A stretch of DNA of 64,000 nucleotides from Rhodothermales bacterium (lineage in GTDB: Bacteria; Bacteroidota; Rhodothermia; Rhodothermales; Bin80), in NCBI GenBank assembly GCA_951812585.1, contig OX638318.1, forward strand, positions 1,144,819 to 1,208,818, in the 5' to 3' direction. The notes below the pieces were generated by a model. The model ran no database searches and was not told the DNA's origin. It worked only from the letters and a program-made list of their open reading frames with translations. Below, in pieces: positions 1-64,000 of the stretch (the stretch's first letter is position 1; each line of letters starts with the position of its first letter). A program made the translations under genes and the position numbers.

Positions 1-215
1 CTGAAGTTGGGATTCTTCCCGATCTCCCCGTAGCAGATCCCGCGCAAGTAGAAGGCTTCCAAGTCGTCGGCATCCTGCTCCAGGTGGTCGGTCAAAAGCG
101 CTGCGGCGCGCCGCCATTCCCTGGCGCTCATAGCCTCCCGAGCGGCTTCCAGATCGGACGCCGCCAGCTGCGCGCCCATCATCAGGAAGGCCGCGATGCT
201 AAGGAGCCAAACCAT
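1..215 (-). CDS. N-terminus of an exported TPR-like protein (partial)
   Basis: Read leftwards from the ATG at 215, the frame stays open to the window edge (71 codons visible). A hydrophobic stretch at residues 4-19 (LLSIAAFLMMGAQLAA) looks like a signal peptide. It is followed by two amphipathic helices with TPR-like spacing (AREAMSAREWRRAAALL, then EAFYLRGICYGEIG). I infer an exported tetratricopeptide protein; the rest lies outside the window, so the number of repeats and any other domain are unknown. Confidence 0.6.
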   Translation of the reverse strand, partial: MVWLLSIAAFLMMGAQLAASDLEAAREAMSAREWRRAAALLTDHLEQDADDLEAFYLRGICYGEIGKNPNF

Positions 216-598
216 GCTCGGTCTGATTGCGGCGCAGCCCAGACCCGCCAGCGGATGGGCTGCATCATCGATTTGCAGGACGGATAGTGTACCAGCGGTG
301 CACAGCTTTGTGCCACATCCGGCGACGGGTATGAAAAGGCCCACGGCAGGGGGGCGCGCGACGCAAAATATGCGCACACGTTGTGCAGCGTCGACAGGCA
401 AAGCCGTCAGGCACACCGCATCACGCGCTGCCTGCCCGTGGTCTTGGGCACACGGTGGAGCACCCTGCCGGCAGCAATCGGTGCGGCAGCGCCGCACCGC
501 GTACCCTGGCTGCCTGTGATCGTGCCACCCCTGTACCGCGATGCAGAGGATCTATCAGAAAGGTGGCCTTGATCGGCCAGGGCAGACTGACATGGGTG
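216..598. other. Gene-free spacer with one strong hairpin
   Basis: No convincing coding frame on either strand. The only clear structure is a perfect inverted repeat at 480-498: GGTGCGGC, loop AGC, GCCGCACC. It lies downstream of the leftward TM2-domain gene. No T-run follows in that direction, so a classical intrinsic terminator is not supported. Confidence 0.4.
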
Positions 599-1012
599 CT
601 ACGCGCCCGTGCCAATCCTGTGGATTTTGAGCCTGATCTCCAAGGCCCGCTCCCGATTGCGGCGCTTCACCTTCTGATTCATGGTGCAGAAATCTACGAA
701 CGCGAGCACCACGGTGATCGGGGACAGGACGACCGTGCAAGTCATGATCAAATAGACGAATGCACGAACGGTGCTATTGAGGTAAAAGTGATGGGCCCCA
801 AACAGCCCAAGGAAGGCGCACCAGACCGCTGCCGTGTGGGCGTCCTTCTTCTTTTCCTCAAGCTCAAGCAGAAACGCGCGGCACTCCTCATCCGAGAACG
901 ACTCCACTATGTCGGCGTACTCAACCAGCGCAGCGAGATGGCCGCGCTCTGATTCCGAAAGCCTGCCCAGCGCTTGGGTGAACGCGCGGACTTGGACAAA
1001 CGATTTGGCCAC
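599..1012 (-). CDS. TM2-domain small membrane protein
   Basis: A 137-residue protein beginning with GTG. Residues about 62-112 form two hydrophobic helices joined by a short turn, with the TM2-domain signature FLGLFGAHHFYLN at the first helix (the usual pattern is G-x-FG-x-H-x-FYLG). The N-terminal 55 residues are charged and helical (SESERGHLAALVEYADIV), and the C-terminus is basic (KVKRRNRERALEIR), fitting a cytosolic tail. TM2 domains occur in many small bacterial proteins of unknown role. The start codon directly abuts the stop of the CsbD-like gene upstream, so the two are probably co-transcribed and perhaps coupled. Confidence 0.75.
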   Translation of the reverse strand: MAKSFVQVRAFTQALGRLSESERGHLAALVEYADIVESFSDEECRAFLLELEEKKKDAHTAAVWCAFLGLFGAHHFYLNSTVRAFVYLIMTCTVVLSPITVVLAFVDFCTMNQKVKRRNRERALEIRLKIHRIGTGA

Positions 1013-1207
1013 CTATATTATGGCGCTGATCTTGTTGAAGATCTCGTCCTTGGGTTCGTCCGTCTTCTCGTGGATAAGCCGCACCATCTTACGCATGTTG
1101 CCGCGCGCCTTCTTCATCTCCCGATCCGTGAATTTCACTTCGTCCCACATCTCCTCAATCTGATTTCGCACCTGCGCCCAGCTTTCGTTCATGCGTGGAG
1201 TGGCCAT
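1013..1207 (-). CDS. Small CsbD-like protein
   Basis: A 64-residue acidic/basic helical protein. Its order of W-x2-V-x2-Q-x2-E-x-W followed by a basic 'KKARGNMRKMVRLIHEKT' segment resembles the CsbD/YjbJ stress-protein family, in which a W-x-K-x-K-x-W stretch precedes a DDD-x-GKRDQLVGKIQ segment. The match is by eye and imperfect (no LTDDD), so the family call is tentative. It lies immediately before the TM2-domain gene with no gap between stop and start. Confidence 0.45.
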   Translation of the reverse strand: MATPRMNESWAQVRNQIEEMWDEVKFTDREMKKARGNMRKMVRLIHEKTDEPKDEIFNKISAII

Positions 1208-1246
1208 AGATCGCGATGCCGTCTGTTAGGGTACCGTGCCTGCGTG

Positions 1247-1702
1247 CTACCACACGGCGGCGAATTGGTTCCAGAACATGAGCACCAGGATTGCCAGCCA
1301 GAGGAGGTGCCCGCATCCAACCGCGGCAGCCAAGCGTTTCTGGTAACTGTGCGTTTCCGCGTCCGCCGCGCTGGCGGTCCGCAATCCGCGCCACGCAGGT
1401 CGAATCATCAGGTAATGCACGGCGATCAGGATGCCAAGGAACACCGACGCGATGTGGTATTGCATCTGGCCCGGATAGCCACCCCCAACGCCCAGGAGTC
1501 CCATCGCAAAGGCGAAGGTGAGCAAAAGGAACAGGCCCATGAGCCGCACCGCCCTCGCACCATCCTCGGCCAGCGCGGCGGCCGCCTCACCGTCCAAGCG
1601 ACCCACCTGACGCGCCTGTCCACCCAGTCGCAGGGCCAAACCGAACCACGCCGCGCCGGTGACGATATGAAGCAGCAAGAATATGAGACGTAGAGCAGCC
1701 AT
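1247..1702 (-). CDS. Small integral membrane protein, four predicted helices
   Basis: A 151-residue, very hydrophobic protein starting at an ATG. Hydrophobic stretches lie near residues 3-22, 51-75, 82-98 and 127-148. The start (LRLIFLLLHIVTGAAWFG) carries an H-x3-GAAWFG pattern seen in CopD/DUF2269-like membrane proteins, where the histidine can bind haem or copper. That resemblance is weak and no function is assigned. It is followed by the CsbD-like and TM2 genes in the same orientation. Confidence 0.6.
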   Translation of the reverse strand: MAALRLIFLLLHIVTGAAWFGLALRLGGQARQVGRLDGEAAAALAEDGARAVRLMGLFLLLTFAFAMGLLGVGGGYPGQMQYHIASVFLGILIAVHYLMIRPAWRGLRTASAADAETHSYQKRLAAAVGCGHLLWLAILVLMFWNQFAAVW

Positions 1703-1759
1703 CCTAAATTCCTTTTTGTGAACAACAACCTGCCGGCGCCCGACCGGGGCGACGTCCTC

Positions 1760-4240
1760 CTACACGGCCCATGCAAAATCCTCTGCTTTCGGCCGTTCAC
1801 TACACTGATGGTGCCGGCGATAAGATGCTGCATCAAAAGCATCAACCTGTATAGCCTCCCAGCACGCAGCCTCCGCACGCCGGATGAGCGCCAGTTCGTC
1901 TGCCGTTATAAGGCCCGCTTCGTGCGCGCGTGCGGCTAGCGTCTCTTTAGGATGTTTGGCCAGCACCCTTGTGCGCACGGCCTTGAACACACGTCGCATG
2001 ACCTGGTCCGCCTCATATGCCAGCGCGAAGGCCGCCTGCAGCGCACCCAGGCCAGGCTGATCTGCCGGCGGCAGATAGCATCCGGCCACCATGCGTGACC
2101 GCTGCGCACCGGGCATCTGCATCAGTTGTGCAACCCGCATGCTGATCCGGTCGTCAGGGCCTCGGCCCAGCCGGTTGAGACGCATCGCCGTGGCTACGGG
2201 GCCTCCCAGCAACCACGTAAGGCCTGGCAATCTCATGTTGGCGTACAATCCCTCGAAGGCTTTCTGCATCTCCGCCAGCGCGTATTCGATGGACCAGCAG
2301 AAGTAGGCGCGATCTTCCCGGCGGCGCCCTTCCGCCTCAAAGCGCCGGACCGTGGCCGCCGCCAGATACATCCATGCAAAGATGTCCGCAAAGCGGCCTG
2401 TAATCATTTCTTTGCGCTTGAGCTGACCACCCAGCCCTACCATGGCTATATCGGCCATGAACGCAAACATGGCCGAAGCCCACTTCAAGCGTCGAATGTA
2501 CCGCGCGGCCGGGCCCCGTACGCCGGCGGCGCTGGCCAGGCGCCCGCGCGACAAGCCCAGAAGCACCGCTCTGAATCCGTTGCGCACAATGTGACCGAGG
2601 TGGCCCCAGATTGCGTGGTCAAATGCGCGCAGGTCACGCTGCTCGAGTGCTATGATCTCTTTGTACGCCCACGGATGGCACCGGATAGCCCCTTGCCCAA
2701 AGATCATCAGCGTCCGCGTAAGGATGTTGGCACCCTCTACGGTGATCGCAATCGGCATGCTGACATAGGCATGCGCGATGGTGTTGCGCGGCCCCAGCGA
2801 AATCCCATTGCCCGCCATGATGTCCATGCCATCAATCACGGCCTTGCGCGCCAGTTCCGTGAGGCTGTACTTGACGATGGCCGTGACCACGGCCGGTGCC
2901 ACGCCTTGGTCGATGGCGCCGACCGTGTAGATGCGGGCGGCATCCATGAGGTACGTGAACCCGCCAATGCGCGCCAGCGCCTCCTGGATGCCCTCAAACT
3001 TGCCCAGCGGCAACCCGAACTGCTTTCGTATCGTCGTGTGCGCGGAAGCGGCCATGAATACGGCCTTGGTGGATCCCACCGAAGACGCGGGCAGAGAGAT
3101 GCCGCGTCCGGCGGCGAGACACTCCATCAGCATCTGCCAGCCGCGACCGGCCCCCTCGGCCCCGCCAATAATGGCATCGAGCGGCACCACCACATCATGG
3201 CCCTGCGTAGGCGCGTTTACAAAGGGCACGCCCAGCGGATCATGACGATCACCGATGATCACGCCCGGCACATCGGTGTGCACCAGCGCACAGGTGATGC
3301 CCAGATCCGTCCCTTTGCCGAGGATATTATCCGGGTCCCTGAGCTTGAAGGCCAGCCCCAAAAGGTCTGAGATCGCCGCCAGCGTAATGTAGCGCTTGTT
3401 CCAGTTGAGGCGGATCTTGACCAAGCCATCATCGTCCCGGAAGACCTCGCCGCTGGCCCGAATCGCGCCGGCATCCGATCCGGCCGCCGGCTCTGTAAGC
3501 GCAAAGGCGGGCTTGAGCCTGGCATCCGCCAGCCGGGGCAAAAAATACTCCTGCTGCTCCCTTGTGCCGTAGTGAATCAGAAGCTCTGCGGGGCCAAGAG
3601 AATTGGGCACCATCACCGTGATGCCCAGCGGATAGCTGTGGGAATTCAACTTGGAGACAACGGCACTGTTGGCTGTCGCTGAAAAGCGATGACCGCCGAA
3701 CTCCTTCGGCACGATGAGCCCAAAGAACTTCTCGCGGCGAATGATATCCCATACCGCCTGCGGAAACGTCCGCGTGGTGCGGATTTCCCAATCCGTCACC
3801 GATGTACACAGCTCCTCTACCGGGCCGTCCAGGAAGGCCTGCTCTTCGGGCGTCAGCGCTGGGTAGGATTCGGCAAGGATGCGCTTGAAGTTGGGCCGAC
3901 CCGAAAACAGCTCCCCTTCAATCCACACATTGCCCGCTTCTATAGCCGTCTTTTCCGTGGGCGAGATGCGCGGCAGAATTCCGAGCGCATCCAGCAGCCG
4001 CATCATCGGCGCGGTCAGCAGCATGCGGCGCAAGGGAGTCAGCAGCAACACGCTCAGCACTAGCGCCACGAGCAGCCAGATGGGCGCGCCCAGGCCGTAC
4101 AGCAGCGCCAGAGCGGCAACACTCCATATCCACAACGACCCGCCCTGGAAGCCCAGCACGCCGAACACCACAAGCGCTCCTAGCGCGATCGCCCACCAGG
4201 GGAATTCCGACAACACTCCAAAGAGCGGCCATGCCTCCAT
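1760..4240 (-). CDS. fadE: Acyl-CoA dehydrogenase, FadE type
   Basis: An 826-residue protein, close to Escherichia coli FadE (814). It should catalyse the first, FAD-dependent step of fatty-acid beta-oxidation, acyl-CoA to trans-2-enoyl-CoA. Residues 1-75 hold two to three hydrophobic helices typical of the membrane-anchored FadE subfamily. The dehydrogenase body follows, with the flavin/substrate motif TEPAAGSDAGAI near 248-259 and VEGANILTRT near 499-508, whose glutamate sits where the catalytic base is expected. A FadE-type C-terminal domain follows. It is third in a fadN-fadA-fadE block, separated from fadA by a 285-bp repeat-rich spacer, so it may have its own promoter. Confidence 0.93.
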   Translation of the reverse strand: MEAWPLFGVLSEFPWWAIALGALVVFGVLGFQGGSLWIWSVAALALLYGLGAPIWLLVALVLSVLLLTPLRRMLLTAPMMRLLDALGILPRISPTEKTAIEAGNVWIEGELFSGRPNFKRILAESYPALTPEEQAFLDGPVEELCTSVTDWEIRTTRTFPQAVWDIIRREKFFGLIVPKEFGGHRFSATANSAVVSKLNSHSYPLGITVMVPNSLGPAELLIHYGTREQQEYFLPRLADARLKPAFALTEPAAGSDAGAIRASGEVFRDDDGLVKIRLNWNKRYITLAAISDLLGLAFKLRDPDNILGKGTDLGITCALVHTDVPGVIIGDRHDPLGVPFVNAPTQGHDVVVPLDAIIGGAEGAGRGWQMLMECLAAGRGISLPASSVGSTKAVFMAASAHTTIRKQFGLPLGKFEGIQEALARIGGFTYLMDAARIYTVGAIDQGVAPAVVTAIVKYSLTELARKAVIDGMDIMAGNGISLGPRNTIAHAYVSMPIAITVEGANILTRTLMIFGQGAIRCHPWAYKEIIALEQRDLRAFDHAIWGHLGHIVRNGFRAVLLGLSRGRLASAAGVRGPAARYIRRLKWASAMFAFMADIAMVGLGGQLKRKEMITGRFADIFAWMYLAAATVRRFEAEGRRREDRAYFCWSIEYALAEMQKAFEGLYANMRLPGLTWLLGGPVATAMRLNRLGRGPDDRISMRVAQLMQMPGAQRSRMVAGCYLPPADQPGLGALQAAFALAYEADQVMRRVFKAVRTRVLAKHPKETLAARAHEAGLITADELALIRRAEAACWEAIQVDAFDAASYRRHHQCSERPKAEDFAWAV

Positions 4241-4525
4241 AGTAGATCCTTGTCTAAGCTAAGGGATTTATATACGTGGGCGCACCGAAGCAACGCCACG
4301 TAGAAACAACGCCACGTATGTGTTGACGACGTATGTGGCGTATGTGTTGACGGGTCACAGATCTCTCTAATGAAAGCGCCTCACCGTCCTGTATGGACGC
4401 CATTCCCGACGCCCAGATGTTATTCGCTGTATACATCTAATGTGTATACTAGTACTTATGTTTGTTGTTTCCACCTGTTGAAAATATCTGCGTTATCATG
4501 TATATGGTATGTTTGAATCCACAAG
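4241..4525 (-). promoter_or_regulatory. Repeat-rich regulatory spacer upstream of fadE
   Basis: This spacer carries two copies of a 12-mer (CAACGCCACGTA at 4291-4302 and 4307-4318), two copies of a 14-mer (CGTATGTGTTGACG at 4315-4328 and 4339-4352) and a palindrome at 4429-4449. The core AACGCCACGT recurs 88 bp upstream of the fadN start (8152-8161). The repeated core near two genes of one pathway suggests an operator for a fatty-acid regulator. That is inference; no regulator gene is adjacent. Confidence 0.5.
4429..4449. repeat. 21-bp palindrome in the fadA-fadE spacer
   Basis: GTATACA, seven-base spacer TCTAATG, TGTATAC. The seven-base arms are perfect, in an AT-rich patch unlike the surrounding DNA. 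The size and symmetry suit a dimeric repressor site (TetR- or GntR-type), but no factor can be named. Confidence 0.5.
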
Positions 4526-5713
4526 TTAACGCTGAAGATTTTCAAAGATGGCGGCGGCACCCATGCCGCCGCCCACGCACATTGTGCAAAGCCCATACTG
4601 CACCCGGCGGCGTTTCATTTCGTGGAGAAGCGTCGCGGTGAGCTTGGCCCCGGTGCAGCCCAGCGGGTGACCAAGCGCGATGGCACCTCCATTGACATTG
4701 GTGATCTCTTCAGGCAGGCGGGCTTGTTTCACCACTGCCAACGCCTGCGCAGCAAAGGCTTCGTTGAGTTCGACCAGCCCAATCTGACCCAGTGTGAGCC
4801 CACTCTGCCGAAGCGCCTTGCGGATGGCACCGACCGGTCCGATGCCCATGATTTCCGGCGATACACCATAGACTGCGAACTGCACCAGGCGCGCCATAGG
4901 CTCCAGATCCAGCATGAGCATCATCTGCTTGCTCATCACCACGGTGGCAGCCGCACCATCGGAGGTCTGAGAAGCGTTGCCCGCCGTGACCGTGCCGTCC
5001 TGCTTGAACACCGGCCTGAGCCTGGCCAGCACTTCCAGCGACGAATCCGTGCGCGGCCCCTCGTCCCGCGTAAAGGTGGTGGTGGTCTTCTCTACAATGG
5101 CCCCGTTAAAGTTGGACCCGGTGACGGTCAAGGGGATGATCTCATCATCGAAGAGGCCCGCGGCCTGCGCGGCCAGTGCGCGCTCGTGCGACTGCTGCGA
5201 AAAGCGGTCCTGCTCCTCGCGTGAAATCTTGTACTTCTCCGCCAGATTCTCTGCCGTCAGGCCCATGCCGATATATGCGTCCGGGTACTTGTCCGCAATG
5301 CTCGGGTCTGGCTGAAAATAGAAGCCCGACATCGGTACCATGCTCATGGATTCTGCGCCGCCGGCTACGATGATGTCGGCGCAACCAACTGCTATGGACT
5401 GCCAGGCCATGGCAATGGCCTGCAATCCAGATGCGCAGAACCGGTTTACCGTCACCCCGGGAACAGTCACCGGCAGGCCCGCCTCTCCTGCAATGATGCG
5501 GCCCATGTTCATGCCCTGCGGTCCTTCAGGAAAGGCGCAGCCTATGATCACATCGTCGACATCCTTCGGCTCCAGTCCGGCCGTGCGGGCTACGGCCGCA
5601 CGCACGGCCGCGGCGCCCATCTGCTCGGGCCTCATCTGGCGCAGCGTGCCCCGTTTGGCCTTGCCGACCGCCGTCCGAAGGCTAGTAACAATAAAGCACT
5701 CGTTGCTCTTCAT
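4526..5713 (-). CDS. fadA: Acetyl-CoA C-acyltransferase (3-ketoacyl-CoA thiolase)
   Basis: A 395-residue thiolase, full length for the family. It performs the last beta-oxidation step, CoA-dependent cleavage of 3-ketoacyl-CoA to acetyl-CoA and a shortened acyl-CoA. The three catalytic elements are present: nucleophilic Cys93 in NRFCASGLQA, His349 in GGAIALGHPLGCTGA, and the proton-shuttle Cys379 in CVGGGMGAA. The NEAFA motif also lies before the His region. It starts 9 bp after the end of the fadN-like gene, so the two form an operon and probably supply the subunits of one multienzyme complex. Confidence 0.95.
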   Translation of the reverse strand: MKSNECFIVTSLRTAVGKAKRGTLRQMRPEQMGAAAVRAAVARTAGLEPKDVDDVIIGCAFPEGPQGMNMGRIIAGEAGLPVTVPGVTVNRFCASGLQAIAMAWQSIAVGCADIIVAGGAESMSMVPMSGFYFQPDPSIADKYPDAYIGMGLTAENLAEKYKISREEQDRFSQQSHERALAAQAAGLFDDEIIPLTVTGSNFNGAIVEKTTTTFTRDEGPRTDSSLEVLARLRPVFKQDGTVTAGNASQTSDGAAATVVMSKQMMLMLDLEPMARLVQFAVYGVSPEIMGIGPVGAIRKALRQSGLTLGQIGLVELNEAFAAQALAVVKQARLPEEITNVNGGAIALGHPLGCTGAKLTATLLHEMKRRRVQYGLCTMCVGGGMGAAAIFENLQR

Positions 5714-5722
5714 GGCCTGACT

Positions 5723-8065
5723 TCAATTACGTACGGGCCTGCCTGCCAGCATGCCAGCAATGCGGTGCTGTGTCTTGGTTTTCTTCAAGAGCTTCAGAAA
5801 GACGCTGCGCTCCAGATCCAAGAGGTATTGCTCGGTCACCTCCTGGGCGCTGGTGAGGTCGCCTCCTGTCATGACATAGGCCACGCGCTCCGCCAGGTGA
5901 CGATCATAGTCTGTGGCAAAGCCGCCGCGATACATCTGATGGATACCGATCTTGAGCGCCGCAAATCCGGGCTGTCCGAGCACGCGGATTGGCGCGGGCA
6001 CGGGCGGCTGATAGCCGGCCTCAGACAGGCTGATCACGGTAGACTTTGCGACATGGAACCGGCGACTGCTCCGCATCACCACCGGGGTGTGGGCCGGCAT
6101 GAACCCCATCTCTTTGGCACGCTCCGCGCAGGTCGCAACGTCCGCCTTGGCCACCTGCTCAAATCGAGGCGCCAGCATGGCCAACAGGTCGCTGTCGTGT
6201 CCCGCATGGGACCCGGACGCCTGTGCAGCAAAGCGCATACAGCCCGTGCCCGCGGGAATGAGCCCCACGCCCACCTCAACCAAGCCCATATAGCTTTCTG
6301 CAGCGGCGACCGGGTTGCAGCAGGCCATCACCAGCTCGCAGCCGCCACCGAGCGCCCGTTGGTGTACGGCCGCAACCACGGGTTTGGCCGCATAGTGCAC
6401 CCGCTGCATGGCCTGCTGGAATGCGTCAATATAGGAATCAATAACGCCAAACCGCCGCATCATGAACGCCCCCGCCATCTCCTTGAGGTTCGCACCGGCT
6501 GAGAAGTGCTTGCCCTCGTTGCCGATAACCAGGCCGCGCAGGTTGGGATCGTGCTCTACGCGGTCTATCGCGTCCATAAGCCCGCCAATCACTTGCGTAC
6601 CCAGCGTGTTGGCTTTGGAGCGAAATTCAAAGAGTGCTACGCCGTTGCCAAGGTCCACAAGACCCGCCTCCTCGTTGGACCAGAGCGCTGTGCCAGGCTG
6701 TGTCTTGACCGCCGCCAGGCTGATTTCGTCTGCGTGCGAAGGAACAGTTTCCCATGTGCCAGACGCAGGGATGTGCACCTTGGGACCATCGTAGAAGGAT
6801 GCGTCCGGTCGCATGGCCAGCACCCAGTCCGGCAGTGCGGCACCGGCGTTCAGGATGTCTTTGCGCACGCGGTCAAATCCGAGTGCGTCCCACATCTGGA
6901 AGGGCCCCAGCGTCCAGCCGAAACCCCACCGTATGGCCTTGTCTATATCCGCGGGGCTGTCGGCAATTTCTCCTACGCGCCGCGCTGCATAGCCAAGCGT
7001 GTCCCGCGTGGTTGCACGAAAGAACGCACCCGCCTTGTCGCGATCTGTGTAGAGCAGTTCAAGGCGGCGCTTCAGGTCCCGCTCCTTCTTGAGCGCCTTC
7101 AGGTGCGGAATCTTCAGCGGTCGCGGCGCCTCATATTCACCGCTCTTGAGATCCAGCGAGCATATTTCGGGGCCCTGCTTGCAGTAGAACCCGGCACCCG
7201 CCTTCGCGCCCAGCCGACCGCGCGCCACCAGCGAATTGATTACCGCGGGCATCCTGAAACGCGCGCGGCTTTCGTCCGCCGACAGCGCTTCATACATCAG
7301 CGCGCCGATGCTCACCATGACATCCAGGCCAACCAGATCGGCCGTGCGAAACGTGCCCGATTTGGGTCGCCCAACCAGCACCCCCGTTAGCGTGTCTACT
7401 TCTTCGATGGTCAGGGTGCCTTTTGTGTAGTACTCCATGGCACCCAGCATCGTGTATACACCGATCCGGTTGCCCACGAAATAGGGGACATCCTTGGCCA
7501 CTACGATGCCCTTGCCCAGGTGGATGCGCCCAAAGACAGATAGCCTGTCTACGATGACCGGATCGGTATCGGCAGTCGGCACCAGCTCCAAAAGCTCCAG
7601 GTAGCGCGGCGGATTAAAAAAGTGCGTGCCCAGCGCGCGCCTTTTGAAGTCGGCGCTGCGTCCATCCACGATGTCGCGTATCAGGATGCCGCTGGTATTA
7701 GTGGACACGATGGCATCGCTGCGCGCGTGCGCTTCTATGCGGGCCATGAGCTGTTGCTTGACATCCAGCCGCTCTACGACGGCTTCAATGACCCAGTCCA
7801 CCGCCGCAATGCGCTCGAAGTCGTCTGCGAGGTTACCCGTTGCAATCCGTTGTGCGGTGTGCTTCGTAAAGAACGGGGCCGGCTTTGCTTTCATCGCCGC
7901 CTTCAGGTTGCGATCCACCAGTGCGCTGCGCGGACCCGTTTTCGCCGGCATGTCGAGCAGCAAGACCTGCAGCCCGGCATTGGCCAAATGCGCAGCGATC
8001 TGCGCCCCCATCGTTCCAGCGCCAATCACCGCGGCTGTGCAAAGCGGCTTATGATATGCCTTCAT
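5723..8065 (-). CDS. fadN: 3-hydroxyacyl-CoA dehydrogenase / enoyl-CoA hydratase (FadN-like)
   Basis: A 780-residue bifunctional enzyme for the hydration and second oxidation of beta-oxidation. The dehydrogenase domain comes first: a Rossmann motif at residues 14-20 (IGAGTMG) and the catalytic histidine region GTHFFNPPRYLELLE near 140-155. The crotonase-type hydratase domain is C-terminal, with KHFSAGANLKEMAG, and both expected glutamates in ALGGGCELVMAC and GLVEVGVGLIPAGTG. This dehydrogenase-first order matches Bacillus FadN rather than E. coli FadB (hydratase first). The gene order fadN-fadA-fadE also matches the Bacillus subtilis fadNAE operon. Confidence 0.92.
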   Translation of the reverse strand: MKAYHKPLCTAAVIGAGTMGAQIAAHLANAGLQVLLLDMPAKTGPRSALVDRNLKAAMKAKPAPFFTKHTAQRIATGNLADDFERIAAVDWVIEAVVERLDVKQQLMARIEAHARSDAIVSTNTSGILIRDIVDGRSADFKRRALGTHFFNPPRYLELLELVPTADTDPVIVDRLSVFGRIHLGKGIVVAKDVPYFVGNRIGVYTMLGAMEYYTKGTLTIEEVDTLTGVLVGRPKSGTFRTADLVGLDVMVSIGALMYEALSADESRARFRMPAVINSLVARGRLGAKAGAGFYCKQGPEICSLDLKSGEYEAPRPLKIPHLKALKKERDLKRRLELLYTDRDKAGAFFRATTRDTLGYAARRVGEIADSPADIDKAIRWGFGWTLGPFQMWDALGFDRVRKDILNAGAALPDWVLAMRPDASFYDGPKVHIPASGTWETVPSHADEISLAAVKTQPGTALWSNEEAGLVDLGNGVALFEFRSKANTLGTQVIGGLMDAIDRVEHDPNLRGLVIGNEGKHFSAGANLKEMAGAFMMRRFGVIDSYIDAFQQAMQRVHYAAKPVVAAVHQRALGGGCELVMACCNPVAAAESYMGLVEVGVGLIPAGTGCMRFAAQASGSHAGHDSDLLAMLAPRFEQVAKADVATCAERAKEMGFMPAHTPVVMRSSRRFHVAKSTVISLSEAGYQPPVPAPIRVLGQPGFAALKIGIHQMYRGGFATDYDRHLAERVAYVMTGGDLTSAQEVTEQYLLDLERSVFLKLLKKTKTQHRIAGMLAGRPVRN

Positions 8066-8151
8066 ACATGTCCCTTCTGATGTAGGGGCGACTTGAAATC
8101 CGTATGACGCGGCCTGGAGGACACCCGCAACGCCCTCCCATATATGATACG

Positions 8152-8161
8152 AACGCCACGT
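8152..8161. promoter_or_regulatory. Possible fad operator core upstream of fadN
   Basis: The 10-mer AACGCCACGT lies about 88 bp upstream of the fadN start, on the same strand as its two copies in the fadE leader (4292-4301, 4308-4317). The remainder of the 168-bp spacer (8066-8233) shows no gene. Confidence 0.35.
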
Positions 8162-8233
8162 TTGCCAACGGGCGGCTGAGTGCGGCGCTGTACTCCGCCC
8201 AGGGCGGATCTGGCAGAACCCGGTGGCGCGACC

Positions 8234-9130
8234 CTACTGGGTCTGGTGCCGCTTCAATGCGACGTTTCCAACACCGGCGCGCATCTCTATGTGCGCGCCG
8301 CCACCATTGATGTTGCCCGCAAAAGACTTGGACAAAAACTTCTTCGAAACCGTTAGGGGAAATTCGCACTTTGCGGAACCCAGACTCGCTGTCGCGTCTA
8401 CGTAGACGCCGATATCGTCCGCCAGTGCTACCGTGATGTTGCCCGCCCCGGTGCTGAACCGCGAGTCCCCCTCGGGCTGCTCTACAATGATCGCCTCAAT
8501 ATTGCCGGCACCCGAATTCGCGGACACGGCTCCGCGCAGGCCGTAAACCTCTATGTTGCCTGCACCCGTCCGCAGCGTCGCCTGGTTGATGTCTCCATCC
8601 ACCTCAATGTTGCCGGCTCCTGACGAAATACGCACCTCACCTTCAACGTCGCCTATTATGATGTTGCCTGCACCGGTGCGTCCACGCACCAGACCGCGCA
8701 CATCAAACACCTCCACATTGCCCGCCCCATTGGTGAAGCGTACGTTGTACTCGGTCGGCACGCGCACGAATACGGTCACTTTGAGGCTCGGACGCCTGCG
8801 AACCCGCCACGGGGCACGCTCCGGCCTGAACCGTGAGTGCACATACACATCGTTGTCTCTCTTGTCGAAGGCGTATTCGTGCATTCTGAGGATGTTGCTG
8901 ATGGCGTCCTTGTCCTCTGCTTTAGCCACGCGCTCCAGCGCAATGTAGACGCGGTCCTCGTCGGTGATCTCCACCTCAATGTTGCCGCGGTCCAGGTCCA
9001 CATGCAACGTGCCGCCAGGGCTGACCGCGTATTCTTTCTTGATCACATCGCGCACGCGCGGCGAATGCAGACCTGCATCCGTGGCAAACGTCGTTGTTGC
9101 GAACAGTAGGATGGCTATAACAGTATGCAT
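8234..9130 (-). CDS. Exported DUF4097-family beta-helix protein
   Basis: A 298-residue protein with a signal peptide (IAILLFATTTFATDAG). From about residue 135 onward there is a run of short beta-repeats with a recurring GAGNI/GAGNV motif (at least seven copies roughly every 19-20 residues, for example TGAGNIEVYGLRGAVSANS). This is the hallmark of the DUF4097 'putative adhesin' family, a right-handed beta-helix. The molecular role is not established; such proteins are presumed periplasmic or surface-exposed. It lies divergent to the OsmC pair with a 199-bp shared upstream region that contains a 19-bp palindrome. Confidence 0.82.
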   Translation of the reverse strand: MHTVIAILLFATTTFATDAGLHSPRVRDVIKKEYAVSPGGTLHVDLDRGNIEVEITDEDRVYIALERVAKAEDKDAISNILRMHEYAFDKRDNDVYVHSRFRPERAPWRVRRRPSLKVTVFVRVPTEYNVRFTNGAGNVEVFDVRGLVRGRTGAGNIIIGDVEGEVRISSGAGNIEVDGDINQATLRTGAGNIEVYGLRGAVSANSGAGNIEAIIVEQPEGDSRFSTGAGNITVALADDIGVYVDATASLGSAKCEFPLTVSKKFLSKSFAGNINGGGAHIEMRAGVGNVALKRHQTQ

Positions 9131-9190
9131 CGGTCAAGCCAGTGCTTAGGCGCTTAGGCAGAAAGGACACTGCATGGTGCTACGTAAAGC

Positions 9191-9209
9191 GCTGCAACCA
9201 GGTTGCAGC
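9191..9209. promoter_or_regulatory. 19-bp palindrome between divergent genes
   Basis: GCTGCAACC, single central A, GGTTGCAGC: a perfect 9+1+9 palindrome in the spacer between the DUF4097 gene (starts 9130) and the first OsmC gene (starts 9330). The symmetry and position fit an operator for a dimeric regulator. The one-base loop argues against a terminator hairpin. Confidence 0.45.
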
Positions 9210-9329
9210 CGGCGCACAAGGCCATGGCGGGCACTTATGCGTCCACGCTTGGCGAACAGCACAGTACCTCCTGCGAACCGACACGCACATTGGCGTGTTG
9301 AAGCGGCTTTCACGCAATGACACGGCATC

Positions 9330-9755
9330 ATGGCCAGGGTTGTACTCCAGCGCTTGGACGACAAGAACCACTTCCTGGGCACCAACGAATCAGGAAACAC
9401 GCTGCACTTTGATACCGATCCGCCGGAGGGCAATGGTCAAGGAGTCGGCCCGATGCAGGCGGTCGCCATGGCTATTGGAGGCTGCAGCGGCATAGATATA
9501 GTGGATATCCTTCGCAAGAGCCGCCAGGACCTTGAAGGGTTTGATGCCGTCATCGAGTACGAACGTGAAGGAACGCCCGCGCTCTTTACGCGCATCCATG
9601 TGCACTATGCGCTCACCGGGGACTTGCACCCCGGCAAGGTGCGGCGTGCCGTAGACCTAAGCATCAACAAGTACTGCTCCGTGGCCAAGATCGTTGAAAA
9701 GACGGCGACCATCACCGTCTCCTACTCTGTCAACGGCAAGCACTACGAGCTCTAA
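9330..9755 (+). CDS. OsmC/YhfA-type family protein
   Basis: A 141-residue OsmC-fold protein. The N-terminal beta-strands (HFLGTNESGNTLHFDTD) are followed by the family's central helix with GPMQAVAMAIGGCSGIDIVD, which holds the first conserved cysteine, and the second cysteine lies in INKYCSVAKIV. Both redox cysteines of the superfamily are therefore present. The GGCSGxD pattern is closer to YhfA than to Ohr/OsmC peroxidases, so the substrate is uncertain. A second OsmC-family gene follows 11 bp downstream, an evident two-gene operon. Confidence 0.85.
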   Translation: MARVVLQRLDDKNHFLGTNESGNTLHFDTDPPEGNGQGVGPMQAVAMAIGGCSGIDIVDILRKSRQDLEGFDAVIEYEREGTPALFTRIHVHYALTGDLHPGKVRRAVDLSINKYCSVAKIVEKTATITVSYSVNGKHYEL

Positions 9756-9766
9756 ACCCCAGCATC

Positions 9767-10198
9767 ATGATTGAACGAATAGCCGAAGCGACCTGGCAAG
9801 GCGACCTGAAGTCTGGCAACGGATCGATGCAGACCGCCCGCGGCGGCTTTGAATCGCCCTTTACCTTTGCTTCCCGGTTCGGAGACAAGGTCAACGTAAG
9901 CCCGGAAGATCTGGTGGCCGCGGCACACGCGGGCTGCTTCGCCATGGCGCTCTCTAACGAGTTGTCTTCCGGCGGACATGTACCCGAACGGGTGCATGTG
10001 CAGGCCAAGGCCAGCCTTGGCCCTGACCCGAACGGGGGCTTCCACATTGGATCCATCGACCTGGACGTTGATGCAACCGTCCCTGGGTTGGACCGGGATA
10101 CGTTCGATGCCGCGCTGGACGCCACCCTCAAGGGGTGTCCGATTTCCAAACTCTATGCGGGCGCAACCTTTAGCGTAAAAGCTGCACTGCACGGCTAG
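9767..10198 (+). CDS. OsmC-type peroxiredoxin
   Basis: A 143-residue OsmC-subfamily protein, a thiol-dependent hydroperoxide reductase by family. The first conserved cysteine lies in LVAAAHAGCFAMALSNEL (the classical AAAHAGCF motif) and the second in KGCPISKLYAGA. It follows the YhfA-type paralogue by 11 bp, giving two distinct OsmC branches in one operon. Its TAG stop overlaps the stop of the convergent outer-membrane barrel gene within the bases CTAG. Confidence 0.9.
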   Translation: MIERIAEATWQGDLKSGNGSMQTARGGFESPFTFASRFGDKVNVSPEDLVAAAHAGCFAMALSNELSSGGHVPERVHVQAKASLGPDPNGGFHIGSIDLDVDATVPGLDRDTFDAALDATLKGCPISKLYAGATFSVKAALHG

Positions 10199-11325
10199 AA
10201 GTACCACTGCAGCGTCGCGAAGTACACGTGCCGCTGCCTGCCGTACTCCGTATCGGATCGTCCGGTGAAGAAGTATGCGGCCGCGGCCAGCTCCACCGTT
10301 TGCGTCAGCGAGTAGGTGACCGCGGGGCCGACGAGCAGGCTCCCGTCCGTGAGATTGGCAAGCTGGTAAAGACTCATGCCGCACAGCGGCGTGAGTCTTA
10401 CCGTCGCCGAAACCGCCGCGTACCACTGCGCCAGGTTGTAGGTGTCGCCGGCTGACAGGTCTGCCCAATCATACGCGGCCTTTTGCGCATGGCCGCGCCC
10501 GTTGTAATAGATCTCGACGAGCCCGTATACGTCGCCGAAGGTGTAGTCGGCATTGAGCACGGCGCGAAGGTAGTCGCGCGCTGCATAGCGCCGGACGAAT
10601 GCTGCCTCGCCGCGCACGCCCGCCCCGCGCATATAGCCTGCAAAGTCGCCGCCCACCACCCAGTCGCGCGCAAACCGTCCCAATAGCGCACGGACATCAT
10701 ACGCCCGGTAGTTGGTGCCTCCACGCACGGCGTAGCTGCCGGGGGCACCGGCTGCAGTGTAGGCCGCCACAAGCTCCAGGCGCGAAAGTGGGCCCAGCGG
10801 CATGCTCACATGCACCGCATCCACACCGGAGCGCTCTCCCAGCTCAATAGCACCAGGATTGAATGGATTCAAGATGTCGGTTGGATTCCAGGCGAAGCCC
10901 GAGCCCCAGGCTATGCGCTGTCGCCCGACCACCACCACAGCACGCCTCAGCCGCAGTGACGCAAAGGCCCGAAACAGTCGCTGCCGGGCCTCGTAGCCGG
11001 CACCCTCTCCAAGCGTCCATTCCAGCCGCTCCGGCCGCGCCCGGGCTTGGCGATAATCGTCGGAGCGAAGATAGCTGCCCGCCAAGAGCTCCGTGTCCAA
11101 CCAGACTTCGGCATGCACGCGCGCAGCAAATTCGAGTAGACTCCGGGCCCGGAAGCGGCTGACATTGAGCAGGTAGTCCGCGCCCGACTGCGGCGACGAC
11201 AGCCGAATGCTCAGATTCTTGGCATAGCCCTGCACTTCCAGCGATGGGCGCTGCGCAGCGCACGGCAGCGCCTGGGCCAGCACGCAGGCCAGGGCAAGGC
11301 ACGCAAACTCACAGGCGCGTCTCAT
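10195..11325 (-). CDS. Outer-membrane beta-barrel protein of a Lol-like operon
   Basis: A 376-residue protein with a signal peptide (CLALACVLAQALPCAAQ, cleavage near 25). It has many alternating amphipathic strands (RLELVAAYTAAGAP, YLRAVLNADYTFGDVYG, TVELAAAAYFFTG) and ends in QWYF, the aromatic C-terminal signature of outer-membrane barrels. I see a resemblance to DUF1302-type barrels but cannot confirm it. It overlaps the ATPase gene by 17 bp and closes the operon of LolA-like protein, two permeases and ATPase. This suggests it is the outer-membrane partner of that transporter. Confidence 0.75.
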   Translation of the reverse strand: MRRACEFACLALACVLAQALPCAAQRPSLEVQGYAKNLSIRLSSPQSGADYLLNVSRFRARSLLEFAARVHAEVWLDTELLAGSYLRSDDYRQARARPERLEWTLGEGAGYEARQRLFRAFASLRLRRAVVVVGRQRIAWGSGFAWNPTDILNPFNPGAIELGERSGVDAVHVSMPLGPLSRLELVAAYTAAGAPGSYAVRGGTNYRAYDVRALLGRFARDWVVGGDFAGYMRGAGVRGEAAFVRRYAARDYLRAVLNADYTFGDVYGLVEIYYNGRGHAQKAAYDWADLSAGDTYNLAQWYAAVSATVRLTPLCGMSLYQLANLTDGSLLVGPAVTYSLTQTVELAAAAYFFTGRSDTEYGRQRHVYFATLQWYF

Positions 11326-12010
11326 CGCTGGCGATCCGGCCGTCTCGTAGCGTTACAAGCCGGCGTGCACGATCAATCACCATAGGATCATGCGTGGAGA
11401 ACAAAAAGGTTATACCGGTGCGCTGATTGAGGGCGCGCATCTTATCCAGGAGCCGCGCCCCCGTTTTGGAATCCAGGCTTGCGGTTGGCTCGTCCGCGAG
11501 GATGAGCTTGGGCCGCGTCACCAGCGCCCGGGCGATGGCGACACGCTGCTGCTGCCCGCCGCTGAGCTTGGCGGGGCGGCGGCGCGTAAGCTCTTCCTCA
11601 ATGCCCAGCGAGGCGAATTCCGCCAACACGCGCGCGCGGCGCTCCAAGGCCGGAACGCCTTGTAGGAGCAGGTTGAATTCCGCGTTCTCGTGCGCGCTCA
11701 AGACGGGTATCAGGTTGTGCGACTGAAAGATGAACCCCAGGTTACGCAGCCGGAAGTCTGCGCGCGCCCGGCGACTGAGCTGACCCAGGTCCTGGCCTGC
11801 CACGATCACCTGCCCCTCGGTCGGAGTATCCAGCGAACCGATGAGGTTGAGGAGGGTCGTCTTGCCGCTGCCGCTAGGCCCGGCGACCGCCGTAAACTCC
11901 CCGGCAGCAACCGTGAAATCTATACCATCAATGGCACGTACCGGCACATGGCTGCCGTCCTGATAAACCTTGACCAGGCGGGTGACTTTTACGAGGGCCT
12001 GACTAGGCAT
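11309..12010 (-). CDS. ABC transporter ATPase, LolD/MacB family
   Basis: A 233-residue ABC ATPase. Walker [13 protein letters not shown] lies near residues 40-51, the Q-loop region is [16 protein letters not shown], the signature [15 protein letters not shown] lies near 144-158, Walker [13 protein letters not shown] near 163-174, and the switch His is in STHDP. The short N-terminal extension and '[12 protein letters not shown]' spacing are typical of LolD/MacB-type ATPases that drive extrusion from the inner-membrane outer leaflet rather than transport across it. It overlaps the upstream permease by 8 bp and the barrel by 17 bp. Confidence 0.92.
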
Positions 12011-13229
12011 GACTCATTGCGTCTACGATCTTGAAGCGGCTCGCCTTGACTGCGGGATACAGCACCGCCAGAAACACCATGATCAAGATCATGCCCAAGC
12101 CCGTGGCGATGCGCTCAGGGTTCACGCTGGGGTAGATCACGGCCCCGGCTCCAAACCTGCTTAGCCCTTCGGCGAAGGCGCTCAGGTCCAATCCCACAGA
12201 ACTCCACCAGCCGATGAGTGCCGCGGCCAATCCGGCACCCACGCCAATACCTATGAGCACCACAAAGGCTGCCTCCATGAACAGGAGCAGCCGCACCTGG
12301 CCTGGGCGCACGCCACCGGCGGCCATGATGCCGATTTCGCGGATGCGCTCAAAGATCACCATGACAAACGAGTTGATGAGCGTGAACCCTACGGCAGAGA
12401 ACAGGATCACCACCAGGATCACATCCGTCAGGCGCATGAGCTCGTCCATCATCACCAGCATCGGTGAGCGGTCGCGCCATGTCAACACCTCCACGCCATG
12501 GCCTTCGAGCCTGGCACGCAGCTCGGCTTGCACCTCCTGGACGCCCTGATCCATGCCTAGGCTGATGGCAACGGTGGACGCAGCATGCGGCGCAAAGCCG
12601 ATCATCGCGCGCACCTCAGCTGCATGCGTGATCACCTGGGTCTTGTCGTATTCCGCACTGTTGGAGGTGAACAGCCCGCGAACGCGAAAAGCACCGGCGC
12701 TCATGTCGCCGTTCAGATGACTCGCCGTGAGGACGATTCGCTCTCCCAGGAGCACCCCTATCCGCTCCGCGAGTGCGGCACCCATGACGACTTCGCCCGC
12801 CGATGGATCGTTGCTGAGCCAGTCACCCTCGGTGATCAGCCCCGACAGGGGCGAAACGGCCGGCTCTTGCATCGGATCAACACCCACGATAGTGACGCCC
12901 GCGGACTGCTCAGCGCTGCTAATCATGCCAGGCGAACGCAGCTGCGACGCATGGCGCACGCCTTTTAATGCGTCCAGCACGCGGACCACTATGCGCTGAT
13001 CGGTAACCTGCGTGCGGATGACGGGATTCTCGAAGTAGCCGGTACCGGACACCTGGATGTGGCCTCCTTGCAGCTCTATGGCCGTCCGCACCAGTTGCAA
13101 GGACAGTCCATCTATGTAGGCAACGATGCCCACATAGGTGAAAACGCCGACTGCCACCGCTGAGATGAGCACCCACGACCGGCGTGGATTGCGCCATATG
13201 CTGCGCCATGCGACTTTTGCCAGAATCAT
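12003..13229 (-). CDS. FtsX/LolC-like ABC permease
   Basis: I start this gene at the ATG at 13229, giving 408 residues (MILAKVAWRSIWRNPRRSW); a longer upstream frame would run into the preceding permease gene. Topology is that of the MacB/LolCE class: one N-terminal helix (WVLISAVAVGVFTYVGIVAY), a periplasmic domain of about 200 residues, then three C-terminal helices including VILVVILFSAVGFTLINSFV and AAFVVLIGIGVGAGLAAALI. It begins 5 bp after the first permease ends; together they should form a heterodimer. Confidence 0.9.
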   Translation of the reverse strand: MILAKVAWRSIWRNPRRSWVLISAVAVGVFTYVGIVAYIDGLSLQLVRTAIELQGGHIQVSGTGYFENPVIRTQVTDQRIVVRVLDALKGVRHASQLRSPGMISSAEQSAGVTIVGVDPMQEPAVSPLSGLITEGDWLSNDPSAGEVVMGAALAERIGVLLGERIVLTASHLNGDMSAGAFRVRGLFTSNSAEYDKTQVITHAAEVRAMIGFAPHAASTVAISLGMDQGVQEVQAELRARLEGHGVEVLTWRDRSPMLVMMDELMRLTDVILVVILFSAVGFTLINSFVMVIFERIREIGIMAAGGVRPGQVRLLLFMEAAFVVLIGIGVGAGLAAALIGWWSSVGLDLSAFAEGLSRFGAGAVIYPSVNPERIATGLGMILIMVFLAVLYPAVKASRFKIVDAMSHA

Positions 13230-13234
13230 GGAAG

Positions 13235-14470
13235 CTATACGGCGCGCAGCGCTTTGACAGGAGAGAAGCTGCGCATTTTCAGCACAGGAAACAGCATGGA
13301 CACAACAGCCAGGACCGCAACGCTGACCACGGGAAAGACATAGATGGACGGCCTCGACGAGAAATAGAATCCATCCACCACAAAGCCAAAGTCGTCGTAC
13401 ATCTCCTGCATGTCCTGCGACAGCGCGATGGGCTCCTGGCTGAGCACCATAAGCAGCACCACGCTGACGCACAGCCCGGCGGCTATGCCTATCAGCGTCT
13501 TCATGGCCAGCTCCATCGCAACCAGTCCGCTGATCTGATGCGGCTTGAGGCCCATCGCCATCATCACGCCGAACTCGCGCACCCGCTCCATCATGCTCAT
13601 CGCCGTGGTGTTGAAGATTTCAAACCCGATCAGGAGCAGCAGGAACATGTAGAAGATGTAATTGGATGCATCATCCAGGCGCCGCCACTGGTCCAGCTCC
13701 GGCAAGAGGGATTGCCACGGCACAGCGACATGCAGCGGGTCCTGTATAGACGCCTGCAGCGCCGCCGCATGCGCCTTGGCTTTGCGATGCGCATCGGTCC
13801 GCAGGACGAGCGCGGTAAAGCGCCCCGGCATGCTGAAAAGCTCCTGCGCCGCCGTGAGGGTGGTGATCATCAAAGCGCGATCCAGCTCGGGCGAGCCCGA
13901 ACGCACAAGGCCCTGGACGGCATAGATCTCCGCGCCCATGACGTTGTGATAGCCCTGGGTTAGAATCACCACGGAATCGCCCACAGCAAGCCCCAGGTTC
14001 TTCGCCAGGGAAGCACCCAGGAGCGCGCGACCGTGATCTCCCCGACCGAGCACCCGATGCCCCGCCTGCACCTGCATCATATTGCTGACCGCAGGCTCCG
14101 TGTCAGGTTCGACGCCTACGAGCAGCACACCGGTGCTGCCGGAGTCGCTGCTGGCAAGGCCAAAGCCTGTCAGCCGCCGTGTAGCAGACAGGATCCACGG
14201 ATGCGCAGCCTTCAATGCAGTCACATCCAACGACGCTTCTTCCATGGAATGCTCCAGCATTTGCTCTTCCCTGAAATCGCGATGCTGAATCTGCAGTTCA
14301 CTGGATGACAGCCGCACCATAAGCTGCTCCATCGCATCATACGTCCCGAACTGCGCAGAGAAACTCACCGAGATAAGCAGCACGGCAAAAAGGATGGCAC
14401 CCATCGTCAGGAAACTGCGACGGCGGTTGCGCCAGATGTCCCGCCAGGCGAGCTTGAACAGTCGCAGCAT
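13235..14470 (-). CDS. FtsX/LolC-like ABC permease
   Basis: I start this gene at the ATG at 14470, giving 411 residues that open with LRLFKLAWRDIWRNRRRSF, the same W-R-x-I-W-R-N-x-R-R-S motif as the neighbouring permease. It has an N-terminal helix (FLTMGAILFAVLLISVSF), a large periplasmic domain, and three C-terminal helices, including YIFYMFLLLLIGFEIFNTTA and GIAAGLCVSVVLLMVL. It starts two bases after the stop of the LolA-like gene. The two permeases are probably ancient duplicates that act as a pair. Confidence 0.9.
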   Translation of the reverse strand: MLRLFKLAWRDIWRNRRRSFLTMGAILFAVLLISVSFSAQFGTYDAMEQLMVRLSSSELQIQHRDFREEQMLEHSMEEASLDVTALKAAHPWILSATRRLTGFGLASSDSGSTGVLLVGVEPDTEPAVSNMMQVQAGHRVLGRGDHGRALLGASLAKNLGLAVGDSVVILTQGYHNVMGAEIYAVQGLVRSGSPELDRALMITTLTAAQELFSMPGRFTALVLRTDAHRKAKAHAAALQASIQDPLHVAVPWQSLLPELDQWRRLDDASNYIFYMFLLLLIGFEIFNTTAMSMMERVREFGVMMAMGLKPHQISGLVAMELAMKTLIGIAAGLCVSVVLLMVLSQEPIALSQDMQEMYDDFGFVVDGFYFSSRPSIYVFPVVSVAVLAVVSMLFPVLKMRSFSPVKALRAV

Positions 14471-14471
14471 G

Positions 14472-15236
14472 CTACCGGTGACGCCTGAGGTTGGCTTGAG
14501 AAAAGATGTCGTCGCTGATCGCCACATCGAATTGCGCCGATTCGGTGATCATGATCGTCTTCCGGTCGGGCCAGCGATCTTCGACGAGTTCCATGCGTCC
14601 GGGCACCGTGCGCCCGCCAATGGTGCGTATGTCGTGGTAGGTCATGGTGCGCACCCGCTCGCCGCGCTCATTGAAGAACTCTGCGCGCAGCGGCACATAG
14701 TCTTCTACGCGCACCCAGAACGCCACGCGGGCCCACGCTACCGGCGCTTCGGGACGCGTTACCAGCGCAATGTGATAGGCGGGCGCGCCGTCCATGTCGA
14801 CGGTCTCTACCAGCGTGTGCACATAGTCCGTCACCAGGCTGGACTCCCGCACCAGGTCGTCATTGGTGAAGCCGCTACCCATCCAGGACTGCATCATCAT
14901 GGACGGCGGGATCTTGATCACCCGGCTGATGCGTGGCACATATTGCCACATCTCCCGGCCAATCTTCAGAAACGACACGCCGCGTTCCTTGGCGGGCGCG
15001 TTGATGCGAATAAAGCTGCGCTCGGTGCCTTCCGACCATACCTCAAACGTCAGCGTGCGCTCCCAGTCGGGTCGCACGATGACCAGGCTGTAGGTTCCGA
15101 CCTGTGTTACGCCGCGGGTCAGGTCTTCCATCGCGCGGATGATCTCGAGCGCACGCTCTTGCGCGGAGGCCGCTGCGGGACCGCTCAGGAGCAGCCCGGC
15201 TGCGAGCACTAGCCTGAAGCTTACTCTTTGATCCAC
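14472..15236 (-). CDS. LolA-like periplasmic lipoprotein-sorting protein (COG2834 type)
   Basis: A 254-residue protein starting with GTG and a clear signal peptide (FRLVLAAGLLLSGPAAASAQ). The mature part follows the COG2834 pattern: an N-terminal helix with RAMEDLTRG, beta-strands (GTYSLVIVRPDWERTLTFEV), then the family block FLKIGREMWQYVPRISRVIK and a 'MMQSWMGSGFTNDDLV' loop. Members are half-barrel carriers of lipids or lipoproteins in the periplasm. It is followed immediately by two permeases, an ATPase and a barrel, so it is probably the periplasmic carrier of that system. It overlaps the GH13 gene by 16 bp. Confidence 0.87.
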   Translation of the reverse strand: MDQRVSFRLVLAAGLLLSGPAAASAQERALEIIRAMEDLTRGVTQVGTYSLVIVRPDWERTLTFEVWSEGTERSFIRINAPAKERGVSFLKIGREMWQYVPRISRVIKIPPSMMMQSWMGSGFTNDDLVRESSLVTDYVHTLVETVDMDGAPAYHIALVTRPEAPVAWARVAFWVRVEDYVPLRAEFFNERGERVRTMTYHDIRTIGGRTVPGRMELVEDRWPDRKTIMITESAQFDVAISDDIFSQANLRRHR

Positions 15237-17080
15237 AGCTTTCCGGTGCGCGGCGCGATCATGATGGTATTGGCTTCGGGGCTCAGCGCCGCTGGGGAGC
15301 GGTCTGGAAAGACTTCAGCGTACGCACCATCGGTGGCCGGGATGGTCACCTCATGCGCTTCATCCGAAGCATTGAAGAGGACGATTGCCCGCGCATCGCC
15401 GAGGACGCGCTCGTAGGCCAACAGGCGGCGCGCGTCGTCCGCGACCAGATAGTGGAGATCTCCATCCACCAACAGGCGCATATGCTGCTTGCGGAGCGCG
15501 ATCAGCCGCTTGTATACAGCAAAGAGCGCCGTATCCGGCGCGACCTTGTCATGACGGCGCGCCAGTCCAAAGGGATGCGTGGTTTCGTCTTCGTAGGTCA
15601 GGTCGCTCCACACCAGCGGCTTGCGCGGATCCGGGTCGTCGCCACCCCACATGCCTACTTCATCGCCCATCCAGATGTGCGGCGCACCCGGATAGGTGAA
15701 CTGCTGCAGGAGCACCATCAGCCGAATCTCGTCGGTGCGCGCATCGGGACGATCCACCTTGAATTCAGGATTGCCGCGCGGGTTCTTCTGGTATTTGTAC
15801 AGCCCGCCGTTGTAGAGCGAGGTGCCGATGCGCGGTGTGTCATGGCTCGCGGCAAGGTTCATCATCGCCTTCCGGAACGTGGGGCCGAAGCCGCGCTCCA
15901 CTGAATCCAGGTGCGCCACATAGTCCGTAGCCGAAAGGAACGGGGGCGTCTGCGCAAAAAAGCTGCGTGTAGGCATATACCAGCGGTAGTTCATCACCGC
16001 GTCGAAGATGTCACCCTGAAGCCACGGCGCAGGGTCTGTCATATGATGCGGAAACGCGGTCCACCAGACTTCGCCTACCAGATAGGCCTCCGGGTTGATA
16101 CCGCGGACAAAGCGCCGAAAATCGCGCCAGAAGCCGAAGGGCACGCTTTCGGCTACGTCCAGCCGGAAGCCGTCAATGCCGTCGGACGGATCTCCGTCGC
16201 CATTCGGGTCCATCCACCGCCGCGTGACGTTATAGACATGCTGCGCGAACAAAGGATCCAGGGTGCCTTCAAACACGCCGCGCGTTTCGCCGCCGGTTCC
16301 TACCTCCCGGGTCTCCGGCAGCGTCTTGACGCCTACCCAGCCGTGGTAATAGAACTCGTTGGTGTCGGGCGTTGCGGGGTCGTCGAAGGACGCTATATCG
16401 TACCAGGATGCGTATTCCGATGCCTGCTGCTTCTCCAGCACATCCTTCCATGCCCAGAACGTGCTGCCGGTGTGATTCCACGAGTAGTCCATGATGACGC
16501 GCATCCCGCGCTGATGCGCTTCGTCGACCACTACCAGAAAGAGGCTGTCCGCAGCCGTCCACTGCCAGGTGTCCGCATCCACGGGGTCTTCCGCTGCGGC
16601 GATCGCCTCATCTCCGCGCGGATCGGGACCAAAGTTGCGATCTACGTGCCGATAGCTCCGTGCATCGTACTTGTGCAGCGACGGCGAATCATTGATGGGG
16701 TTGAAGTACAGCGCAGTGACGCCGAGAGTCGCAAGGTAGTCCAGCCGATCCAGAACGCCCTGCAGATCACCCCCGTACCGCCGCATCTGCACTGTGCGAT
16801 AGAACGGTTCGCCGGTTTCTTCGGCCCAGTCTTCTTGGCGATACCAATCCTGCGTCCAGCGTGTGGGGGCCCACCCTTCGGGCGTAAGGAACGGCCACGA
16901 TCCTTCGATGTCATGGAGCGTGGGGTCGTTCACAGGATCGCCGTTGCGAAATCGCTCCGTAAAAATCTGATACCAGATGGCGTCATGCGCCCAAGCCGGC
17001 ACATCCAGGTTCGGCGATATCTCCTGAGCCTCTTGGCAGGACAATAATAGCGGCAAGAGAAGAATCAGGAAGTACTTCAT
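15221..17080 (-). CDS. GH13 alpha-amylase-family lipoprotein
   Basis: Starting at the ATG at 17080 gives 619 residues opening with KYFLILLLPLLLSC, a lipoprotein signal with the cysteine near residue 15. The GH13 catalytic set is complete: region I MDYSWNHTGS (D198, N202, H203), nucleophile D308 in DGFRLDVAE, acid/base E337 in LVGEVWW, and transition-state D414 in ASHDTPR. A DPNGDGDPSDG loop looks calcium-binding. A short beta-domain follows the barrel. It should hydrolyse alpha-glucans or maltodextrins at the cell surface or periplasm. It sits in the same tight operon as the LolA-like system, possibly as a lipoprotein cargo. Confidence 0.92.
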   Translation of the reverse strand: MKYFLILLLPLLLSCQEAQEISPNLDVPAWAHDAIWYQIFTERFRNGDPVNDPTLHDIEGSWPFLTPEGWAPTRWTQDWYRQEDWAEETGEPFYRTVQMRRYGGDLQGVLDRLDYLATLGVTALYFNPINDSPSLHKYDARSYRHVDRNFGPDPRGDEAIAAAEDPVDADTWQWTAADSLFLVVVDEAHQRGMRVIMDYSWNHTGSTFWAWKDVLEKQQASEYASWYDIASFDDPATPDTNEFYYHGWVGVKTLPETREVGTGGETRGVFEGTLDPLFAQHVYNVTRRWMDPNGDGDPSDGIDGFRLDVAESVPFGFWRDFRRFVRGINPEAYLVGEVWWTAFPHHMTDPAPWLQGDIFDAVMNYRWYMPTRSFFAQTPPFLSATDYVAHLDSVERGFGPTFRKAMMNLAASHDTPRIGTSLYNGGLYKYQKNPRGNPEFKVDRPDARTDEIRLMVLLQQFTYPGAPHIWMGDEVGMWGGDDPDPRKPLVWSDLTYEDETTHPFGLARRHDKVAPDTALFAVYKRLIALRKQHMRLLVDGDLHYLVADDARRLLAYERVLGDARAIVLFNASDEAHEVTIPATDGAYAEVFPDRSPAALSPEANTIMIAPRTGKLWIKE

Positions 17081-17087
17081 GGCAGGC

Positions 17088-17468
17088 TTACGTCTTGCGT
17101 ATATACGCGTCGGTGCCGTCGAGCCAGTCGGCGCGAGGCGGGCAAAAGATGTCGACATCGAGCGTATCCTCCACGGCTACGGCTTGGTGCGGCAGGTTGG
17201 AGGGAATCACAAGGACCTCGCCCTCGTGAACCAGTACCTCCTGCGGACTGTCGGCGGATCCCAGCTCAAAGTGCAACACCCCTTTGAGCACGTAGGTCAG
17301 CTGCTCATTGTCGTGGCTGTGCCAGGGTACCACGCTGCCCTGATCCAGATAGACATGGGCGATCATCATGCGGTCGCCGGTGATCAGGCGCCGACCGAGT
17401 CCCGGCTTAAGCTCTTCTACGGGCATATCATCCCAGCGATACAGTGTTGCGGTCTGACTTTCGGACAT
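17088..17468 (-). CDS. Small cupin protein
   Basis: I start at the ATG at 17468 (MSESQTATLYRWDDMP), giving 126 residues; the longer frame upstream has no protein-like character and crosses into the divergent gene. The single cupin barrel has both motifs: WHSHDNEQLTYVLKG (motif 1, with two His and a Glu-like ligand) and PSNLPHQAVAVED (motif 2, His). Such proteins bind a metal; the substrate is not predictable. It ends 7 bp before the GH13 start and is the first gene of the operon. Confidence 0.85.
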   Translation of the reverse strand: MSESQTATLYRWDDMPVEELKPGLGRRLITGDRMMIAHVYLDQGSVVPWHSHDNEQLTYVLKGVLHFELGSADSPQEVLVHEGEVLVIPSNLPHQAVAVEDTLDVDIFCPPRADWLDGTDAYIRKT

Positions 17469-17664
17469 AGTGCAGAGACGTGGTATTTCGGCATGTAGTG
17501 GTGGTGGCTCCAAGATACCAACAGACGCGGTAGCGGCTGGCAGGCCTCGGCAGCACTTGGGCGGCGCTTGCACGGCGGCGCTTTGGCCGCTGTGCGGCTT
17601 GGAATGCTGTGTCGGAAGGTAGTAGTTTGCGGCCACTGATTTACGAGAGTGCGCCAAACGACTG

Positions 17665-19059
17665 ATGCCAACCATAGGAACGGAAGAAGCGCCCTTGCGC
17701 GTAGCGATCATTGGGGCGGGGCCGGCGGGATTCTACGCAGCGGGGCACCTCTTCAGACAGAAAACTTGTCGTGTGGAGGTGGACATGTACGACAAGCTGC
17801 CGACGCCTTTTGGACTCGTGCGGTGCGGCGTGGCACCCGACCACCAGAAGATCAAGAACGTTACCCGCGTCTATACCAAAACGGCCGCGCATGCCGGCTT
17901 CCGCTTCTTCGGCAACGTGGAATACGGCCGGCACATCGCTCTCGATCAGCTCAAAGCGCACTATCACCAGATCTACTTCTCGACGGGTGCGCAGGTGGAC
18001 CGGCGATTGAACATCCCGGGCGAAGACCTACAGCGCAGCTACTCCGCAACAGACTTTGTGGCCTGGTACAACGGGCATCCGGAATACCGCCACCTGGAGT
18101 TTGACCTCTCGCGCCCGTGTGTAGCCGTCATCGGCGTAGGCAATGTGGCCGTGGATGTTTGCCGCATCCTCTGCCGCACCATCGACGAACTGGCGACTAC
18201 GGACATTGCCGACTACGCGCTCGAAGCACTGCGCGAAAGCAAGATCCGCAAGGTCTACATGCTGGGCCGCCGGGGACCGGCACAAGCCGCGTTCACCAAC
18301 CCGGAAGCCAAGGAACTTGGCGCACTGCCCGGCGCCGACATCCATGTGCCGCCGGATGAAGCCGTTCTGGATGCATGCACCCTGGCAGACCTTGGAGAGA
18401 AGCCCGATCGCATGACCGCAAAGAAGATCGGCCTGATTCAGGACTTTTCAACCCGCGCGCGTACCGGCAAGGACAGGCTGCTGACCATACGCTTTTTGGT
18501 GTCACCGATTGCGCTGCACGATGATGGCACAGGCCAGGTGGGGGGCGTGCGACTCGTGAAAAATGAGCTGTACGCCACAAGCGATGGACGGCTGCGGCCA
18601 CGGGCAACGGATTCGATAGAGGAACTGCCCGCCGAAGTCGTCTTTCGGTCTGTGGGCTACCGCGGCGTCGCGCTTGCGGGCCTGCCCTTCAATGACCGCT
18701 GGGGTGTGGTAAGCAGCGTGCAGGGACGCGTCATGGACGGGGACACGTCCCTGCACGGCGTGTATGTGGGCGGCTGGATCAAGCGCGGCCCGACCGGCGT
18801 CATAGGCACCAACAAGTCGGATGCGCTGGAAACGGTCAATGCCATGATGGCGGACCTCAACAGCGATTGCCACCTTGATCCTGCACACCCGAGCGCCGAA
18901 GCGGCGGCCGACATGGTACGTCGGTGCCAGCCCAACTACGTGTCCTGGGAGGACTGGAAACAGATTGACGCCCAGGAAATAGCGCGCGGCAAGCCGCTGG
19001 GACGGCCGCGGGTGAAGTTTGTATCAACCCGCGAAGTCCTGGCAATGCTGGGGCGTTAG
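17665..19059 (+). CDS. fprA: Ferredoxin-NADP+ reductase, FprA (adrenodoxin reductase) type
   Basis: A 464-residue flavoprotein matching mycobacterial FprA and mitochondrial adrenodoxin reductase in length and motifs. The FAD-binding GAGPAGFYAAGHL lies near residues 17-29, followed by the family-specific YDKLPTPFGLVRCGVAPDHQ, the NADP-binding GVGNVAVDVCRIL, and the C-terminal GWIKRGPTGVIGTNKSDA. It should move electrons between NADP(H) and ferredoxin; a 7Fe-type ferredoxin gene at 37600 could be a partner. It stands alone, divergent from the cupin gene, and its stop overlaps that of the convergent caspase-fold gene. Confidence 0.95.
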   Translation: MPTIGTEEAPLRVAIIGAGPAGFYAAGHLFRQKTCRVEVDMYDKLPTPFGLVRCGVAPDHQKIKNVTRVYTKTAAHAGFRFFGNVEYGRHIALDQLKAHYHQIYFSTGAQVDRRLNIPGEDLQRSYSATDFVAWYNGHPEYRHLEFDLSRPCVAVIGVGNVAVDVCRILCRTIDELATTDIADYALEALRESKIRKVYMLGRRGPAQAAFTNPEAKELGALPGADIHVPPDEAVLDACTLADLGEKPDRMTAKKIGLIQDFSTRARTGKDRLLTIRFLVSPIALHDDGTGQVGGVRLVKNELYATSDGRLRPRATDSIEELPAEVVFRSVGYRGVALAGLPFNDRWGVVSSVQGRVMDGDTSLHGVYVGGWIKRGPTGVIGTNKSDALETVNAMMADLNSDCHLDPAHPSAEAAADMVRRCQPNYVSWEDWKQIDAQEIARGKPLGRPRVKFVSTREVLAMLGR

Positions 19060-20057
19060 CGCATTTCGCGTTCGCGGTCCATGCTGTTGTTGAGCCGCGC
19101 AAGGCGCAGCATCAACACTTCGAGCTCGGCGTAATAGTTGTCCGGATTCATGGCGGCTTTGCGCGCCTTCAGCGCTGCGATCTCGCGCTCTATCGCTTCC
19201 TTGCTCTGCAGCATGGTCGCCATGCGGGCGGTGACACCTTCCGCGGAAGGCCGCCGCAAGAACGTGATCGCCGCCAGGTGCCCGTCAGGGCTTTCGCGCA
19301 GCTGCTCCAGCCGGGCGCCATCACCATCGCCGGAGTCGTCCAGGAGCGCGTGCTCCGTGGCCAGATAGCCATGGTCCTCAAAGTACCCCTGGGTTCGCTG
19401 GGCCGCATACCTGAACACCTCCAGCATGGACAGGCTGCCATCGTGGTCAAGATCCGCCGACGGATTCGCTAGCGCCTCGACCAGAAAGCGTGGGAATATG
19501 GTCTGGTTGCGCTGTGTGCCACTGCGCGTCGCCGTAATCACAACCCGCTCGGTTGCGCTGAGGGCTGGGACGAATGGTCCGCTAGCGCTGGCCGTGTTGA
19601 TGAACACCAGGCGTCCCGCCTGAATCGTGTCCAACAACTGCGCATAATCCGCACTGGTGAGGTCCCGCCGCGCAATGTTGAGCACGGCATCCGTGCCGTC
19701 AAAGCTGCCGTGGCCAAAGAGCACAACGTAGAGATGGTCTTCCGGCGTAACCTCCGCCTTGAGGTCTGCAAAGGCCTGCCGAATGCGCTCCGCGTTGGCA
19801 ATGCCGTCCACAACAGATTCTTCAACGATTGCAGGTTCTCCAAGCACTGTGACCCGACTGCCGTCCAGGCCCAGTGGACCGGTAAAGGCCGCATGCGCAT
19901 CAAAGAGGTACTGCCGGATGGCGCTGGTATACGCTTCGGATCCGCCCAGCCCGCCGATAAGCAGCGCATACTGATCCTGCGCAGCGCCGGGCAGCGGCAC
20001 CAGCGCCGCGAAAGCTAAGGCAAGCCTTGCCGCCGCCGATACATCCATTCTGCGCAC
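19056..20057 (-). CDS. Exported caspase-fold (C13-like) protein lacking the catalytic Cys
   Basis: A 333-residue protein from a GTG at 20057 (an ATG at 20048 is the alternative) with a signal peptide (LALAFAALVPLPGAAQ). The body has the clan-CD pattern: YALLIGGLGG, then the His motif VVLFGHGSFDG (His116). The next strand, where the Cys should follow, reads VFINTASASG: Ala/Ser at residues 156-159 and no cysteine. A perfect 12-residue EF-hand loop (DLDHDGSLSMLE, 202-213) follows, then a C-terminal coiled coil. I infer a non-proteolytic, perhaps calcium-responsive protein. It is the last gene of the VWA operon and overlaps the previous gene by 43 bp. Confidence 0.72.
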   Translation of the reverse strand: MRRMDVSAAARLALAFAALVPLPGAAQDQYALLIGGLGGSEAYTSAIRQYLFDAHAAFTGPLGLDGSRVTVLGEPAIVEESVVDGIANAERIRQAFADLKAEVTPEDHLYVVLFGHGSFDGTDAVLNIARRDLTSADYAQLLDTIQAGRLVFINTASASGPFVPALSATERVVITATRSGTQRNQTIFPRFLVEALANPSADLDHDGSLSMLEVFRYAAQRTQGYFEDHGYLATEHALLDDSGDGDGARLEQLRESPDGHLAAITFLRRPSAEGVTARMATMLQSKEAIEREIAALKARKAAMNPDNYYAELEVLMLRLARLNNSMDREREMR

Positions 20058-22297
20058 AAGAGAAGAATCGCAAGGATAAAGAGCGCGGGCATGTCCCAGA
20101 GGTATTCCGCATGAAACACCGAAGTGCTCGTGCGCCGTCCGCGCAGGTTTGTCACCACATCACCAGCCTCTATCGGTGTATAATAGTAGCCTGCCGCTTC
20201 CGCCAAACGCTCCAGCATCGCCCGCTTAAGCGTAGCGTCGTAGAACTCCGAATGATCGGGCCGCGCCAGCACGCTGCGCTGCCCATGACCGATCACCGCG
20301 TCATCACGGCTGGCTGTCACGTCCAGCGCGTAAAGCCCTTCGACTTCCGGCGCAAACCGCGCGGTGTAGGTACCCGCATGGGCCAGTTCCTCATCAAAGC
20401 GCAGCGGCATAGCACCGCCATCGGGACCGACCAGAAGGCCCTCCACCGCTGCGCCTTCCAGCGCATCGTATTCCTGGTCGTACAGGTTGACACGCAGCAG
20501 CGCTTCTTTGCCAACCCCGATATGGCCCTGCCCAACATCGATGTCAACCGGTGCCGGCGCGGAGGCAGCCAGCCATCGCGCCAGTTGCTGCCAGAACCGT
20601 TCGTGCCGGTAGTCGGATGCGTCGAGCAGCATCTGCCAGCGCCATGTGCTGCTGGTGGCCAGGGCGGCGGCACGCCCCTTGCCGTAGCGCTGCACAATGA
20701 GGAGCGGCTCCGCCTTGCCGTACTGGTCTAGTGGCTTCCGCGCTAGCACCTGCGCCCCGGCTTTGGGAGCGCCCAGATAGTTGATGCTTGTCAAGAGCGG
20801 CATGCCGCTCCACAATCCGCGGTTGATCAAGGGCTCGGGCGAGAGCTTCAGTATCGGACTCTCCAGGCCCGCTTCCGTAGGCTCGAAGGCAAAACCTTCG
20901 GGCTCCTCGCTGGCCGTGCGTGGATCGGTAAAACGCTCCGGCACGATCTGAACCCGCGATGCGTCCAGATAGACGGGCAGCATGTCCGCAATAGGGCTGG
21001 TGACGTATACGCCCTCCGCGAAGGTCTGCCGCCCGCCCATCATGAGGAAGCCGCCGCCGCGCACGCGCACAAAGGACTCGATGAGGCGCAGCTGCGACGG
21101 CGAAAACGCCGAGGCTTCAACGTCGCCAAAGATGAGCGCGTCAAAGGCATAGAGGTCCCCCGGATCGCTCGGAAACCCGCCCGCAAGCTCGTCGGGACTG
21201 CGGATACCCTGGCGGTACAGCTTTCCGGTCCCTGTACGCGCAATCGATGTGAAGTCCACCACCTGGTCGTCTTCCAGCGCGCGTTTGATAAACTTGAAGT
21301 CCTGCCGGAGATGCCCCTCAAAATAGAGCACGCGCAGCGTATCCGTACGCGCGTCCACCAGCATGGAAAGTGCATTGTTGGCCGTGTTAATCTCACCGGG
21401 TGCCTCTTCGATGGCTAGGCGGTACGCATGCGCACCATCCATTGGGGGCTCAAAGAAGAGGCTTATCTGATCAATCTTGCCCGCGCCCTTCAGCGTCTGC
21501 TCTTCGCTGAAGACCAGAACATCGCCCGCATAAATGCTCAGCGTCACGGGGTCAGACTCCGGGCCCCAGCTGCGCACCTTCACGTCTATCTCCGCGCCCG
21601 CACGCTTGCCTACGCCCTTGCTTACCATCACGTCCATCACCTCTCGCTCCGACGCAAATGACTCCTGCCCGAGCCCGATAACGTGTAGCCCGATGCCAAG
21701 GGCGCGAAGCTCTTCCGCCTTGGCGATAGGGGCCTGTGCGGTGTTGTCTGCACCATCGGTAAAAAGCACGATCCCTGTCAAAGGCAGCCCCCGAAAGTCG
21801 CTCATCACGCGGTCCAGCCCGGCGCTGATGTCGGTCCCGGTGCCACGCGCGACCGCCGGCAATGAATCCAGCCGCCTCGCACGGTCATCAAACGCATAAA
21901 GCCGCACTTGAAAATCCTCTTCCATAGCCGCCATGATGCCTGCACCGTCCGCGTGAAGCACGGCTTGTGCCTGCGCAAGACGGGTCACTCCCCCCGGCGC
22001 ATCCGCTACCGACATGCTGCCGGACACATCCACCAGGACCGCAACAAAATTCTCGTTGGGCACAACGGTCGGCGTCACCAGGGCCGGCTCGAACAGCGGC
22101 CACGCGAGAAGCGCGGCGGCCAACAGGCGCAGCCCCAGCGACACCATACGCACGCGCGGCGGTGCATCGCTCCGAAACACCAGGAAAGCCACCACCGCAG
22201 TCAGACCCGCCAGCACCAATAGCGCCGGCAGCAGCTGAATGCTCACCACACCTTCCGAGTACTGCAGCGGGCTGAACTTGAACAGGCGTTCAATCAT
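20015..22297 (-). CDS. Membrane protein with VWA and GATase1-like domains
   Basis: A 760-residue protein. Two N-terminal helices (residues 21-41 and 52-69) precede a von Willebrand factor A domain with a complete-looking MIDAS start, DVSGS at 90-94 in VAVLVDVSGSMSVAD. After an immunoglobulin-like region comes a class-I glutamine-amidotransferase-like fold (GGGFLMMGGRQTFAEGVY), which has no nucleophilic Cys in the usual place. A final helix ends LLCAEWMYRRRQ. This arrangement is typical of Bacteroidota and planctomycete VWA operons. It sits between DUF4175 (8 bp away) and the caspase-fold gene. Its role is unknown; periplasmic metal-dependent protein binding is inferred. Confidence 0.85.
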   Translation of the reverse strand: MIERLFKFSPLQYSEGVVSIQLLPALLVLAGLTAVVAFLVFRSDAPPRVRMVSLGLRLLAAALLAWPLFEPALVTPTVVPNENFVAVLVDVSGSMSVADAPGGVTRLAQAQAVLHADGAGIMAAMEEDFQVRLYAFDDRARRLDSLPAVARGTGTDISAGLDRVMSDFRGLPLTGIVLFTDGADNTAQAPIAKAEELRALGIGLHVIGLGQESFASEREVMDVMVSKGVGKRAGAEIDVKVRSWGPESDPVTLSIYAGDVLVFSEEQTLKGAGKIDQISLFFEPPMDGAHAYRLAIEEAPGEINTANNALSMLVDARTDTLRVLYFEGHLRQDFKFIKRALEDDQVVDFTSIARTGTGKLYRQGIRSPDELAGGFPSDPGDLYAFDALIFGDVEASAFSPSQLRLIESFVRVRGGGFLMMGGRQTFAEGVYVTSPIADMLPVYLDASRVQIVPERFTDPRTASEEPEGFAFEPTEAGLESPILKLSPEPLINRGLWSGMPLLTSINYLGAPKAGAQVLARKPLDQYGKAEPLLIVQRYGKGRAAALATSSTWRWQMLLDASDYRHERFWQQLARWLAASAPAPVDIDVGQGHIGVGKEALLRVNLYDQEYDALEGAAVEGLLVGPDGGAMPLRFDEELAHAGTYTARFAPEVEGLYALDVTASRDDAVIGHGQRSVLARPDHSEFYDATLKRAMLERLAEAAGYYYTPIEAGDVVTNLRGRRTSTSVFHAEYLWDMPALFILAILLLCAEWMYRRRQGLP

Positions 22298-22305
22298 GCC
22301 GGCCC

Positions 22306-25300
22306 CTACTGGCGCGACAGCGACTCATAGTACTTCTCCACAATGCTCGAATACTCGGTCGGCACTTCCCCGCGCCGGCTGCCGTAGAGCCGCGCTTCCA
22401 TCTGCACCAGATCCAGCGCGCGTGCGATTTGCGCCTCCAGCTGGTTGAGCGCGTCGTACACATCGCGTTCAAAAAAGGCGTTGGCCGACTCCTCATCCAG
22501 GAGCACGCCCGTATGGTCGGCGCGCGACAGCGCATTCTGTACGCCCGCAAGCGCTTGCGCAGTCGCATCGCTCCCGCGTCCCATCAGCTCCTGAAGCTGC
22601 GCCTGTGCCCTTCCAAGCTGGCTGCGCAGGCGCGCTTCCAGGCTTCGGTTGTCATCCTGCGGATCACTGGCGCGCAAACGCTCAGCGTCGGATTCCAACG
22701 CCCGCAGCTGATCCTGCAGCGCTTGCACCTCGCGCAGCGCGGCGGCCAGCGCCTCTTCCTCTGTCACCGGCAAAGACGCAGCCAATGCCCGGCGGACTGC
22801 TTCGAGGCCCCTCAGATCGTTCAAGATCTCGTCTTCCAGGCGCCGTGCACTATCCAGCCAGCCGTTGCGAAGCGCCCGATATGAGGTGGCCATGTCGCCT
22901 GCCAGGTCGTCGCGCTGCATCTGCTGCACAAGGTTGCGCAGGTTGGCCGTCATCTCCGGGTCTTGGCTCTGGGCCTCCATGCGCATAGCTTCTTCGACGG
23001 CCTGGTGCAGCGCGTCCATCTGCGCAAGGCGGTCTTCATCCAGGCGGCGCATCGCTTCCTCATCGGGGCGCGTCCCCTGGGCCATAACCGTGTCCAAATC
23101 CTGCGCAAACACACGCTCGCGTGCGGCCAGATCCTCAAGGTCTTCGGTTAGCGCCCGCAGCTGTTCACGCCGCGACCCGCGCGCCGCCCGCTGCATATCC
23201 GGTTGGAGCTGCTCCAGATCCTGCAGCGCCTGCCGCTGGCGCTGCATGGCTTCGTCCAAGTTGTCTCGGCGTAATGCGCGGTCTGCCTCCCGCATGTTGC
23301 GGAGTGCGCTCGCCATGCGCCCCTGGGCGTCTTCCTGGCGGCCCGCCTGCATACGCTGCGCTACCTGCTCCAGCTGCGTGCGCACCTCTTCCTGGTCCCT
23401 GCGCAGCTTGTCCACAAACCGCTTTCGGTCTTCGCCCTGCAGGTCTTGCGGACGCTGCAAGTCCGCCAGGTCCTGCTGGCGCCGCGCCAGATCTTTCACT
23501 TGGCGCAGCGCCTCATCGATGGCCTGGGTCTCTTGTGCGCGTTGCTGCTGGACTTCGTACTTATCCTTGGAAATGTCCAGTTCCAGATCCATCAGCTCAG
23601 ACATGCGCTCTTCCGTCGCAGACGCACCACCGCCGCCGGGGCGCTGCTGCTGCTGCGCGACCTGGTTTTCCTTGTTTTGCGCATCCGCACGGAGCAGAGC
23701 CGTCAGCGCCACGCGCTCGGGCGGCAGTGCCTCGCGCAACCGATCCTCTTCCAGCGCCTCCACCGCTTTGGCCATGCTCCCGACGGCCTCCTGCAGGTAG
23801 TGCACCGTCTGCTGCAGCATCTCGTTACCGCGCAGCTCCAGGGAAAACGCAGTTGATTGTATCCGTTCTTCTATGCTGCGCTTAAGATTCGCTTGCGCAC
23901 CGGCCAAGGCCTGAAGCGCACCCGCGTAGTCTTCGTGCGTATCACGCTCCCGCATCAGTCGCCATGTGGCGGCTATAATCTCCTGCTGACTGACCACCAT
24001 ACCGCTCTGCTGCGCGCCGCCCTGGCCGCCCGCGGCAGCCGAGACCTGCGTATAGGTCTGGTCGAAGGGAATCACCTCGATGAAGTACATGTCCGTCACC
24101 GCACGCTGGGTGGCATCCTGCGCCTCCAGGTAGTAGGTGATCACATCGCCTGGCTGAAGGCTGTAGTCCTCCAGGAAGAGCAGGTGCTCTCCAGCGCCAT
24201 GCAGCCCTGCAGGCTGGTCCAAAAGGGCCACGGATTGCTCTGCGCCGCCGCCCACAAAGAACACCAGCTGGAAATCCTTTACGCCGTAGTCGTCATCGAC
24301 ATCGGCGGCGATGAGGACTTCTTCAATGGCATTGGCGCGAACATCGCGGCCGGGATCGTGCATCGTGATGTGCGGCGCACGATCAGGCACGGGCATGATG
24401 GCGTACTGGACAGGAAACTGGTTCCGCTTGCCGTTGGCGTCTGTGAGCCGGAGCGTGTACAGGTCCTCCTCTTCCAGTGTGATCCGCCCGGTAAACTGCC
24501 CCTCGCTTTGCGCCTTCAGGGCTATCGTACCACCGCTTTCCAGCACCATCTCAGCTTGTACGGGCACACCCGTCGTACGAACGGTTAGCTGCACCTCCGA
24601 GCCTTTCAGTCCGTGTATGTCCCCTGCGTCTGCTTCCACTACGGGCGGCAAGGCAATATGGCTTGGATAGTGATAGGCAAGGTCGATCTGATCGACTGCG
24701 GGAAACTCATACACCGCAATCCTGAACAGCGCGGACCGATGCTTGCCTGCCTCCACGTAATAGTCGATGGGCGCCTGGATGCTGGAGAATTCGGCCAAAA
24801 ATGCCGTGCCTTCGCTTCCCGGCTCCATGGCTTTGCGTATCCAGTCCTTGCCCTCCTCCTGGTAGACGAGGTAGACAGCATCGCTGGTGCCTTCGCGCAG
24901 CTCCGCCACTACGGACTGGGATTCGCCCTTTTCGATCTCCACATTTCCAGGCACAATGGTCATAAGCGGCCGCACAGCGGCCAGACTGCTGGAAGCGACC
25001 AGGCGAACCTTGTCCAGGTTCATGACCCCGAACACCAGGAGCAGGGCTGCCAGCACGGTGCCTGCCCCAGCCATGATGCGCGCCCGCACCTTTCGTACCA
25101 GGTCACCGGGCACAATACCCCTGATCATCCGGGCTGTGTCGGCCAAAAGTCCCGACAGCATGATGTCCGCACCCGCTACATGCTGGGCTTTGGCTTCAAC
25201 CGCGCTGTTCAGCCGATCTTCAAGCCCCGGTGCCTGCTCTTCGATGTACATCGCGATCTGCTCATCGCTTATCTGACGACGAAGGGGCCGGATCACATAG

Positions 25301-25518
25301 TGGAATGTGGCAGCAGCCGTGATGACCAGCGCAGCGCTCACGGCAACGTAGAGCAGCAGGGCCTGATCGTACACCAGGGGATAGAGCAGAATGAGCGCCA
25401 CAGCGGACGAAAACAGTGCAATCAGCGCCACGGCGCTTCCTTGCAGCAGGGCGCGGCGCCGCACCCCGCGACGAACCGCACGGATGAGGCGCCGGAGATG
25501 CATTTGGGCAGCTTCCAT
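22306..25518 (-). CDS. DUF4175-family membrane protein with long coiled coil
   Basis: A 1070-residue protein matching DUF4175 by architecture. There is a helical start (RRLIRAVRRGVRRRALLQGS), two transmembrane helices at about 27-46 and 53-72, a short cytosolic segment with MYIEEQAPGLEDRLNSAVE, and a third helix near 150-170. Beta-sandwich periplasmic repeats cover about 190-480, followed by roughly 550 residues of Q/R/E-rich coiled coil (for example LRDQEEV-like and RQRQALQDLEQLQPDMQ). Function is unknown. It is co-transcribed with BatA/VWA (3 bp upstream) and VWA/GATase (8 bp downstream), so it probably scaffolds a VWA complex in the envelope. Confidence 0.85.
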   Translation of the reverse strand: MEAAQMHLRRLIRAVRRGVRRRALLQGSAVALIALFSSAVALILLYPLVYDQALLLYVAVSAALVITAAATFHYVIRPLRRQISDEQIAMYIEEQAPGLEDRLNSAVEAKAQHVAGADIMLSGLLADTARMIRGIVPGDLVRKVRARIMAGAGTVLAALLLVFGVMNLDKVRLVASSSLAAVRPLMTIVPGNVEIEKGESQSVVAELREGTSDAVYLVYQEEGKDWIRKAMEPGSEGTAFLAEFSSIQAPIDYYVEAGKHRSALFRIAVYEFPAVDQIDLAYHYPSHIALPPVVEADAGDIHGLKGSEVQLTVRTTGVPVQAEMVLESGGTIALKAQSEGQFTGRITLEEEDLYTLRLTDANGKRNQFPVQYAIMPVPDRAPHITMHDPGRDVRANAIEEVLIAADVDDDYGVKDFQLVFFVGGGAEQSVALLDQPAGLHGAGEHLLFLEDYSLQPGDVITYYLEAQDATQRAVTDMYFIEVIPFDQTYTQVSAAAGGQGGAQQSGMVVSQQEIIAATWRLMRERDTHEDYAGALQALAGAQANLKRSIEERIQSTAFSLELRGNEMLQQTVHYLQEAVGSMAKAVEALEEDRLREALPPERVALTALLRADAQNKENQVAQQQQRPGGGGASATEERMSELMDLELDISKDKYEVQQQRAQETQAIDEALRQVKDLARRQQDLADLQRPQDLQGEDRKRFVDKLRRDQEEVRTQLEQVAQRMQAGRQEDAQGRMASALRNMREADRALRRDNLDEAMQRQRQALQDLEQLQPDMQRAARGSRREQLRALTEDLEDLAARERVFAQDLDTVMAQGTRPDEEAMRRLDEDRLAQMDALHQAVEEAMRMEAQSQDPEMTANLRNLVQQMQRDDLAGDMATSYRALRNGWLDSARRLEDEILNDLRGLEAVRRALAASLPVTEEEALAAALREVQALQDQLRALESDAERLRASDPQDDNRSLEARLRSQLGRAQAQLQELMGRGSDATAQALAGVQNALSRADHTGVLLDEESANAFFERDVYDALNQLEAQIARALDLVQMEARLYGSRRGEVPTEYSSIVEKYYESLSRQ

Positions 25519-25521
25519 GAA

Positions 25522-27519
25522 TTACGGTTGGGTTCGGTTGCGATGGGCGAGCAGGGTTTCCAGCACGAAAAGTCCCAGTACCGCCAGAATGGCAAAGCGC
25601 CACAGCTTGAGTTCCTGCTCTCTTTCCTCGTCGGTGTACGCGGCCGCCTGCGGCGCAGCTGTCCCGCCGCGCCCGCTTGCGATGGCGGCATACGTTTCCT
25701 CCGCGCCGCGCATGGTGAGGTCTGACTCGCGTGGATCTGCGTTGACAGAGAAATAATACGCATCATCGCGCAGCGCTGCCACATAGTGGCCCGGAGACGC
25801 TGTTTCCATAAAGAAGCCGGTCTCCGACGTATCCATGGCTACCTTGTACTGTTCAGAGGTCGGTGTCCCCACATCCCAGACGGCCCCGGCCGCGCCGGTG
25901 AGCGGAACTTTGTCTCCTACTATAAACGCCCGCTTCCGCTCCCGCAGCGCAGCGGCGTAGTTCACCATCTGATAAACGAGCGGCACAAAGAGTTCGTGCA
26001 GGGCCAGGTTCGACCAAGAGGTCCCGAAGCTGGACGTAAAGGCCAGTATGGCTCCCTTGCCCATGCGCCGCTCTATCAGCAGCGGGTCGCCGTTATCGTA
26101 GCGGGCGAGGACTGCAGCCCCTGCCTGCGGTACCACATGCACATAGGTGCGAAACTTCGGCCGGATGAGTGCGCTGGATCCCGCCAGGCCCGCAAAGATT
26201 TCATGCTGTGCATCGACCTGCCCGACAAAGGCCTCCGCGCCACCCGCGTCTTGGGCGCGCACGATGCTGGTCACCTGGCCGATACCTGTTTGGTCGAGCC
26301 CATAGCCGGTCTCTGCCAGTGCATCGCCAAAGGACAGCACGACGCAGCCGCCACCTTCGGCGAAACTCCGCAGGGCTGCAGCCTGCGCCGGCGTGAGGCG
26401 CGCCGTATTGGCTGCAAAGACGACATCGTGCCGAACAAATGCGGCGCCGGCAAGGCGCTGTCCGCGCGCGAAGTCAAACTGCGACTGCTCGGCCAGGTCG
26501 AAGGCGCTTCGCAGGTAGAAGGCATCGCGATCATCGGCCACCACCAGAATCGAAGGCCGTGCCGCCACCTCGTAGGTGAAGTAGTAGCGGTTGTCCGCAA
26601 GCAGCGCGTCGCTCTCGGTCGAAAGGTACCCCTGGTACAATCCGGGGCGCGGTGCCAGATGGTGAAACGCCACCCGCCCCCGCCCGGCGGTGGTGGATTC
26701 CTTCTGGTCCATGATGCGATCCTCAATGACCATGCTGATGGCATCGCCGCGCGCCTCAGTCACATAGCGGGCATCAAGGCGTGTGACCATACCTTCGCTC
26801 CGCTGTCGCATCGTCCGCGCGACATCTTCAAAGTACCGATTGGCCTGCTCTTCCGGTCCGACCTTGATGGGCTCAAACGTCACGCCGTCGGGTAGGGTGT
26901 ACTCGTCCATGGAGGCCGTAAATCCTGTGCGCTGCATATCCGAAATCAGCACCACGCGCTGCGCCGAGTGGCGCGCTTCCAAAAGGATGTCTTCGGCCAG
27001 TTGAAATGCAGGATAGAAGTCTGTCGCAAGGCTGCTCGCACGCAGGGCCGTGGCAGAGGCTTCAAGGCGCTGCCGGTCTCTGCTGAGCGGCGCCAGCTGC
27101 ACCGCTTCGCGGCTGAAGCCTACCAACGCCAGCTCATCTCCTGCAGACGATGCCGCAATGACCCGCCGGAGGGCATTCAGGGCCTCGTCAAAGGTGTCGC
27201 CGGCCTGCATGCTGAGCGACTGATCCACGAGGATCACGACGGATTCGTCCTTACGCTCGGGCACAAACGGCAGGCGCTCCCGCACGAGGAAGGGACGCGC
27301 GAAGGCCGCAGCCAGGAGTACGATCATGGCCATGCGGAGCACGAGCAGCAGGACATCGCGGAGCTTGCGGCGGCGTATGCGCTCCATGGGCGTGGCCGTA
27401 AGGAACATCAGTGAACTGAACGGCAGCTCCTTCGCCCTCATGCGGCGAACCAGGTGCAAAAGCACGGGCACCAGTGCTACGCCCGCGGCGGCTAGAAAGA
27501 GCGGCGTAAGAAATGACAC
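25522..27519 (-). CDS. BatA-type VWA membrane protein
   Basis: A 665-residue protein beginning with the BatA N-terminal domain: a first helix (LFLAAAGVALVPVLLHLVRR) and a second (VLLLVLRMAMIVLLAAAFAR), with the conserved LPFSSLMFL between them. A VWA domain follows with MIDAS start VVILVDQSLSMQAG (D-x-S-x-S). The C-terminal half is a GATase1-like/beta-rich region and a last helix near 640-660. It lies 3 bp after DUF58 and 3 bp before DUF4175. In related operons a MoxR AAA+ ATPase accompanies these proteins; none is seen here. Confidence 0.87.
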   Translation of the reverse strand: MSFLTPLFLAAAGVALVPVLLHLVRRMRAKELPFSSLMFLTATPMERIRRRKLRDVLLLVLRMAMIVLLAAAFARPFLVRERLPFVPERKDESVVILVDQSLSMQAGDTFDEALNALRRVIAASSAGDELALVGFSREAVQLAPLSRDRQRLEASATALRASSLATDFYPAFQLAEDILLEARHSAQRVVLISDMQRTGFTASMDEYTLPDGVTFEPIKVGPEEQANRYFEDVARTMRQRSEGMVTRLDARYVTEARGDAISMVIEDRIMDQKESTTAGRGRVAFHHLAPRPGLYQGYLSTESDALLADNRYYFTYEVAARPSILVVADDRDAFYLRSAFDLAEQSQFDFARGQRLAGAAFVRHDVVFAANTARLTPAQAAALRSFAEGGGCVVLSFGDALAETGYGLDQTGIGQVTSIVRAQDAGGAEAFVGQVDAQHEIFAGLAGSSALIRPKFRTYVHVVPQAGAAVLARYDNGDPLLIERRMGKGAILAFTSSFGTSWSNLALHELFVPLVYQMVNYAAALRERKRAFIVGDKVPLTGAAGAVWDVGTPTSEQYKVAMDTSETGFFMETASPGHYVAALRDDAYYFSVNADPRESDLTMRGAEETYAAIASGRGGTAAPQAAAYTDEEREQELKLWRFAILAVLGLFVLETLLAHRNRTQP

Positions 27520-27522
27520 GAC

Positions 27523-28422
27523 TCAGGTATGACGCCTGCCACGGGCGGCTAAGTATTCAAACAGCGCCCCATCCAGCGGCTGATCTGTGGTGATCAGCGT
27601 ATAGTCAATGCCGAGAAGCCCGCATGCACGCGCAATGCGATGCTGGAAGCGCTTAAAATTCTCTTGGTACAAGGCGCGAGCGCTCTTGCCTTCGACGAGT
27701 AGCTTTGCGCCGGTTTCGATGTCCTTGACATGCATGATGTCGTCAAAGTCAAAGGCGACTTCCTGCGGATCCAGCACATGAAAAATGAGGACTTCATGCC
27801 CGCTGAAGCGAAAGTGGCGCAGGGCATCAATAAGCTGGTCGGCATCCGAGAGCAGATCGCTTACCAGAACGATGAAGCCGCGTCGCTGCTGTTGCTCTGC
27901 GATGGTGTGCAGCGGCTTGTCAAAGGAGGTGGCGGCCCCCAGCGAGCGGTTGTCCAGCGCGGTCAGGAGGGTTTGCAAGTGGCCTTTGCTGCTGCGCGGG
28001 GGCAGGCTTTGCCGGATTTCGTCGTCAAAGAGCACGAGTCCGGCCGCATCGCGTTGCCGCACGGCCAGGTAGGCCAACGAAGCGATCAGATAGGTGGCAT
28101 AATCCAGCTTTGTCACCTCGTGAGATTGGTAGCCCATGGATCGGCTGGCGTCCAGCACCAGGTGCACGCGCGTGTTGGTTTCGCCTTCGAACTCCTTTAC
28201 GAGGTACCGGTCAGTGCGCGCATACACCTTCCAGTCCACGCGCCGCAGGTCGTCACCCGGCACGTAGGGGCGGTACTGCATGAAGTCCACGCTGAACCCT
28301 TTGTACGGGCTGCGGTGAAGTCCGGCAATAAAACCCTCTACCACGGCACGCGCCAAGAGCTCCAGACCCGAGAGGCGCGCCAGGACATGAGGCAGGATAA
28401 ATCGTGTCGCGGCCTGGGGCAT
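27523..28422 (-). CDS. DUF58-family protein
   Basis: A 299-residue protein with the DUF58 core motif RPYVPGDDLRRVDWKVYART near residues 51-70, then a VWA-like fold starting at VHLVLDASRSMGY. Family members are usually partners of MoxR ATPases and Bat-type VWA proteins. It is soluble as predicted, with no membrane helix. It is the first of five tightly packed genes; a 30-bp gap separates it from the upstream propeller gene. Confidence 0.92.
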   Translation of the reverse strand: MPQAATRFILPHVLARLSGLELLARAVVEGFIAGLHRSPYKGFSVDFMQYRPYVPGDDLRRVDWKVYARTDRYLVKEFEGETNTRVHLVLDASRSMGYQSHEVTKLDYATYLIASLAYLAVRQRDAAGLVLFDDEIRQSLPPRSSKGHLQTLLTALDNRSLGAATSFDKPLHTIAEQQQRRGFIVLVSDLLSDADQLIDALRHFRFSGHEVLIFHVLDPQEVAFDFDDIMHVKDIETGAKLLVEGKSARALYQENFKRFQHRIARACGLLGIDYTLITTDQPLDGALFEYLAARGRRHT

Positions 28423-28452
28423 AGCTGCGCTGGGATCGCTTGCAGGATCTCT

Positions 28453-29475
28453 TTATTTGACCGGCGTCGTTTTCCAGAAGGCGATGCCGCCGGCCTGCCG
28501 GCCCACATCGGCCGTGGCGATCCGCATCAGCGAATGTAAGTCAACAACGTCTACCGAACCGGGCTCGCTCCCGATGCCCTCCGCCGTTACAAACGCATAG
28601 TGCCCGTCTGGATCGATGGCTATGCCGTGCGGCAGTGGACGCGAACTCGCCAGGCGGGCGATTTCCGTTCCTGTACCTGCATCATACACTCCAATGGCCG
28701 CAGCGCCCTTGAGCGTCGCTATAATGTGGCGGCCATCCGGCGTAATCCCGAGGTTGTAGGGCGCGCCCACGGCCGCGATGCGTCGCGTTACCGTCCACTC
28801 GGCCAAGTCCACCTCGACGATGGCGTCTTCCCCGTTGTCGGCCACATAGACCCGGTCCGCGGTCGGGTGGTGTGCGACCCATGTGGGCTTCTTTCCTACC
28901 GGAAGTGATCGCAACACAACGAGCGACAGCGCGTCGATTTCATAAAGGGCACCGTCCATCATGGCCACCGAATAGTGCCTCGTGCCGTCGGGAGAAAGCC
29001 ACGAGCCGTGCGGCATGGTACCGGTCGGGATGCGGCCTACTTCGACCATGTGTTCCGTGTCCACCACCGACACTGTACTGGGATCCGTGGCGCCATGCAG
29101 GTTGTAGTTGACCACAAACAGCAGCCCTGTGGCCGCCGAGATCTGCATGGACGCTGGAAACAGATCCAGCACCGCGCGGCCCACCCGTTCATCCGTACCG
29201 GTCTGATACTTGTCCACCGATCCAAAGGGTTGCCCGTGCGCAATGGACACGTACCAGTGATCGCCGCCTGGGCTTACCGCAATGCCGTGCGGGCCTTCGA
29301 TTTCTGTGGGAATGTCGCCGACCGGAATGGTTTTGACGGCGTGCGCCGCTTGCCCGTCAAAGCGCACCAGGGCAACCGTATCGTCCGATTCGTTTGCCAC
29401 ATAGACGTAGTAGTCCTGCGCCTTGGCGCAATCGTAGGGCGCCGCTAGGAGCAGCACCGCTCCAAAGCGAACCAT
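28453..29475 (-). CDS. Exported YVTN-type beta-propeller protein
   Basis: I choose the ATG at 29475 because it opens a signal peptide (VRFGAVLLLAAPYDCAKAQ), giving 340 residues; earlier in-frame starts add only charged residues. The mature protein consists of repeats of a seven-bladed propeller with the YVTN-like consensus, for example YYVYVANESDDTVALV, DRVYVADNGEDAIVEVD and HYAFVTAEGIGSEPGSVDVV. These proteins act as surface or periplasmic binding modules; no catalytic residues are visible. It precedes the DUF58 operon in the same direction. Confidence 0.8.
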   Translation of the reverse strand: MVRFGAVLLLAAPYDCAKAQDYYVYVANESDDTVALVRFDGQAAHAVKTIPVGDIPTEIEGPHGIAVSPGGDHWYVSIAHGQPFGSVDKYQTGTDERVGRAVLDLFPASMQISAATGLLFVVNYNLHGATDPSTVSVVDTEHMVEVGRIPTGTMPHGSWLSPDGTRHYSVAMMDGALYEIDALSLVVLRSLPVGKKPTWVAHHPTADRVYVADNGEDAIVEVDLAEWTVTRRIAAVGAPYNLGITPDGRHIIATLKGAAAIGVYDAGTGTEIARLASSRPLPHGIAIDPDGHYAFVTAEGIGSEPGSVDVVDLHSLMRIATADVGRQAGGIAFWKTTPVK

Positions 29476-29651
29476 CGTTGCCCAGCCCTTTGTAGTTTGT
29501 ATGGGTGTGCGTCCGCAGGCCATGCTGCTCAAGGCAGGGCGGGAGGCCCCTTGAATGGTGCAAAAGCGCGTCACGCCGTACCGCTGCTAGCGCCTTCAGG
29601 GCCATGGCAAGCGTCGCTTCCTTGCATATCCCTGTGCGTGCAGTCGCGCCT

Positions 29652-30389
29652 ATGAGTTCCTTTCTTTTCTACTGTACGTCCCGCGCACGGTTGCCGTTGC
29701 TCGCCGACCAGGGCGTAAGGGACGCACGCTTGTGGCGCACGCTTGGATTGGCGCAGAAGGCATGTGCCGAGGCCATCCTTGTCGTGGATGGTGATGCCAT
29801 TGACGATGCGGCCGGCGACGGGCCCACGCTGCGCGCCGCACATGTGCCGCCCGCGGCGTTCAAGAATGCGTGGCCATACTTGCCTGTGGCCCGTGTCATC
29901 GCAGCAGGCGGCGTGGTTTTGCGGACTGGTGTGCAGCCTCGGGAGGTGTTGCTCATTCGCCGCCATGGACTGTGGGATTTGCCCAAAGGCAAATGCAACG
30001 CCGGTGAGGATCTTCAGGCATGCGCGCTGCGCGAAGTGCAGGAAGAGACCGGTGTACGCACACTGGCGGCGCATTCCTGTGTCGGGACGACCACGCATGG
30101 CTATCCGCACCGCAGCCGGTACCATGTGAAGCTGACTTACTGGTACGCGATGCAAAGTCCTGATACCGACTTTACACCGCAGTCCGACGAGCACATCACG
30201 GCTGTGTGCTGGAAGCCGTGGAAGGAGTCCCAGGCCCTCGTGGGCTACCCCACCCTGCGCCAGCTCCTCGGCGGCATCAATCCGCGTGAATTCGCGCCCC
30301 CACAGGCAGTCCCGTCGCACCCTGGGGCCCGCAATCTGCTCGCCGACAGCACTTCAGCAACCGTCGCAGGCGCTCCCCCCGTGCGCTAG
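29652..30389 (+). CDS. Nudix hydrolase
   Basis: Taking the ATG at 29652 (MSSFLFYCTSRARLPLL) gives 245 residues; upstream in-frame starts lack protein-like sequence. The full Nudix box (G-x5-E-x7-R-E-U-x-E-E-x-G-U) is present: GKCNAGEDLQACALREVQEE followed by TGV. It binds a divalent metal and hydrolyses a nucleoside-diphosphate-linked substrate; WDLPKGKC just before the box is common in (di)nucleotide polyphosphate hydrolases. The last 30 residues are low in structure and lie at the edge of the mobile-DNA region starting at 30390, so the original C-terminus may have been replaced. Confidence 0.88.
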   Translation: MSSFLFYCTSRARLPLLADQGVRDARLWRTLGLAQKACAEAILVVDGDAIDDAAGDGPTLRAAHVPPAAFKNAWPYLPVARVIAAGGVVLRTGVQPREVLLIRRHGLWDLPKGKCNAGEDLQACALREVQEETGVRTLAAHSCVGTTTHGYPHRSRYHVKLTYWYAMQSPDTDFTPQSDEHITAVCWKPWKESQALVGYPTLRQLLGGINPREFAPPQAVPSHPGARNLLADSTSATVAGAPPVR

Positions 30390-30845
30390 CGCGGCGGATG
30401 CGCCCATAGCGTGCGGGCCGGAAAGGCGCGCGGGGCGCTCTGGGACGAGATCGACTTGGAGGCGGGCGTGTGGACCATCCCGGCGTCGAGGATGAAGACC
30501 GGGCGCGAGTTCTCCGTTCCGTTGAGCACGGGCGTGCTCGGCGTACTCGACCGGGTGCGGGCGCTGTCTCCCGACTCGTCGCTGGCGTTTCCGTCGAGAA
30601 CCAGCGGGGTGTTGCCGAGGAACGTGCCGGGGCGCGTGCTTCGGCGAGCCGGTGTCGCTTCGGCGGTTCACGGGTTCCGTTCGAGCGCGCGGTCGTGGAT
30701 GGCCGAGACCGGTGTCCCGGCAGAGGTAGCGGAGGCCTGCCTCGCTCATGTGCCGCGCAGCCCGGTCGTTCAGGCGTATCAGCGGTCCGATCTGCTGGAG
30801 CGCCGCGCACAGGTTCTCCAAGCGTGGAGCGATTACATCACATAG
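30390..30845 (+). pseudogene. C-terminal remnant of a phage-type tyrosine integrase
   Basis: An open frame with no proper start encodes the last ~150 residues of a phage integrase. It has ARGALWDEIDLEAGVWTIPA (catalytic domain, following the lost first Arg region), SRMKTGREFSVPLS, the H-x-x-R block VHGFRSSARSWMAETG, and near the end VVQAYQRSDLLERRAQVLQA, where the catalytic Tyr sits (AYQR). The arm-binding and core-binding domains and the first catalytic Arg are missing. The fragment abuts the Nudix gene and marks the left border of an island carrying the S9 peptidase. Confidence 0.8.
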
Positions 30846-31017
30846 CTTAGGCCGCCGGGCGGACTAAGTCATAGCTTCCGCAGGCGGAGATCAGAAATCG
30901 TGAACAGAAACGCTGTTGAGCAATTCTGGGCTTGCCCAGGCCGGGCACTAGCACCAGTCATGTGCGCTTGGTCCAGCCCGACGACTTACCGGAGAACGAT
31001 GCGATCGCGCACCTGCT

Positions 31018-33330
31018 TCACCTCTCCCCCATCCTATAGTCCGTCGGCGGCTCAGCCCCTAGCAGGTGCCTCACGAAATAGTCCCACCTCCTCCGAGTCA
31101 TGTAGTTGTCGGCATCGCCAAACAACCCGTGCCGAGCGTTCGGGAAGAGGATTAGGTCGAAGTCCTTGTTCGCGGCGATCAAGGCGTCCACCAGAAGCAG
31201 GGTTCCGTATGGTGGGACGTTGTCGTCCAGCATACCGTGCGTGATCAGCAGTTTGCCCTTGAGGTTACCGGCCAGTAGCTGGTTCGCCTGGTTGTCGTAA
31301 TTCGTCGTGCCGTCCGGGTACTCCGCCAGCAGCCCCTGCCATTTCTCGCCCCAGTCGTCCTCGTAGTTGCGGTTGTCGTGATTGCCCGATTGGGCCACCG
31401 CGACCTTGAAGAAGTCCGGATACCGAAGAATGGCGTCAGCCGCGGCGTATCCTCCACCGGAACCTCCGTATATGCCTACTCGGTCGATGTCGATCCACGG
31501 GTGTCGTTCCGCCAACTGCTTCATCCCAGCAATGTGATCGGGGAGCCCGTTATCTCCCATGTTCCCGTAGTACGCCTCGTGAAAGGACTTGGAGCGCTTC
31601 GGCGTCCCCATGGCATCCAGTGCCAACACGATGAAACCCAGTTCCGCGAGTGCCCGCTCGGACTTTTGCGGCCAGAATTGCCGAGTTCCCACACTCCCCG
31701 TTGAGGGTCCCGGGTAGATGTGGTTGATGATGGGGTACTTCTTCGACGGATCGAAGTGGCTCGGCCGCCACATCAGTCCGTAAAGATCCGTCTTGCCGTC
31801 CCGGGCCTTGACCGAGAACGGGATCGGGGGATGCCACCCGATCTCCAGGATCCGGGATATGTCGGCTTCTTCAAGCGGCATCACCAGGTCGCCTTTCATG
31901 TCCCGCACGACCGTACGGGTAGGTAGCACCGGGGTCTCGATCCGGTCGATGAAGTAGTTGCCGCCGGGAGAGAGGGTGACCGTATGGTTCGCGCTGTCGG
32001 GGGTCAGTAGCTTGACCCCTGAACCGTCCAGTCCCACACGGTAGAGGTACTCGAAGTATGGGTCGCCCAGTTCACGCCCATTGCCCACGAAGTAGACGAC
32101 CCGTTCGTCCTCGTCCACGCGCAGCACGTCGAGGACGTTCCACTCCCCACCGGTGACCTGATTCTTCAGGCTGCCGGTTTCGAGATCGTAGAGATACAAA
32201 TGCCCCCAGTCGTCCCGCTGGGAGTGCCAGAGGATCTCGCTGCTCGCCGGGAGGAGACGCCAATTGGCTTGCCAGACTCCCGTATTGACGAAAGTCTCGG
32301 CTCGTTCGACGAAAAGGTCTCTCACTTCTCCAGATTCGGGGTCGGCGACGCGGACGGTGGCTTCCTTGTGGTCGCGCGAGGTGGAGACGAAGAAAAGCTG
32401 GGATCCATCGGCGCTCCACTCGACATCGGCAAAGCCCCCGCCGCAGAAGATGTGGTCGCACACCGAGGAGCGGTGAGGGTCGGGGGGTATCTGCAGGCGC
32501 ACGACGCGACTCTCGTCAGGAGCGTCCACGTCGATCACGACCCGCTCAATGCGGAAGATGACGCTGTCCCCAGGAAGAGGATACCGCCACGCTTCCAGTT
32601 CCGGATGCCCGACATTCGTGGACACCAGATACATCATCCCGACACCCCGCGCGTCGTGCTGGAAGGTGGCGATCCTGCGAGAATCGGGCGACCAACTGAG
32701 GACCGGCCGGGGACTGCGCGCCCAGCCCGCGTTGTTGGTGGCGTAACCGAAGTCCTCGATGCCATCGGAGGTGAGTCGGGTTTCGTCGCCCGTCTCCAGG
32801 TTGCGGACCCAGAGGTTGTGATCGCGAATGAAGGCGGTCAGGCGGCCGTCAGGTGAGGTCACTCCGGGACCTCGGGGGGATGGGGCTGCCGCCGTGGGGT
32901 CGGTCTCTTCCCGACACTGGTAGGCTCGGAGGTCGCAGCGGTAAAATCCTTCCCGTAGTTGCAGGTGGACTGAATCCGAATCGCGCTCCAAATGGATACT
33001 CCGAACGGGAAGGGCAAAGGGATCGGGGGCAGCGCCGGAGGCTTCTCGCAGTGCCTCTGCCAGCCGCGCGTGATCGAAAGCGACACGGCGGATCCCGGCG
33101 GACGGGTCCGCCAGCATGTACTCGCCGCCGTCCCGGGTGGAGATCCGGTACCAGAACCTGTCGCCGTCCAGCCAGTTCGGAGTTACCCACCAACGCATCA
33201 TCATCGGAGCCGTGTAGAGGAGCCGTTCCGCACGAGCGTAGTCCTCGGCTGTGAGAGCTTCCTGGGCCTGGGTGGTGAAGGTTGGGGAAACAAGGTTCAC
33301 GCCGAGGAGGATTGCCAGGGTTCGAATCAT
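31018..33330 (-). CDS. Dipeptidyl-peptidase IV-type serine peptidase (family S9B)
   Basis: A 770-residue exported peptidase with signal peptide (LAILLGVNLVSPTFTTQAQ) and a strong ribosome-binding site (AAGGAAAGG, 8 bp before the ATG). Residues ~30-500 form the DPP-IV propeller (TSPDGRLTAFIRDHNLWVRN, SWSPDSRRIATFQHDARGVG). The C-terminal alpha/beta hydrolase has Ser624 in GGSGGGYAA, Asp702 in MLDDNVPP and His734 in NARHGL, with spacing matching human DPP-IV. It cleaves X-Pro-type dipeptides from peptides in the periplasm or outside. It stands alone between an integrase fragment and transposase remnants, so it is probably an acquired cargo gene. Confidence 0.93.
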   Translation of the reverse strand: MIRTLAILLGVNLVSPTFTTQAQEALTAEDYARAERLLYTAPMMMRWWVTPNWLDGDRFWYRISTRDGGEYMLADPSAGIRRVAFDHARLAEALREASGAAPDPFALPVRSIHLERDSDSVHLQLREGFYRCDLRAYQCREETDPTAAAPSPRGPGVTSPDGRLTAFIRDHNLWVRNLETGDETRLTSDGIEDFGYATNNAGWARSPRPVLSWSPDSRRIATFQHDARGVGMMYLVSTNVGHPELEAWRYPLPGDSVIFRIERVVIDVDAPDESRVVRLQIPPDPHRSSVCDHIFCGGGFADVEWSADGSQLFFVSTSRDHKEATVRVADPESGEVRDLFVERAETFVNTGVWQANWRLLPASSEILWHSQRDDWGHLYLYDLETGSLKNQVTGGEWNVLDVLRVDEDERVVYFVGNGRELGDPYFEYLYRVGLDGSGVKLLTPDSANHTVTLSPGGNYFIDRIETPVLPTRTVVRDMKGDLVMPLEEADISRILEIGWHPPIPFSVKARDGKTDLYGLMWRPSHFDPSKKYPIINHIYPGPSTGSVGTRQFWPQKSERALAELGFIVLALDAMGTPKRSKSFHEAYYGNMGDNGLPDHIAGMKQLAERHPWIDIDRVGIYGGSGGGYAAADAILRYPDFFKVAVAQSGNHDNRNYEDDWGEKWQGLLAEYPDGTTNYDNQANQLLAGNLKGKLLITHGMLDDNVPPYGTLLLVDALIAANKDFDLILFPNARHGLFGDADNYMTRRRWDYFVRHLLGAEPPTDYRMGER

Positions 33331-33459
33331 TGAGGACCTTTCCTTGCTTCGTGCTCTTGTAGGTGCTCACGCCTCAGCTTCTCCTCGGCGTTGAACTCTC
33401 CGCCCCGGATATCCACTAGCAGGCCGTGGAAGAAGTGGCCCGCCGGGGAGCCGGTTGTG

Positions 33460-33750
33460 GAAGCGGTAAGAACGACATGATCGCGGTTTTGTTGTGCAAG
33501 AGGCGGCCGCCGCTGCGAGGCCCTGCAGGCCACGCGGGGTGCCGAAGCCGAAGCATGTGCGCATCACCAGCGAAAGGTTGAAGGCCGCGGCGTGAACGAG
33601 CGTCCGTTTCGGATCTCCTCCTGCCCGCGAACGTGGACGCGGCGCAACCCTCCGCTTCCGAGCAGGTGTGCGAACGTCCGCTCCAGCTTCTCCCCGCGCT
33701 CGCGCAGCAGCCGCTTTCCCCGCTTGCCCTTCCAGTTCCGGCGGCCCTAC
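33460..33750 (-). pseudogene. Frameshifted 3' end of a DDE transposase
   Basis: Two overlapping frames together give a recognizable transposase tail. One has GKRLLRERGEKLERTFAHLL and GSGGLRRVHVRGQEEI; after a frameshift the other has RTLVHAAAFNLSLVMRTCFG and FGTPRGLQGLAA. The order (ERTFAH...GG-x-RR-x-H-x-RG...LVHAAAFNL...GTPRGLQ) is the C-terminal pattern of a widespread DDE transposase type. No intact gene remains. It is just upstream of the S9 peptidase. Confidence 0.7.
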
Positions 33751-33780
33751 GTGAAGCTGTCGAGAGAGTGAGGAAGCTGT

Positions 33781-34002
33781 ATGACAGACTTGGAGCGGCG
33801 GCTGATGGCGGCCTTGGAGAGGTTGTCCGCGCAGTGCGGGAAGGAACAGCGGCGGCAGTCCGGGCAGGTCGAAGCCTTGCGGCGGCAGGTCGAGCGGCTG
33901 AGCGGGGAGAACGAAGCCTTGCAGATGTGAATCGAGCGACTCGACGGGCAAGTGACACGCTTGGCCGAGTGCTACGGGACGCTCGCTGCGACCTTGTGCT
34001 GA
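33781..34002 (+). pseudogene. Interrupted MbeD/MobD-like coiled-coil gene
   Basis: From the ATG at 33781 (MTDLERRLMAALERLSAQ) the frame has 49 codons, an in-frame TGA at 33928-33930, then continues open (IERLDGQVTRLAECYGTLAA) to a TGA at 34000. The heptad-rich sequence (QVEALRRQVERLSGENEALQ) resembles the small mobilization proteins MbeD/MobD of mobilizable plasmids. Read through, it gives a 73-residue protein plus the stop position. It is probably a decayed remnant of a mobilizable element. Confidence 0.5.
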
Positions 34003-34315
34003 TGGTGACGGTAATGCGCCAGCGCGGGCCGCACGACCGCGATCATGGTCCAAGCCGCTGATGAACGACTCCGTCAGCGGGAGCGGCGGGCCGACTTCCC
34101 CTCAGGGTGCGTCGTGAAGACAATTCCGGCACGAATCCCCACCCGCGGCCGATGCTCGAATCGCTCGAAAACCGTCCGGCGACTTCCGATGCAGTCGCCT
34201 GGATTCCAGCACAGAATCGGATATCTAAAGTGATACAGCAGTCGATTCGATGTACGCTAATCTGTTGTGTACCCAAAAGTTGCGTTTTTTTTTCGAGCAG
34301 TCCATCACGGACTTT
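34003..34315. other. Spacer with remnant DNA and a hairpin next to rnd
   Basis: No intact gene. Near the right end AGTCC ATCAC GGACT (34299-34313) forms a 5-bp hairpin flanked by T5 at 34313-34317 on the + strand and by a run of nine T at 34285-34293. It could be a weak terminator for + strand transcription out of the island. For the leftward rnd transcript the homopolymer is A, which does not fit. Confidence 0.3.
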
Positions 34316-35458
34316 TTACACCCGCGCAGGCAGGCCTTGGGCATCAATGGCAACGCCGAACTCGCCCCTGAGCAGCTGATCCAGCGCGCGCCCCGCGAAT
34401 TCGTAGCGCCAGCCCGTGCGCAGCGGACTGCCCTGACCCGCCACATGAGCGTGAATGTCCTTTTTGGACGCCACCAGGGCAGAATCCACACCCGAAGCCA
34501 TCGCCTGGCCACGAACAAACGCCATGGATAGATAGACCCGCGCCTCATAGGCGTCGTCCCTTGGCCGCGTGGCAGGAGGCTCCGGATAATCCTCGGGCGA
34601 CAGTTCACGCACCGATCGCAATACGCGGATGAGCTGCGCCCCATGCTGGTCCAGAAACCCGGCCGGCAATGCCCTGATGCGCTGGAGCTGCCGCATGCCC
34701 TGCGGAAGACTACGCGCCAGAGACGCTACCGCTTTGTCCGGCAGCACCCATTGCCGCGGCGTATCTGTGTGCCGGGCGACATCCTCCCGCCATGCGGCGA
34801 CAGCCCGCGCCGCTGCGCGCTGCTTTCCGGTCATCCGTCCCAGCCTGCCAATCCGCAGGTAAGCCGCGCGCGCATCGGCTGGCTCATAGTAGTCCGCTCG
34901 TTCGTAGGTGACCATCTCTTCCCGCAGCCATCGTGCACGGTCCCGGCGCTTGATGCGCGCCTCAAGCACGCGGTATGCCTCGCACAGATGCCGCACATCC
35001 TCTCGGGCGTAGGCCAGCTGCTTGCGGGTGAGCGGCCTTCGAAGCCAGTCGGTCCAGGTTTCCGACTTGGACAACCGCAGTCCAAAGAGCTCCGCCACAA
35101 GGTTGGCCAGCGAAATGCTGCCGGAAAGTCCGACGAAACCCGCGGCGCACTGCGTGTCAAAGATGTTCTTCGGCACTGTTCCCGTAGCCGACTGGAGCAG
35201 TGCCAGGTCTGTTTTGGGATCATGCAACACCTTGACGACGCCTGCGTGGCCCACCAGCGGCTTCAGCGGCGACAGGTCTCCGAGAGCGACAGGGTCAACC
35301 AAAACCACATCGTCCTGCGCCAGGCCCAGCTGAACCAGGCCCAGCTTGGGGTAATACGTGTCGCGGGTGACAAACTCCGTGTCAATCGCCACGACCCCCG
35401 CCTCCACCGCGCGCGCGGCGAACGCGCGGAGCGCTGCCGATGACTTGATCATGCTCAT
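34316..35458 (-). CDS. rnd: Ribonuclease D
   Basis: A 380-residue 3'-5' exoribonuclease acting in the maturation of tRNA and other small RNAs. The DEDDy residues are visible: Asp26 and Glu28 in VVAIDTEF, the Asp of LHDPKTDLALL, and Tyr/Asp in LAYAREDVRHL. An HRDC domain follows around residues 210-290 (AARAVAAWREDVARHTDTPR, VLPDKAVASLARSLP) and a second helical region completes the typical Rnd length. A small open frame lies 20 bp upstream in the same direction. Confidence 0.95.
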   Translation of the reverse strand: MSMIKSSAALRAFAARAVEAGVVAIDTEFVTRDTYYPKLGLVQLGLAQDDVVLVDPVALGDLSPLKPLVGHAGVVKVLHDPKTDLALLQSATGTVPKNIFDTQCAAGFVGLSGSISLANLVAELFGLRLSKSETWTDWLRRPLTRKQLAYAREDVRHLCEAYRVLEARIKRRDRARWLREEMVTYERADYYEPADARAAYLRIGRLGRMTGKQRAAARAVAAWREDVARHTDTPRQWVLPDKAVASLARSLPQGMRQLQRIRALPAGFLDQHGAQLIRVLRSVRELSPEDYPEPPATRPRDDAYEARVYLSMAFVRGQAMASGVDSALVASKKDIHAHVAGQGSPLRTGWRYEFAGRALDQLLRGEFGVAIDAQGLPARV

Positions 35459-35478
35459 GAAGAGGGAATTTATGGGGA

Positions 35479-35739
35479 TTACTCATATGAATTGACACGA
35501 GTGGTGCGTTCACGCTTTTCCAAGCGCTCGGTCAGCCTTTCGCGGACCTTCGGGTTCGTGGCCAGTGTCTTGGCCACATCGTTCATCATCGCGCCCTTGT
35601 AGCGCAGGTTCACGGCCCGGACATCGGGCATTGGCTTGCGGACAGGATCGCGCGCATTCCGATGCATCCCAGCGCGCGCGTCGCTGAACTGTTGCCGCAT
35701 CACTGGCAGCCGCTGAAGCCAGCCACTGAAAGGCTGCAT
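35479..35739 (-). CDS. Small hypothetical protein upstream of rnd
   Basis: An 86-codon frame ending 20 bp before rnd. The C-terminal half (MNDVAKTLATNPKVRERLTE) is helical and charged like a real protein. The first ~35 residues are less convincing, so the true start may be an internal ATG (35625 or 35586). I do not recognise a family. Its position suggests co-transcription with rnd. Confidence 0.35.
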   Translation of the reverse strand: MQPFSGWLQRLPVMRQQFSDARAGMHRNARDPVRKPMPDVRAVNLRYKGAMMNDVAKTLATNPKVRERLTERLEKRERTTRVNSYE

Positions 35740-35751
35740 AAAATCCCCTGG

Positions 35752-35776
35752 CGGGCAGGCTGCACCGGCCTGCCCG
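35752..35776. repeat. Hairpin upstream of the small hypothetical gene
   Basis: An inverted repeat with a 9-bp perfect stem (CGGGCAGGC, seven-base loop, GCCTGCCCG). It lies in the 232-bp spacer between two divergent genes and could be part of a leader or an operator. No T-run follows. Confidence 0.35.
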
Positions 35777-35971
35777 GCCCTACTGCGATCCTACCTGCAA
35801 CCGATCACCAACTGCCTGAAAAAGGCCAGAAAACCCTCGTTCTCACTACTAGACCAGGCACTTACTCATGACAACGGTATCCCTGGGACACTTCCTTTTT
35901 TCGCACATCTCGTACATATCGTTATTGTTGCGTTGTATCAGGTAAAGCCTGCCAGACTCGCCACTTTTGTG

Positions 35972-37180
35972 ATGCCGACCGTAAACCCTGCAATCCTCGT
36001 TTGGGCACGCGAGACCGCAGGCCTGACGCGCCAAGAAGCTGTCAGGAAGATCGGCATAGGCGATTCCCGGGACACGACGGCCGTTGACAAGCTCGCTGCG
36101 CTGGAGCGCGGTGATAAAGATCCAACACGGCCTGTTTTGCTTAAGATGGTGCGGCAATATCGCAGGCCACTACTCACCTTCTACTTGCCCCAGCCGCCGC
36201 GTAAGGGGAACCGGGGCGCCGACTTCCGTACGATTTCTGGGGCACAATCCAGCAAGATGACTCCCCTGGTCGATGCGCTCGTCCGCGATGTTCGGAGTCG
36301 GCAGAGTATGGTTCGAGCCGTGCTGGAAGCCGAGGATGAGGCTGAGCCCTTGCCGTTCGTAGGCACTTTGAAAGCGCTCGAACATGCATCAGCAGGCACT
36401 GATCAATCGATGCGCCGCGCCGTTGAGATTCTGCAACGAGTGCTCGATCTTGAACTACCCGGCCAGTACTACAAGCGGCCCGGCTCAAAAGCAGCTTTCG
36501 ATCTGCTCCGATCCAAAGCCGAGGCCGCCGGTGTATTCGTCCTGCTCAAGGGGGACTTGGGAAGTTACCATACCGCCCTCCCTGTGGATGTCTTTCGTGG
36601 TTTCGTCATCGCTGACGACATCGCCCCGTTCGTGATCATCAACAACCACGACTCGCCATCAGCCTGGTCTTTCACGCTCTTACATGAACTGGTCCACCTG
36701 CTGCTTGGCCAGACCGGCATCAGTGGAAATTTTTCTGGTACGCCAAGTGAGGTGTTCTGCAACACCGTCGCTTCGGCGTGCCTGCTGCCAGAAGCGGAGC
36801 TCGAACAGATCGGTATCAAGCCAAATCAGGACATCACCGAACAGGAACAGCATATCAACTCGTTTGCCCAGCATCGGAATCTGAGCCACACGATGGTCGC
36901 CTACCGGCTCCTGCGCTCCAAGCGCATCGATCAGCCGGCCTTTAACCACCTCCGCGACCGTTTCATCGATCGGTGGAAGAGCGAGCGCGAGAATCGACGC
37001 AAATCAGTTCGCGAATCGTCTGGCGGCCCCAGTTACTACGTCGTTCGTCGCCACCGAGTCGGAAAGGCGCTGTTGTCGCTGACTAGGCGCATGATGGGCT
37101 CTGGTGCGCTGTCCACAACCAAGGCGGCCAGAATCTTGGGTGTCAAGCCCGCGCAGGTGGGCCGTTCCCAGGCTGCCTGA
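35972..37180 (+). CDS. XRE-HTH / ImmA-IrrE-type metallopeptidase, probable antitoxin
   Basis: I start at the ATG at 35972 (MPTVNPAILVWARETAGLT), giving 402 residues. The N-terminal ~70 residues are an HTH domain (WARETAGLTRQEAVRKIGIG, LAALERGDKDPTRPVL). The middle is the ImmA/IrrE peptidase (COG2856) with zinc motif HELVH in FTLLHELVHLLLG and the downstream CNTVASACLLPE (usually EAEANAFAA..LLP). The C-terminus has ALSTTKAARILGVKPAQ. Such genes typically precede a DUF4411 or PIN-type toxin. None follows here, and the last residues depart from the usual ending, so the 3' end may be truncated. The coding sequence has a lower GC content than its neighbours. Confidence 0.8.
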   Translation: MPTVNPAILVWARETAGLTRQEAVRKIGIGDSRDTTAVDKLAALERGDKDPTRPVLLKMVRQYRRPLLTFYLPQPPRKGNRGADFRTISGAQSSKMTPLVDALVRDVRSRQSMVRAVLEAEDEAEPLPFVGTLKALEHASAGTDQSMRRAVEILQRVLDLELPGQYYKRPGSKAAFDLLRSKAEAAGVFVLLKGDLGSYHTALPVDVFRGFVIADDIAPFVIINNHDSPSAWSFTLLHELVHLLLGQTGISGNFSGTPSEVFCNTVASACLLPEAELEQIGIKPNQDITEQEQHINSFAQHRNLSHTMVAYRLLRSKRIDQPAFNHLRDRFIDRWKSERENRRKSVRESSGGPSYYVVRRHRVGKALLSLTRRMMGSGALSTTKAARILGVKPAQVGRSQAA

Positions 37181-37599
37181 ATCCGACGCTTGATTCGCGT
37201 GGCCTCTTGCGCGTCCTTGATGTAACGCATCACATTGGTGCGTTTGCGCCATTGGCAGCGCTGGAATGTGGGTGCAGAGCTTCATCAGGAGTCGCCGCGA
37301 AGTCATCGGGGCGCCATCGGGGCCTCTGACGGCACCTCAGTGCTTTCCAAAACAGGCTGGAGGGATTCATATGACCGAAAAGGAATGGTGGAGGCTATAG
37401 TCCACCACACACACAGCAACTCACCGAAATTCAACTGAGAATGGTGCAATCCCCAGCACAACGAAGCCATCGTCAAGTCAACCTCGCACAGCGATACTGC
37501 CGGCGCGCATCGCGGCAGGTGGACCCCGCGCGCCTTTTCTGCGTTAACCTGGCGACTGCTATTTTTCGTTTCGATTCGCCCTGACCGTCCGAGATTCAC
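37181..37599. other. Spacer where a toxin partner would be expected
   Basis: No frame on the + strand here looks like a toxin or any other protein. On the - strand a short stretch (QRCQWRKRTNVMRYIKDAQE, about 37200-37260) reads like a protein fragment but is bounded by stops and overlaps the end of the ImmA gene; I do not assign it. The last ~60 bp must hold the promoter of the ferredoxin gene. Confidence 0.35.
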
Positions 37600-37941
37600 A
37601 TGCCCTACGTAGTTGCAGAGCCGTGCATCAACTGCAAACACACGGACTGCGTTGAAGTGTGCCCCGTGGACTGTTTCTACGAAGGGCCCAACTTCTTGGT
37701 TATTCACCCGGACGAGTGCATCGATTGCAACGCCTGTGTCCCTGTCTGCCCGGTGGAGGCCATCTTTCCTGACGATGAGTTGCCCGAAGAGTGGGCGCAC
37801 TACACCGAGTGGAATCAGTACTTGGCAGAACGATGGCAGGATTCCGGCTACAACATCGTAGAGCGCAAGGAACCGCTGGACGATGCCGAAGAATGGAAGA
37901 CGCGTGCAAAGTCCGAAGAGGACATCTTGGACTGGGAATAG
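37600..37941 (+). CDS. fdxA: 7Fe-8S (FdxA-type) ferredoxin
   Basis: A 113-residue protein of the FdxA family. The first cluster region reads [20 protein letters not shown] and the second [20 protein letters not shown]. The wider spacing of the first set (C-x7-C-x3-C) suits a [3Fe-4S] cluster and the second a [4Fe-4S] cluster. The C-terminal extension ([20 protein letters not shown]) is also typical. A low-potential electron carrier; the FprA reductase at 17665 is a plausible partner. It is a single gene. Confidence 0.95.
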
Positions 37942-37996
37942 CGCTGCACAGCACGAGCTGCAGAGCTGCCGGAGCGATGTGCTTCCAGAGCGTTGA

Positions 37997-40462
37997 CTAC
38001 CGGAGCAGCATCAGCGGCTTTGTCATCTGCTGACCGCCCGCCGTTAAGCGAACGAAATACACCCCGCTCGGGTGATCGGAAAGGTCCAGCGGGATGGCGT
38101 AGGAAGCCGCAGCCTGCGCGCGATCGACGAGCGTTGCTACGCGCTGACCTAGCAGGTTGTACACTTCCAGGCGTACGGGGAGGTGGCCCAATAGGTCATA
38201 GCGGAGCGTTGTGCGCCCCCGAAAGGGATTCGGATAGTTGCTGAGCGCGAGCGCCGCAGCGGGCAGCGCTGCCTGTTCAATACTAGTGCTGATGGCCAGC
38301 GCCGCTTCAGTGATGGACCACGATTCGTTCGTGGCGAGCCCGCCTGCGGTCGCGAGGTCTATTCGTATGTCCACGATGCTGCCCGCATAGGAAGCAAGAT
38401 CGAAAACCGAGCCCTGACTGCTGCTGCCCGTGAACACGCGCTCTCCCGCCATCGTATGGGTTACGCCCGGATCATAGCTGCCGGCATAGCCACCGACCGG
38501 GTCAACGACATGCCAGGTGTTTCCATCATCCGAGGAGATCTTGACATTGCCACCGCTCGTATTTCCGAACTCGTACTCATGCGCTATCCCAAGCGTGATC
38601 TCCCCGGCATAGAACGGCAGCACCAGCGGGAGCAGTTCCAGCGTTGACACCTCATCAGTGCCTGAACGGGTTGCCTCGTACCCGCCGCCCGGCCGCACAT
38701 CCCAAAGCCCCCAGGGGGTAGCCAGCTGCAAAGCGTCGACTTCACGGACCAGAAAACCACGTTCTCCAAGTATGCTGAGGAGCGTGTTCTGATCGGCGCC
38801 GCCGAAGCGATCCAGATCCGCTTGCACCAATGCTTCCGCCGCATCCACAAACGTTGTTCCTCCGCCCAGGTAGGCATACCCGATGAGGTTCAACTGATCT
38901 GTTCGCCGCTTGCCCAGTTCGTCGTAGATCTCCATCAAGGTCGTGGCCCAGATGAGCCCGTCGTCGTAGATATCGCAAAAGCCTTGGGCGTCTACGCAGC
39001 TAAATCCATCCGGATAGGTTCGCGTGGAGCCGAGCCTGCGCCCGGACCAGGTTTCGTTGCCATCCCAAGTAAAGACATGCCGCCAGTCACCCGACGGTAC
39101 CGTCCCATCCTCCATCAGGCCGCGCGTATAAGAGACAGCCCAATAGTCGGCCCACCCCTCATGCAGAGCTGCACCTTCGCCAAAAAAGGAGATGGTCGGA
39201 GCCAGATCGTAAAGAAGCGCATGGGCATACTCGTGCACAATCACTTCTGCATCTTCACCGTCGTCCACGCCTCCGTCTCCGAATCTGAGTTGGTTCAGGT
39301 GCGGATAGAATGCTGAATTGTCCTGGGATCCTTCGCCATGTGGATTGGCTGCCACACCCCCAGCCTGAATGTCTCGCCCAACGTCAAGACTCTGCACATA
39401 GCGCTGGCTGGTGTCAATGTGGTAGTAGACCTGAACGGCCTCAAAGTGCTGATCGCTGCGCAGGAACACGAAGCTGTCAGGCGCAGCCATCGCCGGCGGT
39501 GAGTAGCTCGCACCCGCCGTCCCGTCAATGACTACATAGGGTCCTTCGAGGCGATACTTGCCATCGGAGCCTTGCGTAATGTCCCGCAGCGATACTTCGA
39601 CACGCTCGTTGTTGAGCGCATCCGAATCCGCATCATTGTTGTCAGTATAGTCCCCGCCATACGGAACACCCGCGCTGGTGATGGGATCGGGAATCCAAGC
39701 CATGCCCTTGCCATCAATCCGGCGATGGGCATGCGTGCTGTCGGGATCGTGGCGGCGCATGACACGGTCCGCAAGGTGGATGGCCTTCCCTGTTTGTGCA
39801 TTGAGCAGCACCTCCCATTCCCCTGGCGCCCCGCTGGGCCAGGCGATCACGCGCCACGCCAGAACCGGTTCGGCGCGAGGATACACTACCAGTTCCGGCG
39901 TCGATGCCTGGGCACTCTGCGGCGCGATCAGCTGCCGTGCCAGCTCGCTAGCTTCGCGGGCGGACACGCTCGGTGTGGGGCTAATACGGGCGGCGCGTTC
40001 AAGATGCGACGCATAGGTGCTGAATACCATTGTGGGCCGTCCATGCGGCCCAAGGTTGACCTTGACCGTTCGCCCGTGCACCGGCACGCCGCCATAGGTC
40101 TGCTGGAAGGTCAGGTGCGTGCTGTATTCGGTTCGCACTTCCGCTACGAGTACCAGATCGTCAGCCGAGTCCCAGCCGAACTGCTCGCGGGCCCCCCGCA
40201 TCCAGGCGCGCGCCGTCAACTCAGGCGTGTCCAGCACTGCACCCGCCCACTGCAAGCGGTAGGCGGCACGGAGTACACGCGCGTCCAGGTCCAGGCGACC
40301 CCCTGGCAGTCGCGCCGTTCGAAACCTCTGCGTTGGATCCACATCCACCACCAGTGCACGGGACGCTGCCGGCAGCGCTCGAAATGCTGCGCTCTGACGC
40401 TGTGCGGACGCAGAACCAGCCAGGACGAAGACAGCAACAAGTACCAGTAGTGACTGCTTCAT
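37997..40462 (-). CDS. Secreted fungalysin/thermolysin-like metallopeptidase with T9SS tail
   Basis: I start at the ATG at 40462 (KQSLLVLVAVFVLAGSASAQ signal peptide), giving 821 residues. An inhibitory FTP/PepSY-like propeptide (THLTFQQTYGGVPVHGRTVK, WRVIAWPSGAPGEWEVLLN) precedes a gluzincin domain with zinc motif HEYAHALLYD and the third-ligand helix HEGWADYWAV, the M36/M4 pattern. A carbohydrate-binding-like region and a type IX secretion C-terminal domain follow, with SNYPNPFRGRTTLRYDL, VYNLLGQRVATL and GVYFVRL. It is predicted to be secreted and surface-anchored or released. Confidence 0.9.
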   Translation of the reverse strand: MKQSLLVLVAVFVLAGSASAQRQSAAFRALPAASRALVVDVDPTQRFRTARLPGGRLDLDARVLRAAYRLQWAGAVLDTPELTARAWMRGAREQFGWDSADDLVLVAEVRTEYSTHLTFQQTYGGVPVHGRTVKVNLGPHGRPTMVFSTYASHLERAARISPTPSVSAREASELARQLIAPQSAQASTPELVVYPRAEPVLAWRVIAWPSGAPGEWEVLLNAQTGKAIHLADRVMRRHDPDSTHAHRRIDGKGMAWIPDPITSAGVPYGGDYTDNNDADSDALNNERVEVSLRDITQGSDGKYRLEGPYVVIDGTAGASYSPPAMAAPDSFVFLRSDQHFEAVQVYYHIDTSQRYVQSLDVGRDIQAGGVAANPHGEGSQDNSAFYPHLNQLRFGDGGVDDGEDAEVIVHEYAHALLYDLAPTISFFGEGAALHEGWADYWAVSYTRGLMEDGTVPSGDWRHVFTWDGNETWSGRRLGSTRTYPDGFSCVDAQGFCDIYDDGLIWATTLMEIYDELGKRRTDQLNLIGYAYLGGGTTFVDAAEALVQADLDRFGGADQNTLLSILGERGFLVREVDALQLATPWGLWDVRPGGGYEATRSGTDEVSTLELLPLVLPFYAGEITLGIAHEYEFGNTSGGNVKISSDDGNTWHVVDPVGGYAGSYDPGVTHTMAGERVFTGSSSQGSVFDLASYAGSIVDIRIDLATAGGLATNESWSITEAALAISTSIEQAALPAAALALSNYPNPFRGRTTLRYDLLGHLPVRLEVYNLLGQRVATLVDRAQAAASYAIPLDLSDHPSGVYFVRLTAGGQQMTKPLMLLR

Positions 40463-40634
40463 CGCAAATTGGAATATCGAACGCATGGCACCGCGGGCTA
40501 TGCGCGCACGCACGCCATGCTGTTCGTTATGCTTCGCATCGTGCTACTGCCGTTTGCGATGGTTTGCTGTCGACGCGGGCAAACGAGCATCAGCCGTCTA
40601 TAGGCATGGTATTCAAAGAATTTGCGAAACAGGC

Positions 40635-41912
40635 CTACGTTCCAGCGGAATAGTCGGTAGCGTACGCCTCTTGTTCAGGGGTTAGCGTATCGATCTTCAG
40701 TCCCATGGTTTCCAACTTCAGCGCGGCTATGTGCTGATCTACGCTGCTTGGCAAGTCCATCACCACATTGCCCGGCAATTCGCCGCGCTCACGCTGCTTA
40801 ACCAGGCGCAGGTGCGCCATGAACTGGTTCGCAAAGCTCATATCCATTACTTCCGAGGGGTGCCCCTCGGCCGCGGCTAGATTGACCAGGCGTCCCTCCG
40901 CCAGAATAAACAACTTGCGCCCATCCTCAAGAGAATACTCGCGGTTGTCTTTGCGGATCACGCGCGAGCCTGTCGCAAGGGTGTTCAGTTCCTTAAGGTT
41001 GAGTTCCACATCGTAGTGGCCGGTGTTGCAGACCACCGCGCCATCCTTCATCGACGCGAAGTGGTCACCGCGGATGATGTCTTTCATGCCGGTCGCGGTA
41101 ACGAACACATCCCCGATGGCGGCCGCTTCATGCATAGGCATCACGCGCATGCCCTCTAGCGTGGCCTTCAGGGCTGCGGTCGGTTTCACCTCGGTCACGA
41201 TGACATTGGCTCCAAGTCCTTTGGCGCGCATAGCGACACCGCGTCCACAGTGCCCGTATCCTGCTACGACAAAGTTCTTGCCTGCGATGAGCACGCTGCT
41301 TGCCCGCAGAATACCATCGAGCGTCGACTGCCCTGTGCCGTAGACGTTGTCAAAGTCCCACTTGGTTTCCGTGTCGTTGACCGCATACACGGGATAGAGC
41401 AATTTCCCATCCTGGGCCATAGCCCGCAGCCGCTGCACGCCTGTCGTGGTTTCCTCGCTCCCGCCGATGATGTGCTCCGCCAGATGCGGAAACCGGTTGT
41501 GCACCGTAAAAATGAGATCCGCCCCGTCATCGAGTGTAAGGTGCGGCGGAGTGTCGATGGTACGATCAATACTCCAGTAAAACTCCTCTACGCTCTGGCC
41601 GTACCATGCATAGATCTCTATGCCGCCGAGGGCTAGGGCCGCCGCTACCTTGTCATTGGTGGACAGCGGGTTGCATCCGCTCCATGCTACTGCTGCGCCA
41701 CACGCCGCGAAGGTTTCCACGAGCACGGCCGTTTCCTTCGTTACGTGAAGGCAGCCTGTGATCTTGTATCCCTGGAATGGCTGCGATGGTGCGTACTCAG
41801 CCCGCAGCTGCGCCAGAACCGGCATCCGGCTTTCAGCCCATTCAATCCGCATCCGCCCGGCGTTCGCCAAGCGAAGGTCACGCACTTTGTACGCACCCGG
41901 TTTGTGATCCAT
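40635..41912 (-). CDS. ahcY: Adenosylhomocysteinase
   Basis: A 425-residue S-adenosylhomocysteine hydrolase of the short type. The N-terminal substrate domain carries MRIEWAESRMPVLAQLR, the NAD-binding motif is VVAGYGHCGRGVAMRAKGLG, and the C-terminus carries QVDQHIAALKLE-like sequence and the conserved lysine/tyrosine tail (EQEAYATDYSAGT). It reversibly splits S-adenosylhomocysteine to adenosine and homocysteine, clearing the product of methyltransferases. The SAM synthetase gene lies upstream in the same direction, separated by a 365-bp spacer. Confidence 0.96.
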   Translation of the reverse strand: MDHKPGAYKVRDLRLANAGRMRIEWAESRMPVLAQLRAEYAPSQPFQGYKITGCLHVTKETAVLVETFAACGAAVAWSGCNPLSTNDKVAAALALGGIEIYAWYGQSVEEFYWSIDRTIDTPPHLTLDDGADLIFTVHNRFPHLAEHIIGGSEETTTGVQRLRAMAQDGKLLYPVYAVNDTETKWDFDNVYGTGQSTLDGILRASSVLIAGKNFVVAGYGHCGRGVAMRAKGLGANVIVTEVKPTAALKATLEGMRVMPMHEAAAIGDVFVTATGMKDIIRGDHFASMKDGAVVCNTGHYDVELNLKELNTLATGSRVIRKDNREYSLEDGRKLFILAEGRLVNLAAAEGHPSEVMDMSFANQFMAHLRLVKQRERGELPGNVVMDLPSSVDQHIAALKLETMGLKIDTLTPEQEAYATDYSAGT

Positions 41913-42277
41913 AAAGCTTAATTTTCTGGTTACATAAGCTTATATGCAACGATGGGGTGGCCCGGTCGTTTCACAGCACCGTTACCGCTACGAATGCAGC
42001 AGTGGCCAGCGCTCCGCGCCACGCTTCACGCTTCGCGCTTCACTTGACGGGTGACCATGCCGTTGGGCCACACCAGCCTTGCGGGCCTGCATCAGCGTAG
42101 CGCACCCGACTGCGCTGAAGGCGACCGTCCGCAATGTCCTGGAAGAGCGCGTGATTGGGTACCATCCGCGGCTACGCCGAGGGCGACCCTTGTTCCTCTT
42201 CAGCAGCCGCCGGTGCAGAACGCCTTGTACGGCGCGTCGCAGGCGGTGCCGATACCGACTGGCGGATCAGATCGGTC
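41913..42277. other. Leader of ahcY with short repeats; no riboswitch recognised
   Basis: The AT-rich 35 bp next to ahcY contain AAGCTTA twice (41914-41920 and 41935-41941). Further out, 42014-42045 holds a run of near-copies of CGCTTCA (cacgcttcacgcttcgcgct on the + strand). I looked for the SAH and SAM riboswitch cores and did not find them by eye. The remainder has no convincing gene. Confidence 0.4.
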
Positions 42278-43510
42278 TCAGCGCGCGCCGCCATGGCGCA
42301 ATCGATCGGCGGATTCAAGCACCTTGCTCACGCAGTCCAACGCTTCCCAGGGAAAGCCATCCTGCCCAAAATGCCCGTAGGCGGCGGTCTTCTGGTAGAT
42401 GGGCTGCGTCAGCTTCAGGCGCGCGGTGATCGCGCGCGGCTTCAGGTCGAAGACCCCCTGTACGATTTCGCGCAAGTCCTGGTCGGTGAGCCCTTCCTGG
42501 ACTGTGTGCGATGAGTCCACGAACACGGAAACGGGATCGGGCTTGCCGATGGCGTAGGCGACCTGGATCTCCAAGGTGTCCGCCAGTCCTGCAGCCACCA
42601 TATTCTTGGCCGCATGGCGCAGCGCGTAGGCTGCCGAACGATCCACCTTTGAAGGGTCCTTGCCGCTGAACGCCCCGCCGCCGTGGGCACCACGGCCGCC
42701 GTACGTATCCACGATAATCTTTCGTCCCGTGAGTCCCGTGTCACCGTCGGGGCCGCCCGTGACGAACTTCCCTGCCGGATTTACCGCGACCTGGCCTGCT
42801 GTCGGCCGGAAACGCCGGTCGCGGAATACTTCTGGAATCAACACCTCCAGGATGTCCGCCTTGATCTTGTCCTTCGACACGCCGGCGGCGTGCTGCGTGG
42901 ATACGACTACGGTGTCTATGGCGATCGGCTCGTGGCGATCACTGTACCGCACCGTCACCTGACTCTTCGAATCGGGCCGCAGATACGGCATGCAGCCCGG
43001 CCGCTCTTTCCGCATCGCGGCAAGCGTTTTGACCAGCTGATGAGCATAATAGAGCGGCATGGGCATGAGTACGCGGCTGTCGGCGTGCGGCGAGCCATCA
43101 ATCTCTTTGCACGCATAACCGAACATCATGCCCTGATCCCCGGCCCCCTGCTCCCCGTCCACGCGATGGTCCACACCCTTGCTTATGTCGTCGCTCTGAG
43201 AGTGAATCAGATCCGTCACCTTGGCCGAATCCCACGCAAACTTTATCTCCGGATGCGTATAGCCGATATCCCTGATGACCCTCCGGGCGACCTCTTCGCG
43301 ATCTTGCTTGCATATGGCCTTCGCGGCAGCCTCGGACACCTTGATTTCACCGGCCAGAATGACCCGGTTGGTCGTGACGAGCGTCTCAACCGCGACTCGA
43401 CTATTGGGATCTTCCGCCAGGTAGGCATCCAGGATCGCGTCCGAAATCTGATCTGCGACCTTGTCTGGGTGGCCTTCAGAAACGGACTCTGACGTAAAGG
43501 TATAACCCAT
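42278..43510 (-). CDS. metK: S-adenosylmethionine synthetase
   Basis: A 410-residue methionine adenosyltransferase, slightly longer than E. coli MetK (384). Motifs: GHPDKVADQISDAILD with the catalytic His, GAGDQGMMFGYA, and the phosphate-binding GGRGAHGGGAFSGKDPSKVD. It makes SAM from methionine and ATP. The extra length is at the C-terminus (WEALDCVSKVLESADRLRHG). With ahcY downstream it forms the two SAM-cycle steps, though the gap suggests separate promoters. Confidence 0.97.
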   Translation of the reverse strand: MGYTFTSESVSEGHPDKVADQISDAILDAYLAEDPNSRVAVETLVTTNRVILAGEIKVSEAAAKAICKQDREEVARRVIRDIGYTHPEIKFAWDSAKVTDLIHSQSDDISKGVDHRVDGEQGAGDQGMMFGYACKEIDGSPHADSRVLMPMPLYYAHQLVKTLAAMRKERPGCMPYLRPDSKSQVTVRYSDRHEPIAIDTVVVSTQHAAGVSKDKIKADILEVLIPEVFRDRRFRPTAGQVAVNPAGKFVTGGPDGDTGLTGRKIIVDTYGGRGAHGGGAFSGKDPSKVDRSAAYALRHAAKNMVAAGLADTLEIQVAYAIGKPDPVSVFVDSSHTVQEGLTDQDLREIVQGVFDLKPRAITARLKLTQPIYQKTAAYGHFGQDGFPWEALDCVSKVLESADRLRHGGAR

Positions 43511-43590
43511 GCTTTCGGGGCTTTCGGGAATCAGTTGCTTCGGTCGCCGTGGCTCGAAGGCTTAGCCGATCTTGAACGCCTTGGTAACAA

Positions 43591-43679
43591 GCGGGTTCGC
43601 AAAGGCTGCGTCAGGACAGACCGGCCATGGCTTCAGACACCGGCGCAAGGCGTGCCCGTGCGTAGCGTCAGTGCCACTT
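43591..43679. repeat. Repeat module A, copy 1 (89 bp)
   Basis: 89 bp nearly identical (three visible mismatches) to 47502-47590, starting GCGGGTTCGCAAAGGCTGCG and ending GCGTCAGTGCCACTT. It directly abuts module B at 43680. A short relic of its end (CGTGCGTAGCGTC) also lies before the B copy at 45833. Confidence 0.85.
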
Positions 43680-43783
43680 CCTGACTTCCGCGGTTTTGCC
43701 GAGGGATGGGCTCCGCCACGAGCCAAGATGAGGTGTTGAATCGGTCTTTGGTCGTTTCGGCCTGAGGTGTCCAGACTTCGTGT
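43680..43783. repeat. Repeat module B, copy 1 (about 104 bp)
   Basis: It starts CCTGACTTCCGCGGTTTTGC and matches 45833-45933 over its whole length with one substitution and a three-base insertion, ending at CCAGACTTCGTGT. Its first 17 bases recur inverted at 47486-47502, so the module is probably the left end of an insertion sequence. Confidence 0.85.
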
Positions 43784-43879
43784 TGCCTCAATCACGCTAA
43801 GCCCTGCGTAGCGCGGATTCGGACTTGGCGCGTTGCTTATGCGCTCGAATTCGGCTTGTTGCTGCTTCTGGGTTTTCAT

Positions 43880-44112
43880 TGGTCACTCTCCGTTTTAGAG
43901 GGCAAGACACGGCAGAACCGTGGGGGCTGTTTCTTGCTAAATCGGGGAACTGGCTATCTGGAACTTGAAGCCGAATACGAGAGCCGCAAGGTAAATACGC
44001 GGGACCAACACAGAACGTTGGTCGGGTAACAACGCCCGAATTCTGTCCCCAGGTCCCGGTATTTCACACCTATAAGTCCAGTGGGCCCTGCCTTATGCGG
44101 GCGCCCTTGTCG
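43880..44112. other. Spacer with a hairpin
   Basis: No gene. An inverted repeat GACCAAC, seven-base loop, GTTGGTC lies at 44003-44023, downstream of the leftward small-peptide genes. There is no T-run, so termination is uncertain. Confidence 0.3.
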
Positions 44113-44295
44113 TTAATTCCGGCGATGTCCCACGCGTTTCCCAATGCGATTTCCGATAATGCCGCCTATGGCCCACCCTCCACTCGCAATGCCTATGCTT
44201 TCATCTATCTTGGCACCTGCAGCCCCGCCACCTATTAACCCCGGAGCGGTTCCGATACGCTCGCTTCGCCTACTTACTCTGGACGTGTTGTTCAT
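44113..44295 (-). CDS. Small glycine-rich peptide
   Basis: A 60-residue peptide from the ATG at 44295 (a TTG at 44310 is possible). The N-terminus is basic (NNTSRVSRRSERIG), then a glycine/alanine/isoleucine stretch (LIGGGAAGAKIDESIGIASG, WAIGGIIGNRIGKRVG) with G-x3-G spacing like glycine-zipper or unmodified bacteriocin sequences, and a basic end (HRRN). The ATG overlaps the TAA of the preceding frame as TAATG, which suggests translational coupling. No family is recognised. Confidence 0.45.
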   Translation of the reverse strand: MNNTSRVSRRSERIGTAPGLIGGGAAGAKIDESIGIASGGWAIGGIIGNRIGKRVGHRRN

Positions 44296-44464
44296 TAGCT
44301 CGAAATGCAAGGCGTATTAGGTGCGCCATACTGCGCGCTAGTGAGTCGGCAATCTACGACAATACCGACACTTGAGCTCAGCCCACCAATGCCTTGTACG
44401 TTACCCTGCGCCCCACCAGCCCAGCTACCACCACTATCGTTAGCAAGACCTTTAAAGTCTGCAT
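44295..44464 (-). pseudogene. Possible small secreted peptide gene with a one-base frameshift
   Basis: From the ATG at 44464 the first frame encodes a signal-peptide-like start (MQTLKVLLTIVVVAGLVG). After a GGGG run the sense continues in the next frame (AQGNVQGIGGLSSSVGIVVD, then CRLTSAQYGAPNTPCISS, stop). The second frame by itself has no ATG, GTG or TTG start. One extra G would give a 56-residue secreted peptide with two cysteines. The stop overlaps the next start (TAATG). It may be a real frameshift, a slippage site or a sequencing error. Confidence 0.4.
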
Positions 44465-44491
44465 TAAAGTCGTGAAATTAAACCAAGGGTA

Positions 44492-45640
44492 TTACTTGAT
44501 CGCGTAGGCGACCAGCACCGGTGCCTCTCCGTGCTTTTCCAGGACCCCGTACGCTCTGTCCCCGCGAATCAATTCCAAACGGAGGTGAGCTGGCAACTCA
44601 ACCCTGTCTACCTCCGTCCCGGTCGCGTCCAAAATCACACAGGTGGCGACCGTGGCCTCAAGAGCAGCACTGAGTTGAACCCAGACACGGTCCCTGTCGT
44701 CCACAACAAAAGTCTGGAAGGCCGGCTTTGTGTCAGGTATGCCTGCCTCTTGGGCCGCCTTGCGGTACCCTTTGGATCTCGTCGAGAAATAAGCGTTCAC
44801 GTCATGGGAGGTCACCGGCTCTGGATCGTGTGTCCAGCGAATGACCCGTTGCGTCTCTCCATCTGCGGACTGAACCGCTATTGCTATTGAATCGCTGTAG
44901 CCGGAATACAATAGCCCACTGGAATTCACAGTAATGCGGGGCAACCGAGTGAACGGCATGATCAACACACTAGCACCCCCCCAGGAACGTGTTGCAATCA
45001 TCGTACGGTCACGCACATGCGCCAGCCGTCGTTCCAACGTCTCGCCACGGCGATTCGCGAGATATACGTCCACAAATCGCGGTGAGTCCAGTTTCATACC
45101 CTGACGTTCGTCCAAATAGAACGTTGTCCTATGACTGAGCAGAAATCCCTCCTGTACCACGCCAACAAGACGGTCCGGAAAGCTGAGCGCTAACTCATCG
45201 TGCACAGCGAGCGTTGTGACCACGTCATAGTCATATGGGGAAAACACTGTGATACGGCGCATGCTCGGGGACTTGTCCCACACGAATACGGTGTCAGCTT
45301 TTCCTATGACCACATCCACAGGATTACCAAACTCTCCCGGACCCCTTCCTCCCCTACCAATTTCACGGATTAAGTCGCCTGTGCTTGAGAATACTCGGAC
45401 CGAAGGATGGTAATATTCGGCGACATAGACGTTACCGCGGGAGTCCACCGCGATTCGATTAATTTTCCTGAATAGTGCGTCATCCTCTTCTGAATCTCCC
45501 ATGCGCCAAAGCTCGACAAGGTCCAGGGGTTCAGGATCGACCAATGCCTCTAAGTACATGTCGTCAGACCAACCCCAGCCCGCAAAGGCACAGAGACCAA
45601 CCAAGGGCAACAAGATGATGCGAATCCAAGAGATAGACAT
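44492..45640 (-). CDS. Exported 6-bladed beta-propeller protein
   Basis: I start at the ATG at 45640, which opens a signal peptide (ISWIRIILLPLVGLCAFAGW), giving 382 residues; the upstream frame is not protein-like. The mature part is an NHL/6-bladed propeller of the Bacteroidota type, with INRIAVDSRGNVYVAEYYHP, VRVFSSTGDLIREIGRGGRG and PGEFGNPVDVVIGKADTVFV. These are presumed binding proteins; the ligand is unknown. The two small peptide frames follow within 30 bp, so they may share a transcript. Confidence 0.82.
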   Translation of the reverse strand: MSISWIRIILLPLVGLCAFAGWGWSDDMYLEALVDPEPLDLVELWRMGDSEEDDALFRKINRIAVDSRGNVYVAEYYHPSVRVFSSTGDLIREIGRGGRGPGEFGNPVDVVIGKADTVFVWDKSPSMRRITVFSPYDYDVVTTLAVHDELALSFPDRLVGVVQEGFLLSHRTTFYLDERQGMKLDSPRFVDVYLANRRGETLERRLAHVRDRTMIATRSWGGASVLIMPFTRLPRITVNSSGLLYSGYSDSIAIAVQSADGETQRVIRWTHDPEPVTSHDVNAYFSTRSKGYRKAAQEAGIPDTKPAFQTFVVDDRDRVWVQLSAALEATVATCVILDATGTEVDRVELPAHLRLELIRGDRAYGVLEKHGEAPVLVAYAIK

Positions 45641-45832
45641 GGTACAAAAGCTAGTTAATTTCGACCGAGGCCCACCGCCTCCCGCTTGTGCCAGCAGCAC
45701 TACATGTGGGCATAGCCCCCCAAAGACACAACGAACCCTCTTGTTAGTCCCCTGGCCCCACTGAGACAGACCAAACAGAAGTGCACCCATCAACCGGTCC
45801 TCACCCGCGAACGTGCGTAGCGTCCGATAGAT
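45641..45832. other. Spacer upstream of the propeller gene
   Basis: No gene or clear structure seen. It must contain the propeller promoter on the - strand. Confidence 0.4.
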
Positions 45833-45933
45833 CCTGACTTCCGCGGTTTTGCCGAGGGATGGGCTCCACCACGAGCCAAGATGAGGTGTTGAATCGGTCT
45901 TTGGTCGTTTCCTGAGGTGTCCAGACTTCGTGT
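45833..45933. repeat. Repeat module B, copy 2 (IS left end)
   Basis: Nearly identical to 43680-43783. The first 17 bases form the left inverted repeat of the element. Confidence 0.8.
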
Positions 45934-46217
45934 GGAGTAGCCGAATTGGTGGCTGCATTGTCCGATTTGGGCCCCTTTTTGCGCTTTTTTAGGGCAAATC
46001 GGTCCATTTCAGTGCGCTTGGCGTGCGCCTTGACCCCAAGGGCGGTAGTGTGCAGTGTTGGATGTGACCCCCAAAACAGGTGCCAGGGCATCACGCGGGC
46101 CGGGTCGATTGGGACGATATTGGTTTGTAGTGTTCAGTACAATTATGGGATTGACATTGCTGAGGACGCTGTTGTGCCTTAGCGCATAGCAATACGCACA
46201 GGCCGCTGACGCTCAGC

Positions 46218-47369
46218 ATGTTCGTCCGTACCCTCCGACGCCAGACCACCCAGAACGTTAGCGTACAGATTGTCGAATCGACCCGCGTACCCGGAAAGGG
46301 ACCCCGGCAGCGGATCATCAAGCACATGGGCTCTGCTCCTGAAGGGCCACTGCTGGATGCCCTGGTACGGTTGGCGCATCGGGCGAAGCTGCGGCTCTTG
46401 GAAGAACGGCAGCCCACCCTGTTTCCAATGGAGTACTGGGCCGCGCGCGTACAAGGGGCTCGCCAGGACAGCCAGAGCGACCAGCCGCTTCCCATACCCG
46501 ATGCACGCAAGCTGGTCGAGACCAAGCGTCTGATTATGGGCGTTCACGAGGTCTTCGGGACACTGTACGATCGGATGGGCTTTCAGAAGGTCTTCGGGGC
46601 CCGCAAGAAAATGGCCGCACGCTTGTTTCGTCAGGCCGTGCTGATGCGTCTGGCCGCGCCGGGCTCCAGCAAGCGTGCGTGCTGCGGAAAGCTTTCCAGA
46701 CACCATGGCGTGGAAGTGAATCCGGACAAGTTCTACCGCATGATGGACACCGTCAATGACGACCGGATTGCACGGCTGCAGTCAATCGTCTCGCATGAAG
46801 TGCGCGGGCTCCTGCAAGAACGGGTGGACGTGCTCTTTTTCGACGTGACGACGCTTTCCTTCGCCAGCGACAAGGGCGAGGATCTTCGCAAGAAGGGATT
46901 CAGCAAGATCGACCGAGACGCATGCTTTGACGGGCTCCACGGCGTGTGGACCAGCCTGGATCGCGACAATCATCCAGCACAACATATCTATGCATACTAC
47001 GAGGAGCGGTGGCGCATCGAAGAAGGCTTTCGCGTGCGCAAGCACACCATGGCGACGCGGCCCATCTATCACTGGACCCCCAGCCGCGTCAAGGCGCACA
47101 TCGCGATTTGCTTCGTCGCCTTTGCCTTGCTGCGCCTGCTGCGCTACCAGCACAACATCATGCATGCGGGCCAGGAGTCACTCAGCGAGGCCCGTATCCT
47201 GGCAGAGCTGAGCGGCGCGCAAGTCTCCCTCATCACCGACACCAGTACGCTGAAGCAGTACCTACTCGCCTCCCCCGCCACCGCTGCTCAGCGGACACTC
47301 TACAACGCAGCCGGACTAAAATACCCCAGCAGGACCCGCGAGCTGGCCGATCCCGGCCTGCTCGCTTAA
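46218..47369 (+). pseudogene. IS1634-family transposase, internally deleted
   Basis: A 383-residue frame, clearly shorter than the usual ~450-550. The N-terminal part is typical (TQNVSVQIVESTRVPGKGPR, RIIKHMGSA), as is the first catalytic Asp region (VDVLFFDVTTLSFASDKGED). The frame then jumps from KKGFSK directly to DRDACFDGLHGVWTSL, which in the family follows only after the second Asp domain. The Glu region is present (YYEERWRIEEGFRVRKHTMA), followed by WTPSRVKAHIAICFVAFALL. The in-frame deletion removes the second DDE Asp, so the enzyme should be inactive although the frame is intact. Confidence 0.8.
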
Positions 47370-47485
47370 GGAGTCCAGGGAATCCGGATACGATCGAGAG
47401 GAGCCTCAAGGATCCCCTCAAAATCAGCACGCATAGTGTTCAATATTGTATGTTGGTCAAATGTAACGCATACGATTTTGTACTT

Positions 47486-47502
47486 AAACCGCGGAAGTCA
47501 GG
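47486..47502. repeat. Right 17-bp inverted repeat of the IS1634-like element
   Basis: AAACCGCGGAAGTCAGG is the exact reverse complement of 45833-45849. Module A begins at its last base. Confidence 0.75.
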
Positions 47503-47590
47503 CGGGTCCGCAAAGGCTGCGTCAGGACGGACCGGCCATGGCTTCAGACACCGGCGCAAGGCGTACCCGTGCGTAGCGTCAGTGCCACTT
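47502..47590. repeat. Repeat module A, copy 2 (89 bp)
   Basis: Matches 43591-43679 with three substitutions and the same length. Here it follows the inverted end of the IS rather than preceding module B. Confidence 0.85.
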
Positions 47591-47954
47591 GCAGGACGAT
47601 GCACCGCAGCGCTTGGGACGCGTGCCGCGTTGGCCTGCATTGCAAGGAAGCGGCCCATTTGGACGGTCGACGTGGTGGCCGCGCCACAAGGGCGGCTACC
47701 GGGGCTTCCCTTCGATGATCACGTGCGGAGCCGCGGGCCATCATATGCTGCTGCTGCAAGGGGCCAGCGAACAGTCTGTCACCGGTTCCAGTGCTCTGGG
47801 GAGGGCCGTGAGGCAACGTGAAAAGTTGTCCAAATCCAAGCGGCGTTTGTATAAGCAAGGCCGGTGCCTTAACTTCGCTGCAAAGCAAAAATCGCGCGCC
47901 GCAGCCGCACGCACGGCGCGCAGCGGGTAACCCTGAGCTAATCCTTATTGCCCC
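47591..47954. other. Spacer upstream of acpP
   Basis: No convincing gene. A + strand frame with a basic tail (KLSKSKRRLYKQGRCLNFAA) runs through it but has no protein-like start. The acpP promoter should lie in the last ~100 bp. Confidence 0.4.
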
Positions 47955-48203
47955 ATGGCAGACAATGCAACGCAGGCTGAAGCCAAAATCAGAGCTATCA
48001 TCGCCGACAAGCTCGGCGTGGAAGAATCCGAAATCGTCCTGGAGGCTTCGTTCACCGAAGATCTGGGTGCCGACTCGTTGGATACGGTAGAGCTGATCAT
48101 GGAGTTTGAGAAGGAGTTCAACATCAAGATACCTGATGAGGACGCCGACAAGATTGCGACGGTAAGCAACGCTATAGACTACGTGGTAGAAAAGACGTCA
48201 TAG
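47955..48203 (+). CDS. acpP: Acyl carrier protein
   Basis: An 82-residue acidic four-helix protein. The phosphopantetheine attachment site is Ser41 in [18 protein letters not shown]. Length and sequence are those of the standard type-II fatty-acid synthase carrier. It is followed 76 bp later by fabF in the same direction, the usual acpP-fabF pairing. Confidence 0.97.
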
Positions 48204-48279
48204 GCGCGGCCCGGACCCTTTCAGCTGCGTATACATATAGCACCGCACCCTTGAAGGCGGCATTGGCTTGTCCCGGATA

Positions 48280-49539
48280 ATGCGTAAAGGAAGAAGCAGG
48301 GTGGTCATCACGGGCATGGGGGCGCTTACACCCTTGGGGAACTCTCCTGATGCCCTGTGGGAGGCCATGATGCAGGGAACCAGCGGAGCCGGGCCAATCT
48401 CGTATTTCGACACGTCGAAGTTTGCGACCAAGTTTGCGTGCGAGGTCAAGGACTACGATCCGCGGGACCATTTCCATCGTCGGGAGGCGCGCAGACTGGA
48501 TCGGTTTGCCCAGTACGCGCTCGTCGCGGTTGACCAAGCCCTGAAGGACGCCGGGCTGGACACATCCACCATGCCGCAGTCGCAGAAGGACCGCGTCGGT
48601 GTCATTGTCGGCAGCGGCATCGGGGGGATTCAGGTGCTCAATGCGCAGGCGCAGGTCCTGCAGAAACATGGGCCGCGATTCCTGTCGCCCTTCTTCATTC
48701 CGATGATGATCCCAGACATCGTCAGCGGACACATTTCCATCAAGCACAACTTTCGCGGCCCCAACTACTGTGTCGTCTCTGCATGCGCCACCGGGAGCAA
48801 CAACATCGGCGATGTGCTGATGATGATTGAGCGCGGCATGATAGACATCGGGATCTGCGGAGGGTCGGAAGCAGCCATCTCCGAGCTTGGCATCGGAGGT
48901 TTCAACGCTCTGAAGGCGCTATCCACCCGAAACGACAGCCCCGAAACCGCCAGCCGGCCGTTCGACTTGACGCGCGATGGCTTTGTGCTGGGTGAAGGTG
49001 CGGGAATCCTGGTGCTGGAATCGCTGGATCATGCGCGGGCGCGCGGCGCGCGCATCCATGCGGAACTCATCGGCATCGGCATGAGTGGCGACGCCAACCA
49101 TATCACAGCGCCGCACCCGGACGGCAAAGGCGCGGCGCTTGCCATGAACAACCTGCTCAGGGACGCGGAGCTGCAGCCGGAGGAGGTCGATTACCTCAAC
49201 ATGCACGGCACATCCACGCCGCTCGGCGACACCGCAGAGACCAAGGCCGTGAAGGATGTCTTCAGGGACCACGCCTACGAAATGCTCGTGTCGGCCACCA
49301 AGAGCATGACCGGACACCTGCTCGGTGCTGCGGGTGCTGTCGAGGCTATTGCCACCATACTGGCCGTCAAGAACAACCGCATTCCGCCGACGATCAACTT
49401 TGAGCATCCAGACCCTGAATGTGACCTGAACTACACGTTCAATGCACCGCAGGAGCGCACGGTCAATGTGGCGCTGTCGAACGCATTCGGATTTGGTGGG
49501 CACAACACGTCCTTGGCCTTTCGCAAATATTTGGAGTGA
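48280..49539 (+). CDS. fabF: 3-oxoacyl-[acyl-carrier-protein] synthase II
   Basis: I take the ATG at 48280 (MRKGRSRVVITGMGALTPLG), giving 419 residues; a TTG four codons earlier is an alternative. The Cys-His-His triad is present: Cys169 in VVSACATGSNN, His in NMHGTSTPLGDTAE and His in KSMTGHLLGAAG. It elongates acyl-ACP by condensation with malonyl-ACP. It lies directly downstream of acpP. Confidence 0.96.
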   Translation: MRKGRSRVVITGMGALTPLGNSPDALWEAMMQGTSGAGPISYFDTSKFATKFACEVKDYDPRDHFHRREARRLDRFAQYALVAVDQALKDAGLDTSTMPQSQKDRVGVIVGSGIGGIQVLNAQAQVLQKHGPRFLSPFFIPMMIPDIVSGHISIKHNFRGPNYCVVSACATGSNNIGDVLMMIERGMIDIGICGGSEAAISELGIGGFNALKALSTRNDSPETASRPFDLTRDGFVLGEGAGILVLESLDHARARGARIHAELIGIGMSGDANHITAPHPDGKGAALAMNNLLRDAELQPEEVDYLNMHGTSTPLGDTAETKAVKDVFRDHAYEMLVSATKSMTGHLLGAAGAVEAIATILAVKNNRIPPTINFEHPDPECDLNYTFNAPQERTVNVALSNAFGFGGHNTSLAFRKYLE

Positions 49540-49543
49540 CGCC

Positions 49544-52500
49544 ATGAGCAAACGCGTGCACTGTGCCTTGGTAATGACCTTCGTTTCATATACGGCTGCC
49601 ATGGCGCAGGATGCGTGGAACGTTTCTGCAGCGCATGGCGAGGTGAAGACCGTCGCCTTCACGGCGAGCGAAGGCACGTGGATGAATCTGGATGTCAGTC
49701 CAGACGGCCAGGAGATCGTCTTTGACCTTTTGGGAGATCTGTACGTGCTACCGGTCGGCGGGGGTCAGGCCGAACCGCTCATACAGGGCCCGGCGTTTGA
49801 CGTGCAGCCTCGCTTCAGCCCGGATGGAAATCGCATCGCGTTCACCAGCGACCGGGCCGGTGGAGACAACCTGTGGATCATAGCCCGCGACGGGACCGAC
49901 ACGACTCAGGTCACCAAGGAGTCGTTCAGACTAGTCAATGGCGTCGCCTGGACGCCGGACGGACAGTACCTCTTGGGACGCAAGCACTTTACCAGCACGC
50001 GCTCGCTGGGTGCTGGCGAGGTATGGATGTATCACGTCACGGGCGGCGATGGACTGCAGCTGACCCAGAGAAAGAACGAGCAGCAGGACCAAGGTAACGA
50101 TATCGCCATCAGTCCCGATGGCCGCTATGTGTACTTCAGCGAAGACATGAGCGGCGGCTCCACCTTCCAGTACAACAAGGACCCGCATGGCCAGATCTAC
50201 ACCATCCGCCGCCTGGACCGGGAAACCGGCACGATCATAAACTACATTACCGGCGCAGGGGGTGCGGTGCGCGCCCAGCCATCGCCCGATGGCAGACAGA
50301 TCGCCTTCGTGCGGCGCGTGCGCGCCAGGAGCGTGCTGTATCTGTACGACATAGCCAGCGGTGCACAGCGTCCGCTCTGGGATAACCTGAGTCACGATCA
50401 GCAAGAAGCTTGGGCCATCTTTGGCGTGTACCCCGGCTTTGACTGGACACCGGACAGTGAGCACATCATCATCTGGGCGCAAGGCAGGATCTGGCGCATC
50501 ACCGTAGCCGATGGAACAGCAACCGAGATTCCCTTCAGCGCGCCGGTAACGCTGCAGGTGCATGAAACGCTGCGATTTCAGCAGGAAGTCTTCGGGGAGT
50601 CATTCGAGGTGAAGATGATCCGTGATGCGGTCACCGCGCCGGATGGCAGCACCGTAGTCTTCACCGCGCTGGGCCGCCTCTGGAGGAAGGACCTCCCCGA
50701 CGGGCTGCCTGTGCGCCTGACGGGCAGCGCGCAGCACGAACACGAGCCGGCATTCAGCCCTGACGGCCAGATGGTGGTCTATACCACCTGGAGTGATGCC
50801 GAGCTGGGTGCCATCTACCGTGTGCCTGCCGCGGGCGGCACGCCAGAGAAGCTCACTACGCGCCCCGGGCACTATTTCACGCCGCGCTACAGCCCCGATG
50901 GGTCCAAAGTCGTCTATCGCCGCGGCAGCGGCAACGTGCTGCGCGGCTTCCTGCACGGCACCGACCCCGGTCTCTATTGGATGGATGCATCCGGCGGCCC
51001 GCCCCACCGGATCACAGAAAGCGGCGTAGAACCGCGCTTCGACGCCGCAGGCGAACGCATCTACTTTCTGAGCGGAGGCGGCCTGCAAAAAGAGTACAAG
51101 AGCATCCATCTCACCGGACGCGAGGAGCGAACCCACTTTACACTGAAGTATCCGACTGAGATTGTCCCAAGTCCTGATGGCGCGTTCGTGGCCTTCACTG
51201 AGCTCTTCAACGCGTACGTCGCACCCTTTCCGTCTACCGGAAGCGCCGTGGCGCTCTCCAAAGACACAAAGGCCATCCCGGTGCGCCAAGCCAGCCAGGA
51301 TGCCGGTACCAATCTGCACTGGTCCAACAAGGGCCTGCATTGGGTCCTGGGCCCGCGATACTTCACGCAATCGGTCCCAGATGGCCTTCCTGGCGGTGTA
51401 GTGGACAGCACGGGCATCCCCCTTGGCCTGATGGCGCAGTCCGACCCGGTCGCAGGCACCGTGGCATTCACCAATGCGCAGATCATCACCATGAAGGGGG
51501 ATGAAGTGCTGCAGGGCGCCACGATCGTCGTGGAGGGATCGCGCATCCGCGCGGTAGGCAAAGAGGCGGCGATCCCTGAGCATGCCACGGTCATCGACGC
51601 GACCGGCAAAACGATCCTGCCTGGGATCATAGATGCGCATGCGCACGCCAATCACTTTGTGAGCGGCCCACTGCCGCAGGAAAACTGGGCCTATCTGGCA
51701 AACCTGGCCTACGGCGTCACAACGGCCCATGACCCCAGCGCCAACACCGAAACGGTCTTTGCCCTCAGCGAAATGGTCCGTGCGGGCCAGTTGACAGGGC
51801 CGCGCATATTCTCCACCGGTACAATCCTGTACGGCGCAGATGGCGACTTCAAAGCGGTCATTGGCAGCTTGGACGAGGCCCGCAGCCACCTGCGCAGGAT
51901 GCGGGCTGTGGGTGCCTTCTCAGTCAAAAGCTATAACCAGCCGCGGCGCGATCAGCGGCAACAGGTGCTGCAGGCCGCACGGGAGCTCAAGATCAATGTC
52001 GTACCCGAAGGGGGCTCCACATTCTTTCACAACCTGACCATGATCGTGGACGGGCATACCGGCATTGAACACAACCTGCCAGTCGCACCCCTGTACGAAG
52101 ATGTGCTGCAGCTGTGGGCGGCCACCGATGTGGGCTATACGCCGACGCTGGTGGTGAGCTACGGCGGCCTGTCAGGTGAATACTACTGGTACCAGCGAGA
52201 CAATGTATGGGAAGATACGCGCCTGTTGACCTTCGTGCCGCGGCCCCTTGTAGATGCGCGAAGCCGGCGACGTCTGATGGCGCATGAGGATGACTACTAC
52301 TATGTGGAAGTGGCGAAGCAGACCAAGCGGCTGGTGGACCAAGGCAATATTGTTCAGGTCGGTGCGCACGGCCAGATGCAGGGCATCGCAGCGCACTGGG
52401 AACTCTGGATGCTGCACCAGGGCGGCATGACGCCGCACGAGGCGCTGCGCAGCGCGACGCTGCACGGAGCCGAGTACCTCGGACTAGACCATGCACTGGG

Positions 52501-52738
52501 ATCGCTGGAGCCGGGAAAACTGGCGGACCTCATCGTTATTGATGGCAATCCGCTGGAAGATCTGCACCTTTCCGCGAACGTTTGGCAGGTCATGGTCAAT
52601 GGCCGGTTGTACGACGCGGCCACCATGAACCAGATAGGAAACCATCCTGCGTCGCGACGCCTGTTGTACTGGGAGCGCGCCGAGGTGAGCGAAACAATGC
52701 TGGATCACGCGCCACAGTGCGTGTGCGGGCGGCATTAA
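49544..52738 (+). CDS. Exported TolB-propeller / amidohydrolase fusion
   Basis: I start at the ATG at 49544, 4 bp after fabF, giving 1064 residues with a signal peptide (CALVMTFVSYTAAMAQ). Residues ~30-640 are a double set of PD40/TolB propeller blades (SPDGQEIVFDLLGDLYVLPV, RFSPDGNRIAFTSDRAGGDN, AFSPDGQMVVYTTWSDAELG). The C-terminal ~400 residues are a metal-dependent amidohydrolase: ATGKTILPGIIDAHAHANHF (HxH motif), GHTGIEHNLP and the final GSLEPGKLADLIVIDGNPLE. The substrate is unknown; such fusions are usually exported. It may be co-transcribed with fabF but is functionally unrelated. Confidence 0.9.
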   Translation: MSKRVHCALVMTFVSYTAAMAQDAWNVSAAHGEVKTVAFTASEGTWMNLDVSPDGQEIVFDLLGDLYVLPVGGGQAEPLIQGPAFDVQPRFSPDGNRIAFTSDRAGGDNLWIIARDGTDTTQVTKESFRLVNGVAWTPDGQYLLGRKHFTSTRSLGAGEVWMYHVTGGDGLQLTQRKNEQQDQGNDIAISPDGRYVYFSEDMSGGSTFQYNKDPHGQIYTIRRLDRETGTIINYITGAGGAVRAQPSPDGRQIAFVRRVRARSVLYLYDIASGAQRPLWDNLSHDQQEAWAIFGVYPGFDWTPDSEHIIIWAQGRIWRITVADGTATEIPFSAPVTLQVHETLRFQQEVFGESFEVKMIRDAVTAPDGSTVVFTALGRLWRKDLPDGLPVRLTGSAQHEHEPAFSPDGQMVVYTTWSDAELGAIYRVPAAGGTPEKLTTRPGHYFTPRYSPDGSKVVYRRGSGNVLRGFLHGTDPGLYWMDASGGPPHRITESGVEPRFDAAGERIYFLSGGGLQKEYKSIHLTGREERTHFTLKYPTEIVPSPDGAFVAFTELFNAYVAPFPSTGSAVALSKDTKAIPVRQASQDAGTNLHWSNKGLHWVLGPRYFTQSVPDGLPGGVVDSTGIPLGLMAQSDPVAGTVAFTNAQIITMKGDEVLQGATIVVEGSRIRAVGKEAAIPEHATVIDATGKTILPGIIDAHAHANHFVSGPLPQENWAYLANLAYGVTTAHDPSANTETVFALSEMVRAGQLTGPRIFSTGTILYGADGDFKAVIGSLDEARSHLRRMRAVGAFSVKSYNQPRRDQRQQVLQAARELKINVVPEGGSTFFHNLTMIVDGHTGIEHNLPVAPLYEDVLQLWAATDVGYTPTLVVSYGGLSGEYYWYQRDNVWEDTRLLTFVPRPLVDARSRRRLMAHEDDYYYVEVAKQTKRLVDQGNIVQVGAHGQMQGIAAHWELWMLHQGGMTPHEALRSATLHGAEYLGLDHALGSLEPGKLADLIVIDGNPLEDLHLSANVWQVMVNGRLYDAATMNQIGNHPASRRLLYWERAEVSETMLDHAPQCVCGRH

Positions 52739-53199
52739 GTGCGGTGCGTACAGTCGTCCTTGCGGCAGCGTCCATACAGGTTGAGAGCGTGCCGCTTGAT
52801 CTCGAAGTTGTAGACGTCTGCGACCATATCCTGGATGCGCTGGATGCGCGGATCGCAGAACTCAAGTACCTGATGACAGTCCAGGCAGATCAGATGGTCA
52901 TGCTGCCAATAGCGGTACGACGGCTCGTACTGTGCACCGTGCTCGCCAAACTGGTGGCGCACCACAAGCTCGCAATCCATCAAGAGGTTTAGCGTGTTGT
53001 AAACCGTGGCACGGCTGATGGATCTTTTTTTTTCGTTGAGGCGGAAGTAAAGCGCGTCCGCATCCGTATGCCCTTGCGTATTATAGAGAGCCTCCAGAAC
53101 CTCAAACCGCTCTGGCGTCTGGCGCAGTCCACGCTGCCGAAGGTAACGGCGAAACTGAGCGTAAGCTTCTTCTCGCTGGTCGGGAGGAAGGGGCTGCAT
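52735..53199 (-). CDS. fur: Fur-family metal-responsive repressor
   Basis: I start at the ATG at 53199 (MQPLPPDQREEAYAQFRRYL), giving 154 residues, the normal Fur length; the longer frame upstream has no protein character. The winged helix covers residues ~12-85 (RQRGLRQTPERFEVLEALYN; recognition helix ISRATVYNTLNLL). The metal site HDHLICLDCHQVLEF and the C-terminal C-x4-C (CRKDDC) zinc pair are present. It probably senses Fe2+; Zur or PerR cannot be excluded. Its stop overlaps the convergent amidohydrolase stop. Confidence 0.93.
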   Translation of the reverse strand: MQPLPPDQREEAYAQFRRYLRQRGLRQTPERFEVLEALYNTQGHTDADALYFRLNEKKRSISRATVYNTLNLLMDCELVVRHQFGEHGAQYEPSYRYWQHDHLICLDCHQVLEFCDPRIQRIQDMVADVYNFEIKRHALNLYGRCRKDDCTHRT

Positions 53200-53345
53200 G
53201 GGTGCCGTCAGGCGCAAGGGGAATTCTGGAAAACTACACAGATACGCAGGTACATTGAAGCTGCGGGGAGTGTTCCGCATCAAGAACAGATTTGCGTGCT
53301 GGGCGTTTACCCGCGCACGGCTTTTGGGAACCGAATCGTCATTCC

Positions 53346-54758
53346 ATGAGCACTTTTGACTTCGACTACAATGACAATGAGGACTCGTGGAGTCAGGAAC
53401 GCGTAAACGCGCTGGTGGCGTCCTATGAGCGAGGCCGGGATTCCGCGTATTTCGACTCCGATGCCCTGGAGGACATCGCAACCCATTATTTCGAGGCGGG
53501 CAAATTGGCCAAGAGCCTGCGCGTCATAGACCACCTCTTGGAGATTGCGCCCTTCTCGTCCGACGCATGGCTTAAGCGCGGCGTGCTGCTGAGCCATCAG
53601 GGCAATGAAAAAGAGGCGCTCGGCGCATTCGAAAAGGCGCGCGAGCTCAACCCCGCGGATCCGGAGATTCTGCTGAACATAGCCGCGACGCTGAGTGAGC
53701 TTGATCGCTTCGATGAGGCCCTGTCGTATTTGGAGCAGGTCGAAGGGCTTAATTCGCTCAGCTGTGAACTGTTCTACCTTCGCGGGCAGGCCCTGGAGCA
53801 CCAGAACCGCGTGAAGGAGGCCATCGAAGCTTTTGAAGCCTGTGTACGGCTCTGCGAAAAGCACCGCGAGGTATGGTACGAGCTGGGCTACTGCTACAAC
53901 AATGCGGGCCAGTTTGAGCAGAGCATCGCCGCCTATGACCGGTTTCTGGACGACCATCCGTATTCCGAGGATGCGTGGTATAACCGCGGAATCGTGTTGC
54001 ACCGCGCAGAGCGTTGGGAAGACGCCATAGAATCCTTTGGATTCGCCCTGGCCATAAAGGACGACTTTGCGTCGGCATACTACAACCGCGCGCTGGCGCA
54101 TATGGCATTAGGGCGTTTTGAGGAGGCTGCCACAGACTGCGAGCAGGTGCTGGCCTTGAGCAAGCCGGATGCACCCACGCTGTTTGGGCTGGCAAACGCA
54201 TATGAGGCGATGGGAAATATGCCGAAAGCGATTGAGCACTTTCGGCGCGTCCTTAAGCTGGACGCCAACAACGCCGATGCATGGTGCGGGCTTGCCTTTT
54301 GCTACGAGGCGGAGTCCCGGCACAAGGCGGCTATGCGGTGCATCAACAGGGCACTGGCTCTGAAGCCAGAATCAGCCGAGTACCTCTACTGCAAGGGCGA
54401 CCTGCACCGCAGCAGCGGTGCACTGCGCGCGGCCATGGCCGCCTATACCAAGGTGGTTAACCTCGACCCCAAGTGCCATGAGGCCTGGGTGGACCTCGCC
54501 TGTACGTGTATGCAATTGGGCGTTGTGGGCAATGCGCTGCGCGCATTTGAGCGCGCGCTGGACCTAGACTCCGAATGCGCCGTTTCCTGGTTCCAGCAGG
54601 GCCGGCTGTTTTCACTGATTGGGCGGACAGACGAGAGTCTGGCGTCGCTCAGGAAAGCACTTGACCTGGAACCCGGGCTGCGGGATTTGATCAAGGATGA
54701 ATGTCCTGAAATCTACCGGAACCGCGACCTGCGCAACAAGCTCGGACTGGCGCAATAG
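53346..54758 (+). CDS. Tetratricopeptide-repeat protein
   Basis: Starting at the ATG at 53346 (MSTFDFDYNDNEDSWSQE) gives 470 residues. After an acidic N-terminus the protein is almost entirely TPRs, about twelve, for example SDAWLKRGVLLSHQGNEKEA, EDAWYNRGIVLHRAERWEDA and AWVDLACTCMQLGVVGNAL. There is no signal peptide, so it is a cytosolic scaffold. This gene type is common next to fur-like or DedA-like genes in related genomes, but its partner is unknown. It is followed 6 bp later by the DedA-like gene. Confidence 0.9.
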   Translation: MSTFDFDYNDNEDSWSQERVNALVASYERGRDSAYFDSDALEDIATHYFEAGKLAKSLRVIDHLLEIAPFSSDAWLKRGVLLSHQGNEKEALGAFEKARELNPADPEILLNIAATLSELDRFDEALSYLEQVEGLNSLSCELFYLRGQALEHQNRVKEAIEAFEACVRLCEKHREVWYELGYCYNNAGQFEQSIAAYDRFLDDHPYSEDAWYNRGIVLHRAERWEDAIESFGFALAIKDDFASAYYNRALAHMALGRFEEAATDCEQVLALSKPDAPTLFGLANAYEAMGNMPKAIEHFRRVLKLDANNADAWCGLAFCYEAESRHKAAMRCINRALALKPESAEYLYCKGDLHRSSGALRAAMAAYTKVVNLDPKCHEAWVDLACTCMQLGVVGNALRAFERALDLDSECAVSWFQQGRLFSLIGRTDESLASLRKALDLEPGLRDLIKDECPEIYRNRDLRNKLGLAQ

Positions 54759-54764
54759 GTCTGG

Positions 54765-55376
54765 ATGCATTGGCTGCGCCGCCTCTACGACTGGGTCCTT
54801 TCGTGGGCGGAATCTCCCTACGGTGCGGCAGCGCTCTTTGTGCTTGCCTTCGTAGAGTCGGTGTTTTTTCCGGTTCCCCCGGACGCGCTCCTGATCGCGC
54901 TGGTGCTTGGCAGCCGACGGCGGGCCTTCTTCTTCGCGGCAATCTGTGCGCTGGGCTCGCTGCTGGGCGGAGCTGCCGGCTACGCGCTAGGCCACTACGC
55001 GTGGCTGACAGGGGATGGCTTTACAAGTCTGGCGCACTTCTTCTTTGAAACGATTCCGGGCTTCCATCAGACGCAGTACTACGAGGTCGGACAGCGATTC
55101 GAGGAGTGGGGCTTCGAGATCATTTTCGCCGCAGGCTTCACGCCGATCCCGTACAAGGTGTTCACCATCAGCGCGGGCGCTTTCGACGTTCACTTCGCAC
55201 TGTTCCTTTTCGCCTCCCTGATCAGCCGCTCGGCCCGCTTTTTCATCGTAGCGGCGCTTATCTGGTGGTTCGGCGCACCGGTAAAGGCCTTCATCGACCG
55301 GTACTTCAACCTGCTGGCGATACTCTTTACGATCCTCCTCGTCGGCGGCTTTATCGTCGTCAGGATGCTGCTCTAA
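54765..55376 (+). CDS. DedA/YqaA-type VTT-domain membrane protein
   Basis: A 203-residue membrane protein with about four to five helices. It carries the SNARE-associated/VTT-domain features: a re-entrant E-x3-FPVPPDALL near residues 30-42, the G-x3-G-x3-YALG segment, and FTPIPYKVFTISAGAF near residues 125-140. The pattern is closest to the YqaA subgroup of the DedA superfamily, linked to lipid-carrier flipping and membrane homeostasis. It sits 6 bp after the TPR gene, a likely operon. Confidence 0.88.
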   Translation: MHWLRRLYDWVLSWAESPYGAAALFVLAFVESVFFPVPPDALLIALVLGSRRRAFFFAAICALGSLLGGAAGYALGHYAWLTGDGFTSLAHFFFETIPGFHQTQYYEVGQRFEEWGFEIIFAAGFTPIPYKVFTISAGAFDVHFALFLFASLISRSARFFIVAALIWWFGAPVKAFIDRYFNLLAILFTILLVGGFIVVRMLL

Positions 55377-55379
55377 GCG

Positions 55380-56924
55380 TTACTTCAAGAGCATTGTCAT
55401 ACGCACCTTTTTTCGTGCACCGGCACTCGCAGCAACGATATAGGGACCGCTCTGCAGTGTTCTGGCCTCAAAGCGCAGCACATGCGTCCCTGCCGGCAGC
55501 GGGCCGCGGTGCAACACTACAGCGAGCCGCCCCAACAGGTCACGGACCTCCACCAGGACTTGCTGTTGCACGGGGTTGTGCAGTGTCAGCGTGGTTGCCT
55601 GATTGAATGGGTTCGGGTAGGCAGGCAAAAGTGTGAGATCCGAAGGCACCGCGGACGGCGTTTCAGCAGCCGTGCGGTCGTCCGCAACGAGCGCAGCCAG
55701 AAACAAGCCGTGGTGCCCGCTAGTGATGGCGATGGTGCCGCTTCCAAAGAACGGATAGGCGGTCCATGCGCCGTGCAGACCGGCATGATCGCTGAACGGA
55801 TACGTGTCGAAGTGCGCAATCTCCACGGGTGCTGCGGGGTCAGCAATGTCTACGATGCGCAGACCGCTGGCGTAGTTCGCCATGTAGAGCGTATCGCCCA
55901 GAATGTAGAGATTGTGATCGGAAGCACCGGTGGAACCGAAGTACTCGTGCATTAACACCGGATCGTCGACATCCAGAAGATCCCAGATCAGCGTACGCGT
56001 GCCCGGCAGCGGCGGCAACGAAAGCCAGTGACGCGTCAGCTCGTCCGTCTCGTCGTTCAGGAAGAGATAGCGCTGGTCTTCAGTCAGCCATGCCTGGTGC
56101 GCATAGGCGGCGTCCGGGTACTCCACACTCGTGATCTTCTGCGGCTGCGCCTTGTCCGTGACATCGGCGATGCTGATCCCATTGATGTTGGCACCGATGC
56201 AGAGCTCCTTGCCTGTGTGGTCGGCGTCGGGCCCGCTGTACACGACGCATTGTACATCGTGGGTGTAGCCATCCCCGCTGTTACCAGTGGCATGGTCGCG
56301 AAAGCAGCCGGCATAGGCCGGCTGCGTCGGCGTCCGGATGTCGACCATGTGGAGTCCCTGCGTGCAAGCCCCTGAGTTGGAGCCCACAACATAGGCATAA
56401 CCCGTGGCGGTATTTACGGCTACGTTGTGCGCCTGATCAAACCCGTCGTAGCGGGCGGACGCGCTAAAGACATGGGGCACGCTGGGCGGAGATCTCAGGA
56501 GCGTAAGGTCAAAAACCTGCAATCCATTGGCACCCGCTCCATCCACCACGACAAACATATAATCGTGATACACCTTGAGATCGCGCCAGTCGGACCGGGT
56601 GCTGTCGTGCGATGGCAATCGTCCCAGGTAGGCAGGATTAATGGGGTCGGAGACATCTACGAACGCCACTGCTTCTTCTGTGGCGACTAGTGCGTATTCG
56701 CGCCCAGACATGCTGTCGGTCCATCCCCACATGTCCAGGACGCGGTCGGCCTCCAAGCGGTCTGGCATGAGCCTGGAGAGAAGGTCTACCCTGTGGCAGG
56801 AATGCCCCGCGGCCATGCTATCCACGCACGCCACGCGCGCGCCCGTAATGGTTGTTTGCGCGTCCGCGGGCGCACAACCGAGCGCGCTCAACAGCAAGAG
56901 TGGCGTGCGCCAAGTCATGCACAA
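55380..56924 (-). CDS. 'Choice-of-anchor B' secreted protein with T9SS tail
   Basis: A 514-residue protein with a signal peptide (RTPLLLLSALGCAPADAQ). The body has LVIVP-like propeller repeats typical of choice-of-anchor B proteins: DMWGWTDSMSGREYALVATE, EEAVAFVDVSDPINPAYLGR, LKVYHDYMFVVVDGAGANGL and LFLNDETDELTR. It ends in a type IX secretion C-terminal domain (LLPAYPNPFNQATTLTLHNP, VRDLLGRLAVVLHRG). It is tandem with a paralogue 2 bp upstream. Function is unknown; presumed surface protein. Confidence 0.88.
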   Translation of the reverse strand: MCMTWRTPLLLLSALGCAPADAQTTITGARVACVDSMAAGHSCHRVDLLSRLMPDRLEADRVLDMWGWTDSMSGREYALVATEEAVAFVDVSDPINPAYLGRLPSHDSTRSDWRDLKVYHDYMFVVVDGAGANGLQVFDLTLLRSPPSVPHVFSASARYDGFDQAHNVAVNTATGYAYVVGSNSGACTQGLHMVDIRTPTQPAYAGCFRDHATGNSGDGYTHDVQCVVYSGPDADHTGKELCIGANINGISIADVTDKAQPQKITSVEYPDAAYAHQAWLTEDQRYLFLNDETDELTRHWLSLPPLPGTRTLIWDLLDVDDPVLMHEYFGSTGASDHNLYILGDTLYMANYASGLRIVDIADPAAPVEIAHFDTYPFSDHAGLHGAWTAYPFFGSGTIAITSGHHGLFLAALVADDRTAAETPSAVPSDLTLLPAYPNPFNQATTLTLHNPVQQQVLVEVRDLLGRLAVVLHRGPLPAGTHVLRFEARTLQSGPYIVAASAGARKKVRMTMLLK

Positions 56925-56926
56925 AG

Positions 56927-58459
56927 CTACTTCAACAGCGTAACCGACCGCGTTTGCCTCCAGTTGCCGGCCTTGGCTTGTACGAGATAGGTGCCGCTTG
57001 GCAGATCGTCTCCGCTGAAGTACAGCATATGGGTACCCGCCGCCTTAACACCGTTGGCGAGAACGGCCAGCTCCCGGCCATTCAGGTCATAGGCCCGCAC
57101 ATCGGCATGCGCCGCGGAGGGCAGCGTAAGCGTAAGAGTGGCTGTCGGGTTAAAGGGGTTGGGATACGCATCAGACAACGCAAAGCCGGTGGGCAACTCC
57201 TCGCTTTCCGCAATAGTGGCGCTGTTGGATTCGAGGGCCAGCATGAAGAGCCCGTGCGGGTGGCTGTGAACGACAACCGTGCCGCTACTGAAATACGGGT
57301 ACACGGACCACGCACCGGCATAACTCAGCGCGTCGTTGTCCGGGTGCGTATCAAATGAGGCGCGCTCGAAGGGGCTTGCAATGTTCTGGAAGCTCACCAC
57401 ACGCAGACCGCTGGTGTAATTCGCCATGTACACATCCTGGCCCAAGACATAGAGGTTGTGGTCTATGGTCAGCACCGGACCGAAGTACTCGCTATGCACC
57501 ACGGGGTCATCCAGGTCCATGACGTCCCAGATCACCATTCGCGTGCCCGACATGGAATCACCCGAACGCCTTTCATCACCCTCGTCGTTCATAAAGAAGT
57601 ACCTATGATCCTCCGACAGCCACCCCTGGTGGGAATAGCTTACATCTGGATAATCTGCGCGGGCGATATTTATCGGTGTTCCCTTGTCTGTGATATCCGC
57701 AATGCTCAGGTGTGTCTCATTGGAGCCAAAGCAGATTTCTCGCCCGCTGTAGTCGGCATCCGGGCCCTTGTAGACTACGCATTGCACATCATGCACATAG
57801 CCGTTGCGGCCTCTACCCGTCTCCATGTCACGGAAACAGCCCGCGTAGACGGGGTCGGTGGGATCCAGGATATCGACCATATGCAGCCCACGCGGACAAT
57901 GCGTGCTGCTGCTTGACGAACCGACGAGGATAGCATAGCCGTGGCCTTCGCTGATGGCGACGTTGTGAACGCGTGTCACGCCATCATAGTGGGCCGTTTC
58001 GGAAAACTCAACGGGCGGAGCCGTAACACTGCGAAGCTCCGTCAGGTCAAACACTTGCATGCCGTTGGCACCCGAGCCATCGACGACCACGAACGCATAA
58101 TTGCGCCATACCTTGACGTCCCGCCAAATGGATGATTCGCCGCTGTGCGAGGGCAGGTATCCGAGGTACTGAGGGTTAAGCGGGTCCGTGATATCTACGA
58201 ACGAGACCGCGCGACTGTGGGCAGCCAGCACGTATTCCCGTCCCGAGCTGGGGTCTGTCCAGCCCCAAACGTCATTGGTCCGGGTTGCGCCATAGTCCTC
58301 CATCGCCAGCTTGGACAAGAGGTCAACTTCGTGGCACGCATAGCCTGCAGCTTCGCCCTGTTCATCACAAGGCATGCGCTGGCCCGTTATGGATTGCGCG
58401 CTGGCCCATGGGGCAAACCATAAGAGCGCAAGAGGCAGACAGGCAAAAGGAATTCGCAC
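56927..58459 (-). CDS. 'Choice-of-anchor B' secreted protein with T9SS tail, paralogue
   Basis: A 510-residue protein with a signal peptide (FACLPLALLWFAPWASAQ), colinear with the neighbouring 514-residue protein: DVWGWTDPSSGREYVLAAHS, RAVSFVDITDPLNPQYLGYL, VWRNYAFVVVDGSGANGMQV and FMNDEGDERRSGDSMSGTR. It ends in a T9SS tail (LSDAYPNPFNPTATLTLTLP, GTYLVQAKAGNWRQTRSVTL). The two genes are two bases apart, an evident tandem duplication that has since diverged. Confidence 0.88.
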   Translation of the reverse strand: MRIPFACLPLALLWFAPWASAQSITGQRMPCDEQGEAAGYACHEVDLLSKLAMEDYGATRTNDVWGWTDPSSGREYVLAAHSRAVSFVDITDPLNPQYLGYLPSHSGESSIWRDVKVWRNYAFVVVDGSGANGMQVFDLTELRSVTAPPVEFSETAHYDGVTRVHNVAISEGHGYAILVGSSSSSTHCPRGLHMVDILDPTDPVYAGCFRDMETGRGRNGYVHDVQCVVYKGPDADYSGREICFGSNETHLSIADITDKGTPINIARADYPDVSYSHQGWLSEDHRYFFMNDEGDERRSGDSMSGTRMVIWDVMDLDDPVVHSEYFGPVLTIDHNLYVLGQDVYMANYTSGLRVVSFQNIASPFERASFDTHPDNDALSYAGAWSVYPYFSSGTVVVHSHPHGLFMLALESNSATIAESEELPTGFALSDAYPNPFNPTATLTLTLPSAAHADVRAYDLNGRELAVLANGVKAAGTHMLYFSGDDLPSGTYLVQAKAGNWRQTRSVTLLK

Positions 58460-59196
58460 AGCGCTAAGGGCAATATGGAAGCAACTGCCTCAATATACAA
58501 CACGCAGTAGTCCAAGTGCCGCACAGCGATTGGATGGCGCTCCTGCCCTACTCGACACCAGTGTAGAATCTTATGCAAGCACTGTTCCGCTAACCATTGC
58601 CCAAATCACGAACCTTCCGCTACTTAGCCGGCTGCCATCAAACTTGGGCATCAGCGTGATCTCTCTGCGGAAATCCCGCGGCGCTGGCGACCGCTGCGCC
58701 TCGTGATGGATTATGCTGCGACCGGTGGTGAAGCGAGGTGCGACGCGCATACTTGTATGCGCTGTTACATCAGAAAACCGGCGGCTTAGAGAACGGTATC
58801 GCTGGCGCAAGCCGGCAAAAAAAAACGCAACCATGCGGCCGAAGCGCATGCGCGCCCCATCAGGTGACCTGCCGCGCCGCGGTCGGTGCAGGACCCTGCC
58901 AATCCGGGCCCGGTGCCTTGAGCCGTGGCTCGCCGGCCGCTGGCAATTTGGCGCATGGCCCAACCGAGCAGGGAGCCTGCGCCTATCCTGCCTTGTTTGA
59001 ACCGATCATTGCAGATCGATGGCCATTGGCAACCGGCGCGCTTCGCTCCCCTGGCATGGTGGCGTGTACCTGTGAATAGAAAAACCAGATGCGCTCGGCC
59101 ACTGCGCTGGAGGTACTGCCATATCTTGGTGCTCAGTCGCTGATCCGTGAGCCTTGCGGGCGATTTGCCTTCATCGTGGGGCCGTGACCCGAAGCC
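58460..59196. other. 737-bp spacer without a recognisable gene
   Basis: Frames exist on both strands, but none shows family motifs or protein-like composition; a - strand frame across 58786-59796 overlaps the start of rqcH on the opposite strand and is rejected. An A9 run lies at 58817-58825. I searched for RNase P, SRP, tmRNA and tRNA hallmarks and saw none. It contains the divergent promoters of the propeller pair and rqcH. Confidence 0.4.
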
Positions 59197-60828
59197 ATGG
59201 TCAATAGCATCTTCACGCTGCGCCAATTGGCGGCCGAGTGGACTGACGCACTGAGCGGCGCTGCTATAACCGACGCCTGGTCTCAGCACCGCGGCGAGCT
59301 TATCCTTGCGGTCGATGGAGGCGGGCAATTGCACCTTCGGCTTAGCCCGCCCGTGCAGTGTGTCTTCCGGTCCCTGCATGCTGCGCGGGCCCGGCGCAAT
59401 GCAGCGATGGTGCTCGATGGGGTGCGGGGTGCGCGTATACGCAATGTTCGCATTGCGCCGGGAGATCGCATCCTGATGGTGTCCACGGACGGGCCATGTG
59501 AACTTCAGGCATTCCTTTTTGGCGCACGGGCCAACGCGTTCCTCGTCGCGGCTGATGGCTGGGTCACCGGGGCCTTCAGGAACCAAACTGACTGGGTGGG
59601 TCGCGCTGCGCCCGTGCCGGTTGCAGCGTCGCTTCCAGACAGTTTGGACGCCTTTATGGCGCGTTGGCAGGGTGCGACCCAAGGCGTGGCCCGAGTGCTG
59701 GGCCGGGTGCTTAGGGTGTTCGATCGGACCTTGGTTCAGGAGGTACTGCATTGCGCAAGCGTCGACGACAAACCCGCAACGACTTGTGGGCTGCATGAGC
59801 TCGAATCAATGTACGCGGCCGCACAGTCGGTGGCCCGGGCGCTCACCACACCCCAGCCCCGCATATACCTTGCATCGAACATCTTTTCCTTGATTCCTCT
59901 GGAACACTGTTCCCACCAGGAGGTCCAGACCTATGCATCAGCGGACGAAGCGGTGCGGGCATGGGCCAAGCGGGCACTGTCTAAACACGCGCTGGCATCG
60001 CAGCGAGATCCACTTCTGAAGGTTGTGGTCCGTGCTTCGGCCAAGGCGCGACGCACCGCGCGCAATTTGCGGCGGGAATCCCTGAGCAGCGAACGGGCCG
60101 CCAAGTACGAGCACTATGCGCACCTTTTGATGGCGAGCCCGGTGCAGCCAGCGGGCCGCAGCAGCACACAGGTGTCGGACCTCATGGGCAATCATGACCC
60201 TCTAACGATTCCGCTCAAAGCATCCTTGAGCTCCATAGAGAATGCAGAGCGCTACTATGCCAAGGCCCGCAAGGCGCGCGCCGCGCGGAATGCAATGGTT
60301 TCGCGCGCGGAGGAAGCGGAGCAGCGTGCACAGCGCTTGCAGGCACTTGAAGGCAAACTCCGATCTGCGACCTCTCTGGCAGTGCTCAAGGCCGTAAGAG
60401 AACGCGAGGCCGTACTGCTTTCTTCACTGCGCTCGCAGCGACAGCCCACGCTGCGTTGTCCATTTTTGGTGTACCCCATGCCATCGCGATTTGAGGTGCG
60501 GGTTGGCAAGAGCGCCCGGGATAGCGACGCGCTTACGCTGCGCCACGCGCGGCCGTTCGACCTCTGGCTGCATGCCCGCGGGGCCAGCGGCGCGCATGTG
60601 GTGCTGCGCCTGCCGCACAAGACGGCGCAGCCGAGTGCTGTGCTTATCAGCACCGCAGCAGCTATCGCGGCGTATCATAGCAAGGCGCGCGGCAGTGCGC
60701 TGGTGCCCGTCATCGTAACGCCGCGCAAGTTTGTTCGTAAACCCAAGGGCTTGATGCCCGGTGCGGTCATTGTGGATCGCGAGGAAGTGCTGATTGTCAA
60801 ACCGGCGCTGCCTGCAGGGCACGCCTAG
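59197..60828 (+). CDS. rqcH: NFACT-family protein (RqcH-like)
   Basis: A 543-residue protein starting with the NFACT-N signature (MVNSIFTLRQLAAEW). The usual N-terminal domain (GELILAVDGGGQLHLRLSPP, DRILMVSTDGPCELQAFLFG) is followed by a helical coiled-coil middle (ENAERYYAKARKARAARNAM) and the C-terminal NFACT-R domain, VGKSARDSDALTLRHARPFD, LWLHARGASGAHVVLR and KPKGLMPGAVIV. By family it binds obstructed 50S subunits with peptidyl-tRNA and adds C-terminal alanine tails for degradation. It is followed 11 bp later by uppP. Confidence 0.9.
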   Translation: MVNSIFTLRQLAAEWTDALSGAAITDAWSQHRGELILAVDGGGQLHLRLSPPVQCVFRSLHAARARRNAAMVLDGVRGARIRNVRIAPGDRILMVSTDGPCELQAFLFGARANAFLVAADGWVTGAFRNQTDWVGRAAPVPVAASLPDSLDAFMARWQGATQGVARVLGRVLRVFDRTLVQEVLHCASVDDKPATTCGLHELESMYAAAQSVARALTTPQPRIYLASNIFSLIPLEHCSHQEVQTYASADEAVRAWAKRALSKHALASQRDPLLKVVVRASAKARRTARNLRRESLSSERAAKYEHYAHLLMASPVQPAGRSSTQVSDLMGNHDPLTIPLKASLSSIENAERYYAKARKARAARNAMVSRAEEAEQRAQRLQALEGKLRSATSLAVLKAVREREAVLLSSLRSQRQPTLRCPFLVYPMPSRFEVRVGKSARDSDALTLRHARPFDLWLHARGASGAHVVLRLPHKTAQPSAVLISTAAAIAAYHSKARGSALVPVIVTPRKFVRKPKGLMPGAVIVDREEVLIVKPALPAGHA

Positions 60829-60839
60829 ACGACACAGTA

Positions 60840-61640
60840 ATGGAATGGTGGGAAGCGGGCCTGTTGGGCCTCTTGCAGGGACTGACCGAGTTTTTGCCGG
60901 TGTCGTCGTCTGCGCACCTCGTTTTGGGACAAAAGGTTCTGGGCATTGAGGCGCAGGGCGATCTGTTGTTCGAGGTATTCGTTCACCTGGGAACCGCGCT
61001 GAGCATCGTGACGCTGTATTGGCGGCGGGTCGGCGCGATCCTGGCACACACGCTGCGCGCCGTGCGCCAGCCCGTGCGCGCATATCACGACTTTCCCGAC
61101 GTGCGGCTGAGCTTTTTTATTCTGCTGACTATGGTGCCTACCGGCTTGACCTACCTGCTCCTGGCACCGGCATTGGAAGCAGCTTTTGGGAATGTTCGCC
61201 TTGTGTGCGGGTTGCTGTTCGTAACAGGCCTGCTGCTGCTGTTGACTGCGCTCAAACGCGCCCAAAGCGGCGCGCTGAATGCGGGAAAAGCTTTGGTCAT
61301 CGGGCTGGCGCAATGCACCGCATTCCTGCCTGGAATTTCGCGCTCGGGAGTCACGATTTGCGCGGCGTTGTACCAGAACGTGCGGCCCCGGGACGCCGCG
61401 GATTTTTCGTTTCTGATGGCGGTTCCTGTAATCTTCGGCGCGGCGCTGGTGAAGGGGCTGGGGCTTGTCGCGGAACCGGCGCAGGCCGACCTGGTGCCAC
61501 TGGTGCTGGGAACAGTGGTCGCATACATCAGCGGGGTGGCGGCCATCAAAGTGGTCTTGCGCTTTGTCAAGCGCGGCAGCATCCACTATTTTGCGTACTA
61601 CTGCTTTGGCATCGGCCTCCTTGGCCTCTTGCTGAACTAA
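60840..61640 (+). CDS. uppP: Undecaprenyl-diphosphatase
   Basis: A 266-residue polytopic membrane protein (seven to eight helices). The two active-site blocks are present: LLQGLTEFLPVSSSAHLVLG near residues 11-30 and FLPGISRSGVTICAALYQ near residues 162-179. It dephosphorylates undecaprenyl diphosphate, recycling the lipid carrier for peptidoglycan synthesis. It sits between rqcH and the EcsC-like gene, with short gaps. Confidence 0.96.
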   Translation: MEWWEAGLLGLLQGLTEFLPVSSSAHLVLGQKVLGIEAQGDLLFEVFVHLGTALSIVTLYWRRVGAILAHTLRAVRQPVRAYHDFPDVRLSFFILLTMVPTGLTYLLLAPALEAAFGNVRLVCGLLFVTGLLLLLTALKRAQSGALNAGKALVIGLAQCTAFLPGISRSGVTICAALYQNVRPRDAADFSFLMAVPVIFGAALVKGLGLVAEPAQADLVPLVLGTVVAYISGVAAIKVVLRFVKRGSIHYFAYYCFGIGLLGLLLN

Positions 61641-61652
61641 GCGGATACAACC

Positions 61653-62468
61653 ATGAACCTCAACGCGTACGAAAAGCGGGCGCGCCGTGAAATAGAAGGA
61701 TGGATCCGCGGTAACGTCTCCATCCTGGCGCAAGCCTTCAACCTGGTGATGAAGCCTGTGGACTGGGCCATGGAGCAGGCCGTGCCGGCCCGCGTCACTG
61801 ATCAGGCCGGAGAGGCGGTGGGGCAGTTTCTTTCGGCGCTCAACGACGCCTCCAAATGGACTAGCGACACCAGCGGCATTGTGGCCGACGCCAGAGCACA
61901 CGGCCTAGATGTGGAAAACGCGGAATCGCTGCGACACCTGGCGCTCGAGGACCTCGACACGCTGGCGAAAGGATATTTTTCGCAGAATGCTGTATTGGCA
62001 GCGCTCAGCGGCGGGGGCACTGGCCTCGGCGGCTTTGCATTTATCGCCGCTGACATCCCCATCCTGTTCATGATCAACTTCCGGCTGATTCAGCAGATCG
62101 GGGCCGCGTTCGGCTTTCCCATGAAAAGCCCGCAGTACAGCCCCGTGGTGCTCTCTATCTACAATGCCGCGGCTGCCAACACGCGCGATGCACGCGGCGC
62201 AGCGCTGCGCGAAATCACGGTTGCTGCCGCTGCCATGGCGGGGGAGACCCACTACAAGGGGCGCGTCCGGGGCACTATTGAAGACCAGAGTCGGCACCTT
62301 CCGCGGGAAATCGCAAAAAACCTGCTTGGGCGCAAGCTGCTCCAGGCCATTCCGCTGGCGGGGGCTGCAGTCGGCGCCGGAATCAACTACTGGTTCACCA
62401 GCGAAACGGCCAACACGACTTTCATGCTGTTTCGGGCGCTGTACCTGGAACACAAAGAGCGGCTGTAA
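61653..62468 (+). CDS. EcsC-family protein
   Basis: A 271-residue protein with the EcsC-domain layout: amphipathic N-terminus (YEKRARREIEGWIRGN), a glycine-rich block AALSGGGTGLGGFAFIAADI near residues 110-130, and the AVGAGINYWFTSETANTTFM segment near the C-terminus. The role of the family is unclear. It lies 12 bp after uppP and 4 bp before der. Confidence 0.82.
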   Translation: MNLNAYEKRARREIEGWIRGNVSILAQAFNLVMKPVDWAMEQAVPARVTDQAGEAVGQFLSALNDASKWTSDTSGIVADARAHGLDVENAESLRHLALEDLDTLAKGYFSQNAVLAALSGGGTGLGGFAFIAADIPILFMINFRLIQQIGAAFGFPMKSPQYSPVVLSIYNAAAANTRDARGAALREITVAAAAMAGETHYKGRVRGTIEDQSRHLPREIAKNLLGRKLLQAIPLAGAAVGAGINYWFTSETANTTFMLFRALYLEHKERL

Positions 62469-62472
62469 TCCT

Positions 62473-63807
62473 ATGCCACTGGTTGCCATCGTTGGGCGTC
62501 CTAATGTGGGTAAGTCCACGCTGTTCAACAGGCTCACCGAAGCGCGCCAGGCCATTGTTCATGATGAGCCTGGGGTCACGCGAGATCGCATTTACGGCCA
62601 TGTGGAATGGAATGGGCGCAGCTTCGCACTCGTGGACACCGGCGGCTTCGTCCCCCGATCAGCGGAGCGATTCGAGCGGGCCATCCGCGAGCAGGTCCAT
62701 ATTGCCATAGACGAGGCGGATATTGTACTGATGGTCGCCGATGTGCTGTCGGGCGTGACGGACCTGGACCTGGAGATGGCACGCACCTTGCGGCGCAGCC
62801 AAAAACCAGTTCTGGTCGTCGGCAACAAGGCCGACAACATCGAGCGGCGTTACATGGCCGCCGCCTTGTACAGCCTTGGGCTGGGCGAGGTGTTTCCGGT
62901 AAGCAGTACCAACGGTATGGGCACAGGCGACTTCCTGGATGCACTCGTGGCCCTGCTGCCCAAAGAAAAGGAGCCGGAGGATGTCGATACGCGCGGCCGT
63001 ATCGCGCTGATAGGCCGCCCCAACGCCGGCAAGTCGCTGATCGCCAATGTGCTGCTGGGTCAGGATCGCTCGATTGTCACCGAGGTCAGCGGCACTACCC
63101 GCGACGCTGTGGACAGCCCGATCTCGTATGAGGGTCACGATCTGATTCTGGTGGATACGGCCGGCCTGCGCAAGCGGGCGCGTGTGGCAGGCAATATTGA
63201 ATTCTACTCCGTGCTGCGCACCGAACGTGCGATAGAGCGCTGCGACATTGCAGTTTTGGTCCTTGACGCAGTGCACGGCCTGGAAGCGCAAGACATACGC
63301 GTCCTGAAGGAAGCCGAAGAGCAGAACAAGGGATTGCTCATTGCGGTCAACAAGTGGGACTTGATCCAGAAGGAAACCAATACCGCACGAGACTACGAGC
63401 GAGACATCAAAGGCCGACTTCAAACGCTCGACCATGTGCCTGTCATCTTCATATCGGCGTTGACACGACAGCGCGTGCATCGCGTTTTGGCGCATGCCGT
63501 TGCGATTCTTGCAGAGCGAACCAAGCGCATTCCCACCTCAGCGCTCAATGAGATGCTCCAGCAGGCTGTCGGGCGGCATCACCCGCCTGCCTTCCGCAGC
63601 CGCCATGTGCAGATCAAGTACGTGACACAGCTCAGCACCGAGACCCCTGTATTCGCCTTCTTTTGCAACCACCCGTACGGCGTGTCCACTAACTACACGC
63701 GCTACCTTGAGCGACGCCTGCGCGAATCGTTTGGATTCGCCGGCGTGCCCATCAGCATCGTTTACCGCGCCAAATCCAAGCGCAGCGTCCCACCCCACAA
63801 CGCATGA
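62473..63807 (+). CDS. der: Ribosome-assembly GTPase Der
   Basis: I start at the ATG at 62473 (MPLVAIVGRPNVGKSTLFN), giving 444 residues; a longer frame overlaps the EcsC-like gene. Two tandem GTPase domains: first GRPNVGKST, DTGGF, NKAD; second GRPNAGKS at about residue 182, DTAGLRKRARV, NKWD. A C-terminal KH-like domain (RHVQIKYVTQLSTETPVFAF) closes it. Essential for 50S maturation. Confidence 0.97.
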   Translation: MPLVAIVGRPNVGKSTLFNRLTEARQAIVHDEPGVTRDRIYGHVEWNGRSFALVDTGGFVPRSAERFERAIREQVHIAIDEADIVLMVADVLSGVTDLDLEMARTLRRSQKPVLVVGNKADNIERRYMAAALYSLGLGEVFPVSSTNGMGTGDFLDALVALLPKEKEPEDVDTRGRIALIGRPNAGKSLIANVLLGQDRSIVTEVSGTTRDAVDSPISYEGHDLILVDTAGLRKRARVAGNIEFYSVLRTERAIERCDIAVLVLDAVHGLEAQDIRVLKEAEEQNKGLLIAVNKWDLIQKETNTARDYERDIKGRLQTLDHVPVIFISALTRQRVHRVLAHAVAILAERTKRIPTSALNEMLQQAVGRHHPPAFRSRHVQIKYVTQLSTETPVFAFFCNHPYGVSTNYTRYLERRLRESFGFAGVPISIVYRAKSKRSVPPHNA

Positions 63808-63931
63808 CCACCGTTGGGCGCACCATCAGGTGCGACCGTCCGGCCTGGCGGTTCAACCCCGTCACGGCTTCAACACTATTGTCAAAGCGTGTCTACTGGC
63901 ACGTGTCTACTAGCCCAGAGAGGTAGTTCGC
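63808..63931. other. Spacer after der
   Basis: A 124-bp spacer. No stable terminator hairpin with a T-run seen. Direct repeats of GTGTCTACT occur at 63891-63899 and 63903-63911. Confidence 0.35.
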
Positions 63932-64000
63932 TTGCGCATCAACGGTCCGGCACTTTGGCAAACAATGCCCTATTCCTTGCAGCCTCTGCAACCTGGACGA
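63932..64000 (+). CDS. Possible start of a CDS running off the window
   Basis: A GAGAGG ribosome-binding site lies 8 bp before a TTG at 63932 (RINGPALWQTMPYSLQPLQ), with an in-frame ATG at 63965. The frame is open to the window edge. Only 23 codons are visible, so neither reality nor function can be judged. Confidence 0.3.
   Translation, partial: MRINGPALWQTMPYSLQPLQPGR

What the first reader, a model, noticed from the sequence alone, without database searches (positions are those of the whole stretch)
19056..20057. Caspase-fold gene with the catalytic Cys replaced and an EF-hand added
The His motif is intact (GHGS, His116), but the position after the next strand reads NTASASG, without cysteine. 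A perfect EF-hand loop (202-213) and a coiled-coil tail follow. In the context of two VWA proteins, which also bind divalent metal, a non-proteolytic, calcium-gated adaptor is an attractive possibility.
Basis: partly seen in the sequence, partly recalled or inferred. Interest (0 to 1): 0.65.

Follow-up and report, generated by a model that had tools for sequence, protein, structure and literature searches.

The report
Caspase-like envelope protein lacking catalytic cysteine
A secreted bacterial protein with the fold of caspases and legumain lacks the cysteine those enzymes cut with, as do all 25 family members examined, yet the dead active site is still its most conserved part and the gene always travels with a set of envelope genes, which suggests that it now binds rather than cuts.

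Summary
The gene (best start ATG 20048, stop 19056, minus strand; Rhodothermales, Bacteroidota) encodes an exported clan-CD (caspase/legumain-fold) protein with His113 intact and no cysteine anywhere. The nucleophile position, fixed by alignment to intact C13 (SACYSGGF) and C14 (DSCFSGGF) relatives, is Ser154. In 25 family sequences (24 Rhodothermales, 1 Gemmatimonadota) this position is Ser in 23, Pro in 2, never Cys; His113 is 25/25. AlphaFold gives a confident caspase/legumain fold (pLDDT 86.7; best PDB match legumain, E 1.7e-8). The EF-hand ligands are invariant, but the EF-hand was not 'added': intact relatives carry an EF-like loop at the same place. The gene follows a VWA/pseudo-GATase gene in a DUF58-BatA-DUF4175 module; orthologues of this gene, the VWA gene and the DUF4175 gene occur in exactly the same 25 of 114 genomes. 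The dead active-site cleft is more conserved (85%) than the rest of the core (60%). Best reading: a non-proteolytic envelope subunit that uses its former substrate cleft as a binding site, with Ca2+ as a probable structural ion. Calcium gating and VWA binding are untested. Inactive caspase homologues are known; this is an unnamed C13-like lineage of them.

The parts
19056..20048 (-). Cys-less clan-CD (C13/C14-like) pseudopeptidase gene, 330 aa, ATG start
   Evidence: GTG at 20057 is a possible but less supported start
19977..20048 (-). N-terminal signal peptide (residues 1-24, ...LALAFAALVPLPGAAQ)
   Evidence: sequence; hydrophobic helix 5-15 followed by a low-confidence stretch; inferred, no predictor run
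19710..19712 (-). His113 of GHGS, the clan-CD catalytic His position
   Evidence: 25/25 in the family
19587..19589 (-). Ser154, at the position of the clan-CD catalytic Cys
   Evidence: S 23/25, P 2/25, C 0/25; aligned with the C of SACYSGGF by hhalign and with C14 DSCFSGGF
19419..19454 (-). EF-hand loop, residues 199-210 DLDHDGSLSMLE
   Evidence: D199, D201, S207, E210 25/25; position 203 D/N/S
19311..19340 (-). Second conserved acidic loop, residues 237-246 DDSGDGDGAR (possible second metal site)
   Evidence: D238 25/25, D241 24/25; metal binding inferred
19062..19244 (-). C-terminal two-helix hairpin, residues 269-329
   Evidence: AF2 secondary structure; column identity 53% against 85% for the cleft
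20015..22297 (-). VWA + GATase1-like membrane protein; its 3' end overlaps the pseudopeptidase gene by 34 bp
   Evidence: Pfam GATase1_like 6.9e-11, VWA_2 4.9e-4; only Cys is 748, outside the GATase-like domain; orthologue in exactly the genomes that have the pseudopeptidase
22306..25518 (-). DUF4175 protein
   Evidence: Pfam 1e-9; orthologue in the same 25 genomes
25522..27519 (-). BatA/VWA protein
   Evidence: Pfam VWA_2 5.4e-17, BatA 1.5e-14
27523..28422 (-). DUF58 protein
   Evidence: Pfam 1.9e-48

Best explanation
It is an exported pseudopeptidase of clan CD (caspase/legumain fold, nearest to C13 by sequence and structure) and a fixed component of a DUF58-BatA-DUF4175-VWA envelope module. 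Shown: fold prediction, His kept, Cys absent in the whole family, invariant EF-hand ligands, identical genomic distribution with the module's VWA-GATase and DUF4175 genes. Inferred: it does not cut; its former substrate cleft (loops 111-118, 124-130, 151-159, 172-186), still the most conserved region, now binds a peptide segment or small ligand, possibly from a module partner; the EF-hand, inherited from active relatives, holds Ca2+ as a structural or mildly regulatory ion; the helical hairpin docks to a membrane partner such as the VWA-GATase protein whose gene it overlaps.
For: Cys 0/25, Ser 23, Pro 2 at position 154; His113 25/25; EF ligands 25/25. AF2 pLDDT 86.7 with His after beta-3 and the Cys position after beta-4. 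Foldseek: legumain E 1.7e-8, MALT1, metacaspases, GPI transamidase complex chain. Cleft loops 85% conserved against 60% for the rest of the core; of 241 circular shifts of the mask only one reaches that value, the unshifted one. Module genes co-occur in exactly the same 25 of 114 genomes, also in Roseithermus where the VWA gene lies 18 kb away (Fisher p 1e-25, phylogeny not corrected). The same pairing, with Cys absent, is present in Gemmatirosa.
Against: No biochemistry; no interaction was modelled. The Ser that replaces Cys is strongly kept (23/25) and His is invariant, which a purely structural role does not demand. Co-occurrence applies to the whole module and does not single out the VWA protein as partner. 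A conserved cleft can also mean an unusual catalytic activity.
Confidence: 0.55

Rival explanations
1. A Ser-based enzyme: Ser154 with His113 acts as a serine nucleophile dyad (hydrolase or transamidase) in place of Cys.
For: His113 25/25 and Ser154 23/25; the cleft is the most conserved region.
Against: Two homologues have Pro154 (L030 in G018, and Roseithermus L034/L060) while keeping His and the rest of the cleft. To my knowledge no active clan-CD serine peptidase has been described.
Confidence: 0.15
2. A metal-dependent scaffold: Ca2+ on the EF-hand (and perhaps the second acidic loop) switches binding to the VWA proteins.
For: EF ligands invariant in 25/25, second acidic loop D238 25/25 and D241 24/25; VWA genes adjacent.
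Against: Cys-bearing C13/C14 relatives have an EF-like loop at the same place, so it is more likely an inherited structural site than a gate evolved for this module.
Confidence: 0.15
3. Cys loss is only a by-product of low cysteine in this organism's envelope proteins and the protein is a relic without a specific cleft function.
For: The protein has no Cys at all, and the DUF4175 neighbour has none.
Against: Nine close relatives carry a Cys three residues away, at 151, so Cys is tolerated; cleft residues are conserved far above the rest; Cys-bearing exported C14 proteins occur in the same order.
Confidence: 0.1

Closest known systems
Peptidase family C13 (legumain, GPI8/PIG-K; Pfam PF01650)
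   Same: Caspase/haemoglobinase fold; His after beta-3; catalytic-loop context x-[C/S]-x-S-G; best Foldseek hits; nearest Pfam family (E 2.8e-4).
   Different: Catalytic Cys absent; score below Pfam's gathering cut-off (21.0 against 22.8 bits).
Pseudo-orthocaspases and pseudo-metacaspases (C14 homologues with substituted dyad; PMC6426788, PMC3501461)
   Same: Presumed inactive clan-CD fold with Cys replaced by Ser; PMC3501461 reports that Ser is the commonest replacement of Cys.
   Different: Those surveys used the C14 p20 domain, which finds no match in this genome. Here His is kept, and the family is C13-like and tied to a VWA module. PMC6426788 counts only 10 pseudo-variants among 1078 Bacteroidetes sequences.
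MoxR/Bat (aerotolerance) and cmdA-D envelope operons (described in PMC5700661)
   Same: DUF58, BatA-type VWA, further VWA proteins; in Roseithermus and Gemmatirosa also MoxR, TPR and DUF4159.
   Different: The window's copy has no MoxR gene beside it; a clan-CD pseudopeptidase and a DUF4175 protein are part of the cluster; no function measured here.

Membership tests
Peptidase C13 (PF01650) | Pfam gathering score | tested here: not met
   21.0 bits against 22.8, residues 103-179 only
Peptidase C13 (PF01650) | His-Cys catalytic dyad | tested here: not met
   His113 present, Cys replaced by Ser/Pro in 25/25
Peptidase C13 (PF01650) | Caspase/haemoglobinase fold nearest to legumain | tested here: met
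   AF2 and Foldseek, legumain E 1.7e-8, prob 1.00; TM 0.60 by target length to legumain 4n6o
Peptidase C14 / orthocaspase (PF00656) | C14 profile match | tested here: not met
   no PF00656 match in the whole genome, none in hmmscan
Pseudopeptidase of clan CD (descriptive class) | clan-CD fold with substituted catalytic residue, conserved in orthologues | tested here: met
Pseudopeptidase of clan CD (descriptive class) | no proteolytic activity | not testable with these tools
   needs biochemistry
EF-hand | 12-residue loop ligands D1, D3, D/N/S5, S9, E12 | tested here: met
   25/25 at 1, 3, 9, 12
EF-hand | binds Ca2+ | not testable with these tools
   needs a binding assay
Bat/MoxR envelope module | MoxR ATPase gene in the same cluster | tested here: not met
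   in this genome the three MoxR-type matches lie outside the window; MoxR is in the clusters of Roseithermus, Gemmatirosa and G022
Bat/MoxR envelope module | DUF58 and BatA-type VWA genes contiguous | tested here: met

The most novel reading that the evidence does not exclude
A previously unnamed, ancient family (Rhodothermales and Gemmatimonadota) in which a legumain/caspase-type enzyme was converted into the peptide-binding subunit of a VWA envelope machine, a non-catalytic use of the clan-CD fold in the bacterial envelope.
Probability: 0.4. Interest if true: 0.65.

Novelty: new variant of a known kind. Interest (0 to 1): 0.45.

Why it matters
Bat/MoxR-type VWA modules are found in several phyla and tied to envelope integrity and stress, but how they work is unknown. 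A dead protease with a preserved cleft, fixed in one such module, offers a concrete handle: find what the cleft binds. It also shows clan-CD pseudopeptidases outside the C14 surveys that defined pseudo-orthocaspases.

Tried and rejected
EF-hand as a derived addition: rejected, because Cys-bearing relatives have an EF-like loop at the same position. Another Cys as nucleophile: rejected; the only Cys column (151) is confined to one clade of 9 and is Asn/Asp elsewhere. Ser154 as obligatory nucleophile: weakened by Pro154 in two homologues. Phage or defence origin: no match in viral contigs, PHROGs or PADLOC. Sequence search of the PDB with the single protein gave only chance hits; with the profile, a weak metacaspase-4 match (E 0.0019). 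Papers on C13 pseudopeptidases: none held.

Full report
Observation. The open reading frame 19056-20057 on the minus strand is real. Homologues begin at the codon matching the ATG at 20048, so I number from there: 330 residues, an N-terminal export signal ending ...GAAQ, FGHGS with His113, and FINTASASGPF after the next core strand. The protein has no cysteine at all. The loop 199-210, DLDHDGSLSMLE, is a canonical EF-hand. The gene overlaps the end of the upstream VWA/GATase-like gene by 34 bases.

Family. Searches of the family, order and class found orthologues in 25 Rhodothermales genomes. Elsewhere in the phylum sample there were only weak matches to part of the profile (E 7e-6 or worse). 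A more distant orthologue lies on a Gemmatirosa kalamazoonensis replicon (Gemmatimonadota, 39% identity), beside the same VWA gene. In an alignment of 25 distinct sequences His113 is 25/25; position 154 is Ser in 23, Pro in 2, Cys in none; Ser156 is 25/25; D199, D201, S207 and E210 are 25/25. The only cysteine column in the mature proteins is 151, in one clade of nine; the others have Asn or Asp there.

Which residue is the lost nucleophile. Profile alignment to a Cys-bearing C13 peptidase encoded on a Pseudomonas plasmid sets TASASGPF against SACYSGGF, so Ser154 is the nucleophile position. The C14 caspases of the same order (L041/L082 DSCFSGGF, L086 DACFSGGF) align the same way. Pfam calls the Pseudomonas and L089 proteins C13 and the L082 protein C14, whereas the window protein reaches only 21.0 bits for C13 (cut-off 22.8) and has no NCBIfam match.

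EF-hand. The intact relatives continue, after the catalytic loop, into DEDGDGSVSSFE (L082), DEDHNGAVTPLE (L086) and DLNSDGRVTMEE (L089) at the aligned position. The EF-like loop therefore most likely predates the loss of Cys and was not added to a dead enzyme. A second acidic loop, 237-246, is also conserved (D238 25/25, D241 24/25); that it binds metal is inferred.

Structure. AlphaFold2 on 16 aligned sequences gives mean pLDDT 86.7 and pTM 0.75, with His113 after strand 105-111 and Ser154 after strand 146-151, followed by the EF-hand and a two-helix hairpin 269-329. Foldseek against the PDB returns legumain zymogens (E 1.7e-8), MALT1, type I and II metacaspases and a GPI transamidase chain, all with probability 1.00. 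TM-scores by query length stay below 0.5, probably in part because the hairpin and tail have no counterpart; against the legumain peptidase domain 4n6o the score by target length is 0.60.

Context. In this genome the order is DUF58, BatA/VWA, DUF4175, VWA-GATase, pseudopeptidase. Of 17 named genome loci, 16 have the VWA-GATase gene directly upstream; the exception is Roseithermus, where it lies 18 kb away in the same genome. Roseithermus, Gemmatirosa and G022 have MoxR and DUF4159 genes in the cluster, and the first two also a TPR gene. The full-length VWA-GATase orthologue (over 700 bits) and the DUF4175 orthologue (over 600 bits) each occur in exactly the 25 genomes of the 114 in the order that have the pseudopeptidase. 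Fisher's test gives 1e-25, without correction for shared ancestry; absences inside families f1 (G007, G008), f3 (G017), f4 (G019) and f5 (G021, G023, G024) suggest that gain or loss happened more than once. This marks the module as a unit; it does not prove that the VWA protein is the binding partner.

Conservation of the cleft. The four loops around the former active site average 85% column identity, the EF-hand 80%, the second acidic loop 79%, the rest of the core 60% and the hairpin 53%. Sliding the cleft mask around the core reaches the observed value in 1 of 241 positions, the true one. A dead enzyme whose cleft is its most conserved part most simply uses the cleft for binding. A serine-based activity is the main rival; Pro154 in two homologues speaks against it as a family-wide mechanism.

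Known systems. Inactive caspase homologues with Ser for Cys are documented in bacteria (PMC3501461: 84% of putative bacterial metacaspases keep the dyad, and Ser is the commonest replacement of Cys; PMC6426788: 858 of 9,994 orthocaspases are pseudo-variants, 10 of 1078 in Bacteroidetes). PMC3501461 also notes that the single Gemmatimonadetes metacaspase it found lacks an intact dyad; whether it is this family I could not check. Bat/MoxR modules affect aerotolerance or envelope integrity in other bacteria, with no settled mechanism (PMC5700661). The combination here, a C13-like pseudopeptidase as a constant part of such a module, I did not find described in the papers held; that search was limited.

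Limits. All functional steps (no cutting, Ca2+ binding, partner) are inferred. Bacteroidota were searched by whole genome; other phyla only through one degenerate-pattern scan and the plasmid collection.

Noticed in passing
L103:8826-11193 (G011, contig 3): A second, degraded copy of the VWA-GATase plus pseudopeptidase pair, split by frameshifts and stops, about 10 kb from the intact pair.
   Followed up: partly
L092:11660-12001 (Gemmatirosa): The N-terminal part of the Gemmatirosa homologue is in a different frame from the rest: a frameshift or sequencing error.
   Followed up: no
window 20015-22297: The GATase1-like domain of the VWA protein has no cysteine (its only Cys, 748, is near the C-terminus), so it too lacks the usual GATase nucleophile: two enzyme folds without nucleophile in adjacent genes.
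   Followed up: partly
L030 and L034/L060: The two homologues with Pro instead of Ser at the nucleophile position come from different families of the order; the tree leaves their branching unresolved, so one origin or two is open.
   Followed up: partly
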